A DNA stretch of 43,500 bases from Candidatus Bathyarchaeota archaeon (GCA_018396995.1 JAGTQB010000010.1:1-43500); one strand, 5' to 3'. Shown: positions 1 to 43,500, counted from the stretch's first letter. The notes: generated from the letters alone by a model not told the origin. Translations and numbers: made by a program.

Positions 1-931
1 TGTCTATTGCTAGGTCTATTGCTTGTCTTACTTGTGGTAGGTTTAGTGGGTATAGTCTTGTGTTTACTGCTAGGACTTCTGTTGCAACAGGAACCGGAAA
101 CGTCCATATACCAATATTAGGCTTACCCTTAACCTGATCCAGTAAATAGAACGGGTAAGGTAAGGCTATATCAACATCTCCTTTCTGAAGCAAGAGTGGA
201 TACAATGAGAAGTCGCTGACGAATCTGAGAAGAATTCCATCTATTTTAGGCATCGATTCTTTCTTCCAGTAGTCAGCCCTCTTCCTAAAGAACCACCACT
301 CATTAGGCTTAAATGAATCATAGATAAACGCGCTGGAAGTTACATGTTTCTTAGGATCGTCAATAAACTCAAAGCTCAGCGGATCCTCAATTTTCTCCCA
401 TATATGCTTTGGTAACACGCTAGTGCCGCCGAATTCTGAGTACCATCTTGCCCATGGTTGTGACGTTCTAAATTCTACTGTATATTTGTCTACTGCTTTA
501 ACTTCCAGTAGGATTCCTCGTAGTGCTGATGGGAATGCATACCGCATTGTCAGGTTCCACGTGAACTCCACATCATATGCTGTTACTGGCTCCCCATCGC
601 TCCATCTGGCCCTCTCATCGATGTGAAAGACATACCTCGTACCTTCATCAAGAATCTCCCAGCTCTTAGCGAGCCAGGGAACAAGACTGCCATTAAATAG
701 ATTCAGTATTAAAGGCTCATAAAGCAGACCGCCAAACCACACCGCCTGGCAGATGTCTCGCATGGAGAGGAGCGGATTGAATGTGCTTGGTATACAATCG
801 AAGGCTATTCGAAGTATATTTTCCTCCGCCCTTGCGAAGGTGATTACTGAAGGGGCAATTGATGTAGCGAGTATTAGAGACGCCAGGAGAGTTATCAGAA
901 AATATTTTCCTAGTAGTCTTCCATATTCCAT
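1..931 (-). CDS. ABC transporter substrate-binding protein, SBP_bac_5 family (C-terminus outside window)
   Basis: The frame is open from an ATG at 931 down to base 1, so about 310 N-terminal residues are present and the rest lies beyond the left edge. Residues 1-35 form a signal peptide: a short charged start (MEYGRLLGKY) followed by a hydrophobic stretch. The mature part carries the family signature WSDGEPVTAYDVEFTW, where peptide-binding proteins such as DppA/OppA have WSDGxPVTAxDV. It should sit outside the membrane and deliver a peptide or other solute to the permeases encoded just upstream. It is the last gene of the transporter set, 84 bases after the DppC-like permease, and an AT-rich element (CTTAAATATTT, about 966-976) could give it its own promoter. 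The substrate cannot be told from sequence. Confidence 0.88.
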   Translation of the reverse strand, partial: MEYGRLLGKYFLITLLASLILATSIAPSVITFARAEENILRIAFDCIPSTFNPLLSMRDICQAVWFGGLLYEPLILNLFNGSLVPWLAKSWEILDEGTRYVFHIDERARWSDGEPVTAYDVEFTWNLTMRYAFPSALRGILLEVKAVDKYTVEFRTSQPWARWYSEFGGTSVLPKHIWEKIEDPLSFEFIDDPKKHVTSSAFIYDSFKPNEWWFFRKRADYWKKESMPKIDGILLRFVSDFSLYPLLLQKGDVDIALPYPFYLLDQVKGKPNIGIWTFPVPVATEVLAVNTRLYPLNLPQVRQAIDLAID

Positions 932-1015
932 ATTCTTCCCACACCAAGAAGAAGTTATTGTGAAATATTTAAGACTTACGAAATTGCCTTGATTCATTGA
1001 GACGATGAAGTAATG

Positions 1016-1867
1016 TTAGCGTCCCCTTAACCTCGGGTTAAGAACCAATGTTATTCCATGCCCTAGGAAGGCGAATCCACATGCCAGAAGAGCTACACAG
1101 AAGCCAGCGGGAATATATGTCCACCAGGCTCCATAGAGGATAGCTCCGCTTCTCATCGCATAAAATATCATCATGCCCCAGCTAATGTTTCTGGGGTCGG
1201 AGGCGCCTAAAAAGGCTAATCCAGCCTCCGCCAATATGGCGAAAACAGTTCTAGAGACAACGTTGGCTATTATTACCCCTGTCGTGTTAGGTAGAATATG
1301 CCTAAAGACTATACGTAGGTTGCCAGCCCCTATGGCGCGGGCCGCCTCAATGAATTGAGCCTCCTTCAGAGATAGCGTTAAAGAGCGTATTTGCCTAGCC
1401 GCAGGAGGCCAGCCAAGAAAACCAAATATTAGAACTACATTCCATATGTTTGGGCCAACGTAGAGTGCGAACATTATAGCTAACGGTATAAATGGTATGA
1501 TTAGGAAGATGTCTGTTATCCGCATAAGAATATCATCTACGATACCGCCGAAGTACCCGCTAACCAACCCTATGATTGTTCCAAGTAGTGTTCCAACGGC
1601 AGCGGCAAGCAGCCCAACCATTATAGAAATACGAGAGCCATAAATTATCTGTGAAAGAACATCCCTTCCTACATCATCCGTCCCTAAGAGGTGTTTAGAG
1701 TTTGGCGGAGTGAACATAGGTGCTATAAAGGAGGCCTGCGGGTCATAGGGAGATAGGATTGGTGCAGCAACAGCCATGAATACAAAAATTAAGATTATAA
1801 CTAGCCCTACAATGCCCAGTTTACTCTTACTAAATTGCTTCCATGAGCTAGATATACTTCTCAGCAT
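1016..1867 (-). CDS. dppC: Dipeptide/oligopeptide ABC transporter permease, DppC/OppC type
   Basis: A 283-aa integral membrane protein with about six hydrophobic segments. The N-terminal OppC_N segment (WKQFSKSKLGIVGLVIILIF) is followed by the typical YDPQA and HLLGTDDVGRDVLSQIIYGSR motifs. The cytoplasmic EAA loop that docks with the ATPases is visible as EAARAIGAGNLRIVFRHILPN. Length is normal for the family. It starts 12 bases after the DppB-like gene ends, so the two are co-transcribed and should form the heterodimeric channel. The start at 1867 follows a good leader (GGGAGGTTAAAATATG). Confidence 0.93.
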   Translation of the reverse strand: MLRSISSSWKQFSKSKLGIVGLVIILIFVFMAVAAPILSPYDPQASFIAPMFTPPNSKHLLGTDDVGRDVLSQIIYGSRISIMVGLLAAAVGTLLGTIIGLVSGYFGGIVDDILMRITDIFLIIPFIPLAIMFALYVGPNIWNVVLIFGFLGWPPAARQIRSLTLSLKEAQFIEAARAIGAGNLRIVFRHILPNTTGVIIANVVSRTVFAILAEAGLAFLGASDPRNISWGMMIFYAMRSGAILYGAWWTYIPAGFCVALLACGFAFLGHGITLVLNPRLRGR

Positions 1868-1879
1868 ATTTTAACCTCC

Positions 1880-2875
1880 CTACCTTGATCCCATTAATCT
1901 TATGCGTGGGTCAAGCCACATATATATTATATCGGCAAGGAAGTTTGACACTATAAAGATCAACGATGTTATTATTAATATTCCCTGCGCTGTTGGGAAG
2001 TCTCTAGAAAAGAAGCTCTCAGCTAAAAGCATACCTATGCCGGGATATGAGAACGCTGTCTCAACGAAGATTGCCCCGGTAACCAGTAAGCCAAAGCTCA
2101 TTAAAGCCCCGGTAATAAATGGGAGCACAGCGTTTCTAGCCGCATGGTTAATCATTATAGTTCTATCTTTAAGCCCTTTAGCCTCTGCAGTTAAAATGAA
2201 ATCTTCACCTAAAATTTCTAGCATCGTGTTTCTCATTATGAGAGCGTCGAGGAAGAAGGTAACGATAGAGAGCGTTATGACTGGTAGAGCAGCGTGGTAC
2301 AAAGCGTCGCTAATGAAATCCCAAATGCTCTTATAAATCTTTCCCGCCTCTAGGGCTCCTCCAAGCGGGAATATGGGGATGTAGAAGGCAAATATTGTCA
2401 GTAGGACTAAGGCTACCCAAAAGCTAGGAAGAGACATGGAGACTAAACCTAATGTCTGTAATGTTATATCCATTTTGCCACCACGTTTCCACGCAGCTAT
2501 GATTCCAACAAAGTATCCCAGAAATAATGATATTATCCTCGATAAGACCACTATGAGCATGGTCCACGGGAGCCTCTCCATAATTAACGTAAACACTTCT
2601 TTGGGGAAATATCTCCAAGAAACCCCCAGGTAACCAGAGAAGGTATTTGCTATAAATAACATGAATTGTTCGGTAACCGATTTATTTAAGCCGAATCTCT
2701 CTATAAGCTGCATCCTTAATATTTCGCTCGTCTCACCTATTGTTAGCGTTGTACTGCTTATAAGGTAATCAGCAGGATTACCTGGCATCAGTCGTGGAAG
2801 AGCGAAGATTACAACTAAAATTATGAAGAAGACTATAAAGTATTGAATGAGCTTTTTTATCAAATATCCAATCAT
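1880..2875 (-). CDS. dppB: Dipeptide/oligopeptide ABC transporter permease, DppB/OppB type
   Basis: A 331-aa inner-membrane permease. The N-terminus has the family pattern of one transmembrane helix followed by PRLMPGNPADYL. A large periplasmic-side segment follows, and then the binding-protein-dependent transport core with the EAA loop around LTAEAKGLKDRTIMINHAARNA. The C-terminal ADIIYMWLDPRIRL tail is typical of DppB. It pairs with the downstream DppC-like gene. It is separated from the upstream ATPase gene by 72 bases. Confidence 0.93.
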   Translation of the reverse strand: MIGYLIKKLIQYFIVFFIILVVIFALPRLMPGNPADYLISSTTLTIGETSEILRMQLIERFGLNKSVTEQFMLFIANTFSGYLGVSWRYFPKEVFTLIMERLPWTMLIVVLSRIISLFLGYFVGIIAAWKRGGKMDITLQTLGLVSMSLPSFWVALVLLTIFAFYIPIFPLGGALEAGKIYKSIWDFISDALYHAALPVITLSIVTFFLDALIMRNTMLEILGEDFILTAEAKGLKDRTIMINHAARNAVLPFITGALMSFGLLVTGAIFVETAFSYPGIGMLLAESFFSRDFPTAQGILIITSLIFIVSNFLADIIYMWLDPRIRLMGSR

Positions 2876-2947
2876 GATTAAATTGCGCCTCCCATAAGTA
2901 GCTTTTTGCAGGGAGATATAAAGGCTTTACCGCATTCCAAGATTAAA

Positions 2948-3928
2948 CTACTTATATTTCCAGCAGGCAACAGACCTCCCACCTTCTAGACTAATTAGTG
3001 GTGGCTCCTCTCTCTGGCATAATTGAGTGGCTTCGGGGCAACGTGCGCAGAACCTACAACCTTGATAAGTAAACACGTCTACGAATTCGCTTGCCCTCGG
3101 CGGTAGAGAAATTTTTATAGAGGGATTGGGGACTGGCACAGCCGATATCAACATCTTTGTGTAAGGATGCAGTGGTTCTGAGATTAATTGCTCGGTCTCA
3201 CCCATCTCGACTATCCTCCCCCGATACATAACGAGGATTCTATTACATATGTACCGTGCTAAAGCTAAATCATGTGTAATAAAGAGGTATGTCAAATTAA
3301 ATTCCTCTTTTAATCTGAGGATTAAGTCTAGAATTTGCGTTCTTACAGTTGCATCAAGTAGAGAGACAGGTTCATCCATCACCATGAAGCTCGGATTCAA
3401 AATGAGGGCGCGGGATATAACTACGCGTTGTCTCTGGCCGCCACTTAGCTCATGAGGATACTTATCGAGAAAGAGCTCCGGCGGATTTAAGCCAACAGAC
3501 TTTAGCATTTTCTTAATAATGTCTATTCTCTCCTTAGGACTATAGAGACTATGAACCTCTAATGGCTCCTCCAGTATCTTTTGAATTGTCATTCTAGGAT
3601 TAAGCGCTCCATAGGGGTCTTGAAAAACTATCTGCATCTTTTTTCGAATTTCTTTCATCTCATCATTACTCAAAGATAATATGTCCTGTCCCTCAAAGAA
3701 TATCTTGCCAGAGGTTGGTTCAAGCAGACGTAATATTAGTCTCGCCAGGGTTGTTTTACCTGAGCCGCTTTCACCAACTAAACCAACAATCTCTCCCTTA
3801 TCGATCTTAAAGCTTACATCGTCAACAGCACGTATACATTTGGGTTCTTCTCTCCTTAAATATTGCAGTAATCCCCTTCGCATTATAAAGTACTTACTTA
3901 GATGGACTACCTCCAACAATTCTGTCAA
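2948..3928 (-). CDS. dppF: Oligopeptide ABC transporter ATPase, DppF/OppF type
   Basis: A 326-aa ATP-binding subunit. Walker A GESGSGKT is at residues 52-59, the signature LSGGQRQR at 161-168 and Walker B MVMDEP at 182-187. The C-terminal oligopeptide-transporter extension ends in a Cys-rich stretch (CRFCARCPEATQLC) typical of DppD/DppF proteins. The gene overlaps the end of the DppD-like gene by four bases, so translation is coupled. It should form a heterodimer with the DppD-like ATPase and drive import through the two permeases. Confidence 0.93.
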   Translation of the reverse strand: MTELLEVVHLSKYFIMRRGLLQYLRREEPKCIRAVDDVSFKIDKGEIVGLVGESGSGKTTLARLILRLLEPTSGKIFFEGQDILSLSNDEMKEIRKKMQIVFQDPYGALNPRMTIQKILEEPLEVHSLYSPKERIDIIKKMLKSVGLNPPELFLDKYPHELSGGQRQRVVISRALILNPSFMVMDEPVSLLDATVRTQILDLILRLKEEFNLTYLFITHDLALARYICNRILVMYRGRIVEMGETEQLISEPLHPYTKMLISAVPVPNPSIKISLPPRASEFVDVFTYQGCRFCARCPEATQLCQREEPPLISLEGGRSVACWKYK

Positions 3929-4899
3929 CTCTCCTTTCTAGCATGCCCTCCATATAAATGACATGTAACATAATGTTCTCGGTCTAGCTGAACCATTTTA
4001 GGTTCTACTTTACAGCATATTTCAAGAGCAGAAGGGCAGCGCGGATGGAAGGGACAGCCGGGGGGCAGGTTTATCATGTTTGGAGGCTCCCCAGCCAGTA
4101 TACTAAGGGGCTTTTTAGGTCCTCTAACGCTTGGAAAAGCATTAATTAGAGCCGTAGTGTATGGGTGAGCTGGCTTCACGTAAATTGTTTCAACATCAGC
4201 ATATTCTACTATTTTACCAGCATACATTATGGCGATCTTATCACATATCTGTGCAAGGATTGAAAGGTCATGTGAAATTACAATAATTGAGAGACCACGC
4301 TGTCTCTGTAAATCCTTTAGCAACATGAGAATTTGAGCCTGCGTTACTACATCTAAGGCTGTTGTCGGCTCATCAGCAATTAATATCTCGGGATCACAAG
4401 ATAAAGCCATAGCTATGAGGGCACGCTGCTTCATGCCCCCGCTGAGCTCATGGGGATAGCTTCTAAGAACTGAACTGTTCAATCCAACCGATTTAAGTAG
4501 TGCAGCTGCTTTCTTCTCTGCTTCAGTCTTACTATAGTCAAGGTGATTTACAATTGCTTCCACTATTTGATCCCTTATGGTATGGACTGGATTTAGGGCG
4601 TTCATTGCTCCTTGGAAAACCATGGCAATTTTATGCCAGCGGATTTTACGCATCTCTTCCATCTTTAGGGATAGGAGATCCACATCCTTAAAAAGAATTT
4701 TTCCACCAACTATACGGCCTGGCGGCTTTATCAACCTAAGAATGGATAATGCAAGCGTACTTTTCCCACATCCGGATTCGCCAGCTATTCCTAGGCACTC
4801 ACCCTTATTTAGAACCAGGTCAACATCATTAACAGCCTTTATAACGCCAACATCAACGTAATAATATGTTTTTAAGCCGCTTATCTCCAGCAGTGGCAT
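3925..4899 (-). CDS. dppD: Oligopeptide ABC transporter ATPase, DppD/OppD type
   Basis: A 324-aa ATPase and the first gene of the transporter operon. Walker A GESGCGKS is at residues 40-47, the signature LSGGMKQR at 152-159 and Walker B ILIADE at 172-177, followed by the TALD D-loop. The C-terminal CPFHPRCP segment is characteristic of the peptide-transporter branch. The gene order D-F-B-C-binding protein is a complete five-component importer. ATG start at 4899. Confidence 0.93.
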   Translation of the reverse strand: MPLLEISGLKTYYYVDVGVIKAVNDVDLVLNKGECLGIAGESGCGKSTLALSILRLIKPPGRIVGGKILFKDVDLLSLKMEEMRKIRWHKIAMVFQGAMNALNPVHTIRDQIVEAIVNHLDYSKTEAEKKAAALLKSVGLNSSVLRSYPHELSGGMKQRALIAMALSCDPEILIADEPTTALDVVTQAQILMLLKDLQRQRGLSIIVISHDLSILAQICDKIAIMYAGKIVEYADVETIYVKPAHPYTTALINAFPSVRGPKKPLSILAGEPPNMINLPPGCPFHPRCPSALEICCKVEPKMVQLDREHYVTCHLYGGHARKES

Positions 4900-4949
4900 T
4901 TTTCACTCAACTCGACTAGCCTTGGATATCTTAATCATAAGGTTGAAGA

Positions 4950-4966
4950 AGTCAATATATATTTTT
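4950..4966 (-). promoter_or_regulatory. Probable TATA box for the peptide-transporter operon
   Basis: The run AAATATATATTG on the minus strand lies about 55-65 bases before the DppD-like start codon, in otherwise unremarkable sequence. It has the composition of an archaeal TATA box and would place the transcript start near 4926-4930. This is inferred from composition only. Confidence 0.4.
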
Positions 4967-4999
4967 CTCAAAGAAAAAAATTGACTAGGGTAAAGTTTC

Positions 5000-5806
5000 T
5001 TAATTACCTTCTCTCGTTCCACTGAGGCCCCACATCCTAAAGTATTCTTGATAAAATGGTGGTTGTGGAAAGTCTGGTCTTATTAAGTATGTGAATCTGT
5101 TGTACCCCCTCATAGAATTCTCTAGATGCCAGAGCCCAAGCATTAGATCTTCAAGTCTCTTCCTAGGAACAGAGAATATAATTTCATCTTCGCCAGCTAT
5201 CGCCCTCTCGTATTCCCCGGGGTCTGGAACCGTGATAGCGCATTCTCCCGTTAAGAGGGGTGGGATGACGGAGTGAACGCAAGAGCCTATTGGATCAAAT
5301 ATGGATGTGACCTGATAACCACTCTTATATCCAATGGCAAGAAGCAAATGTCTTAGTTGCCCTGGGTTACAATAAATAAGTATTATGTCCGGGTCAAAGT
5401 TAACTCTTTCTAACGGCGCGCATGTTAATCCAATATATTTACCTAGTGGTAAACGCATAGATTCCTTAATGCGTTTAGCCGCAGCTCCTTTATCAGATAT
5501 GAAAAATGGGTATAGGGTTAATCCCTCAAGATATGATTCGGGTGGTTCAACAAGCCCATAATCTATTAAAGGTTTAAAACACCAGTGATCCTCCTTCAAC
5601 ATAGTTATGTTAAGTCTTTGGCGGCGGGCTAGGGTGAAGGCTTGGCATAGCGCGATATGCCCATTTAAATCTTTTTTGGGTCTTAGGGAGCCCTCAGGGA
5701 TCTCTGATTCATCCTTTAATACTTTTACGGCTACTGGCGCGGTCCGCAGAATAATGAGCTTCTCGATATCTTTTCCGTACTCCCTTAACTTCTCGGTGGA
5801 ATTCAA
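5000..5806 (-). CDS. DUF169 family protein
   Basis: A 268-aa soluble protein recognised as DUF169 (COG2043). It has the N-terminal pattern LIILRTAPVAVKVLKDESEIPEG, then ALCQAFTLARRQ, and a central GxxCxxG-like region. The molecular function of the family is not established. The start is a TTG at 5806 with a GGTGA ribosome site just ahead (5811-5815). It follows the first double-cupin gene by 26 bases on the same strand, so it probably shares that transcript and job. DUF169 proteins are often found in anaerobic metabolic clusters, but I do not assign a reaction here. Confidence 0.75.
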   Translation of the reverse strand: MNSTEKLREYGKDIEKLIILRTAPVAVKVLKDESEIPEGSLRPKKDLNGHIALCQAFTLARRQRLNITMLKEDHWCFKPLIDYGLVEPPESYLEGLTLYPFFISDKGAAAKRIKESMRLPLGKYIGLTCAPLERVNFDPDIILIYCNPGQLRHLLLAIGYKSGYQVTSIFDPIGSCVHSVIPPLLTGECAITVPDPGEYERAIAGEDEIIFSVPRKRLEDLMLGLWHLENSMRGYNRFTYLIRPDFPQPPFYQEYFRMWGLSGTREGN

Positions 5807-5832
5807 TCTATCACCTTATTTAGCTCACTGTA

Positions 5833-6735
5833 TTACTCAACCCATTCGGCTTTATATTCTGAGCTGAGGGAAATCACGAAGCAGCAGTATGGTTCATCAA
5901 CCCACCTAGTTATGACCGGAGTGTGCTGAAGCCCTTTGGGGCATATTACGACCGTAGGCTCATTAAAGATATGCCTTTCATGCTCAGGGCCCATATCAAA
6001 TTCGATCTCCGCCTTAAAGTGGTTTAAATCATAGGGGTTTAAGCCTAAGAAGATAAGCAGTTCATCAAATGGGTGTATATGGGCAAGCGATTTACCCCTT
6101 TCACGATGCCAGATGCCGCATCCACTATAGAATCCCCATGTGAAATTGAGCTCTAGCCCCTCTAAATCTCTACCAAAGAACCAGACTGCTTGATCAGCGT
6201 TTCCTGAGCCAACCCCCATCTTCGCTGGACTGATAACTCTACCCTTTAATGGCTTTATAAGGTGGCGGTACTTTTCCCCCTTAGTCTTAGGTGGCTTTGC
6301 ATCCCTAGGAAACCAGTTAACTTTATATTCAGGTCCCAGGAGGATGTGACAGCTTCTGAAGGGCTTTTCTACGCTTAAGGTTGTAAGTGGACCATGAGGA
6401 AGATTCTTCGGTATCACCACAACACAGGACTCATTTATTATATGCTCCTCTTGCTCCGGCCCTATCTCTATGGCAACCTCCGCCCCTAGGTAAGTGATGT
6501 CACGTGTATCTAGTCCAAGGAATAGCAGAACCTCATCGTAGGGATGCGTATGAGCACCAGCCCACGCATGCCAATATCCAGTTGCAACATGATCACCACC
6601 TCCAAAGTTTATGGGTAAGCCTTCAAGCGTCTTGCTATCCAGCCAAATCAATTGATTTGGAAGAGCTCCGCCAGGCCCTTTCTGTATCGTCAATCTTTTA
6701 ACTAGATGCCCATATTTTTTCTCCAATTCCATCAA
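5833..6735 (-). CDS. Double-cupin protein A
   Basis: A 300-aa protein made of two tandem cupin domains (about residues 5-145 and 155-300). Each contains an HxHPxDE(L/V)LxFLG block and a later xHxP block: His62, His64, Glu68 and His114 in domain 1, and AHIHPFDELL with QHTP in domain 2. These are the usual metal-ligand positions of cupins, so both domains probably bind metal. The closest visible relative is the neighbouring double cupin at 6925-7878. The function is unknown; binding or modification of a small acid or CoA-derived substrate of the neighbouring pathway would fit, but that is inference. Confidence 0.7.
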   Translation of the reverse strand: MMELEKKYGHLVKRLTIQKGPGGALPNQLIWLDSKTLEGLPINFGGGDHVATGYWHAWAGAHTHPYDEVLLFLGLDTRDITYLGAEVAIEIGPEQEEHIINESCVVVIPKNLPHGPLTTLSVEKPFRSCHILLGPEYKVNWFPRDAKPPKTKGEKYRHLIKPLKGRVISPAKMGVGSGNADQAVWFFGRDLEGLELNFTWGFYSGCGIWHRERGKSLAHIHPFDELLIFLGLNPYDLNHFKAEIEFDMGPEHERHIFNEPTVVICPKGLQHTPVITRWVDEPYCCFVISLSSEYKAEWVE

Positions 6736-6924
6736 CCTCCGTGATTCACCTTTTATACTACTTAACCGAACTTAAATATTTAGGGCAAAAGCACGATAAA
6801 TGTTGATGCGGTACACGCAGCTCATGAGCTTAAACGCACATTAAAAATAGAAAGAATTTAGATTAAAGGTCATGAACCTAAGGATTCACCGCACATGCAC
6901 TTACCTCAATTTTTAGGCAGTAGG

Positions 6925-7878
6925 CTAAACATCCCATCCAGTCTCCACATAGCCCGCTCGCGTATATCTTCCAGGACATATAAGCATAAATGCAAATGGT
7001 CTATCAACCCGCTGCGTAACAACTGGCGTATGTGGAATCCAGGGCCGCGGTATAGTTATTGCCACTGGCTTGTCAATAACATAAACTTCGCGCTCAGAAC
7101 CAAACCAGAATTCTATAGATGCTCCCAGATTATAAATGTTGTTGGGGTCTAGTCCTATAGCAATTAGCAGCTCCGGCTCTGGGTGGACATGCGCTAATTT
7201 AGTTGACATCCAAACGCCAGTAGTCTTAAAGAATTCCCATGAGAAGCTAATATTAACCCCTTCAAGATCCTCGGGATGCATCTGCACTATCTGATATGCT
7301 TCTCCAGGGCCTATTGCCCTAAGATCCATGACCCCCCTTTCATCTATAGTTATTGGACCCTCCTTGAGGTAGCCTTCATATGCCGTCTTGGAAGTTGTTA
7401 ATCTTTTAACTAGTTTAGAATATTTTGTACCCTGCATTCGGATATCACGTTTCTTAAACTCAGCTCTATATTCAGGCGCATCACAAAGGGCTACATGGAT
7501 TATTGGTCTCTTAATCTTACCTATTTTTATAGGACCATGAGGGACATTTTTTGGAACTATTAAAACTGATGGCTCAGTGATAACATGTTCCTCTCCCTCT
7601 TCCCCAATAACCGCGGATACCTCAGCCCCTAAATCCAATATATCTTCACTGTTTGTTCCAGCGAAGATTAGTAATTCATCGTAGGGATGCTTTACCGCCA
7701 ACTTCTCATCTATCGGGTGTAATGTTCTCGGCTCTATTATATACCCTATATAAAAGTGGCCCGGATATCCTTCGAGATCTTTGGATTCCATCCAGAAGAA
7801 TTTTTCCCGTGGTAATAGTTCTACTGGTACTCCACCTTCTCTTAACGGCTTTATAAGGTTCCTAAACTTATAGCCCAT
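6925..7878 (-). CDS. Double-cupin protein B
   Basis: A 317-aa paralogue of the gene at 5833-6735, again with two cupin repeats. Domain 2 keeps the HVHPEPELLIAIG and PHTP ligand blocks. Domain 1 reads AVKHPYDELLIFAG, with Lys where the first His of HxH is expected, although PHGP is retained. One of the four predicted metal sites in the pair of proteins is therefore probably lost or altered. The two genes are 189 bases apart on the same strand; I see no gene in the gap. No enzyme family can be assigned with confidence. Confidence 0.68.
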   Translation of the reverse strand: MGYKFRNLIKPLREGGVPVELLPREKFFWMESKDLEGYPGHFYIGYIIEPRTLHPIDEKLAVKHPYDELLIFAGTNSEDILDLGAEVSAVIGEEGEEHVITEPSVLIVPKNVPHGPIKIGKIKRPIIHVALCDAPEYRAEFKKRDIRMQGTKYSKLVKRLTTSKTAYEGYLKEGPITIDERGVMDLRAIGPGEAYQIVQMHPEDLEGVNISFSWEFFKTTGVWMSTKLAHVHPEPELLIAIGLDPNNIYNLGASIEFWFGSEREVYVIDKPVAITIPRPWIPHTPVVTQRVDRPFAFMLICPGRYTRAGYVETGWDV

Positions 7879-7982
7879 AGAGATATCACACCAACCCCTA
7901 CACTTAATATTCTTAATTATTAAGTTTTGTCCTTAACCACCATAAAATTTAGCTAAACTGCACCATAAACCTCCTAAAAGAT

Positions 7983-8225
7983 TTAGGTAGGGGTTCGGTT
8001 TTCATGTTGATTGACGTGGTTTGATGCCTCGACCCTTGGCTTCATTGACCTCGGGGCGCCTTTCATCGACGCCCGCTTCATCGGTCTCCACCCGTTCAGG
8101 GTAAACCTCCACTTACCACTCTCAAGAACAACAGGTTTAATTCAACCTCTCCTAACATACTCCCTCAAAGTAGTGTAGCTGATACCGAGCTTCTCACAAA
8201 CCTCCTTTGGTCGAAGCGTCAACAT
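7983..8225 (-). pseudogene. Decayed MerR-type HTH protein, IS607 TnpA N-terminus-like
   Basis: An 80-codon frame read leftward from an ATG at 8225. It begins with a MerR/excisionase helix-turn-helix (LRPKEVCEKLGISYTTLREY) of the kind that opens IS607-family serine recombinases. It continues IKPVVLESGKWRF but is interrupted by an in-frame TGA at codon 28 (8144-8142), where relatives have an ordinary residue. No serine-recombinase catalytic domain (YARVS motif) and no TnpB follow. It is best read as the remnant of an insertion sequence or a dead small DNA-binding protein. It explains most of the 445-base gap between the cupin and MBL genes; I see nothing else there. Confidence 0.55.
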
Positions 8226-8323
8226 CTCCAGTAATAAAAATTGATATCAACCTTCATAAATCTTTATGAAACCCAAAACAGTTACGCTAGGCATATGCTC
8301 AAGATAGGGGTTAAATCTGATGT

Positions 8324-9292
8324 TTAGCGAAGTTCATAATAAAATATTCCATGTCTAATTTCTTTTGTTATAACTCCCCTCCTTTCTAAGTGGAGGAGGT
8401 GTGTAACTACTTCATTAATAATAAACCACTTTTGGATGGGCGATAGCTCACTCCATTCATTATAGGATATATTCCAGGTTATATGAGAAGCCAGTTGCCA
8501 CGCGGTTTTTGCACCACCTCTCAATGCACCAATTATCTCCTCTAGTCTCTTATTGTGATGTCTTTTAAGCTCCAGTATTCTTTCGTTTACGCCTTCGTGA
8601 AAATCTCCATGTCCGGGGAAAGCTCTATTGGCATTGAGGTAATAGATTTTTTCGAGACTATTAAGGTATTCACTCAATGAGTCATGATCCTTCCAGTAGA
8701 AGATGCTAGGCGTTATGTTAAAGAGTATATGGTCTCCAGAGAATAAAATCCTCCTCTTTTCGTCATACAGGCACATATGGCCTGGTGTATGACCTGGAGT
8801 CGATATCGCCCTCAACATATAGTCTCCATATTCAAGGATTTCTCCATCTTTAACAGGTTGGAAGTTAACTCCCTTCAAGTTAACGGATGAGCGAAATCTC
8901 ATAATTGCCTCTAGATCCCTCTGCGAAAAACCATTCATAATGAAAAATTTTAGTATATTAGGTTTAAAGAAACCATTCTGTAGAATTTTGGCGTCCTCAT
9001 CTCCTATGTATATGTTCTTTGTAAGTTTGCCTACAAGACCAATATGATCCACATGAAAGTGTGTTATGAAATAATCCGCCTCTCTATAGTCTACGCCTAT
9101 TTTATTCATGGCGCCTAAGAGGGCCGCATAGCATATTTCAGCATTGAAACCAGTATCTATCACTAATGGTTTCTTAGCCCTAATAATGTAGGAGTTAACC
9201 GCCCCAGGTGAGGGCCATGGTAATGGAACCTTCACCATGAAGATGTTTGGAAGTACTTCTATTATCAGCGCCAATGCGCCTCCGTAAAACAT
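8324..9292 (-). CDS. MBL-fold metallo-hydrolase
   Basis: A 322-aa metallo-beta-lactamase-fold hydrolase. The metal-binding signature HFHVDH lies near residue 77, with TPGHTPGH and SGDH motifs further on and FPGHGDFHEG carrying the last His. The C-terminal third looks like the winged-helix tail of LACTB2-type proteins. The substrate is unknown; thioester or RNA hydrolysis are both possible for this group. The start may be the ATG at 9292 or a TTG at 9274 that has a GGAGG just ahead. It is divergent from the oxidoreductase at 9334. Confidence 0.82.
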   Translation of the reverse strand: MFYGGALALIIEVLPNIFMVKVPLPWPSPGAVNSYIIRAKKPLVIDTGFNAEICYAALLGAMNKIGVDYREADYFITHFHVDHIGLVGKLTKNIYIGDEDAKILQNGFFKPNILKFFIMNGFSQRDLEAIMRFRSSVNLKGVNFQPVKDGEILEYGDYMLRAISTPGHTPGHMCLYDEKRRILFSGDHILFNITPSIFYWKDHDSLSEYLNSLEKIYYLNANRAFPGHGDFHEGVNERILELKRHHNKRLEEIIGALRGGAKTAWQLASHITWNISYNEWSELSPIQKWFIINEVVTHLLHLERRGVITKEIRHGIFYYELR

Positions 9293-9333
9293 TTACCTTA
9301 TGAACTAAAGGATGTAAATAAGAGTTAAGGTTT

Positions 9334-10344
9334 ATGATTAGAATGTGGGGGTTCAAGTTGGCACACATGTTTCCAGACGAGCTAATTTTTGGGGTTCATT
9401 TTGCCCCAGAGGGGGCTGATTTTGAGAAGGTGAGGAGGCTCTGCCTTTACGCGGAGGAGCTTGGCTTCAATATATTCACCATCACCGACCACTTCCTCAG
9501 CATGACCCTCGGCTTCGGTGTAGCCGCCCCACCACACTTAATTCGGCACCCTTTAGAATGCTGGACAACGCTGGCAGGATTAGCAGCCCTCACAAATAGG
9601 ATTCGATTAGGACCATTAGTCTCATGTTATTACTTTAGGCTGCCAACGGTCCTCGCTAAGATGGCAACCACTATTGATATAATCTCGAAGGGTAGGCTTG
9701 TTTTTGGTTTGGGCGCAGGCTGGCATAAGATGGAGTTTGAGAGCTTTATTGGGAAATTTCCAACAATGAGAGAGCGATTGCTCGGACTTGAAGAGACAAT
9801 ACAGATCTGTAGGAGCATGTTCACCCAGGAAGAAACTAGCTTTAGGGGTAGAATATATCGTTTTGAGAAGGTTGTAAATTTACCATTACCCATTCAGAGA
9901 CCACCCCCATTAATAGTGGGAGGTGGAGGTAAGGGGACTCTTCGCATCGCCGCTAGACATGCCGACATAAGCCACTTTCCAAATATTCCCGATGAGAGAA
10001 TATTGGATCAAAAATTAACAATTCTTAAAGAATATTGTAGATCTATTGGGAGAGACTATAATGAAATAGTAAAGGGGATCCTTTTGGGGGTGGCTACTGG
10101 TTACACGAAGGAAGAAATTAAGGCTAAATTGTGGGAGGTTGCTGCACTGCGAGGAATGAGTCCAGAGGAGTTTAAGAAGAGAATGGCTCTCGTTGATGGA
10201 AATCCTGACCAATGTATTAAGGCTATAAAAGAAAAATATATTGATAGGGGCATAACATTCTTCACGCTTCTGCTTCCAACGCCAAGGGACTACGAGCTGT
10301 TCGCTAAAGAAGTTATGCCAGAGCTCAGGCGAGCCTATCGATAA
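9334..10344 (+). CDS. LLM-class (luciferase-like) oxidoreductase, probably F420-dependent
   Basis: A 336-aa TIM-barrel protein of the bacterial-luciferase family. Visible motifs are ITDHFLSM, the TNRIRLGPLV strand, DIISKGRLVFGLGAGWHKMEFE and PPPLIVGGGGKGTLRIAARHAD. In archaea most of these enzymes use coenzyme F420 rather than FMN; that assignment is family knowledge, not seen. Substrate unknown. It is the only plus-strand gene in the 5.0-17.4 kb block and shares a 41-base divergent spacer with the MBL gene. Internal in-frame ATG codons at 9343 and 9367 are alternative starts. Confidence 0.85.
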   Translation: MIRMWGFKLAHMFPDELIFGVHFAPEGADFEKVRRLCLYAEELGFNIFTITDHFLSMTLGFGVAAPPHLIRHPLECWTTLAGLAALTNRIRLGPLVSCYYFRLPTVLAKMATTIDIISKGRLVFGLGAGWHKMEFESFIGKFPTMRERLLGLEETIQICRSMFTQEETSFRGRIYRFEKVVNLPLPIQRPPPLIVGGGGKGTLRIAARHADISHFPNIPDERILDQKLTILKEYCRSIGRDYNEIVKGILLGVATGYTKEEIKAKLWEVAALRGMSPEEFKKRMALVDGNPDQCIKAIKEKYIDRGITFFTLLLPTPRDYELFAKEVMPELRRAYR

Positions 10345-10381
10345 TGAGCCTAGATCCTTTGACACCATGGGTTGGGCTGAT

Positions 10382-10654
10382 CTACTTTAATGGTTCTCTC
10401 TCAACCATAAAAATGACTGGTCTATTTACATCTGGGCACTGAATCAATTCTTTACGGTTTATCCAATCCTCTTTAGGCGTATCCCTGCATAGGGCTGTGA
10501 GATATGGAGCTAGTGCGGCCAACGCGTAGATACATAAGCGGTCGCTCTCCTCCTTAATGATTTCCGCCTCCTCAAAAGTAATTTTATCCCCAACCTTATA
10601 GTATGGACAGTCACCCCTAGACTCCTTAACTATTAACCTCACACGATAAGGCAT
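10382..10654 (-). CDS. TIGR04076 family small protein
   Basis: A 90-aa protein with the TIGR04076 pattern. An N-terminal strand pair (YRVRLIVKESRGDCPYYKVGDK) has a conserved Cys, a middle helix contains LCIYALAALAPYLTAL, and the end has CPDVNRPVIFMVER. Its role is unknown; members occur widely in anaerobes. A GGAGG lies 8 bases before the ATG at 10654, and an AT-rich box (about 10712-10723) could be its TATA element. It converges with the luciferase-family gene. Confidence 0.75.
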   Translation of the reverse strand: MPYRVRLIVKESRGDCPYYKVGDKITFEEAEIIKEESDRLCIYALAALAPYLTALCRDTPKEDWINRKELIQCPDVNRPVIFMVEREPLK

Positions 10655-10949
10655 ACTAAAGCCTCCCAGAGAATCAATAATAATAGACTTTAATTTTAGA
10701 TTTCAATGCTTCTTTTAAATATGCTAATAGAAGAAATTTGAAATTTTATTCCCCGCCAAAAACAAAGAGATGAGAATAAAATGCATTAAAAAGAATGCAC
10801 TTACACCTCTTACCATAAATTTAAACCAAGGCTTGTTAGCAGGGGACTAAGTTGCCTGAATCATATACATGTTTCCTGAGACTTTAAATCTCTCGTTGGA
10901 GGAGGCGAATAAGTGGGCGAAATCTTGTAGGTCTCTTCAATGACACTAA
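10655..10949. other. Intergenic spacer with no recognised gene
   Basis: AT-rich spacer between the TIGR04076 gene and the ThiS-like gene. It holds the presumed promoter of the former. A plus-strand frame of 24 codons (10870-10944) has gene-like codons but is too short to call and may be a leftover fragment. Confidence 0.4.
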
Positions 10950-11219
10950 TCAGCCCCCACCAGCCACAGAGGCGATTATGACTTCATCTAAATCCTTAAG
11001 ATTTGCGTTTAAGCCCCCCATGTAATGCGCATTTCTCCCATTAATTAAAGCAATTATGCCCTCCTTACCCACATCGAATCTTACACCTATCTCCACCTCA
11101 ATCTTATTCAGGAGGTCTCTTAAGGTTACTTCATCATGACTATCGAAGTAGATCCAGACATGTCGTTTATTAGTTGCATTATAGGGTCGCCCGATAAACT
11201 TAACGAGAATCTTTATCAT
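10950..11219 (-). CDS. ThiS/MoaD-type ubiquitin-like sulfur carrier protein
   Basis: An 89-aa beta-grasp protein. It opens with IKILVKFIGR, has the DEVTLRDLLNKIE helix region and LINGRN loop, and ends in AGGG, giving the flexible C-terminal Gly tail used for thiocarboxylation. It lies 35 bases behind the tungsten aldehyde oxidoreductase gene on the same strand. Such pairs are common because the carrier supplies sulfur for the tungsten-pterin cofactor (family knowledge). The native end is GGG rather than the usual GG, so trimming or a non-canonical tail is possible. Confidence 0.85.
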   Translation of the reverse strand: MIKILVKFIGRPYNATNKRHVWIYFDSHDEVTLRDLLNKIEVEIGVRFDVGKEGIIALINGRNAHYMGGLNANLKDLDEVIIASVAGGG

Positions 11220-11254
11220 AGCTTAATCCCAAAAATTATGAAAAACGGTGAATT

Positions 11255-13087
11255 TTAAGGTATCTCCAACTCGGCTAGCTTTTCTTTTGTCGGTATTCCT
11301 TGTTCATCCCATCCCCTAACTCTATAATAATCCTTGAGAAGCGGCTCTAGCTCGAATATTTGGCCTTTCGCTGGGTTCCTTGGATGCGGCTCCTTTAAGA
11401 ACCTCTCGGGTAGGATATCGTACTTGCCATCAATACCCTCCCTAACATTAAAGAGTCTCTCAAGGTTCCATATTCTCTCTCCAACCTTCCATAAGTACTT
11501 TGGATCCTTAAACTCTTCGATGCCTGTAGCCGAATACAATACTCTGCTATAAAAGACCGGATTTACTACGTCATGGTTTACAATTAGCTTGCAAAAGACA
11601 GCCGTTTCACAGACAGCCATCTCATCCTGTACGTACTTAGTTAACTCCGCCTTCCCTTCAATGGCGAGGGGGTCAGCCTTCTTAGGTACCCCAAGAATCT
11701 CAAACTTATTCCAGCTTATAGCGTGGCTTGCACCTATAGTGCCAGTCACGAGACCGAGACCCTGCCCCTTCATTGCACGAGGATCATAGGCAGGCATCTC
11801 TAACCCCTTAATATGCATTGCATATCTCTCGGAACCCCTCCCTATAATTTCAGCAGCTCTCCTAACCCCTTCAGCCAACAAGTTGCCAAGGTTCCCTATC
11901 CTCAAAGCAATGCGCCTCACAAGCTCAACGACTATCTCCGGCTTACCCCAATTCAATTCTAACCCATCCGTCTCGGTTTTATCTATAATGCTTTTCTCAC
12001 ATAGTTCTACAGCAAATGCTATAGCTACGCCAGTGGAAATAGTGTCTAGACCATATAGGTCACAAAGCATATTGGCGTATGTTATCGCTTCTATATTGTT
12101 GACTCCAACTATGCCCCCGAAAGACCATTCAGTTTCAAGTTCGGGAAAATCCCATGCTATGCCTCCATATGGGCCGTTGGTAATTTTGAAAATCTTCCCA
12201 CATTGCATTGCACATGCATAGCATCCTTTATGCCCAATTATATAGCTCTCTAAAATTTCTGGTCTGAACCTCTCTATTCCATCCCACTCCCTTTGCTGAA
12301 AGTTATATGTTGGAAAGTTCCCCATAAAGTACCATACATAGGTGCCCGTATTTGTCCCTAGTCTCCTAAAATCTGCTGGTGGTACGGCTGGCCACTCCCT
12401 ATAAGCTTTTATCTGCTCGTTCACAGCATCGCTTAAAGTTTGATCATCATAGATTTCAGGTCTTTTAGAACCCCTAACAACTATTGCCTTTAAGCCTTTT
12501 GAGCCCATCACAGCCCCTCCACCACCCCTACCTGCAGTCCTCCAATCGTCAGTTACGATAGCGGAGATTTTGACGAGCCTTTCGCCCGCAGGTCCTATCA
12601 TTATCATTTTTGCCCTCTTATCAGTCTCATCCAAGATAATATCTCTCGTAAATAGAGTGGTTAGACCCCATACTTTGCTTGCATCTCTAAACTCCACGTT
12701 ATCATCGTGTATCCATATGTAAGTTGGTTTTTCCGCTTTACCCTCCACTATTATAGCATCATAGCCCGCGAACTTGAGCTCAGCTCCAAAGTAGCCTCCT
12801 CCAACACTCCTACAGTATATGCCTGTTAAAGGAGACTTAAACTGAGCAACCCACCTGGAAGCCGATTGAACCTTTGTACCAGTCAGAGGCCCAACGGAAA
12901 CAACTATTTTATTTTCTGGACTTAGAGGATCTATATTGGCTGGCAACTCGTCCCATAATATTTTTATGCCAAAGCCCCGTCCACCAATAAAATGCTTGAT
13001 AAGACTATCTTTTAACGGTTCAACAGCATAACTCTTTTTTGACAAATTTATTCGAAGTATTTTACCCGCATATCCATAAAGTCGCAT
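11255..13087 (-). CDS. aor: Aldehyde:ferredoxin oxidoreductase family tungsten enzyme
   Basis: A 610-aa protein of the AOR family, normal length. The N-terminal domain begins GYAGKILRINLSKKSY, followed by GGRGFGIKILWDEL and the pterin-binding GGGGAVMGSKGLKAIVVRG. The [4Fe-4S] ligands are CYACAMQC, with the fourth Cys near the C-terminal third (CETAVFC). The reaction would be oxidation of an aldehyde to an acid with ferredoxin, or the reverse. The more distant family member BamB (class II benzoyl-CoA reductase) cannot be excluded from sequence reading alone. The start has GGTGAGGAT just ahead. It lies 138 bases downstream of the activase genes. Confidence 0.92.
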   Translation of the reverse strand: MRLYGYAGKILRINLSKKSYAVEPLKDSLIKHFIGGRGFGIKILWDELPANIDPLSPENKIVVSVGPLTGTKVQSASRWVAQFKSPLTGIYCRSVGGGYFGAELKFAGYDAIIVEGKAEKPTYIWIHDDNVEFRDASKVWGLTTLFTRDIILDETDKRAKMIMIGPAGERLVKISAIVTDDWRTAGRGGGGAVMGSKGLKAIVVRGSKRPEIYDDQTLSDAVNEQIKAYREWPAVPPADFRRLGTNTGTYVWYFMGNFPTYNFQQREWDGIERFRPEILESYIIGHKGCYACAMQCGKIFKITNGPYGGIAWDFPELETEWSFGGIVGVNNIEAITYANMLCDLYGLDTISTGVAIAFAVELCEKSIIDKTETDGLELNWGKPEIVVELVRRIALRIGNLGNLLAEGVRRAAEIIGRGSERYAMHIKGLEMPAYDPRAMKGQGLGLVTGTIGASHAISWNKFEILGVPKKADPLAIEGKAELTKYVQDEMAVCETAVFCKLIVNHDVVNPVFYSRVLYSATGIEEFKDPKYLWKVGERIWNLERLFNVREGIDGKYDILPERFLKEPHPRNPAKGQIFELEPLLKDYYRVRGWDEQGIPTKEKLAELEIP

Positions 13088-13225
13088 ATCCTCACCTTCA
13101 TGAAGAAGGATTACGTTAAAAAAATAGATAAATTTTTGTTTTTGACATACTAAATAGTGGTAGCCAACTCCCGTAATCTTGTTTTAAACGCTAAAGCTAA
13201 CCCTGAAACCCAAATACACTTCCAA

Positions 13226-14026
13226 TTAACTTTTGCTAAAGGATTTTTTGCCTATTATAGCGGCGCCAAAAGCCGTTACTATTTGGGGTTGAGGTGGTAT
13301 AATTATCTCTCTTCCTAACTTCTGCTTCAGGCTCCTGATAAATCCGATATCATGTGCGCACCCACCGATGATTGCACACGGCTCCTTTAAGCCTATGCGG
13401 TTAATAAGCTCAATGATCTTCTCTGCCAGCGAATCATGTATCCCCGCAACAATATCCTCCTTCTGAAAGCCTTCAGCAATCATTGAGATTATTTCGGTTT
13501 CAATAAAGACAGCACACCTAGTTGTAAACTTGATGGGGTTCTTGGAGTTAATGGATAGAAGCCCCAAGTCATCTAGCCCTACACGCAGAACATTGGCGAG
13601 AACCCGTAAGATATACCCACTGCCTCCGGCACACTTCTCGGAAATAATGAAATTTGTCACGCGCCCACCTTCATCAACATGGAGAACCCTGCTAGTCTGC
13701 TCGCCCACATCAATAACAGTCCTCACGGAAGGAAATAATTTGTTTATCCCCCTTGCAGAGCAGACGATATCTGTAACCCTTTCATGGACAAAATCAACGC
13801 TAGGCGAGCCTTGGCCAGTGGCCACGATATATGACAGATCCTCCACGGTTAGACCTGCCTTATTCAGCAGCTCGCTCAAAAGTCTTTGGGCGGCTAACCT
13901 ATAACTAAAGCCTGAAGGCAATATATGATACGCTATTATCTCCTCTCCCCAGCCTATTATAACGCCCTTACTCGCGCTTACGCCTATATCAATACCTATG
14001 AAGAAGGTTTGACCCGATATCCCCAT
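13226..14026 (-). CDS. ASKHA-type ATPase/activase, BcrA/BcrD/HgdC family (second copy)
   Basis: A 266-aa ATPase of the acetate and sugar kinase/Hsp70 fold. It has the phosphate motif FIGIDIGVSASKG, the VIDVGEQ motif and IIGGCAHDIG. The two Cys that bridge a [4Fe-4S] cluster between subunits are visible in EKCAGGSG and TTRCAVF. It hydrolyses ATP to push an electron onto the partner reductase or dehydratase. It begins six bases after the other activase gene and shares its architecture but is clearly diverged, with VIDVGEQ for VIDIGGQ. Two different activases point to a heterodimer, as in BcrA/BcrD or BzdP/BzdQ. Confidence 0.88.
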   Translation of the reverse strand: MGISGQTFFIGIDIGVSASKGVIIGWGEEIIAYHILPSGFSYRLAAQRLLSELLNKAGLTVEDLSYIVATGQGSPSVDFVHERVTDIVCSARGINKLFPSVRTVIDVGEQTSRVLHVDEGGRVTNFIISEKCAGGSGYILRVLANVLRVGLDDLGLLSINSKNPIKFTTRCAVFIETEIISMIAEGFQKEDIVAGIHDSLAEKIIELINRIGLKEPCAIIGGCAHDIGFIRSLKQKLGREIIIPPQPQIVTAFGAAIIGKKSFSKS

Positions 14027-14032
14027 AGCCCC

Positions 14033-14875
14033 CTACCAGTAAAGCTCAACTTCCTCAAGGCGGCGGCAGCCTACTCTGATCTCTTCACCTCTACTCAGCG
14101 CCCCTTCAACAATGTTCTTTCCAATTATCGCTGCACCCAGAGCCCCAGTTATCAGCGGGTCCTCAGGGACGAGAACCTTGTATCCTAAGAGGTCTTCTAT
14201 AGCCTTGACGACTCCAATGTTTTTTGCGACCCCTCCAGTAACCACTATGTCAGGTTCAATACTGATTTGACTTACTAGCCTAACTATCCTATCGGCTATA
14301 GCATAATGCAAACCTGCAATAACATCCTCTATAGGAACGTTCTCAGAAATCTTTTCCATAACTTCGTGCCGTGCAAAAATTGTGCATTTACTGCTAATCT
14401 CGACTTTTCTCTTTGATTTTAGGGAGATTTCCCCCAAATCTTTAAGACTAAGGTTTAGTAAATCTGCCATGACTTCAAGAAACCTCCCCGTTCCAGCGGC
14501 ACATTTATCATTCATAATGAAGTTAACTAGTTTTCCATCTTTGATCTTAAGTCCCTTTAGATCTTGCCCACCAATGTCAATAGCAGTCCTTACAGATGGA
14601 AAGAGAGCGGATACGCCTTTAGCATGACATGTTAACTCCGAGATTTGGCGGTCAGCGAAGGGCACATTAAATCTCCCGTAACCCGTGGCTATAATATAAT
14701 TTATCTCGTTAAGGGATAGGTTCGCCTGGTTTAATGCCTCAATCATAATCTTATTGGCCAATTTGCGTTGTTCAGCCCTTGTGGGGACAATAACCTTCGA
14801 GATAATGTCTCCTTTAGAGTCTATTATCACGATTTTGGTGAAAGTTGAGCCGATGTCAACCCCAGCGAAATACAT
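14033..14875 (-). CDS. ASKHA-type ATPase/activase, BcrA/BcrD/HgdC family (first copy)
   Basis: A 280-aa activase in the canonical form: YFAGVDIGSTFTKIV at the start, TAIDIGGQDLKGLK, the cluster ligands DKCAAGTGRF and SSKCTIFARHE, and VVTGGVAKNIG. It is expected to donate electrons, coupled to ATP hydrolysis, to the two downstream-acting Cys-rich subunits encoded immediately upstream (gap 23 bases). Whether the partner acts on a benzoyl-CoA-like ring or a 2-hydroxyacyl-CoA is not decided by this gene. Confidence 0.92.
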   Translation of the reverse strand: MYFAGVDIGSTFTKIVIIDSKGDIISKVIVPTRAEQRKLANKIMIEALNQANLSLNEINYIIATGYGRFNVPFADRQISELTCHAKGVSALFPSVRTAIDIGGQDLKGLKIKDGKLVNFIMNDKCAAGTGRFLEVMADLLNLSLKDLGEISLKSKRKVEISSKCTIFARHEVMEKISENVPIEDVIAGLHYAIADRIVRLVSQISIEPDIVVTGGVAKNIGVVKAIEDLLGYKVLVPEDPLITGALGAAIIGKNIVEGALSRGEEIRVGCRRLEEVELYW

Positions 14876-14898
14876 TGAATCGCCTCATAAACATTGTC

Positions 14899-16089
14899 TC
14901 AAAGCTGAGAGAGCGTTTCTAGGAAAGCCTGAATCCTCGTCTTTAAGGGCGGTAATGTCTTCGCATCATATTCAGGCTCTATATAGATAGATGGTATACC
15001 AAGCATATCGAGGTAATCTTTAACCTGTGGGACCTCATATCCATGGACATCACAGCACCTTAAGCTATGAAGTATGACGCCATCAACTTTCCATTTACTG
15101 ATGTAGTCCTTCAGGTATCCGAATCTTTCCTCCAGATCCCTTTTATAGTCCTTCTTTAATGTTCCGTAGGACCCTATGTAGAGTCTTGGGCACTTAACCT
15201 CAATGAGATATCTTTTAGCTAAGTTCTCCATAAGATCACCTGTTGTTTTTACATGTGGATTATTGCTGTGTAACCAAAACTGTCTACTACAGACGCAGGT
15301 ATCGTCCACTACAACATATGCTCCATTCTCTTCAATTATCTGTAGGAGCGCCGGCGAATCTATTATGCTGCCCCATATCATGAGCCTTGCACCCCGCTTT
15401 TTCGGCCTACTTCCATATTCCTCAGCTTCCTCTAAAACCTCCTCTAAAATCCTGTTGCCTTCTTCAACTGGTAAGGCTTCAATGACGGAAATTATTTTAA
15501 GAGTGTCGGTGCCAGTTATAAGCGGCGGATCTTCTCGCTTAAGATCGTAGAGTCTTTTCACAAGCTCTCTCTGTCTATTATGTTTCTCGATAGCCTCCTT
15601 CAAGCAGTCCATTGAGAACTCTCTTCCCAAAAGTTTTTCAAGCCACCCCTTAAACTCCATTAGCTCATATTTAAAGAAGTTAATTGCCTCTTCAGATGTA
15701 GTTGTGGGTATCTCAAGAATGTAATGTACTGGCTTACTGACACAGCTCGTGTATACAAAACCGCCCTTATGCATGCAATCGCAAGAATGAGACCATATCA
15801 ATCCGTCAAGGAAATCAAACCTCCCCTTCATGCCTAAGTCAACGATGCTCCTCACATAGCTGCAGATAACTGGCGGCAATATTCTATTACCTTCAGTTAT
15901 AGGTTCATTCACATCTCCAAATACCCTGAAGGGAATCGTATCTGCGGCGGTTAGAATCTCCAGTGGAGGGTAAGCGCAAATATATCCTATTATTTTCCTA
16001 CCAGTCTTTCCCCTCAGCTCCTTAACTTTTCTAATAGGGTCTTTGTATACTTCATTCACAAATTTGAAACCCTTCATATTCTCACTCAT
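14899..16089 (-). CDS. 2-Hydroxyacyl-CoA dehydratase / benzoyl-CoA reductase family subunit (BcrC/HgdB-like)
   Basis: A 396-aa subunit. It has GYICAYPPLEILTAADTIPFR near residue 37, CSYVRSIVDLG, SHSCDCMHK and the C-terminal LHSLRCCDVHGYEVPQVKDYL block. The conserved Cys residues are those that hold a [4Fe-4S] cluster in this superfamily. It is four bases from the 451-aa partner, so both subunits should be made in equal amounts. The length matches BcrC (about 380 aa). It could equally be read as HgdB-like. Confidence 0.88.
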   Translation of the reverse strand: MSENMKGFKFVNEVYKDPIRKVKELRGKTGRKIIGYICAYPPLEILTAADTIPFRVFGDVNEPITEGNRILPPVICSYVRSIVDLGMKGRFDFLDGLIWSHSCDCMHKGGFVYTSCVSKPVHYILEIPTTTSEEAINFFKYELMEFKGWLEKLLGREFSMDCLKEAIEKHNRQRELVKRLYDLKREDPPLITGTDTLKIISVIEALPVEEGNRILEEVLEEAEEYGSRPKKRGARLMIWGSIIDSPALLQIIEENGAYVVVDDTCVCSRQFWLHSNNPHVKTTGDLMENLAKRYLIEVKCPRLYIGSYGTLKKDYKRDLEERFGYLKDYISKWKVDGVILHSLRCCDVHGYEVPQVKDYLDMLGIPSIYIEPEYDAKTLPPLKTRIQAFLETLSQL

Positions 16090-16093
16090 CTCT

Positions 16094-17440
16094 TCACCAG
16101 TCTAGTCCCATTTCCTTTCTTTCCTTTCTATAATATTGCATTGTTTCCTCAAATGCTTCCGCCCTCCTTAAGACATCATCAACACTAAAAACCCTATAAT
16201 CAACGATGTCACCCTCAACTGCGAGAGATGGAACCCTCCAAACCCTCATCAACATCTCCCCCATCTCATAGAGGTGTGATGTTGCAGAGCGGCAGGTCAG
16301 TAATGAATGGAGCATTGCACCGTCAACTTTATACTCCTTTGCCCAAACTATGAAGGGAGCTGAAATTGAGATACAATTTACCCCCATCTTCACAGATTCC
16401 CTAACATAATGTGTAAAGAAGTGGTAAAAGTATCGAACGATTCGCTCAAGGGGGTCCTCAATTTTCTCTAGGTTCTCCGCTGGCTTTGGGGGGTGGTACC
16501 CCCAGCTCTCGATTACAAAGTTCCAACCCCTCTCAGCAAGATCCTCGAAGAGAGCCAAGCTATGCCATGGTGGAAGTTCACTAAACATCAACCTATACTT
16601 TTCTTCTGGAACAGAGCATATGCCATTATCAACTCTATATTTGACCTCCTTGTATAGGTTCTGGTAAAGTTTAATGGATTCTTTTGGATCCCCGAGAAGA
16701 AAGAGTACTGAGGGCATCACGGACCAGTAATCTCTTGAATGCATAGGGCATGGAACAGCCTTTCTCAGCTCATTAACCTCAAAGCAAATCCTGTGTAGCT
16801 CAAGGGTGGCATTAACAAGCTCATCAAGCCTATTCCAATCCATCTTCTTACCGAGAAGCCCTTCGAGGAAACTTATAAATTCCCTTAGGTTCTTTACAAC
16901 AAACCTCACAAGACAATTAACGTAGTTTTCATCCATGACGTGATCTATTGTAGATGGCATCGGTGTATCGAGTATCCATATTGGTGTATCCATGTACCTG
17001 CCCAGTAACTGAAACCACTTGTATCTTGGATCACATATTGTTGAGGATGCCAAGAGCAGAACTGGCTTAGCCATTCCCCCCATCGGCGCTTCTGGGGGTA
17101 TTTCGCCTTTCAGCTCCCTCATCATTCTTATAACGTAGCCGAAGCAGTTCCTACTATATCCGCATAGGTGGGATGGTATTCCATCTGAGTCGGATAAACT
17201 TAAATATTTCTCCGCCACACCAAAAGCTGCGCAGACGGCACCATAATTCTCGGGATAAATTGGAACTACATCCATAGCTTTGAGAATAACGTCGCCGATC
17301 CACCAATTAAGCATACACCAAGCTACGGGCTTACCTCTACGCATAGCCTCAATAGATTCATTATAGGATTTGTCGATTATAGCCCTAAGAGGCTTAATGC
17401 TTTCCAGACGCCTAATAACCCTTTTTCTTTCACCGGACAC
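16094..17440 (-). CDS. 2-Hydroxyacyl-CoA dehydratase / benzoyl-CoA reductase family subunit (BcrB/HgdA-like)
   Basis: About 448 aa and the first gene of the four-gene set. Recognisable blocks are WCMLNWWIGDVILKAMDV, YPENYGAVCAAFG and LCGYSRNCFGY near the N-terminus, and LHSLLTCRSATSHLYE with VEGDIVDYR near the C-terminus. The Cys of YPENYGAVCAAF and of LCGYSRN are the probable cluster ligands. Size and the PEN-C-LCGYSRN pattern resemble BcrB/BzdO. I prefer the GTG at 17440, six bases after a GAAGGTG site; the in-frame GTG at 17449 is an alternative. An AT-rich promoter region lies at about 17480-17510. Confidence 0.86.
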   Translation of the reverse strand: MSGERKRVIRRLESIKPLRAIIDKSYNESIEAMRRGKPVAWCMLNWWIGDVILKAMDVVPIYPENYGAVCAAFGVAEKYLSLSDSDGIPSHLCGYSRNCFGYVIRMMRELKGEIPPEAPMGGMAKPVLLLASSTICDPRYKWFQLLGRYMDTPIWILDTPMPSTIDHVMDENYVNCLVRFVVKNLREFISFLEGLLGKKMDWNRLDELVNATLELHRICFEVNELRKAVPCPMHSRDYWSVMPSVLFLLGDPKESIKLYQNLYKEVKYRVDNGICSVPEEKYRLMFSELPPWHSLALFEDLAERGWNFVIESWGYHPPKPAENLEKIEDPLERIVRYFYHFFTHYVRESVKMGVNCISISAPFIVWAKEYKVDGAMLHSLLTCRSATSHLYEMGEMLMRVWRVPSLAVEGDIVDYRVFSVDDVLRRAEAFEETMQYYRKERKEMGLDW

Positions 17441-17449
17441 TTCATACAC

Positions 17450-18042
17450 CTTCTAAAAATTAACCTATTAGTTCTCTCAAATATCTTTTAATTTAAGCCT
17501 TTAGCATTAAGTTTGTATCCCAGCCCATGGCTCATACATATACATAATATTATCTAGGTCAGCTGAACAAACGGAAGTTAAACTATTTCACCCATGCCTA
17601 AAGCCAGTATAATCCGCCTGCAGCACTCGAGCTCTCCTCCTCATAATCATATATCTCATTCTTCACGCTAAACTCATTATTTACAAGCTTAAAGGAGAAG
17701 AGATTTGAATCCTAGAGGCTGGTGCCCTTCATCTCTTTAATGGATTTATTTCCCATGGTCTGGGGCACCAACAGTAATTTATTGTTTGATCTAGCAGTTA
17801 AAGATCGCTATTGCTATATTAGTGCCCTTACGCTGGACGTTTTACTGAATGTATGGCGAGTTCTCTTATGGGGTGATGCTGCCAGCATAGCTTAATCTTT
17901 ATGGGATTTTGGATTCATACTAGGGTGCCAGCGGGATTCAAATTAGGAACGGCTGCAAAATCCCCTCTTTTTCTATCTTATCAATCTAAAAGCATAAAAA
18001 ATTGGATGTAGGATATGAGAGGAGTAACGAGGCGCCTGATTC
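17450..18042. other. Gene-poor scar region between the CoA-reductase set and the PIN gene
   Basis: It holds the promoter region of the leftward operon (17450-17515), the decayed integrase 5' end (17596-17727), an inverted pair TGGTGCCC/GGGCACCA (17720-17727 and 17763-17770), and a tRNA-3'-end-like stretch GGTGCCAGCGGGATTCAAAT (17924-17943). It also holds the presumed promoter of the PIN gene near 17990. No intact gene was seen. Confidence 0.5.
17596..17727 (-). pseudogene. Decayed integrase 5' end with att-like leader (copy 1)
   Basis: Reading leftward, GGCACCAGCCT is followed by a T-arm-like stretch, then AATAATGAGTTTAGCGTGAAG and codons for V-K-N-E-I-Y-D-Y-E-E. This matches the 5' end of the integrase at 20192, which begins VKGEIYDYEERLERYRRIIAGFG. 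After about ten codons small indels shift the frame, but bases matching GCAGGCGGATTAT and GGCTTTAGGCATGG can still be aligned before similarity fades near 17600. No tRNA gene precedes it. It is the debris of an older insertion of the same element family. Confidence 0.75.
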
Positions 18043-18522
18043 ATGGTTAGGGTTTACCTGGAGCTTTCGACATTAATATCGTTAGCTAATCCGCTTGACC
18101 TGTTTCACACTCAAACCAGGAATTTTATGGATGAGATGAGAACTTTTGGTTTTGAGGCGGTATCCTGCAGGCAGGCTGTGGAGATGGATTTAGCGATTGG
18201 ACTCACTAGGAGGCCGTTGAGGGTGGGTGATGCACTTAGAATATTAGAGGTGATGGATGCCTATGAAATTAAACTTTTAAGTTTAAACTCGAGAGATTTA
18301 CTGTTGCTTGTCAACGAATATTTAAGGGAGACGTCTTTGAAGTTTGGTGACCTATTGCATTACGCTGGGGCAACACTCCTCAACGCTGATTACCTTTCAT
18401 CTTGGAATACGGATGATTTTAATGAGCGGACTGAAGAATCCATAAATAATGTGAATGTAAGAAGAGGTCTGAAAACTATAAAAGTGGGCACGCCAAATAT
18501 GATCTTGAGGTGGCTGCGGTGA
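18043..18522 (+). CDS. PIN-domain protein (VapC-like ribonuclease)
   Basis: A 159-aa PIN-domain protein. The first acidic position is Glu7 in VYLELSTL rather than the common Asp, as in the YLETS subgroup. Glu47/Asp49 fall in the middle, and the C-terminal block FGDLLHYAGATLLNADYLSSWNTDDFN supplies Asp103 and Asp124/125. PIN proteins cut RNA using these acids to hold metal. No antitoxin gene precedes it; instead a 54-aa gene overlaps its stop codon. It lies inside the presumed integrated element, so a toxin or addiction role is plausible but not shown. Confidence 0.75.
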   Translation: MVRVYLELSTLISLANPLDLFHTQTRNFMDEMRTFGFEAVSCRQAVEMDLAIGLTRRPLRVGDALRILEVMDAYEIKLLSLNSRDLLLLVNEYLRETSLKFGDLLHYAGATLLNADYLSSWNTDDFNERTEESINNVNVRRGLKTIKVGTPNMILRWLR

Positions 18523-18683
18523 GCAGCGTCGACATAGCGAAGCAGATACATGAGGACATAGATCAAATAATGAGAGGTCTAAGTGTAGAGGATCAGGAGA
18601 TAGTGCTCAGAGAAGCACAAAACATAGTTAAAAGCTTAAGAAGAATAGAGCAAATAGCAAGCAAGGCTAAAACCCAAGCTTAA
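18519..18683 (+). CDS. Small helical protein coupled to the PIN gene
   Basis: A 54-aa frame starting at a GTG whose last two bases lie in the TGA stop of the PIN gene (GTGA overlap), the usual arrangement for translational coupling. The sequence is wholly helical in character, rich in Ile, Glu, Gln and Lys (for example DIAKQIHEDIDQIM and QNIVKSLRRIEQIASKAK). I do not recognise a family. An antitoxin or accessory partner of the PIN protein is the obvious guess, though antitoxins usually come first. Confidence 0.55.
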   Translation: MSSVDIAKQIHEDIDQIMRGLSVEDQEIVLREAQNIVKSLRRIEQIASKAKTQA

Positions 18684-18901
18684 GCCCAGTTTACCCTATT
18701 CTTGCATATATCGAAGTTATCTGATTGAGGTTGCATAAATCTATACTAAAAAATTAAAAATTGCGGTATTCCCTCTTCATGTTCCTTTGTCTTCAACACC
18801 TCAACAGAGATTCGCTGGTCAGGGATCTTTGCCTAGACGCGAAAGAAGGCGCATAGCTATGGAGTTTTTAAACGGTTTTGTGATTTGACTCGAAATCGGG
18901 G

Positions 18902-19021
18902 CTATGGCCAAAGACTATTAGGGTTTATTATAGCTGTAATCACCAGTTCATCAATGAGTTTACTGTATCTTTTAGGCTTAGATATTTTCCGCCGCTCGAT
19001 GACCTCACGTAGGTTCAGCAT
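18902..19021 (-). CDS. Possible 39-aa protein downstream of the integrase
   Basis: A frame of 39 codons starting 24 bases after the integrase stop, on the same strand. It is basic at the N-terminus (MLNLREVIERRKISKPKRYS). No family recognised and no clear ribosome site. It may be a real small gene of the element or chance. The remaining bases between 18684 and 19045 show nothing further. Confidence 0.3.
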   Translation of the reverse strand: MLNLREVIERRKISKPKRYSKLIDELVITAIINPNSLWP

Positions 19022-19045
19022 TATTTTTCCGCTTAAAATCCTTAT

Positions 19046-20192
19046 CTAAACGATCGTAAGCCTTGATGAGTGTCTGAAGGACCCGCGTTTCTCCTCCTCA
19101 ACCTTAAGCGCTAGACTTTTATCCAGTATGTAGCCGCAGAACTCACATCTGGTATTGTTCGGCGGGTTCATGCTTCCACATCTTGGGCATTGTGTTGGCT
19201 TTAGTATTCCATCAGTCCGCTTATCTTCTTTAAGTCCATGAATCTCTAGAACAGTTTCTTCTAAGTCTCTTGCTGAGAAGTGCACATAGCGCCTAGCCAT
19301 CTTAGAGCCGTGAACCCAGCCTGCATAAAGCTCAAGCTTACTCTCTGTCAACACCTTTGCTAGGGCTGTTAGGCATTGTTAGGCATGAGTGCCTAAAAAG
19401 GTATGGCCAAACATCCCTCCTCAACTCAGCCCTCCTCGCTATCCTCTTGACGATTAGGCGGAAGTGCCTGTAGCTCAGCGGCCTGCCAACGTAGTTTGTT
19501 GCAAGCGAGCACCATAATGGTGCTTCCGGATCATCCCTGCGCGGGTGGACCCTAAGCCAATCTAGCAGCGGCATATATGATGCGACTAGAGGTATCCTCT
19601 TTATGCCAGTCTTACCATTAACGGTGATTAGGCAGTAGTCCCTCTTGAACTCAACGCTGCTCGTCTTCATGCTCAGCAGCTCGCCGGGCCTCAAGGCGCC
19701 CTCAAACAACACGTGGAGCATGGCCCTGTCACGCGGATTATCAGCCGCCTCCACCATCGCCCTAAACTCATCCTCGCCTATGAGGGCTTCAGGCGTAACC
19801 CGGCTGTCCCTCTCCTTAACGTTTAGCTTTATCCAGCTGACCTCAGGCGGCATCGGCGCATCTTTGTCGCACCTGCCAACCTTAGCATACTGAATCAGCT
19901 TACGCAGAACCAGCTTCTTGTCATGCTTAGTCCACTCCCTATAAGGCTGCCTGTTAATCCAGGCTACAACGCGCTCAACATCACGCCTAGTCGCCTCTTC
20001 CAGGTTGAAGTCTATGGCGCGTAGGAGGGCTGGGAGGTGGCCTGCAACCTTACTCAACCTAGCAATAGAAAGCCCAAGGCTTGCCAGGTGATCCAGGAAG
20101 CGGAGCGCGATCTCGCCATTATGCCCGAATCCAGCGATAATCCGCCTATAGCGCTCAAGCCTCTCCTCATAATCATAAATCTCGCCCTTCAC
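19046..20192 (-). pseudogene. int: Tyrosine recombinase/integrase, frameshifted by a 10-bp tandem duplication
   Basis: The N-terminal part (GTG at 20192) has a SAM-like core-binding domain and catalytic Arg168 (ALRPGELL), Lys194 (VNGKTG) and Arg267 in YLFRHSCLT, with Tyr264 where HxxR proteins have His. It then runs into twelve foreign residues and a stop at 19338. Removing one copy of the direct repeat TGTTAGGCAT (19367-19376, 19377-19386) joins it exactly to a second frame beginning at 19354. That frame carries GWVHGSKMARRYVHFSARDLEE, including the nucleophilic Tyr, and a C-terminal zinc ribbon (CPRC...CEFC). The repaired protein would be about 379 aa. The gene begins 58 bases from the tRNA-Met 3' end, as expected for a tRNA-targeting archaeal integrase. 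Confidence 0.9.
19367..19386. repeat. Perfect 10-bp tandem duplication inside the integrase gene
   Basis: Two adjacent copies of TGTTAGGCAT. Ten is not a multiple of three, so the duplication alone breaks the reading frame. Deleting one copy restores the integrase through its catalytic Tyr. Confidence 0.95.
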
Positions 20193-20249
20193 ACAAAACT
20201 CATTATTCCCAGACTTAAAAGGAGGTGAAGGGATTTGAACCCGGAAGGC
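20100..20249 (-). repeat. Integrase 5' end plus T-arm-like leader (copy 2)
   Basis: Immediately after the tRNA-Met CCA comes GCCTTCCGGGTTCAAATCCC, resembling a second tRNA T-arm. It is followed by TTCACCTCC, CTTTTAAGTC-like bases, AATGAGTTT and the integrase start. The same series is found in copy 1 (17596-17727) and copy 3 (43349-43500). It is probably the recombination (att) region carried by this element family. Confidence 0.7.
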
Positions 20250-20372
20250 TGGTGCCGGGGGCGGGATTTGAACCCGCGACCTCCAGATCTCCTATCATTA
20301 TATCAATTTCTGACCCTATTCGTCAATAATTGATTATGAGTCTGGCGCCCATCCAGGCTAGGCTACCCCGGC
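20250..20372 (-). tRNA. tRNA-Met (CAU), elongator type, with 46-nt intron
   Basis: Acceptor GCCGGGG pairs with CCCCGGC. The T-arm is GCGGG-UUCAAAU-CCCGC, and A73 and CCA are encoded. The anticodon stem CCAGA pairs with UCUGG across a loop reading CUCAUA plus A38. An insert of about 46 nt lies after position 37, the canonical archaeal intron site. Removing it leaves a 77-nt mature tRNA. The G1-C72 pair argues against initiator tRNA. A CAU tRNA-Ile2 is possible, but the GCCGGGGUAGCC start is typical of elongator Met. It lies 38 bases after livM on the same strand, and its 3' end adjoins the integrase leader. Confidence 0.9.
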
Positions 20373-20410
20373 TAATTGTTAACTTTATGTTAACTTCCTA
20401 AAAAGGTTAA

Positions 20411-21388
20411 CTAATGTTGGCTGCTTGATCCCTTAAAAATACTTTTTTCTAAGGTTTTCACTAAATCTTGTAGTGTCTTGAAGAGTCCGCCAGGCAACGC
20501 TACTATGAAGATTACTGTTAGTAGGGCGTAGATTAGGATGCGTATTCTATATATGAAGACGCGTAGTAGCTCGGTCAGGAAGGTGAGTATATAGGCTCCG
20601 AGAATCGGGCCGAATATTGTTCCCATTCCGCCAACTATTGACATTGTTAGTGGCATAAGTGATGTATCGATGGATAGCCCTTCCGGAGTAATTGCCATCA
20701 TATAATAGGCGTAAAAGCTGCCGATTACCCCGGAGAAGAAGGCGCTCAGCACAAAGGATAAAAGCCTATATTTTGTAACATTTATTCCCGAAGCTTTGGC
20801 CGCAACCTCATTCTCTCGTATCGCAATGAAGGGTATCCTAAAATAGTAATTTGCAATAAAGTGCATGATGTTTACAAGGATGAACATTAGAAGGAGTGAA
20901 ATGTAGTAGTTTGGTGTTACCCCAAATGCTAGGGCTCTTAGGGGCATTCCCTCATCTCCACGAGTTACATGTGGAAAAGCTAGTACAATGGATCTTACAG
21001 CCTCTGAAAAGGCTAAGGTTGCTATAGCGAGATACGGGCCTGAGAGTCTTAGACATGGTACTCCTACGACTAGGCTTAGAGCCGCCATAGTAATTCCAGC
21101 AATTATTAGAGTGATGTGTTGTGGAATGTCATACCACATTGTTAGGAAAGCTGCTAAATAAGCTCCACCACCAAAGAAAAGCGAGTGCCCAAGACTCACT
21201 TGGCCTGTATAACCAGAAATTAGATCCCAGCTTGAAGCGAAGACAGCATAGATGTTCGACAATATTATGATGTGAAGAATGTAAATATTGTTGGTGAGTA
21301 CTGGGACTATTGCAAGAATAACAAACATTATAAGCTGTGTGAGGAGTTTTTGCATAACATCTTTTGCTTTCAGTTTATTCTTAAACAT
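20411..21388 (-). CDS. livM: Branched-chain amino acid-type ABC permease LivM
   Basis: A 325-aa membrane protein with eight or more hydrophobic segments. It has the LivM signatures WDLISGYTGQVSLGHSLFFGGGAYLAA, GPYLAIATLAFSEA, the cytoplasmic loop FIAIRENEVAAKASGINVTKYRL, and GGMGTIFGPILGA. It starts four bases after LivH ends, so the pair forms the channel of a high-affinity hydrophobic amino acid importer or an aromatic-acid importer of the same family. The LivF and LivG ATPases and binding protein are not next to it. Confidence 0.92.
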   Translation of the reverse strand: MFKNKLKAKDVMQKLLTQLIMFVILAIVPVLTNNIYILHIIILSNIYAVFASSWDLISGYTGQVSLGHSLFFGGGAYLAAFLTMWYDIPQHITLIIAGITMAALSLVVGVPCLRLSGPYLAIATLAFSEAVRSIVLAFPHVTRGDEGMPLRALAFGVTPNYYISLLLMFILVNIMHFIANYYFRIPFIAIRENEVAAKASGINVTKYRLLSFVLSAFFSGVIGSFYAYYMMAITPEGLSIDTSLMPLTMSIVGGMGTIFGPILGAYILTFLTELLRVFIYRIRILIYALLTVIFIVALPGGLFKTLQDLVKTLEKSIFKGSSSQH

Positions 21389-21392
21389 ATTT

Positions 21393-22259
21393 TCACCCTC
21401 TTCTAAATAGCCCTGAAATCCCTGAAGGCTTTATCGTCAATATAATTATTATTAACACAAAATATACTGTTGCGCGCCATAATGGAGAAATGAAGTATCC
21501 AATACAGGATTCCACTAAACCCATTATGAAGCTAGCTACTATTGCCCCTCTAATATCGCCTAAACCTCCAACTATTGTGATAGACAGGGCTATGGAAAGG
21601 TATTCCCACCCGCTTGCAGACTGGAACATGAATATTGAGCTTAAAAAGACCCCCGCAACCGCGGCAAGGGCGCTGGCAATAGCGAACGTCAATGTACGTA
21701 TCCACCTAACATTAACACCGTAAATTGCAGCGGCTTCCTCATCCTGAGCAACAGCACGTATAGCTTTTCCCAGTTTAAATCTTTGGATAAAAATCCATAG
21801 CAGCAGTATTAGGGCAATGCTGAATATTAAGAGGAAAACTCGATAAATGACTAGTGTCACGCCAAAAAGGTCTATTGAACCTGAAATGTAAATGGGGGTT
21901 GTTATATATATTGGCCCCCAGATCAAATAAATGATCTGTTCAAGAATTTTACCTAAACCAAAAGTCATAACAATCAATTTCATTTCTTCAGCTCTGAAAG
22001 GGTATATGGCTACCCTCTCAATAAATAATCCAATTAAAAAGACTAGTAAAACTGACAGTACGGCTGCGGTGATGATATCGCATCTTAACCAACTATATAG
22101 CCAAAAAGATATAAAGACAGCCATAGCGAGCTGAGAACCGTGGGAAAGGTTAACTACGCCCATTATGCCAAAAATTAATGAAAGCCCGACTGCCGCAAGC
22201 GCGTATAAAGAACCCAACATCAAACCATTAAAAATTAACTGCAGTATTATCGCAAACAA
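21393..22259 (-). CDS. livH: Branched-chain amino acid-type ABC permease LivH
   Basis: A 288-aa permease with the LivH pattern: NGLMLGSLYALAAVGLSLIFGIMGVVNLSHG at the start, the AVAQDEEAAAIYGVNVRWIRTLTFAIASALAAVAG loop and GGLGDIRGAIVASFIMG. The start is a TTG at 22259 with GGTGA nine bases ahead; an in-frame TAA two codons upstream rules out a longer protein. Confidence 0.92.
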   Translation of the reverse strand: MFAIILQLIFNGLMLGSLYALAAVGLSLIFGIMGVVNLSHGSQLAMAVFISFWLYSWLRCDIITAAVLSVLLVFLIGLFIERVAIYPFRAEEMKLIVMTFGLGKILEQIIYLIWGPIYITTPIYISGSIDLFGVTLVIYRVFLLIFSIALILLLWIFIQRFKLGKAIRAVAQDEEAAAIYGVNVRWIRTLTFAIASALAAVAGVFLSSIFMFQSASGWEYLSIALSITIVGGLGDIRGAIVASFIMGLVESCIGYFISPLWRATVYFVLIIIILTIKPSGISGLFRRG

Positions 22260-22561
22260 TCTTTAATTCACCTAATTATCTTAAGTACAAGACTGCCAAA
22301 TAAAAAATTTACCCTAATCTCGGTGAATTGATTGTTAGAGGGGTCTAACAAATTCTTCCGATCTTACCGCTATAAAAATGTGAGTTTTAGCGTTGGTAAG
22401 GGGCGGTTTTAGGTTCAATTGGCCTAATAGCGCTGGAGAAAATACAACGTTCAATTCAACAGTTGGTGTTGGATGGAATCGAAAGGAGACTGACTTTTAT
22501 CACCAAAATATAAGCATAAAAAGCCATTAGATAATTCAGATAATTAAAGGATATTGTAAAA
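22260..22561. other. Intergenic region upstream of livH
   Basis: It contains the GGTGA ribosome site for livH and AT-rich stretches (for example TAATTATCTTAAG near 22273) that could hold its promoter. The right half (about 22385-22500) has gene-like composition on the plus strand but is broken by stops. No gene or RNA recognised. Confidence 0.4.
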
Positions 22562-22990
22562 TTATTTTTGTGCCTTTTTCTTAATCACTTCTACAACACC
22601 ATTATTGGCGTCAACAACCACATAATCTCCTGTCTCTATAATTTCTAGTGGATTTTTTTCTAATAAGTGTACCATGGGCGTACTCGTGATTATGGCACTA
22701 ACAGCAACAACCGTCTCGGCCTTAACGTTGATTATAGCTTTAGGCGCATTCCCACGTTTATAGGCTACATAAAATTGCCAGGGCCCTGTGGTTGAACCCT
22801 TGCCATGTGGAAAAACTAGTATTTTCCCGGCTACACATTGTCCTTCAAGTTCATGTCCCCTTTCAACAATTTTCCCATTATAGGGGTTTAAGCCTCCCGT
22901 AATTGATATCGGCATCCTAGTGACGATTGCCTCCCCTTCAGCCCTACCTTTTGATACTGGCTTCGCCCTTAACACTATCCTTTGACTCAA
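22562..22990 (-). CDS. Aconitase X small (swivel) subunit, probable phosphomevalonate dehydratase small subunit
   Basis: A 142-aa swivelling beta-barrel (DUF126). It shows GRAEGEAIVTRMPISITGGLNPYNGKI near the N-terminus, the FPHGKGSTTGPWQFY active-site loop that closes over the substrate, and a tail ending in GDYVVVDANNGVVEV. The start is TTG at 22990 with GGAGG eight bases ahead, three bases after the large subunit ends. In archaea the two-subunit aconitase X makes trans-anhydromevalonate 5-phosphate from 5-phosphomevalonate (family knowledge). Other members handle hydroxyproline, so the substrate is inferred. Confidence 0.88.
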   Translation of the reverse strand: MSQRIVLRAKPVSKGRAEGEAIVTRMPISITGGLNPYNGKIVERGHELEGQCVAGKILVFPHGKGSTTGPWQFYVAYKRGNAPKAIINVKAETVVAVSAIITSTPMVHLLEKNPLEIIETGDYVVVDANNGVVEVIKKKAQK

Positions 22991-22993
22991 GGT

Positions 22994-24232
22994 TCATACC
23001 TCCCCCCTAATAGCAGACTTTATACAATCTCTTGTGGAGGCAAAAATTGTACCCATATCAAAAAGCCCATAGGCATAATATGCCGCCTTTATGGAGTTAG
23101 TAACAACTACTTCGACTCCTTGATCCTTTAAATAGGCGTATGGGCCCCCTGATGGACATGTATCGGCTACAAGCATTCCTCCAGCCTCCCTTATAATGTC
23201 GCCATAGCCCATACGCTCAGCTATGGACTTGGTAGCCTTAGAAGTACACACCCAGAGCTTAACCCCATTACAAACTTTTTTCCCCTCCAACATTAATGCA
23301 ATTTCCTCTATTTCTTGGAGCGTACAGTGAGGGCAGCCGAAGATTACTAGATCGACTCGATTCTCACTTGCCCTGCGGCATTCTTCATAAACATTCTTTA
23401 TATCTGATTTAGAAACGACTATTTTGTCTTCAGGCTTACCTCCGCCAAAAGCCGCCTCAAGCGTTGGTGCTTCAGGGGTTATCCCAACTAAATGGAACAT
23501 TGGAACTGCCCCTGAGACTGGAAGAGGGTAAGCTAATGCTTGGAGGTTTTGGATAGAAATATCTTTAGGCAAACCGATAAATACTGGAATTTTATCACCT
23601 ACTATTTTGCCCACATGATATCCTATGGCCGCATAGTCTGTTTGAGTTATTTCTTTGAAGTCAAGTTCACTTAAATCAACAAGTATATTGCCAACCCTAT
23701 TTTCAGGCAAATGCATACCGTACTCCGGGGTCTTTCCAATAACTGCTGCCGCAAGAGCTAAATGATCCCCCTCTCTATTTGTCATCGCTCCAAGAACAGA
23801 GTTGGCGAAAATCTCGCTCTCCGATGCAGCCCAAGCTATATGCTCGCCTTTCCTCGGCAAATTGCCGACAAGGAATTGCTGGCACGTATAAAAAAGCTTA
23901 ACACCAATCTTTCTCAGCGCCATATCTATCCTTAACTGTATCTCCCTAAACGTTTCTGGGACACCCATCTCCCTCCAAAGATCGAAATCAAAGCCCTGTG
24001 GATTAACCGTAGTGAAAACTTTGACCCTAGCTTCCTTAGAAAACTCTTCTAACCATTCAACCCCCTCATCTCTTAACACTCCATAGTTACCAGCCATATG
24101 CGCGCTACTAATCGGTATCAACCTTTTAGCGTCATTAATGTCTCCAATAGCCACTAGTATTTCCATAGCCTTCTGTAAAGCAGGTCCATAATCGCCCCCA
24201 AGAATTCTCTCTTCCTCATTGGACAGATACAT
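22994..24232 (-). CDS. Aconitase X large (catalytic) subunit, probable phosphomevalonate dehydratase large subunit
   Basis: A 412-aa catalytic subunit (DUF521). Signatures are MYLSNEEERILGGDYGPALQ at the start, YTCQQFLVGNLPRKGEHIAWA, ANSVLGAMTNREGD, FGCPHCTLQE and ADTCPSGGPYAY. The Cys in YTC, GCPHC and DTCPSG are candidate [4Fe-4S] ligands. I choose the ATG at 24232, eight bases after GGAGG; a TTG at 24247 is less likely because family members start MYL. It belongs to isoprenoid (membrane lipid) synthesis together with the HMG-CoA reductase at 31400. Confidence 0.9.
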   Translation of the reverse strand: MYLSNEEERILGGDYGPALQKAMEILVAIGDINDAKRLIPISSAHMAGNYGVLRDEGVEWLEEFSKEARVKVFTTVNPQGFDFDLWREMGVPETFREIQLRIDMALRKIGVKLFYTCQQFLVGNLPRKGEHIAWAASESEIFANSVLGAMTNREGDHLALAAAVIGKTPEYGMHLPENRVGNILVDLSELDFKEITQTDYAAIGYHVGKIVGDKIPVFIGLPKDISIQNLQALAYPLPVSGAVPMFHLVGITPEAPTLEAAFGGGKPEDKIVVSKSDIKNVYEECRRASENRVDLVIFGCPHCTLQEIEEIALMLEGKKVCNGVKLWVCTSKATKSIAERMGYGDIIREAGGMLVADTCPSGGPYAYLKDQGVEVVVTNSIKAAYYAYGLFDMGTIFASTRDCIKSAIRGEV

Positions 24233-24408
24233 ACTTTTATCCTCCAATACGTTACCAATTAGTTATAATTCCTATAAATAATTTGAAGCTCGCCCGTTAA
24301 TTGCCCTAATCCTTAAACCTTTCTTAAATGGGAATCTGATTCCTTCGTTTAAATAGAGTGTTAAAGGAGCTGTAGTAAATAGTTAAAGTGCTGCCTCTCT
24401 TTGGGAAT

Positions 24409-25227
24409 TCACTTCTGGGTTAGTAGGCCTATGGTCTCTAGGATGGATTCGAATTGATCTCTTGTGCGCTTAGTTTTGTACGCTCTTAGAATTTGAATAA
24501 GGATATTTTTGTCAATGCTCCCAAACTTTTGGGTGATGAGACTTGCGGTTCTGCCCCTTATGAATAGATACTGGGTTACTGAAGTCACGTTTGAGACCAT
24601 TCTTCTGTTACTTGCAGTCTCAAAGTCCAGTATATGGGGCTTTTCTTCAGGGTCGATGATTATATGCTTATCCGCCCAACTTAGCTCCCCATGGTCTAAG
24701 CCTATTGAGTCGAGCCTCCAGCATTGCTCGAGAATATCTCTTAGCACCCTTCTGAGCCTTTTAAGGACGCTCTCTTTATCACCGCTTAGCCTCTTAACCC
24801 ATTTTGGAAGGAGCTCCCCATCAATATATTCCATGGTTAAGAGGCACTCGCTGAAGCCTAAGAGCTTAGGTCCAACGTTAACACTATTGGCTATTCGAAG
24901 CATCTCCACCTCATGAAGCAGTCTTCCAGCCTCAACATCGGTCCTAAGAATCTTTAATGCGACTTTATTATTATCCTCCAGGATGGCTGCAATAACTATG
25001 CCCACGCAGCCCTTACCTAGAACTGGGACACCGCTAATAGACTTGCCTCCAGAGAAGATTACAGCCTTGATTCCAATCCTCCTCATCTCCTCAATCCTCT
25101 TCTTAAGGATGGCTGGATCGTATCTTGGATAGCATATTATCTGCCCATATTTAGCATTGAGAAGGAGCTCTTCAATGGGGATAATTAGCTCCATTTTATG
25201 AGCCATCTCACGGGCTATATAAGCCAC
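24409..25227 (-). CDS. RIO-like serine/threonine protein kinase (COG2112 type)
   Basis: A 272-aa kinase. It has a glycine-rich loop LGKGCVGIVIAA, the Lys in VALKILRTD, Glu of the C helix, the hinge LLTMEYIDGELL, a catalytic-loop equivalent DHGELSWADKHIII and a metal-binding DFETAS in place of DFG. The set matches the archaeal predicted-kinase group COG2112 rather than Bud32 or Rio1/2. Target unknown. It overlaps the CCA-adding enzyme gene by 13 bases, so translation is linked. Met codons at 25206 and 25194 are alternative starts. Confidence 0.8.
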   Translation of the reverse strand: MAYIAREMAHKMELIIPIEELLLNAKYGQIICYPRYDPAILKKRIEEMRRIGIKAVIFSGGKSISGVPVLGKGCVGIVIAAILEDNNKVALKILRTDVEAGRLLHEVEMLRIANSVNVGPKLLGFSECLLTMEYIDGELLPKWVKRLSGDKESVLKRLRRVLRDILEQCWRLDSIGLDHGELSWADKHIIIDPEEKPHILDFETASNRRMVSNVTSVTQYLFIRGRTASLITQKFGSIDKNILIQILRAYKTKRTRDQFESILETIGLLTQK

Positions 25228-26663
25228 CTCGGCTTACCAATGAGGTATTCCGTTAAGAATATGGCGAAGTCCCTGTTAGAGGAGTAAAAGTCTAGTATAT
25301 CTTCATTAACCAGTATCTCCAGCTTCTCTGAGAAGGCTTTAGAAACGAGGCTTGCGACGCCAATCTTTCTTCCACCATCTAAGGAGAGCTTCTCCCTTAA
25401 TAATTCGACTATGTCTATATATCGCCTACGCCTCTCAACAATCAACCTATCGCCCTCGATTCTAGGTCCTGAGAAGACATCTTCTGAGCCTAAATGCTTC
25501 TTAAGGAATTCCTCGCAGTTATTAACCATATCTATTGGTGGACCCACGTGTCTCTCAATGGGTGGGAGGCGGCGTAAGGGGACTTCAAGGATAAATATGT
25601 TTGAACTCCTCTCATCGCTCCAGACGGCGCTCCTAAGGGCTTCAAAGTTAAACTGTTTGATTAGATTTAGCATGGCTCTCTGCGACTTATATAGCTGGCC
25701 CCAAAGTATGTCTGGGACAGCCTTTACCACCCCAGTTTTAATGAATATGATTGCCGAGCCCCTATCCCGCATCACCTTGAGTAGCTCATCAATTGAGTAC
25801 GGCTCCACGGTTCTTGGAGTGAAAAATTTTATATCTGGTTTTTTGAGGAATAGCCTCGACGCTAATATAAATTCGCTCAACCTATCGGTTCTAACTGCGG
25901 ATGCAATATTCCTATTCTTATCTACTGGGTCGACTACTATAAGAGGCTCATCTCTGAATACCATCCTAGCCTCTCCCGGGCTCCTGTAGTGCCTTTCAAC
26001 ATCGATAACCTCACCCTTACGCCACCTTGAGGCTGCTTCCAAGACGCCTATAAATGAACCATAATGGAGGACTAGAATCTCGCAGAGGTATCCGCTGAAG
26101 CCCCCAACCTTAATCTCAGCACCATAAACGCCTATACCATGCATAAAAGCCTTTAATAGGCGTATCTCCCCCTTTAATGACTCGTTTAGCTTGTTCTTAA
26201 CGTATTGTGTGTGGAATGGTGTTCTATCTACTGAGGACTTAGCCTCGCTTGGATCCTTAACCATGAAGCATGGAACGAAATTTATTGTGAAGCCGTTTAT
26301 GTAAGCTTCGAGGTAGGGGTGCTCCGCGTAAGCCTCTAGATAGTTCCCTCCAGATACTCTCTTCGCCACCTCCAGAACTTTTTTGAGAGAATCCCTCCCA
26401 TATTCTGGTGGAAGTAATATGAATATGTCTATATCCTTCTCGCCAGCTAGCCATGTATCCTTTGCTATGGAGCCCTCAACCTGAACCTCAGCAATAATAC
26501 CTTCCCTTGAGAGCTCCATCCTTAAGGATTCCACTAAGAAATTAGAGAGCCCTAGCGTCTCAGCCCTCTCCCTCTCGCCGGGCGTGACCCTCCTAAGAAC
26601 CTCTTCACAAATGTCCTTGAGCCCCGCTTCAGCGCCCTGGCTCAATTTAACGCCCCTGCGCAT
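25215..26663 (-). CDS. cca: CCA tRNA nucleotidyltransferase, archaeal class I
   Basis: A 482-aa enzyme that builds or repairs the 3' CCA of tRNA. The nucleotidyltransferase motif is VEGSIAKDTWLAGEKDIDIF with the metal-binding Asp pair, followed by YAEHPYLEAYINGF. The archaeal tRNA-NucTransf2 region has HGIGVYGAEIKVGGFSGYLCE. Length is slightly above the usual 440-460 aa. All three tRNA genes here encode CCA, so this enzyme would mainly act in repair for them. Confidence 0.94.
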   Translation of the reverse strand: MRRGVKLSQGAEAGLKDICEEVLRRVTPGERERAETLGLSNFLVESLRMELSREGIIAEVQVEGSIAKDTWLAGEKDIDIFILLPPEYGRDSLKKVLEVAKRVSGGNYLEAYAEHPYLEAYINGFTINFVPCFMVKDPSEAKSSVDRTPFHTQYVKNKLNESLKGEIRLLKAFMHGIGVYGAEIKVGGFSGYLCEILVLHYGSFIGVLEAASRWRKGEVIDVERHYRSPGEARMVFRDEPLIVVDPVDKNRNIASAVRTDRLSEFILASRLFLKKPDIKFFTPRTVEPYSIDELLKVMRDRGSAIIFIKTGVVKAVPDILWGQLYKSQRAMLNLIKQFNFEALRSAVWSDERSSNIFILEVPLRRLPPIERHVGPPIDMVNNCEEFLKKHLGSEDVFSGPRIEGDRLIVERRRRYIDIVELLREKLSLDGGRKIGVASLVSKAFSEKLEILVNEDILDFYSSNRDFAIFLTEYLIGKPRWLI

Positions 26664-26704
26664 ATTTATGCTCCTCTCGCGGATCTAAAATGTTGTATGG
26701 CTGG

Positions 26705-27265
26705 TTAGCGGCACACTTCCTTTAGAGTCGAGTAAATTGGCCCACGCGACGTTAATACGCTCTTCTTGAGCCTTAAGCACTCAGCTTTAAAAACCCCAAA
26801 TTTATAGTCCTCATACCTCTTGATTATCCCCATAAGCTCTTCACGCTTCCTACCACTCTTAACCCTGGCTATTGTTATGTGGGGGCTGAAGCCCTTATCA
26901 TCTGGCCTTAAGCCCAGCTTCTGAAGGTTCGGCTCAAGCTGATAATAAATGCTTCTCAGCTCATTCACGCCCCTCCCTATACCAGCCCATATCACATTTA
27001 TATGCCTTATACTTGGGAATGCTCCCAAACCCTTGATCTCCACCTCAAACGGTGAAAAGGTAACCTTACTCATCTCACCATAGATTTTTTCAATTATTGT
27101 TGAGGGGATCTCCCCAAGAAACCTTACTGTTATATGAATATTTTCGGGCTCAACCAGCTTCACATCGGCGCCGCATCCAAGGAGTTCAGACTGAACTTTG
27201 CTCAGCTCCCTGATGACGTTTTCGTCCTCGATGTCGAAGGCAATAAAGCTGCGGATTAACTCCAA
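26705..27265 (-). CDS. thpR: RNA 2',3'-cyclic phosphodiesterase (ThpR/LigT)
   Basis: A 2H phosphoesterase of about 186 aa with both catalytic HxTx motifs: HITVRF in the N-terminal half and HITIARV in the C-terminal half. It opens 2',3'-cyclic phosphates in RNA. Archaeal tRNA splicing makes such ends, fitting a genome whose tRNA genes have introns. I choose the TTG at 27265, eight bases after GGAGG, which gives the typical short N-terminus (ELIRSFIAFDIED); a GTG at 27280 would overlap that site. Confidence 0.9.
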   Translation of the reverse strand: MELIRSFIAFDIEDENVIRELSKVQSELLGCGADVKLVEPENIHITVRFLGEIPSTIIEKIYGEMSKVTFSPFEVEIKGLGAFPSIRHINVIWAGIGRGVNELRSIYYQLEPNLQKLGLRPDDKGFSPHITIARVKSGRKREELMGIIKRYEDYKFGVFKAECLRLKKSVLTSRGPIYSTLKEVCR

Positions 27266-27288
27266 CAGTTGAACCTCCACTGAACACG

Positions 27289-27387
27289 CTAATAAGTGTA
27301 ACCCGGGAAATAAATTCTTATGCCCTCAGCCAGCACATAGGCTTCATAAGCCCTTTCTAAGGTGTCTTTCCTGCTTCTCAAGCCCAC
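27289..27387 (-). CDS. Possible 32-aa protein upstream of thpR
   Basis: A GTG-started frame with coding-like residues (VGLRSRKDTLERAYEAYVLA) and a stop 24 bases before thpR. The frame is open six codons further upstream without another start. No family recognised. It may be a tiny gene or the end of a decayed one. Nothing else was seen in the 263 bases between thpR and the UPF0200 gene. Confidence 0.25.
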   Translation of the reverse strand: MGLRSRKDTLERAYEAYVLAEGIRIYFPGYTY

Positions 27388-27528
27388 ATAACCGTACTTA
27401 TAGGCTTAGTTTGCGTCACGTAATAGCTGTTACGGTCACGAAAAGTTCATCCCAGAGCCTTTAGACAAAATATATGGAAACACTTAAACCACTGGCCAAC
27501 AATATTATTCTTCGTCTTTAAGCAATAA

Positions 27529-28155
27529 ATGTGCGAAGAACAGCTTATCCAGGCGAGAGAGTGCCGCATATTGCCATCCAAGAAGCCATCGATTGTTATC
27601 GGTATAGCTGGTATGCCAGGGTCTGGGAAAGATACCGTCAAAAATATTATTAGTAGATATGGCTTCCCCGTTATAATTATGGGAGATGAGGTTAGGGCCG
27701 AAGCTAAGCGAAGAAACATTAAGCCTACGCCGGAGAACCTTGGCAGACTAATGCTACAGATAAGGGCTGAGGAAGGGCCGGATGCTGTAGCTAAGAGGTG
27801 CATGGGGAAGATAAGGGATCTGGATTCAAGCGTCATCGTGATTAATGGCATACGCAGCCCAAGTGAAGTCGAATTCTTCAGGAGGAATTTTGAGTCCTTC
27901 AAGGTTATAGCAATACATGCCTCTCCCAAAACCAGATTTAAGCGGCTACTTGAAAGGGGGAGGAGCGATGATCCAAAGGATTGGGAGACATTCGTCATAC
28001 GGGATAGGAGGGAGCTTAGCGTCGGCTTAGGTGAGGTTATAGCGATGGCTGACTACATGATCGTTAACGAAGGAACGTTAGAGGAGTTGGAAAGGGAGGT
28101 TAATAGGGTTATAGAGAGGGTGATTAAGGGTGAGCGGTCAGATAGGAAGTGTTGA
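27529..28155 (+). CDS. UPF0200 P-loop nucleotide kinase-like protein
   Basis: A 208-aa P-loop NTPase related to dephospho-CoA kinase and nucleotide kinases. Walker A GMPGSGKDT is near residues 28-36, a GDEVRAEAKRRN substrate-side motif follows, and the lid region has RGRSDDPKDWETFVIRD. The family (MJ1399-like, UPF0200) is conserved in archaea and its substrate is not established; archaeal dephospho-CoA kinase activity has been ascribed to an unrelated family. It overlaps the UPF0201 gene by 26 bases, an arrangement often seen in archaea. Confidence 0.87.
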   Translation: MCEEQLIQARECRILPSKKPSIVIGIAGMPGSGKDTVKNIISRYGFPVIIMGDEVRAEAKRRNIKPTPENLGRLMLQIRAEEGPDAVAKRCMGKIRDLDSSVIVINGIRSPSEVEFFRRNFESFKVIAIHASPKTRFKRLLERGRSDDPKDWETFVIRDRRELSVGLGEVIAMADYMIVNEGTLEELEREVNRVIERVIKGERSDRKC

Positions 28156-28546
28156 GGTTCTGGTTGAGGTTGATGTTAACCCAACTGAAGATGCTGATAA
28201 GGTTAGGGTTGCCGTGCAGAAAGTTTTAGGAAACATTAATTTAGAGCTTGTTGGTGAAGGAGACTATAAAAAGCTTATTGGGAGGGCTAGTGGACAGGGA
28301 GCCCTGGCACACTTCTATGATTTGCTTAGGAGGGAGCGGATACTTGATGCCGCTAGAACAGTTCTATTGAGGGGCACTCAGGGAAACAAAATAACTTTTT
28401 ACCTTAATAAACAGGTGGCTTATGTCGGCCATATATCCTTCTCCCAACCATATGGAGAGTCACCCCTAGGACCAATACGGGTGGAGATACGGTGTGATAA
28501 ACCGCAAGACTTAATAAATTGGCTAACGCCAAAAACAGCAAGGTGA
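28130..28546 (+). CDS. UPF0201 (COG1325) RNA-binding protein
   Basis: A 138-aa protein with the UPF0201/DUF54 pattern. An N-terminal strand (VEVLVEVDVNPTEDADKVRVAVQKVLG) leads into FYDLLRRERILDAARTVLLRG, FYLNKQVAYVGHISF and a C-terminal GPIRVEI. Its fold resembles RNA-binding ribosomal-protein-like domains, and an exosome or RNA link has been proposed for the family. The start is a GTG (28130) inside the end of the UPF0200 gene. Confidence 0.87.
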   Translation: MSGQIGSVEVLVEVDVNPTEDADKVRVAVQKVLGNINLELVGEGDYKKLIGRASGQGALAHFYDLLRRERILDAARTVLLRGTQGNKITFYLNKQVAYVGHISFSQPYGESPLGPIRVEIRCDKPQDLINWLTPKTAR

Positions 28547-28574
28547 AAGCTACGCCAAAGGGAGCGGCTCATGT

Positions 28575-29360
28575 GTGCGTGTGGGGTTATCCACGCTTTT
28601 CTGCATCAATAAGCCATTAAAATCTGCCCTTAGGGATATAAGCCACTTAAATATTGAGCATCTTGAGCTTGTTGACGAGGGCATGCATGAACTTGATGGA
28701 AGGAAGATAGATGTTATTAGGAGGTTTGTTAGGGATGAAGGTTTAAGTGTATCCGTCCACGCGCCCTTCGCGGATATAAACATAGCATCTACATCGCCAT
28801 CTATTAGGAACGCAATAATGAGGAGGCTTAAGAAGTCGATGAGACTTTCAGCTAAACTATGCCCGGAATACTGGATTTTCCATTCAGGGGTGAGGAGCGC
28901 TGTTAGCGATATTCTTCCAGAATTAGATTGGAAGATAAACTTGGATTCTATCCGTATCCTCCTTAGGGAGGCTAGAAAGTATAGTTTGAAGATATCTGTT
29001 GAGAATACTCCGAGGACCTTCCCCTTCCTAATAAGATGCGCCGAAGACCTCGAGAGACTCTATGAGCAGCTAGGGGACGATGGACTAGAGCTAGGAGTCA
29101 CTCTTGATGTTGGGCACGCGAATATAGGTGGAGAGCTCGATAAGATGATAAGACTCTTTCATAGGAGAATAGTTCACACCCACCTACACGACAATAACGG
29201 TGATAGGGACTCTCACTTGGGTATAGGCTTTGGAAAGATAAATTGGCCGAAGCTTATTTTGGATCTTAGGAGCGTGGGGTATAATGGGGCTCTTGTTGTA
29301 GAGTCTATAAATAACGTTAATGAGAGTATAAGTTTGCTCAGAAAGCTTATTGGTAGATGA
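28575..29360 (+). CDS. Sugar phosphate isomerase/epimerase-like TIM-barrel protein (AP endonuclease 2 family)
   Basis: A 261-aa xylose-isomerase-like TIM barrel. Metal-site residues are in VHAPFADI, IFHSGVR, ISVENTP, TLDVGHANI, HTHLHDNNGDRDSHLGIGFGKINW and VVESI. These positions are shared by endonuclease IV and by sugar isomerases; the lack of an obvious DNA-repair neighbourhood leaves the substrate open. GTG start at 28575, 28 bases after the UPF0201 gene. It converges with RNase Z, with one base between the two genes. Confidence 0.85.
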   Translation: MRVGLSTLFCINKPLKSALRDISHLNIEHLELVDEGMHELDGRKIDVIRRFVRDEGLSVSVHAPFADINIASTSPSIRNAIMRRLKKSMRLSAKLCPEYWIFHSGVRSAVSDILPELDWKINLDSIRILLREARKYSLKISVENTPRTFPFLIRCAEDLERLYEQLGDDGLELGVTLDVGHANIGGELDKMIRLFHRRIVHTHLHDNNGDRDSHLGIGFGKINWPKLILDLRSVGYNGALVVESINNVNESISLLRKLIGR

Positions 29361-29361
29361 C

Positions 29362-30297
29362 CTAGAGCTCTTCAGAACCCCTCGGCAATGGAACTTCTAT
29401 CTTCTCAAGATCCCTAGCAATAATAATGTTTTGGAATATTTTCTTCGCTTCGCTAAGCAGGCTCTCATCACCGCTATACCTCGCGCTTAAATGCGTTAAG
29501 ACAAGGAGCTTTACACCGGCCTTAAGGGCTATCTTCGCAACCCCACTTGGAGTTGAATGTCCCTCTTCCTCGGCTCTCTCAAGTAGCTCGTCACCGAGGG
29601 TTGCTTCATGAATTAAGACATCAGCCCCGCTGGCGAGTTCAGCTATTTTATCCGAGGGCCTTGTATCACCGCTATAAACAATCTTCCTCCCAGGTCTAGG
29701 GGGACCGAGGACATCAGATGGTTTAATAACCCTTCCATCTGGAAGGGTCACTTCCATACCCCTTTGCAGCCTCGACCATAGTGGTCCTTTTGGGACGCCG
29801 AGCGCAAGGGCCTTCTCCGGATAAAATTTTCCAGGTCTTGTTTTCTCTACAAAGGCGTATGCTAGTGATGGGATGGAGTGTTCAGCCCACACTGCCCTCA
29901 CCTCATAATCCCCACCATCATATATTACTCCCTCAACGCTAACTTCGCTAACCTCTATTGGGAAGGAGAGCCAGAAGCTCACTGTTGAAGTTATAGCGTC
30001 TATAAATGTCCTAATCCCTGGGGGGCCGTAGATTTTAAGCGGTTTATCTCTCCCAAGGAGCGACATTGTTTGCATCATCCCTGGGAGTCCGAGGACGTGG
30101 TCACCGTGCATATGAGTTATAAATACTATCATCTTACGGTTGAAGCCAACCCCAGCCTTCATCATCTGTCTCTGAGTTCCCTCGCCACAATCGAACATTA
30201 TAATCTCCCCCCTATGCTGTATAACTATTGAGGGTAGGGATCTCTCGTTTGTCGGCAGGCTTCCAGCAGTTCCAAGGAAGATTATTCTTAAACTCAA
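29362..30297 (-). CDS. rnz: Ribonuclease Z
   Basis: A tRNA 3' processing endonuclease of about 311 aa, MBL fold. It has FLGTAGSLPT at the start, the zinc motif THMHGDHVLGLPGM (His, His, Asp, His), YSGDTRPS and the late LTHLSARY. It cuts pre-tRNA after the discriminator base; because genes here encode CCA, which usually blocks RNase Z, its main targets may be other tRNAs. The TTG at 30297 with GAGGGG seven bases ahead gives the typical N-terminus; a TTG at 30312 would overlap the Trm-G10 gene. Confidence 0.93.
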   Translation of the reverse strand: MSLRIIFLGTAGSLPTNERSLPSIVIQHRGEIIMFDCGEGTQRQMMKAGVGFNRKMIVFITHMHGDHVLGLPGMMQTMSLLGRDKPLKIYGPPGIRTFIDAITSTVSFWLSFPIEVSEVSVEGVIYDGGDYEVRAVWAEHSIPSLAYAFVEKTRPGKFYPEKALALGVPKGPLWSRLQRGMEVTLPDGRVIKPSDVLGPPRPGRKIVYSGDTRPSDKIAELASGADVLIHEATLGDELLERAEEEGHSTPSGVAKIALKAGVKLLVLTHLSARYSGDESLLSEAKKIFQNIIIARDLEKIEVPLPRGSEEL

Positions 30298-30298
30298 C

Positions 30299-31357
30299 TT
30301 AAGACCCCTCAACCCTCTTAAACACGGTTATCTCGCGGGTGAGTCTCCTATGGACATATACATAATGCGATTCTACATGCCTAAAGCCATATTTCCCTCC
30401 AATCTCAGAGACCCTCAATGTTTTTGGAGCGGCAATACACATCATGCCACCCTCTTTAATGACGTCAGCTGCCAACGAGAAAAAGCGCTCCAGGAGGGTC
30501 CTTACGGCGAGACCCAGTGTTGTGGCTGCTGTTCCATAGGGTGGATCAGTCACCACGCGGTCAACGCTTCCGGCAACTAGTGGTAGGAACCTTGCGTCCG
30601 CAACAGCCATGCACTCAGGCCTCACACCGAATAAGTCTAGGTTCTTCATGCTGCCTTTAACCATATATCTCTTTACATCAAAGCCCATAACTTTACACCC
30701 GATTAATCCAGCCTCTATCAAGATGCTCCCTGTCCCGCAGAATGGATCTAGAACTAATTCGCCCCTCCTAGCCCTCGCTAAGTTAACCATGCATCTAGCC
30801 ATCTTCGCCGTTAATGCCGCTGGATGGAAGAAGGCTCTCTTACGGGGGTTGCGCTCTAGCAGGTCCCTATGTCTCATCTCAGCAAGCCTTAACCCGAAAA
30901 GGAACATTCCATCCGTTAGCACGCCAAGAAAAATTTTGTCTGGGCTTTTAAAATCAACTTTAACCCCCTTACTTTTAGCCCCTTCAAATATTATCCCGCC
31001 GATCTTCCTCTCTAACGCTAGGCAGCTTATATCGGGACTACTGCCCCTAACCCTTACAACCCTAACAATAAATGTCTCCCCTTCCCCTATGAGCTGCGTG
31101 AAATCAATTTCCCTAGCCGCTGACAGGATCTCGTCTAACTCAGCCCTGCATACAAATATTTCTAGGCAGCATGCCTTAGCCAACGCAGACCTAAACTTAA
31201 CAGCCTCAGCACATTGGGACTCGGCCTCAAGCCTTAGGACTTGGGTTAGCTCACCCAGTATGCTATATTCATATCCCTCAGCATCAAGTATGGACTTTAC
31301 CTCAGAGTATGGAAGTGATGGATTCTCGCCTGAAACTAGAAAGAAGAGTCTAGCCAC
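30299..31357 (-). CDS. tRNA (guanine10-N2)-dimethyltransferase, Trm-G10/Trm11 type
   Basis: A 352-aa methyltransferase with an N-terminal THUMP domain (about residues 50-155) that binds tRNA. The C-terminal Rossmann domain has DPFCGTGS (204-211) in the SAM site and the catalytic DPPYG (271-275). It methylates guanine 10 of tRNA, supporting stability at high temperature. GTG start at 31357. It is directly upstream of rnz on the same strand, forming a tRNA maturation pair. Confidence 0.91.
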   Translation of the reverse strand: MARLFFLVSGENPSLPYSEVKSILDAEGYEYSILGELTQVLRLEAESQCAEAVKFRSALAKACCLEIFVCRAELDEILSAAREIDFTQLIGEGETFIVRVVRVRGSSPDISCLALERKIGGIIFEGAKSKGVKVDFKSPDKIFLGVLTDGMFLFGLRLAEMRHRDLLERNPRKRAFFHPAALTAKMARCMVNLARARRGELVLDPFCGTGSILIEAGLIGCKVMGFDVKRYMVKGSMKNLDLFGVRPECMAVADARFLPLVAGSVDRVVTDPPYGTAATTLGLAVRTLLERFFSLAADVIKEGGMMCIAAPKTLRVSEIGGKYGFRHVESHYVYVHRRLTREITVFKRVEGS

Positions 31358-31399
31358 GCTAAAGTCCTCTGTTAATTCTCGGCATATTTAAACAATTAA

Positions 31400-32710
31400 T
31401 TAGTGTAGTCTTAGATGCTCTCCCCACTTCCTCTGATATTCTTCGAGGAGCTCCTTCGCCCTGTCCATCCTGATCTTCCTCTCCTCAACCATCCGCTCAG
31501 CTATTATGTCTATTAGCTCGCCAGTCGCTCCAGCCATAATCGCTATATTTCTGGCATGAAGCGACATGTGCCCCCTCTGTATGCCTTCATGTGCAAGAGC
31601 CCTCAAGGCCGCAAGGTTCTGAGCTAGGCCAACAGCAGCCATAACCTCAGCGAGTTCGCGGGCGGATTTGACGCCAAGGATTTTAAGGGCTATCTTGGCT
31701 ATTGGGTGAACCTTTGTTGCCCCGCCAATTATACCCACTGCCATGGGCATCTCTATTGAGCCGACTAAGTCGCCATCCTCATTCTTCTCCCAGACGGAGA
31801 GTGGTAAATAGCGTCCAGTCCTAGCAGCATAGGCGTGTGCGCCAGCCTCAATAGCCCTATGATCGTTACATGTTGCCAGGGCAACGGCTATTACACCATT
31901 CAATATACCCTTATTGTGGGTTGCAGCCCTATATGGGTCGGCGGCAGCGAACGCGTAGGCTTCAAGTATTCCATCAACAACTTCCTCACCCCCAACAGCA
32001 TTCTTGTCAACAACAGTCCAGGCTCTAGCAAGCCTTTCAGTAGCAAGGTTAGAAACTATTCTAAGGAACACCTTGCCTCCAGTTATACGCTCTATCAGTG
32101 GCGCAACAGCCTCACACATAGTGTTAACGGCGTTAGCGCCCATGGCATCCCTACAGTCAACGAGGAGCTCTGTTATAACCATCGGCCCCCTAATAGTTTC
32201 GATAACCTTAACTCTCAAGTCCTTTGCTCCGCCCCCGAGGGAGACAAGTAATGGATCCTGCTCATTAGCCTTCTTCAGTATCTCTTCTTTTGATTCTAGG
32301 ATCGCCATCCTAGCCCTATGCGGATCCTTAACCCTAACCGTTTGTATCTGTCCAATCATTATTGGCTCCGTACTACTGGCAAATATTCCACCTTTACTCC
32401 TCGTCATCTTAGCCCCATAGCTCGCAGCTGCCACAACGGATGGCTCCTCAATAACCATTGGTACCATGTAATCCCTACCGTTAATCAGGAAGTTTACAGC
32501 TACACCCATGGGCATTGGAAAAATCCCTATAACGTTCTCTATCATCCGGTCAGCTAAATCTAGGCTAAGTGAGCTGGGAGCCCTAAGCATATTAACCTCC
32601 TCATCAGTTAAGCCAGCAAACTCTTTAACTAGTTTGAGTCTCTCCTCAATACTCATCTTGTAAAAGCCGGAGATGGCCGACGTCCTCGTTGAACTCAAAT
32701 CCTTCACCAC
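31400..32710 (-). CDS. Hydroxymethylglutaryl-CoA reductase, class II type
   Basis: An enzyme of about 436 aa reducing HMG-CoA to mevalonate. The sequence follows the class II (Pseudomonas mevalonii-like) pattern: SGFYKMSIEERL, MIENVIGIFPMPMGVAVNFLING, VVAAASYGAKM, MGANAVNTMCEA, and the C-terminal GHMSLHARN with the catalytic His. It differs from the class I enzyme of most Thermoproteota. Archaeoglobus also uses a class II enzyme for biosynthesis, so a biosynthetic role is expected. The preferred start is GTG 32710; GTG 32707 and TTG 32722 are alternatives. Confidence 0.91.
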   Translation of the reverse strand: MVKDLSSTRTSAISGFYKMSIEERLKLVKEFAGLTDEEVNMLRAPSSLSLDLADRMIENVIGIFPMPMGVAVNFLINGRDYMVPMVIEEPSVVAAASYGAKMTRSKGGIFASSTEPIMIGQIQTVRVKDPHRARMAILESKEEILKKANEQDPLLVSLGGGAKDLRVKVIETIRGPMVITELLVDCRDAMGANAVNTMCEAVAPLIERITGGKVFLRIVSNLATERLARAWTVVDKNAVGGEEVVDGILEAYAFAAADPYRAATHNKGILNGVIAVALATCNDHRAIEAGAHAYAARTGRYLPLSVWEKNEDGDLVGSIEMPMAVGIIGGATKVHPIAKIALKILGVKSARELAEVMAAVGLAQNLAALRALAHEGIQRGHMSLHARNIAIMAGATGELIDIIAERMVEERKIRMDRAKELLEEYQRKWGEHLRLH

Positions 32711-32722
32711 CCAGGTATACAA

Positions 32723-33030
32723 TAAGAGTATAGTAGGAGATGAGAATATAAGTATGGAGGCTCTGAGGCTTTCAACTGGCCCTTTACTACTAATCCAAGT
32801 ATATTATCTTGAAGGTTTTACATAATTTTATCAAGTGCTCTCATTCTCCATATAAAATTACCTTGTATTTTTTAAAAAGTAGCGGTGGTCTCCCCGCATT
32901 TTTACATTAAACGATCATAATTGCTCATCAACACATATGTGAGAACATGTTAAATGTGTATATGCGTTAATGTTCTAAGCGTATTAACAACTTTAAAACT
33001 ATTGTTCTTCAGCCATTTATTTGGGGCTAA
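32723..33030. promoter_or_regulatory. Divergent promoter region, HMG-CoA reductase / cell division operon
   Basis: A non-coding stretch of about 310 bases. On the right, CTTTAAAACTA (about 32991-33001) is a likely TATA box for the division operon. On the left, an AT-rich TTATATTC-like box lies near 32740-32747 for the reductase. In between are two palindromes, CACATATGTG (32932-32941) and AACATGTT (32944-32951), possible operators. Confidence 0.5.
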
Positions 33031-33684
33031 ATGGTGAAGCTCATGTCATCAAAGTTCGTTAAGAGGTGGGAGGAAGGAAATCTTAGGGGGATTAAGGGCA
33101 TATTAAATCCGAGGGAGCCCCTTAGGGCTAAAGTTGAATTGGCCGTCAAGAGGATTGAGGAGCAAATACAGTATATTGAGGATGCATTGAGCCGCCTGGG
33201 GGAGAGGGATAGACACCTCTTCACAAAGATTGTTGAGGCATACTCTAAGCACCAGATGCAAAGGGCGAAGGTTCTTGCAAATGAACTCGCCGAGCTTAGG
33301 AAGATGGCTAACTTTATGATGAACGCCGAGCTAGCCCTTGAAAGAGTCGTGTTAAGACTTAGGACAGTAAGCCAGCTCGGTAATGTTGTGTCTACATTAG
33401 CCCCGGCGATGCAGGTATTGCAAAGCGTCCGCTTAGGGTTAAGTGGCCTCCTACCAAACGCTGAGAGAGAGCTCGGTCAAGTAAGCACGATCCTTAATGA
33501 ATTGATTGTTGAGGCTGGCGAAGTTACTGGCATAGCGCCGGAAGTTGGCGTTGCAAGTGATGATGCCCAGAAGATCCTTGAGGAGGCGGCCCTGGTGGCT
33601 GAGCAGAGGATGAGAGAAAGGTTCCCGGAGCTCCCAACCTTGAAGTCTACGGAAGGCACTGAGGAGAGTGAGATTTTTAAGTGA
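33031..33684 (+). CDS. ESCRT-III-like cell division protein, short CdvB paralogue
   Basis: A 217-aa Snf7/CdvB-family protein made of long amphipathic helices (about residues 25-150), highly charged and coiled-coil rich. It ends soon after a RMRERFPELP segment that aligns with the Pro-rich MIT-binding stretch of the second CdvB at 34393. It has no winged-helix domain. It resembles the short CdvB1/CdvB2 proteins of Sulfolobus that act late in constriction. It is first in the cdv operon, 23 bases before cdvA. Start ATG 33031. Confidence 0.88.
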   Translation: MVKLMSSKFVKRWEEGNLRGIKGILNPREPLRAKVELAVKRIEEQIQYIEDALSRLGERDRHLFTKIVEAYSKHQMQRAKVLANELAELRKMANFMMNAELALERVVLRLRTVSQLGNVVSTLAPAMQVLQSVRLGLSGLLPNAERELGQVSTILNELIVEAGEVTGIAPEVGVASDDAQKILEEAALVAEQRMRERFPELPTLKSTEGTEESEIFK

Positions 33685-33707
33685 ATGCTATTTAGGGGGT
33701 ATGTGTC

Positions 33708-34370
33708 TTGACGAGTACCATTTATTCCTCTTTAATTGGGAAACAGTTGAAGGATGAGAATGGTAGGGAGATAGGTAAGATAATATCCTTTATAATAGAT
33801 TCATCTGGAACTGTTAGGGAGGCTTTGGTTGAAGGTAAGAGCGAGACTTTGGTTAGATATCCTGTTAGTAGGCTGAAGTTCACGCAGGATGATGTTTTCC
33901 TAGTATTTGATATAGAGAGGCGTGTTGAAGAAATTTGTGAGAAGATGCCGCTGCTCCTTAAGAAGCGGGATACCCTAGAGACCTTGTTTAAGAATAAGGA
34001 GATTCCACCAGAGATCTATGAGGGGCTAAGTGCGGAGATAGATAAGTCGATTAGCGAGTTAGAGACTGAATCACAGAACCTTTTAAAGGAGATAGACAGC
34101 GAAGTCCAGCGGCAGGAGGACTCCATCAAGATGCTCTATTTAGCTAGGACATTTCTCGAGATGGAGCATGCGATAGGTAACGTGAAGGATGATATCTTCC
34201 GCCAATCACTAATATCAATCCTCAGGGAAATAAAGTACACCTCGCATAGAAAATCCAGCCTACTAAAGACTAAGGAGAGACTTCTGGGATTAACCCCTCA
34301 GCGTGATATTGGATCTGAAATTAATCTTGGGCAGAAATCAGCTATAAGTGTGCGCATAACAGAAAAATAG
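33708..34370 (+). CDS. cdvA: CdvA cell division protein
   Basis: A 220-aa protein in the CdvA arrangement. An N-terminal PRC-barrel-like domain (about residues 5-72, LIGKQLKDENGREIGKIISF) is followed by a long coiled coil (about 75-200) and a short C-terminal tail that could hold the ESCRT-III-binding motif. CdvA marks the division plane on the membrane and recruits CdvB (family knowledge). The start is a TTG at 33708, eight bases after GGGGGT. Its place between two ESCRT-III genes and ahead of a Vps4 homologue supports the call strongly. Confidence 0.87.
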   Translation: MTSTIYSSLIGKQLKDENGREIGKIISFIIDSSGTVREALVEGKSETLVRYPVSRLKFTQDDVFLVFDIERRVEEICEKMPLLLKKRDTLETLFKNKEIPPEIYEGLSAEIDKSISELETESQNLLKEIDSEVQRQEDSIKMLYLARTFLEMEHAIGNVKDDIFRQSLISILREIKYTSHRKSSLLKTKERLLGLTPQRDIGSEINLGQKSAISVRITEK

Positions 34371-34392
34371 CCAGATTAGTGGAGGCTATGCC

Positions 34393-35238
34393 ATGGCCCC
34401 AGCTGTCAAAGGTTTTTTTGGGAGGACTAAGAGGTCTCTAAATGAAATGCTAATTGAATCTATCTGTGAGCTAGGAAAATATTACTCCAGGCTTGAGTTG
34501 GCTTACTCTAAGCTTGTTAAGAGGGAACGCGAACTATTCAATGAATGTATTGTATCCCTGAGTAGGGGGATGCGGAATAAGGCTGTTGTCTATGCTAATG
34601 AAATTGCAGAGTTAAGGAAGCTAATGTCGACGGTGCAGAACCTCCAGCTATCTCTTGAAAGGGCAATATTAAGGCTTGAGACATTTAAGGCCGTAACACC
34701 GACACTACTCCATGATATTAAGGGAGTCTTTAGTGACGTTAAAGAAACGCTTAATCAGCTCGCTAAAGTGATGCCATCTCTAACACCGGAGCTAAATAAC
34801 TTCATAAATTCAATTAATGATTTGCTGGCAGCAACTGAGATAGGCTCAGTTAAGTGCGAGCCTACAGTTGTAAGTGATGAGGCTACTGAGGCAATACTTA
34901 AGGAGGCATTAGACCATCTTAAGGGAGAGATCGAGAGGAAGATTCCCGAGCCGCCGGAGGGTATCTCCCTTCCTGAGCCGCCGAAAGCCGCCATTAAGCC
35001 TCAAATAGCCCTCACAGTTGATGGAGCGGAGGCATATGTTAGTGAGGATGGATCAATAATTAATGTGAGGAGCCCCAGCCAGAGCAGGATTATGGAGGAG
35101 CTTGTCTTAGATTATATTGAACGCAATAATGGGGAACTAAACTTGTCGAGGTGTGCTGAGGAGCTGAAGGTGCCGCCGGATAAAATCATGGAGGTTATTG
35201 ATTCATTAAGTAAGAGGGGCATAATAAGGATTGAGTGA
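34393..35238 (+). CDS. cdvB: CdvB, ESCRT-III protein with C-terminal winged helix
   Basis: A 281-aa protein. The ESCRT-III helical core covers about residues 15-175. A Pro-rich segment IPEPPEGISLPEPP (184-197) matches the MIM2-type motif that binds the MIT domain of CdvC. A winged helix (about 229-281, MEELVLDYIERNNGELNLSR) is the CdvA-binding domain. It is therefore the adaptor between CdvA and CdvC. The ATG has GGAGG seven bases ahead (34381-34385). The stop overlaps the first possible start of cdvC. Confidence 0.92.
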   Translation: MAPAVKGFFGRTKRSLNEMLIESICELGKYYSRLELAYSKLVKRERELFNECIVSLSRGMRNKAVVYANEIAELRKLMSTVQNLQLSLERAILRLETFKAVTPTLLHDIKGVFSDVKETLNQLAKVMPSLTPELNNFINSINDLLAATEIGSVKCEPTVVSDEATEAILKEALDHLKGEIERKIPEPPEGISLPEPPKAAIKPQIALTVDGAEAYVSEDGSIINVRSPSQSRIMEELVLDYIERNNGELNLSRCAEELKVPPDKIMEVIDSLSKRGIIRIE

Positions 35239-36380
35239 ACGTAGGGAGGGTTATGAGCGCCGCCCAGGAGCTCGAGCAACTTGCGCTTAGATATGCGGAG
35301 AAGGCAGTAACACTCGACAAGCAGGGAAAAAGTGATCTTGCAATAGAAGCCTATCAGAAAGCTGTCGAGGCCCTACTTAAGATCGTTAAGCTGAACCCAA
35401 ACTACGAATTAAATAAAATATATTTGCAGAGGGCAGAAGCATATAAGAGGAGAATAGCGGCGCTCAAATCCTCCCTACACATGAGCCCAGCAGCTGGCAC
35501 CTTAGAGGAAGGAACAAACTTTGAGGACTTGATACTCAAGGAGACCCCTAAGGTAACATGGGACGAAATCGTTGGTCTTGAAGACGCTAAGAAAGCCATA
35601 AAAGAGGCCATCGTCTACCCGTCCCTCAGGCCAGACTTATTCCCACTCGGCTGGCCTAGAGGAATACTTCTCTTCGGGCCCCCAGGCTGCGGTAAGACCC
35701 TCCTAGCGGCGGCTGTTGCAAACGAGATTAAAGCCAAGTTTATACAAGTTGACGCGGCATCCATAATGTCTAAGTGGCTTGGGGAGGCGGAGAAGAACGT
35801 TGCCAGACTATTTGATCTCGCTAGGAGGGAAGCTAAGAGCTCACCAGTGATAATTTTTATAGATGAAATTGATTCGCTGGTTGGGGTTAGGCGGCTTGAG
35901 GTTGGCGGAGAGGTTAGAGTTAGAAACCAGTTTCTTAAGGAGATGGATGGAGTGCTTGACAAGAAGAACCCTTTAAGGGTGTATGTAATAGGAGCAACAA
36001 ATAAGCCATGGGATCTCGACCCACCATTCATAAGGAGGTTTCAGAAGAGAATTTATGTTCCCCCACCGGGATATAAGGAACGCCTAGAAGCATTCAATCT
36101 ATATACAAAGCCATTAAAGCTCGCGCCTGACGTGGATCTTGATAAATTAGCCAGGCTAACCGAAGGCTACTCAGGTAGCGATATAATGGATGTGTGCCAG
36201 TCGGTCCAGCTCAAAGTTAACAGTGAGGTTTTCGAAAAATATGAAGACTACATGAAGGCTGAGCCTAGACCAATAACTATGCGCGATTTCTTAGAGATCC
36301 TAGAGAGGAGGAAGCCAAGCATAACTAGAGAGATGCTGACACAATATGAAAGGTGGTCTAACGAGTTTAAAGCCCTCTAA
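35235..36380 (+). CDS. cdvC: CdvC, Vps4-like AAA ATPase
   Basis: A 381-aa AAA ATPase. It has an N-terminal MIT domain (about residues 10-80), a linker, then the AAA core with Walker A GPPGCGKT (148-155), Walker B IIFIDEID (206-213), sensor GATNKP and arginine-finger region RRFQKR, and a Vps4-type C-terminal helix. It pulls ESCRT-III filaments apart during division. The GTG at 35235 overlaps the cdvB stop as GTGA; an ATG at 35253 follows a GGGAGGG only two to three bases away. Confidence 0.94.
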   Translation: MNVGRVMSAAQELEQLALRYAEKAVTLDKQGKSDLAIEAYQKAVEALLKIVKLNPNYELNKIYLQRAEAYKRRIAALKSSLHMSPAAGTLEEGTNFEDLILKETPKVTWDEIVGLEDAKKAIKEAIVYPSLRPDLFPLGWPRGILLFGPPGCGKTLLAAAVANEIKAKFIQVDAASIMSKWLGEAEKNVARLFDLARREAKSSPVIIFIDEIDSLVGVRRLEVGGEVRVRNQFLKEMDGVLDKKNPLRVYVIGATNKPWDLDPPFIRRFQKRIYVPPPGYKERLEAFNLYTKPLKLAPDVDLDKLARLTEGYSGSDIMDVCQSVQLKVNSEVFEKYEDYMKAEPRPITMRDFLEILERRKPSITREMLTQYERWSNEFKAL

Positions 36381-36469
36381 GTAGCCTGTTCTAAATAATT
36401 TGTTAGCGTTAAAGTTATACCATGCCCTAAAATAATAAAATAATGTAAATATTATATTATTGCTATTGG

Positions 36470-36561
36470 AGCCCGGTGGTGTAGCGGACAAGCATAGCGG
36501 GCTTTGGAGGAGGAGCCGGAGAGACCCGCTGACGGGAGTTCGAATCTCCCCCGGGCTACCA
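36470..36561 (+). tRNA. tRNA-Gln (UUG) with 16-nt intron
   Basis: Acceptor AGCCCGG pairs with CCGGGCU. The T-arm is GGGAG-UUCGAAU-CUCCC, and A73 and CCA are encoded. Anticodon stem GCGGG/CCCGC encloses CU-UUG-G, an insert of about 16 nt after position 37, and A38. The mature length is 76. A TATA-like AAATATTATA (about 36447-36456) lies just upstream. Confidence 0.9.
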
Positions 36562-36580
36562 AAACCTATTATGCTCAAAG

Positions 36581-37162
36581 TCATTTCATATTAATGAGTG
36601 TTATTTTTCTAGCACCTTTATCCAACATATCCTTTATCGCTCTTTCCACGTCCCCCGGATTCACATCTATCCCCTTTATAGCATCCTCCAGGAGGAAAGT
36701 TTCAAAGCCATATTTTATAGCATCTAGAACAGTGTTCTTGACGCAATACTCCGTTGCTAAGCCGCCTATAAAGACCCTCCTAACACCAATCCCCTTCAAT
36801 AAACTGGCTAAGTTTGTCCCCTCAAAGCCAGAGTAAGCTTCCTTAAGCGGATCCGTAGCCTTAGAGATCACAATTGTCCTCTCTGGGAGCCTCAGATTCG
36901 GGTGGAACTCGGCGCCCCTAGTTCCCTGAATACAGTGGGGTGGCCATAACCCTCCATGAGTCTTGAAGGATATATGGTTTGGGGGGTGCCAATCCCTTGT
37001 AGCAACGATCACAGCGCCAGCCTCTTCAAACTTCCTAATATATTCGTTGAGAACAGGAATTATTTTGTCGCCGTCAGGGACTGGTAAAGCTCCTCCAGGA
37101 CAGAAGTCTACCTGAACATCAACTATTATTAACGCATCCTCCCTACTAATCCTAAACTTCAT
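36581..37162 (-). CDS. pncA: Nicotinamidase (isochorismatase family)
   Basis: An enzyme of about 193 aa converting nicotinamide to nicotinate for NAD salvage. The catalytic triad is visible as Asp in IIVDVQVDF, Lys in VISKATDP and Cys in TEYCVKNT. The metal site is in TRDWHPPNHISF. I choose the ATG at 37162, about seven bases after GGAGG; a longer frame up to 37210 lacks such a site. It converges with the tRNA-Gln gene. Confidence 0.93.
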   Translation of the reverse strand: MKFRISREDALIIVDVQVDFCPGGALPVPDGDKIIPVLNEYIRKFEEAGAVIVATRDWHPPNHISFKTHGGLWPPHCIQGTRGAEFHPNLRLPERTIVISKATDPLKEAYSGFEGTNLASLLKGIGVRRVFIGGLATEYCVKNTVLDAIKYGFETFLLEDAIKGIDVNPGDVERAIKDMLDKGARKITLINMK

Positions 37163-37328
37163 AATAATCCCTCCAATATTTTCCCAAGGTTCTATATTTA
37201 CATCCACCATTTTAAAAACTTGGTTTGACTCTATGCAGTCCTTTGGCCCCTTAACTCTTCAAAACTTCTCCTATCTTAATCTCAACTCCCTTTACTAAGG
37301 GGGAAGATTTAACGCATAAAAATGTCTC

Positions 37329-39452
37329 CTAATATGGGCATACCCCTGTCGGGCATTCACCAGCATATTCCTCTGGCGCCTGAGTGTAAGGTGGGGGGCC
37401 TGACGCCGCCGTTGTCGGCGTGCTCGGAGCTTGAAGACCGCCAATTACAAGAACCTGCCCAGATTTGCTCCCATACCGGTATACCGTTATGCCTTTACAC
37501 TTGAGCTTCCACGCCATCATGAAGACCCTCCGCACATCATCTACTGTGGCGTCCGGCGGCAAATTAACAGTCTTCGCAACCGCGTTATCTACATATTTTT
37601 GAAACGCCGCCTGCATACGCACATGCCACTCAGGGGCTATTTCGAGAGCTGTCTTAAACAATCTTTTCACATCCGGTGGGACCTCATCTAATCCCTGAAC
37701 TGACCCCGTCCTGGCAACCTTCGAGATAATATCTGCACTGTAAAAGCCCCTCTCTTTAGCTATTTGTTCGAAGACAGGGTTAACCTCGAAGAGCTGTGTT
37801 CCCATGACGTTTCTTACGAAGGCTACAGCGAATAATGGCTCTATTCCGCTTGATGTCCCAGCAATTATGCTTATTGTTCCGGTCGGCGCTATAGATGTCA
37901 CTGTCGCGTTTCTCATGGCCTTATAGCCCATCTTCTCCCATATGCTTCCTGGGAAGCTGGGAAAGGAGCCTCTCATCTCTCCGAGCTCCACAGACATCTT
38001 CCTAGCTTCATTAGATATAAATGACATAACCTTCTCAGCCATAGCAATAGCTTCTTCAGAGTCATAGGATATGCCAAGCTTTATTAGCATCTCAGCCCAC
38101 CCCATAACACCTAAACCTATCTTTCTACTAGCCTTAGTGGCGGCATCAATTTGGGGTATAGGATACCTGTTAGCATCTATAACATTGTCTAGAAAGTGGA
38201 CAGCTGTTCTAACCGTCCGCCTAAGCTTCTCCCAATCAACCTCACCATCCTTAACCATTCTAGAAAGGTTTATTGAGCCAAGATTACAGCTCTCATACGG
38301 CAGTAATGGAACCTCACCACACGGGTTTGTGCTCTCAATTGTTCCCAAATGGGGAGTCGGGTTCCTTCGGTTAATTTCATCTATAAATATTAATCCAGGA
38401 TCACCAGTCTTCCATGCTGCCGTGGCTATTAAGTCGAATATGTCCCTAGCCCTTAACCGCCTAACAATTGCACCGTTCCTAGGATTAACTAAGCTATAGT
38501 ATCTATCGTTCTCAACAGCCTCCATGAATTCATCTGTAACCGCAACTGATATATTGAAGTTTGCTAGCACGCCCTCCTTTTCCTTAGCCGTGATAAACTC
38601 AATTATGTCTGGGTGGTCAACCCTAAGTATGCCCATGTTAGCGCCCCTGCGACGACCACCCTGCTTAATCACCTCTGTTGCGACATCGAAGATCTTCATG
38701 AAGGAGACTGGACCACTGGCGACACCCATCGTCGATTTAACGACATCGCCCTTCGGTCTCAGCCTAGAGAATGAGAAACCTGTTCCACCACCAGATTTAT
38801 GTATTAGCGCCATATACTTTAATGCGTCAAAAATTTCCTCTATAGAGTCCCCGACTGGTAAAACAAAGCAGGCTGAGAGCTGACCTATCTCTGTTCCAGC
38901 GTTCATGAGTGTCGGTGAATTGGGCAGGAATTCTAGGTTGGCCATAACTCTATAAAATTCCTCTTCAACCCTCCCTATGTCTGCGCTCTTATCATATATT
39001 GCATCGACCTTAGCTATCGCCCTAGCAACCCTACGAAACATTTGTGAGGGTGTTTCGATAACCCTTCCAGTCTCATCCTTTAAGAGATACCTCCGCTCCA
39101 AAACTGTTATCGCGTTCAGTGATAGCTTTAAGTCATCGGTAACGCCCAAGAGCTTCTTTTTCTCTCTTAACTCAGTCCTCTTATGCCTATAGAGTATATA
39201 TGCCTTAGCGACGGCATCATAGCCATTCTTTATTAAAACCTGCTCAACAATATCCTGTATGTCTTCGACGCTTGGTATCCTATCATTAAATTTCTCTTCA
39301 AGTATGGCGACAACCTGCGCTGAGAGCCTAGCTGCTAGCTCCCCATCTTCACCCCTAACCGCCTGAATAGCCTTATGAATAGCATTAGTGATCTTTGTTG
39401 GATCGAATGAGACAATACGACCATCTCTTTTCCTAATGAGGGAAATCGGCAT
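37329..39452 (-). CDS. nrdJ: Ribonucleoside-diphosphate reductase, adenosylcobalamin-dependent (class II)
   Basis: A single-subunit reductase of about 707 aa. An N-terminal ATP-cone (about residues 1-90, LIRKRDGRIVSFDPTKITNA) senses dATP/ATP. The barrel has SACFVLPVGDSI with the first redox Cys, NPCGEVPLLPYESCNLGSINL with the radical Cys and Glu, and PTGTISIIAGTSSGIEP. The C-terminus ends GECPTGVCPY, the Cys pair that re-reduces the active site. No small subunit is nearby, fitting a B12 enzyme. ATG at 39452 preferred over the TTG at 39470. Confidence 0.93.
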   Translation of the reverse strand: MPISLIRKRDGRIVSFDPTKITNAIHKAIQAVRGEDGELAARLSAQVVAILEEKFNDRIPSVEDIQDIVEQVLIKNGYDAVAKAYILYRHKRTELREKKKLLGVTDDLKLSLNAITVLERRYLLKDETGRVIETPSQMFRRVARAIAKVDAIYDKSADIGRVEEEFYRVMANLEFLPNSPTLMNAGTEIGQLSACFVLPVGDSIEEIFDALKYMALIHKSGGGTGFSFSRLRPKGDVVKSTMGVASGPVSFMKIFDVATEVIKQGGRRRGANMGILRVDHPDIIEFITAKEKEGVLANFNISVAVTDEFMEAVENDRYYSLVNPRNGAIVRRLRARDIFDLIATAAWKTGDPGLIFIDEINRRNPTPHLGTIESTNPCGEVPLLPYESCNLGSINLSRMVKDGEVDWEKLRRTVRTAVHFLDNVIDANRYPIPQIDAATKASRKIGLGVMGWAEMLIKLGISYDSEEAIAMAEKVMSFISNEARKMSVELGEMRGSFPSFPGSIWEKMGYKAMRNATVTSIAPTGTISIIAGTSSGIEPLFAVAFVRNVMGTQLFEVNPVFEQIAKERGFYSADIISKVARTGSVQGLDEVPPDVKRLFKTALEIAPEWHVRMQAAFQKYVDNAVAKTVNLPPDATVDDVRRVFMMAWKLKCKGITVYRYGSKSGQVLVIGGLQAPSTPTTAASGPPPYTQAPEEYAGECPTGVCPY

Positions 39453-39512
39453 TTTACAAACGCGCCTCAAGAAATAACACTATTGTGGCAACTTTAATAT
39501 TTTGTGGAGACT

Positions 39513-40367
39513 TTATGGCACCTTCTTAACCTTTCCAGATACTATCACTTTTTCATAAAGTTCATTGAATATCAATGCAAGCTCCTCTGGAGAGAGTTCT
39601 CTAACCCTCCTCTCATGGAATGCTATTGAATCAGCTACATTATACATAATTTCTTTTGGAAACTTCAGATCACTAAGGAATACTTTGATGGCACTCCTCA
39701 CTTTCTTATTCTTCTGCGTAAAGACCGCGCGTAGAAACCTGAAAAATTGCTCCTCATCTTTAACGTAGAAGGGTGGTTTCCTCGGTCTCAGCCGAACAAT
39801 GACCGAATTTACTTCCGGCATGGGCCAAAAACTCTCCCTTGGGATGAAGTCCAGCAAGTCGACATCAGCATAATAATAGACTGTCACAGTGAGACGCCCA
39901 TAGTCGCCGGTGCCGGGCTGAGCTACAAGGCGTCTCCCAAATTCCTCCTGAAAAGTTAGAACTGCGCAGTCAAACCTCCTTCTTAGGAGCCAGAAAATTA
40001 GTGGCGAGGATATTGAGTATGGTGGAATGGAGACGACTTTGTTGAAGTATGGTAGATTACTTATCTTTAGAATATCGCCCCTTAATATAACCACATTCCT
40101 GTAATTACTTAGGCGGTGCATAAGGATTCTAACGATTTTCGGATCGATCTCAACAGCTATTACCTGCTTAGCTATCCTTGCAAGATGCTCTGTAAGAAAG
40201 CCGAGACCTGCTCCAACCTCCAGAATAATATCATCATCATTAACCGAGGCATATGAGACGAGTTTTTTAAGAATTCCTTCATCAACCAAGAAGTTCTGAC
40301 CAAGTCTCCTCCTAAGCCGCACTTCATGCGCCATCAGTATTCTCTTAGTTTCCTCTAGAAGCCCCAT
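39513..40367 (-). CDS. rsmA: 16S rRNA dimethyladenosine transferase (KsgA/RsmA/Dim1)
   Basis: A 284-aa methyltransferase for the two adenines at the 3' end of small-subunit rRNA. SAM-site motifs are RRLGQNFLVDEGIL and LEVGAGLGFLTEHL (about residues 49-62), then VEIDPKIV. The catalytic motif IV, normally NLPY, reads SIPPYSISSP (113-122): the Asn is replaced by Ile114. The C-terminal domain is present. It sits in the conserved archaeal order Pus10 - eL21 - Rpo4 - DUF655 - KsgA. Confidence 0.92.
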   Translation of the reverse strand: MGLLEETKRILMAHEVRLRRRLGQNFLVDEGILKKLVSYASVNDDDIILEVGAGLGFLTEHLARIAKQVIAVEIDPKIVRILMHRLSNYRNVVILRGDILKISNLPYFNKVVSIPPYSISSPLIFWLLRRRFDCAVLTFQEEFGRRLVAQPGTGDYGRLTVTVYYYADVDLLDFIPRESFWPMPEVNSVIVRLRPRKPPFYVKDEEQFFRFLRAVFTQKNKKVRSAIKVFLSDLKFPKEIMYNVADSIAFHERRVRELSPEELALIFNELYEKVIVSGKVKKVP

Positions 40368-40398
40368 TAGCCCTCCTCTCAGTGAAATGTCGAGGTGG

Positions 40399-40977
40399 TT
40401 AGGAGGGCTTAGTGAAAAGCCTGTATTTACAGTCTTCTGTTGAGAGTTCCTCCAGAACCCTCTTAGCTATTAGCTTCGCGGGGTTGGGTATACTCGTGCG
40501 TTTCTGCAAGTCTTGAAAACTCTCAAAGGGTTTCCTTTCTCTCTCATCTATAATCTTCCACATGTACTTTTTCCCTATTCCTGGAATAAGCTCAAGGGAG
40601 TGCATTCTGGGGGTTACTGGCTTAGCTGAGTTAAAGAAGCTGATAAATTCGCTTTCCCTGTTTAAAATAATCTTCTCTACTATACTTTCGAGCTCCATTC
40701 TCGCGTTGGCTGTTAGCTCTTCATAGCTGATTTTGCCAACTATGTACAGTATTTCCTCCCTATAATCCTTTCCAATATAGACTCTGTCAGACGGTCTTAA
40801 CGTAACGCCCTCCCTAGCAACAGCCTCTAACAGGGTAAAATATTTTTCACCTACTAGCTGAACGATAGCCCCGCCCTTACGCTTTAACCTCAAACCGGGC
40901 CTTCCATATGGAAGAAAATCTAGCACGTATGCATACTCCTCATAAATTTGTTGCGGTGCCTTCTCCCTCCGCTCCAT
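40399..40977 (-). CDS. DUF655 family protein
   Basis: A protein of about 192 aa with the archaeal DUF655 pattern. An OB-like N-terminal part begins EEYAYVLDFLPYGR, and a C-terminal helix-hairpin-helix region has LELIPGIGKKYMWKIIDERERKPFESF. The latter suggests nucleic-acid binding; function unknown. I prefer the ATG at 40977, since the family usually opens shortly before EEYAYVLD; a GTG at 41082 would add 35 residues of unconvincing sequence. It lies between rpo4 and ksgA as in many archaea. Confidence 0.85.
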   Translation of the reverse strand: MERREKAPQQIYEEYAYVLDFLPYGRPGLRLKRKGGAIVQLVGEKYFTLLEAVAREGVTLRPSDRVYIGKDYREEILYIVGKISYEELTANARMELESIVEKIILNRESEFISFFNSAKPVTPRMHSLELIPGIGKKYMWKIIDERERKPFESFQDLQKRTSIPNPAKLIAKRVLEELSTEDCKYRLFTKPS

Positions 40978-41130
40978 TATAACTAATTTCCCTCCCACCA
41001 ACCTTAGAAAAATAGAATGGCAATTTCCAATACTCCCTATAATGAGATGGGATTCATAATCCTCAATCGTCCCACCAAACACTAAAATCTCATGAACTCT
41101 CTACTAAAATATACTTTTAGGTGCCTAATA

Positions 41131-41469
41131 TCATTTATCTATTCTATACTTGTCTAAAATACTTAAAATTTTTTCGAGCACTGAAGTCTCGATTACCTTA
41201 CGACCTCCGGCGAGAATCGCCCTTAACTCTTCAATAGTTTTGGGCATAATATTCACTACTTGAACTATTTCCTCCTCCTCTAATACCCCCTCAGCCCTTA
41301 ATTCCTCAATAAGCTTCTTTGCATTTTCAGGATCTAGGTACGACATCTTTGCCGCATAGTCTAGTGTTCTACGCTGGAATTGATCCATACCCTCCTTGCT
41401 TAGAGTCTCAAGGATATCTTTAACCTCAGGGATTGTCAGCGGCTTTATCCTAATTATCTTCCTTGGCAT
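41131..41469 (-). CDS. rpoF: DNA-directed RNA polymerase subunit Rpo4/RpoF (RPB4 homologue)
   Basis: A 112-aa subunit of the RNA polymerase stalk. It begins IIRIKPLTIPEVKDILETL, continues QFQRRTLDYAAKMSYLDPENAKKLIEEL, and ends in an HRDC-like helical part (IMPKTIEELRAILAGG). It pairs with Rpo7 to bind RNA and assist initiation. It lies 22 bases after the eL21 gene on the same strand. Confidence 0.92.
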   Translation of the reverse strand: MPRKIIRIKPLTIPEVKDILETLSKEGMDQFQRRTLDYAAKMSYLDPENAKKLIEELRAEGVLEEEEIVQVVNIMPKTIEELRAILAGGRKVIETSVLEKILSILDKYRIDK

Positions 41470-41491
41470 TACATCTCACCGCAATTCCTCT

Positions 41492-41782
41492 TTATGAGAG
41501 AGGCTTCAGATGCTCAGGCCTAACAATTATCATTTTAACAGCATCTCCTTGGGTCACCTCTATTTCGTATGCTCTCCCCCTCTTACCAACAACTATGCCA
41601 ACTTTACCCTGATACCTATGATGGGGCATACCCTTATGCACGCTCGGATCTATGTCTATAACCACCTTGTCTCCGCGGCTATATTCATATAACAATCTGC
41701 TTATGGGGCTCTTACCCCTCTCCCTTGGGCCCTTGCTCATGAGATCTCTGGTCTTCCTACGATAACCATGGGATATTGGCAT
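41492..41782 (-). CDS. rpl21e: 50S ribosomal protein L21e (eL21)
   Basis: A ribosomal protein of about 96 aa. It has SHGYRRKTRDLMSKGPRERG at the N-terminus, then GDKVVIDIDPSVHKGMPHHRYQGKVG and a C-terminal strand typical of eL21. The ATG at 41782 is preferred, with a G-rich GGGGGTGGG site ahead; a GTG at 41791 would destroy that site. It begins directly after the Pus10 gene. Confidence 0.93.
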   Translation of the reverse strand: MPISHGYRRKTRDLMSKGPRERGKSPISRLLYEYSRGDKVVIDIDPSVHKGMPHHRYQGKVGIVVGKRGRAYEIEVTQGDAVKMIIVRPEHLKPLS

Positions 41783-41794
41783 TATACCCACCCC

Positions 41795-43189
41795 CTAAAC
41801 TATAACCTCCATTACATCAAGCTCTAAGGGCTCTGCTCTAGCATTAATTATCTCTGAGACATTAGGTTCCGTTCGGCCATTATCCCCAGTTACAAGCTCC
41901 TTCACATATAAGCCCCCTTGACACCTCACCCACATCTCAATACTATCTGCCGATAACCTTTTTGTCTTCACTTCATATATACGTTTCTCCCGCAGTCTAT
42001 CCGCTCTGCGGTGCAATACTCTTGTAGGAGTCCACTGACGTACTATTACCCCGGTTAACTCCTTCTCTATTTTTACTAGATCTTCGTCAGCAATTTCTTT
42101 ATCAAATTTGATGACGATCCTATAAACCTTTTGGGCTCCCTCCGCCCCCTTAAGCTTCTTTACATCATCTTTATCGCCAAACCTGAGATCTAATACCTCA
42201 ACCTTACCCCTAGCATACTCGTTAATCGCTCTTTCCAGGCCCTTTAAGTCCACATTCCTTCTTTTAGGTTTCTTAACTTCTATTACAAATGGCCTTCCGC
42301 CACCGAGCATACGGGCATCCCTATCTTCTCGGCCAGCTGCATGGAAGGCAGTCTCCTCCCCAAGGGTCACGTCAAGTATGGGCTTAGCGATGAGCTCCTC
42401 AACGGACTCAGGATACATCTTTCCAGTCCAGTTGCACCTGGCACAACCCCTACCACCACACTTTATACAAACCCACTTTGACTGCGGTATACCGCGAATA
42501 AGCTTCCTGTATCTGCCAACTATGAAGAGCGAGTTAACCTGTAAGTCTATTTCCCCTGTAAAGGGGTTTATAAGTATGACAACCTGAGGTTTCATGTAAT
42601 TAACTTGTTTATTAAGTTTCTGCGATATCTCCTTCCCAATCACCCTACTCATCTCATTCCTAATACTCTCACTATACTGGACCCCGAACTCCGCTTTGAA
42701 TTCATCCTCACGCTCCTCAATCTCAACCGGAAGCTTAATGCCAACAAGGAAGTTATCGAATTCATATTCCTTAACCTTCTCAATGGTGCCGTCGATAACG
42801 GGTTGAAGGTTCTCAAAGATGCCCTCGCATAGGAAGCATTTCTCCTCTCCACCAACCCTCCTTCCCATTTTCTCAAGTAAATCGCGTGCCACCTTAAATG
42901 AGCCACGGGTCGCCAATATTTTCAGGGTCTTCACACCTATCTCCTTAACCTTGATCTCTGGAGAAAGAGCCATCTCATGAGCAGCCATAGCGAGTAGCAT
43001 TTTTATCGATCTACCCCTCTCAGAGTTACCAATACCAAAACCTAGAAGAGCAAATTGCCTACCTAAACAATTATCACATAAAGGATACTTCTCAAGCATC
43101 TTTAAGGACAGGTCTAAAATATGCTTAAGCTTCTCCGCAACCACTTCACTCAATATCTCTTCACTCCATTCCCTAAAGTCTAAAATCAT
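41795..43189 (-). CDS. pus10: tRNA pseudouridine synthase Pus10
   Basis: A 464-aa archaeal Pus10 that makes pseudouridine 54 and/or 55 in the tRNA T-loop. The N-terminal zinc site has CDNCLGRQF with CFLC further on, inside a THUMP-like domain. A second Cys cluster is CIKCGGRGCARC. The catalytic block HAAGREDRDARMLGGGRPF carries the nucleophilic Asp. The C-terminus ends in the pseudouridine-synthase KELVTGDNGRTEP pattern. It is the promoter-proximal gene of the ribosomal/RNA cluster running to ksgA. Confidence 0.94.
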   Translation of the reverse strand: MILDFREWSEEILSEVVAEKLKHILDLSLKMLEKYPLCDNCLGRQFALLGFGIGNSERGRSIKMLLAMAAHEMALSPEIKVKEIGVKTLKILATRGSFKVARDLLEKMGRRVGGEEKCFLCEGIFENLQPVIDGTIEKVKEYEFDNFLVGIKLPVEIEEREDEFKAEFGVQYSESIRNEMSRVIGKEISQKLNKQVNYMKPQVVILINPFTGEIDLQVNSLFIVGRYRKLIRGIPQSKWVCIKCGGRGCARCNWTGKMYPESVEELIAKPILDVTLGEETAFHAAGREDRDARMLGGGRPFVIEVKKPKRRNVDLKGLERAINEYARGKVEVLDLRFGDKDDVKKLKGAEGAQKVYRIVIKFDKEIADEDLVKIEKELTGVIVRQWTPTRVLHRRADRLREKRIYEVKTKRLSADSIEMWVRCQGGLYVKELVTGDNGRTEPNVSEIINARAEPLELDVMEVIV

Positions 43190-43219
43190 TCAAAAACATT
43201 TCTGAAAAACTAAATCCAA

Positions 43220-43234
43220 AAATTTTATAAAAAT
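43220..43234 (+). promoter_or_regulatory. TATA-like element of the tRNA-Phe gene
   Basis: The AT-rich AATTTTATAAAAATG just upstream ends about 26 bases before the tRNA start, the usual spacing for an archaeal tRNA promoter. Confidence 0.5.
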
Positions 43235-43258
43235 GCTTATCTATACTCATTTTGGATA

Positions 43259-43351
43259 GCCGCGGTAGCTCAGTTGGGAGAGCACCCGGCTGAAGAGAAA
43301 GTAATCCCTGAAACCGGGCTGTCGCCGGTTCAAGTCCGGCCCGCGGCACCA
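43259..43351 (+). tRNA. tRNA-Phe (GAA) with 17-nt intron
   Basis: Acceptor GCCGCGG pairs with CCGCGGC. The D-arm is GCUC-AGUUGGGA-GAGC and the T-arm GCCGG-UUCAAGU-CCGGC, with A73 and CCA encoded. Anticodon stem CCCGG/CCGGG encloses CU-GAA-G, about 17 nt of intron after position 37, and A38; mature length 76. Its 3' end runs directly into the leader of an integrase gene. Confidence 0.93.
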
Positions 43352-43409
43352 GTTCTCCGGGTTCAATTCCATTCCCCATCTTTTTAAGTCCAGCGAATAT
43401 GAGTTTAGC

Positions 43410-43500
43410 GTGAAGGATGAGATCTACGATTATGATGAGAGCCTTAAGCGCTATAGGCGGATAATCGCTGGATTCGGGCGTAACGGTGAGTTGCCCTCCG
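43410..43500 (+). CDS. int: Integrase N-terminus (partial, copy 3) behind tRNA-Phe
   Basis: A GTG-started frame runs to the window edge. Its first 27 residues (for example KRYRRIIAGFG) match the N-terminus of the tyrosine recombinase at 19046-20192, with about 70 of 81 bases identical by eye. The leader between the tRNA CCA and the GTG also matches. Within the last dozen bases (GAGTTGCCCTCCG against GAGATCGCGCTCCG) one base seems to be missing, which would shift the frame, so it may already be a broken copy or an int(N) fragment. The remainder is outside the window. Confidence 0.75.
   Translation, partial: MKDEIYDYDESLKRYRRIIAGFGRNGELPS

What the first reader, a model, noticed from the sequence alone, without database searches (positions are those of the whole stretch)
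13226..17440. Four-gene set with the composition of class I benzoyl-CoA reductase
Two different ASKHA activases (266 and 280 aa, each with both cluster Cys) lie with two Cys-rich subunits of about 448 and 396 aa in a tight operon. 2-Hydroxyacyl-CoA dehydratases normally need only one homodimeric activase. The set matches BcrABCD/BzdNOPQ in number and size and would be an archaeal ring-reducing or related enzyme.
Basis: partly seen in the sequence, partly recalled or inferred. Interest (0 to 1): 0.6.

Follow-up and report, generated by a model that had tools for sequence, protein, structure and literature searches.

The report
Unassigned two-activase benzoyl-CoA-reductase-like enzyme
An archaeon carries a complete four-gene set built like the ATP-driven enzyme that breaks aromatic rings without oxygen, but all four genes belong to a separate, uncharacterised branch of that family and the genome lacks the ring-opening genes, so it is probably a related reductase with another, unknown substrate.

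Summary
In detail: four adjacent minus-strand genes (13226-17449; gaps 4, 23 and 6 nt) encode two different activases (266 and 280 aa, both cluster cysteines in each) and two HGD-D subunits (396 and 451 aa). Architecturally the set is benzoyl-CoA-reductase-like. The beta subunit keeps all six cysteines that bind the [8Fe-9S] double cubane in BzdN. The alpha subunit keeps the three active-site cluster cysteines. The activase pair is asymmetric (GGQD in one, degenerate in the other), as in all 22 two-activase sets I compared and none of 15 single activases. But it is not Bzd or Mbd. All four subunits fall far below the equivalog cut-offs. The catalytic subunits form a separate, well-supported clade with bacterial sets. 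Placing alpha inside Bzd or inside HAD is rejected. The active-site histidine of BzdO is an invariant arginine (CD[PA]R[YF]KW). Genuine bzd clusters with ring-cleavage genes exist in same-order archaea; the window's genome and six other genomes carrying the clade have no 6-oxocyclohexene-CoA hydrolase. Best reading: an ATP-dependent, double-cubane CoA-ester reductase of unknown, probably non-benzoyl substrate. Main rival: a two-activase 2-hydroxyacyl-CoA dehydratase, favoured by a 2-hydroxyacyl-CoA lyase beside one relative. New variant of a known kind.

The parts
16094..17449 (-). P4, catalytic alpha-like subunit (451 aa; GTG start). Predicted aqua-[4Fe-4S] ligands C96, C139, C386; E67 conserved; R142 in place of the BzdO catalytic His131; clade motif CD[PA]R[YF]KW
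14899..16089 (-). P3, beta-like electron-storage subunit (396 aa); six predicted [8Fe-9S] ligands C38, C76, C103, C265, C300, C346, with R55, R269, H349 also conserved with BzdN
14033..14875 (-). P2, canonical activase subunit (280 aa; TGYGR, GGQD, NDKCAAGTGRFL), Q-type
13226..14026 (-). P1, degenerate activase subunit (266 aa; TGQGS, GEQT, SEKCAGGSG), P-type partner
11255..13087 (-). Tungsten aldehyde:ferredoxin oxidoreductase, true AOR type (closest 9mqx, 1aor; BamB far weaker), 138 nt downstream of P1; candidate electron donor or consumer
10950..11219 (-). MoaD/ThiS-like protein directly downstream of AOR
8324..9292 (-). MBL-fold hydrolase; 37% identical to one lying about 5 kb from the P4 homologue in L038 (shared neighbour)

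Best explanation
[quoted passage not shown] P1 and P2 form an obligate asymmetric heterodimer with one bridging [4Fe-4S] cluster; it takes electrons from ferredoxin and hydrolyses ATP to push them to very low potential. The electrons collect on the [8Fe-9S] double cubane of P3 and pass to the water-bearing [4Fe-4S] cluster of P4, where a CoA thioester is reduced, probably by two electrons. Shown here: gene content, cluster ligands, activase asymmetry, separate clade, arginine signature, absence of the ring-cleavage hydrolase. Inferred: oligomer, electron path, that the net reaction is a reduction, that the substrate is a CoA ester other than benzoyl-CoA, and that the neighbouring tungsten AOR shares its ferredoxin pool. 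The substrate is not identified.
For: All six BzdN double-cubane cysteines are present in P3. HadC and MbdN lack two or more of them. The P3 model (pLDDT 86) fits BzdN best (TM 0.87). P4 keeps the three cluster cysteines and the catalytic glutamate. In 22 of 22 two-activase sets exactly one activase has lost the GGQD motif; 15 of 15 single activases keep it; the window fits the first pattern. In Bzd and Mbd this goes with stoichiometric reductases. Fuchs et al. (PMC11971306) read the double cubane as storing at least two electrons and state it is abolished in dehydratases. All four subunits trace to the same group of bacterial sets, e.g. L125 with the same gene order and 48/43/62/48% identity. 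The clade is distinct: UFBoot 100/SH-aLRT 98 (alpha), 100/99 (beta); P4 inside Bzd or Had rejected.
Against: By sequence P4 scores slightly higher to HadB than to BzdO (116 vs 79 bits; 87 vs 63). A relative, L043, sits beside a 2-hydroxyacyl-CoA lyase above its equivalog cut-off, which favours a 2-hydroxyacyl-CoA substrate. Two close relatives (L038, L123) have lost three double-cubane cysteines while keeping the rest, so the double cubane is not essential to the clade's function. No member has been tested biochemically, and no acyl-CoA pathway in the window names a substrate.
Confidence: 0.52

Rival explanations
1. A two-activase 2-hydroxyacyl-CoA dehydratase: P4/P3 eliminate water from an (R)-2-hydroxyacyl-CoA by a ketyl-radical mechanism, the electron being recycled, for example as the reductive branch of amino-acid fermentation.
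For: P4 is marginally nearest HadB by profile and phmmer. A 2-hydroxyacyl-CoA lyase (NF058623, 775 vs cut-off 600) sits beside clade member L043, and a lyase/oxalyl-CoA-decarboxylase-like ThDP enzyme lies upstream of the P4 homologue in L038. The host encodes an Opp-type oligopeptide transporter (window 1-5 kb), type III CoA-transferase and FadB-like proteins.
Against: Alpha tree: P4 inside Had (p-AU 4.5e-4) and the window clade as sister to Had (5.6e-4) are rejected. HAD beta subunits lack the double-cubane cysteines that P3 has. Known dehydratases use one homodimeric activase with GGQD; here there are two and one is degenerate. The window genome has no lyase homologue beyond acetolactate synthase and an unrelated ThDP protein.
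Confidence: 0.27
2. A true benzoyl-CoA (or substituted benzoyl-CoA) reductase of a divergent archaeal type.
For: Same subunit number, sizes, double cubane and asymmetric activases. A sister relation of the clade to Bzd is not rejected. One FadD-like acyl-CoA ligase exists in the genome.
Against: His131 of BzdO is Arg in all 11 clade members. No Oah above cut-off in the window's genome or in six other clade-bearing genomes, while two same-order archaea with genuine bzd sets score over it. Only one crotonase domain in the genome. The best ligase matches long-chain acyl-CoA ligases, not benzoate-CoA ligase above cut-off. All subunits far below Bcr/Bzd equivalog cut-offs.
Confidence: 0.12
3. A DCCP-like reductase of small molecules without a CoA substrate (acetylene, azide, hydrazine or a physiological counterpart).
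For: P3's best NCBIfam profile is the double-cubane anaerobic reductase (200 bits, cut-off 350), and the six ligands are shared with DCCP.
Against: DCCPs are homodimers with a single activase; here there is a distinct alpha subunit with an open three-cysteine cluster site and two activases. P3 does not branch with DCCP. Clade relatives lie near CoA ligases, thiolase, acyl-CoA dehydrogenase and hydratase genes.
Confidence: 0.06

Closest known systems
BZD-type class I benzoyl-CoA reductase (BzdNOPQ, Aromatoleum sp. CIB; PDB 8s02)
   Same: Four genes of matching size; double-cubane cysteines in the N-type subunit; three-cysteine cluster site and Glu in the O-type subunit; asymmetric P/Q activases.
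   Different: 24-45% identical to archaeal bzd subunits; outside the Bzd clade in every tree; Arg instead of catalytic His131; no ring-cleavage hydrolase in the genome.
3-Methylbenzoyl-CoA reductase (MbdONQP, Thauera chlorobenzoica; PDB 9gai)
   Same: Heterotetramer with two different activases, one with degenerate GGQD.
   Different: MbdN lacks three of the double-cubane cysteines; MbdO has CNTF, not CDPR; only distant similarity (64-66 bits for the catalytic subunits).
(R)-2-Hydroxyisocaproyl-CoA dehydratase (HadBC/HadI, Clostridioides difficile; PDB 3o3m)
   Same: Fold, three-cysteine cluster site and YPEN motif in the alpha subunit; P4's best single phmmer hit.
   Different: One homodimeric activase; HadC lacks two double-cubane ligands; P4 inside Had rejected (p-AU 4.5e-4).
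Double-cubane cluster protein DCCP/DCCP-R (PDB 7yyl; E. coli YjiM/YjiL)
   Same: Six cysteine ligands of the [8Fe-9S] cluster in P3.
   Different: DCCP is a single-gene homodimer with one activase and no separate alpha subunit.

Membership tests
Class I benzoyl-CoA reductase, BZD type | Four subunits: two HGD-D proteins plus two different activases | tested here: met
Class I benzoyl-CoA reductase, BZD type | Six [8Fe-9S] ligand cysteines in the N subunit | tested here: met
   P3 C38, C76, C103, C265, C300, C346
Class I benzoyl-CoA reductase, BZD type | Active-site cluster cysteines, Glu65 and His131 in the O subunit | tested here: not met
   Cysteines and Glu present; His131 is Arg142
Class I benzoyl-CoA reductase, BZD type | Scores above the BzdN/O/Q equivalog cut-offs | tested here: not met
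   153/454, 79/449, 185/380 bits; positive control L044: BzdO 545/449 and BzdQ 384/380 pass, BzdN 445/454 falls just short
Class I benzoyl-CoA reductase, BZD type | Branches with BzdN/BzdO | tested here: not met
   P4 inside Bzd rejected, p-AU 7e-63; P3 outside the Bzd clade
Class I benzoyl-CoA reductase, any type | Ring-cleavage pathway in the genome (Oah, dienoyl-CoA hydratase) | tested here: not met
   genome 98.5% complete
Class I benzoyl-CoA reductase, BCR type | Branches with BcrABCD | tested here: inconclusive
   No Bcr reference in the trees; only profile scores, 64-183 bits against cut-offs of 313-578
2-Hydroxyacyl-CoA dehydratase (Had/Hgd) | Catalytic subunits branch inside the dehydratases | tested here: not met
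   p-AU 4.5e-4 for P4 inside Had
2-Hydroxyacyl-CoA dehydratase (Had/Hgd) | Single homodimeric activase with GGQD | tested here: not met
   Two activases, one GEQT
2-Hydroxyacyl-CoA dehydratase (Had/Hgd) | Dehydration with catalytic ATP | not testable with these tools
   needs enzymology
DCCP | Single HGD-D gene with double-cubane ligands and one activase | tested here: not met

The most novel reading that the evidence does not exclude
A further kind of ATP-driven 'Birch-type' reductase, besides Bcr, Bzd and Mbd: a heterotetrameric double-cubane enzyme with an arginine at the catalytic cluster that reduces a CoA ester other than benzoyl-CoA. It is spread among Deltaproteobacteria, Syntrophobacterales and Chloroflexi and was acquired by one archaeal lineage.
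Probability: 0.42. Interest if true: 0.72.

Novelty: new variant of a known kind. Interest (0 to 1): 0.5.

Why it matters
Only a handful of reactions are known to be driven at about -1 V by ATP-dependent iron-sulfur activases, and the double cubane has one enzyme of defined function (BzdNO). A coherent four-gene clade with the double cubane, an asymmetric activase pair and a new active-site arginine says that this chemistry has at least one more substrate class, and gives a defined, expressible target to find it. It also warns that four-gene 'BCR-like' sets in archaeal genomes cannot be read as benzoate degradation: the same archaeal order holds genuine bzd clusters and this different enzyme.

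Tried and rejected
(1) BamB-like class II BCR for the neighbouring AOR: rejected; it is a true AOR (483 bits to 9mqx, 458 to 1aor, 208 to BamB). (2) Contamination: GC matches the window and the contig is archaeal. (3) Recent single-species acquisition: left open. Same-genus genomes show no P4, but the one with an 89% AOR orthologue (G008) has its contig ending 21 nt upstream of that AOR, so absence there is not shown. (4) 2-Hydroxyacyl-CoA lyase partner in the window's genome: its two ThDP enzymes are acetolactate synthase in an ilv/leu operon and an unrelated protein. (5) Foldseek with the P4 model does not discriminate between HadB, MbdO and BzdO. (6) phmmer hits of P1 to TAL effector chains are repeat artefacts. 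(7) Literature searches found no description of this clade.

Full report
Observation. The window holds four adjacent minus-strand genes in the order P4 (16094-17449, 451 aa), P3 (14899-16089, 396 aa), P2 (14033-14875, 280 aa) and P1 (13226-14026, 266 aa), with gaps of 4, 23 and 6 nt. P1 and P2 are BcrAD_BadFG activases; P3 and P4 are HGD-D proteins. They are the only members of either family in the 1.46-Mb genome, which is 98.5% complete. A true-type tungsten AOR and a MoaD-like gene follow on the same strand.

Cluster ligands. The BzdNO structure paper (PMC11971306) names the [8Fe-9S] ligands of BzdN as C36, C73, C100, C263, C293 and C327, and the active-site ligands of BzdO as C95, C128 and C380 with E65 and H131. 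In alignments P3 has all six cysteines (C38, C76, C103, C265, C300, C346) plus R55, R269 and H349. HadC keeps four of the six and MbdN three. P4 has C96, C139, C386 and E67, but R142 in place of H131. An AlphaFold model of P3 (pLDDT 86) matches BzdN best (TM 0.87). The P4 model (pLDDT 80) matches HadB, MbdO and BzdO about equally.

Activase asymmetry. Across the loci fetched, each of 15 single activases keeps the GGQD motif. In each of 22 two-activase sets exactly one partner keeps it and the other has lost it. Many of these are related, so the Fisher value (1e-10) is not a true probability; but the pattern recurs in Bzd, Mbd, the window's clade and three other lineages. P2 has GGQD and P1 has GEQT, so the pair looks like an obligate heterodimer, as in known ring reductases, and not like two alternative homodimeric activases.

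Phylogeny. References for BzdN/O, MbdN/O/P/Q, HadB/C/I, HgdC and DCCP were taken from alignments printed by the PDB search; BzdO and MbdO lack a middle stretch. Alpha and beta trees put P4 and P3 in one clade with bacterial sets from Deltaproteobacteria, Syntrophobacterales, Syntrophaceae and, for alpha, Chloroflexi (UFBoot/SH-aLRT 100/98 and 100/99). The activases group with the activases of the same sets. Forcing P4 inside Bzd (p-AU 7e-63), P4 inside Had (4.5e-4) or the clade beside Had (5.6e-4) is rejected; a sister relation to Bzd is neither supported nor rejected. Eleven of eleven clade members have CD[PA]R[YF]KW at the active-site cysteine; Bzd has CCSH, Had CN(Q/M/C), Mbd CNTF, and a further archaeal group CDTH or close variants. 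Nearest complete sets with the same gene order: L125 (Syntrophobacterales; P4/P3/P2/P1 48/43/62/48%) and L123 (52/43/60/48%).

Positive control. Same-order archaea carry genuine bzd sets found by the same searches. In L044, BzdO scores 545 (cut-off 449) and BzdQ 384 (380); BzdN at 445 falls just under its cut-off of 454. [quoted passage not shown] The window's set scores 153/454, 79/449 and 185/380 on BzdN/O/Q, and its genome has no such hydrolase (best 45 bits, in a FadB-like fusion), one crotonase domain, one FadD-like ligase and one acetate-CoA ligase. The six other clade-bearing genomes searched also lack the hydrolase above cut-off.

Context of relatives. L039 has an acyl-CoA ligase directly upstream of its set. 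L038 has acyl-CoA dehydrogenase, ThDP enzyme, thiolase, 3-hydroxyacyl-CoA dehydrogenase and hydratase genes around its P4 and P3. L043 has a 2-hydroxyacyl-CoA lyase above its cut-off. The window's MBL-fold neighbour (8324-9292) is 37% identical to one in L038. These contexts point to CoA-ester metabolism; the lyase favours the dehydratase rival, the double cubane and activase pair the reductase.

Distribution. Among 100 relatives and 398 genomes of the phylum no other archaeon reached the window clade's score (next best 3e-105 against 1e-204). One same-genus genome has an 89% AOR orthologue whose contig ends just upstream, so absence there is unproved. An integrase gene lies about 1.9 kb upstream of P4. 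The bacterial sister sets suggest horizontal transfer; direction and age are inferred only.

Verdict. It works like a class I BCR in its electron-pump anatomy (shown by sequence, not by experiment), is not a member of Bzd, Mbd or HAD as tested (Bcr type only by profile scores), and most likely reduces a CoA ester other than benzoyl-CoA.

Noticed in passing
L044-L063 (same-order archaeal genomes, e.g. G033:C25, G063:C1, G090:C22): Genuine bzd clusters with Oah and 6-hydroxycyclohexene-CoA dehydrogenase genes; in several a divergent AOR plus MoaD-like pair lies upstream, and a second alpha/beta pair (CDTH motif, four to six of the double-cubane cysteines) without its own activases lies about 10-18 kb away.
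   Followed up: partly
window 5833-6735 and 6925-7878; L064:3338-6364: Family of roughly 300-aa, probably double-cupin proteins with no Pfam or NCBIfam match; two lie near the set and three more near the genome's only non-acetate acyl-CoA ligase, which may link the two loci.
   Followed up: partly
L071 (Rhizobium leguminosarum plasmid NZ_CP030763): Two HGD-D proteins plus two activases (one degenerate) with a substrate-binding protein, rhodaneses and a sulfate permease: a possible sulfur-linked two-activase set.
   Followed up: no
L068, L070, L072, L077 (Azoarcus, Rhodobacteraceae, Sphingopyxis and Rhodococcus plasmids): HGD-D pairs with one activase and a CSTG active-site motif, several in genera usually regarded as aerobic; a distinct clade.
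   Followed up: no
G000 (whole genome): Eight AOR-family proteins at E below 1e-100 in a 1.46-Mb genome.
   Followed up: no
window 18043-20192: A phage-integrase family gene, a zinc-ribbon ORF and a 159-aa ORF without Pfam match lie just upstream of the set.
   Followed up: partly
L038, L123: The beta subunits have lost three of six double-cubane cysteines while keeping the clade's alpha subunit (and, in L123, both activases): a secondary loss of the double cubane within the clade.
   Followed up: yes
window 36470-36561: ARAGORN calls a tRNA with an odd four-base anticodon (gagg).
   Followed up: no
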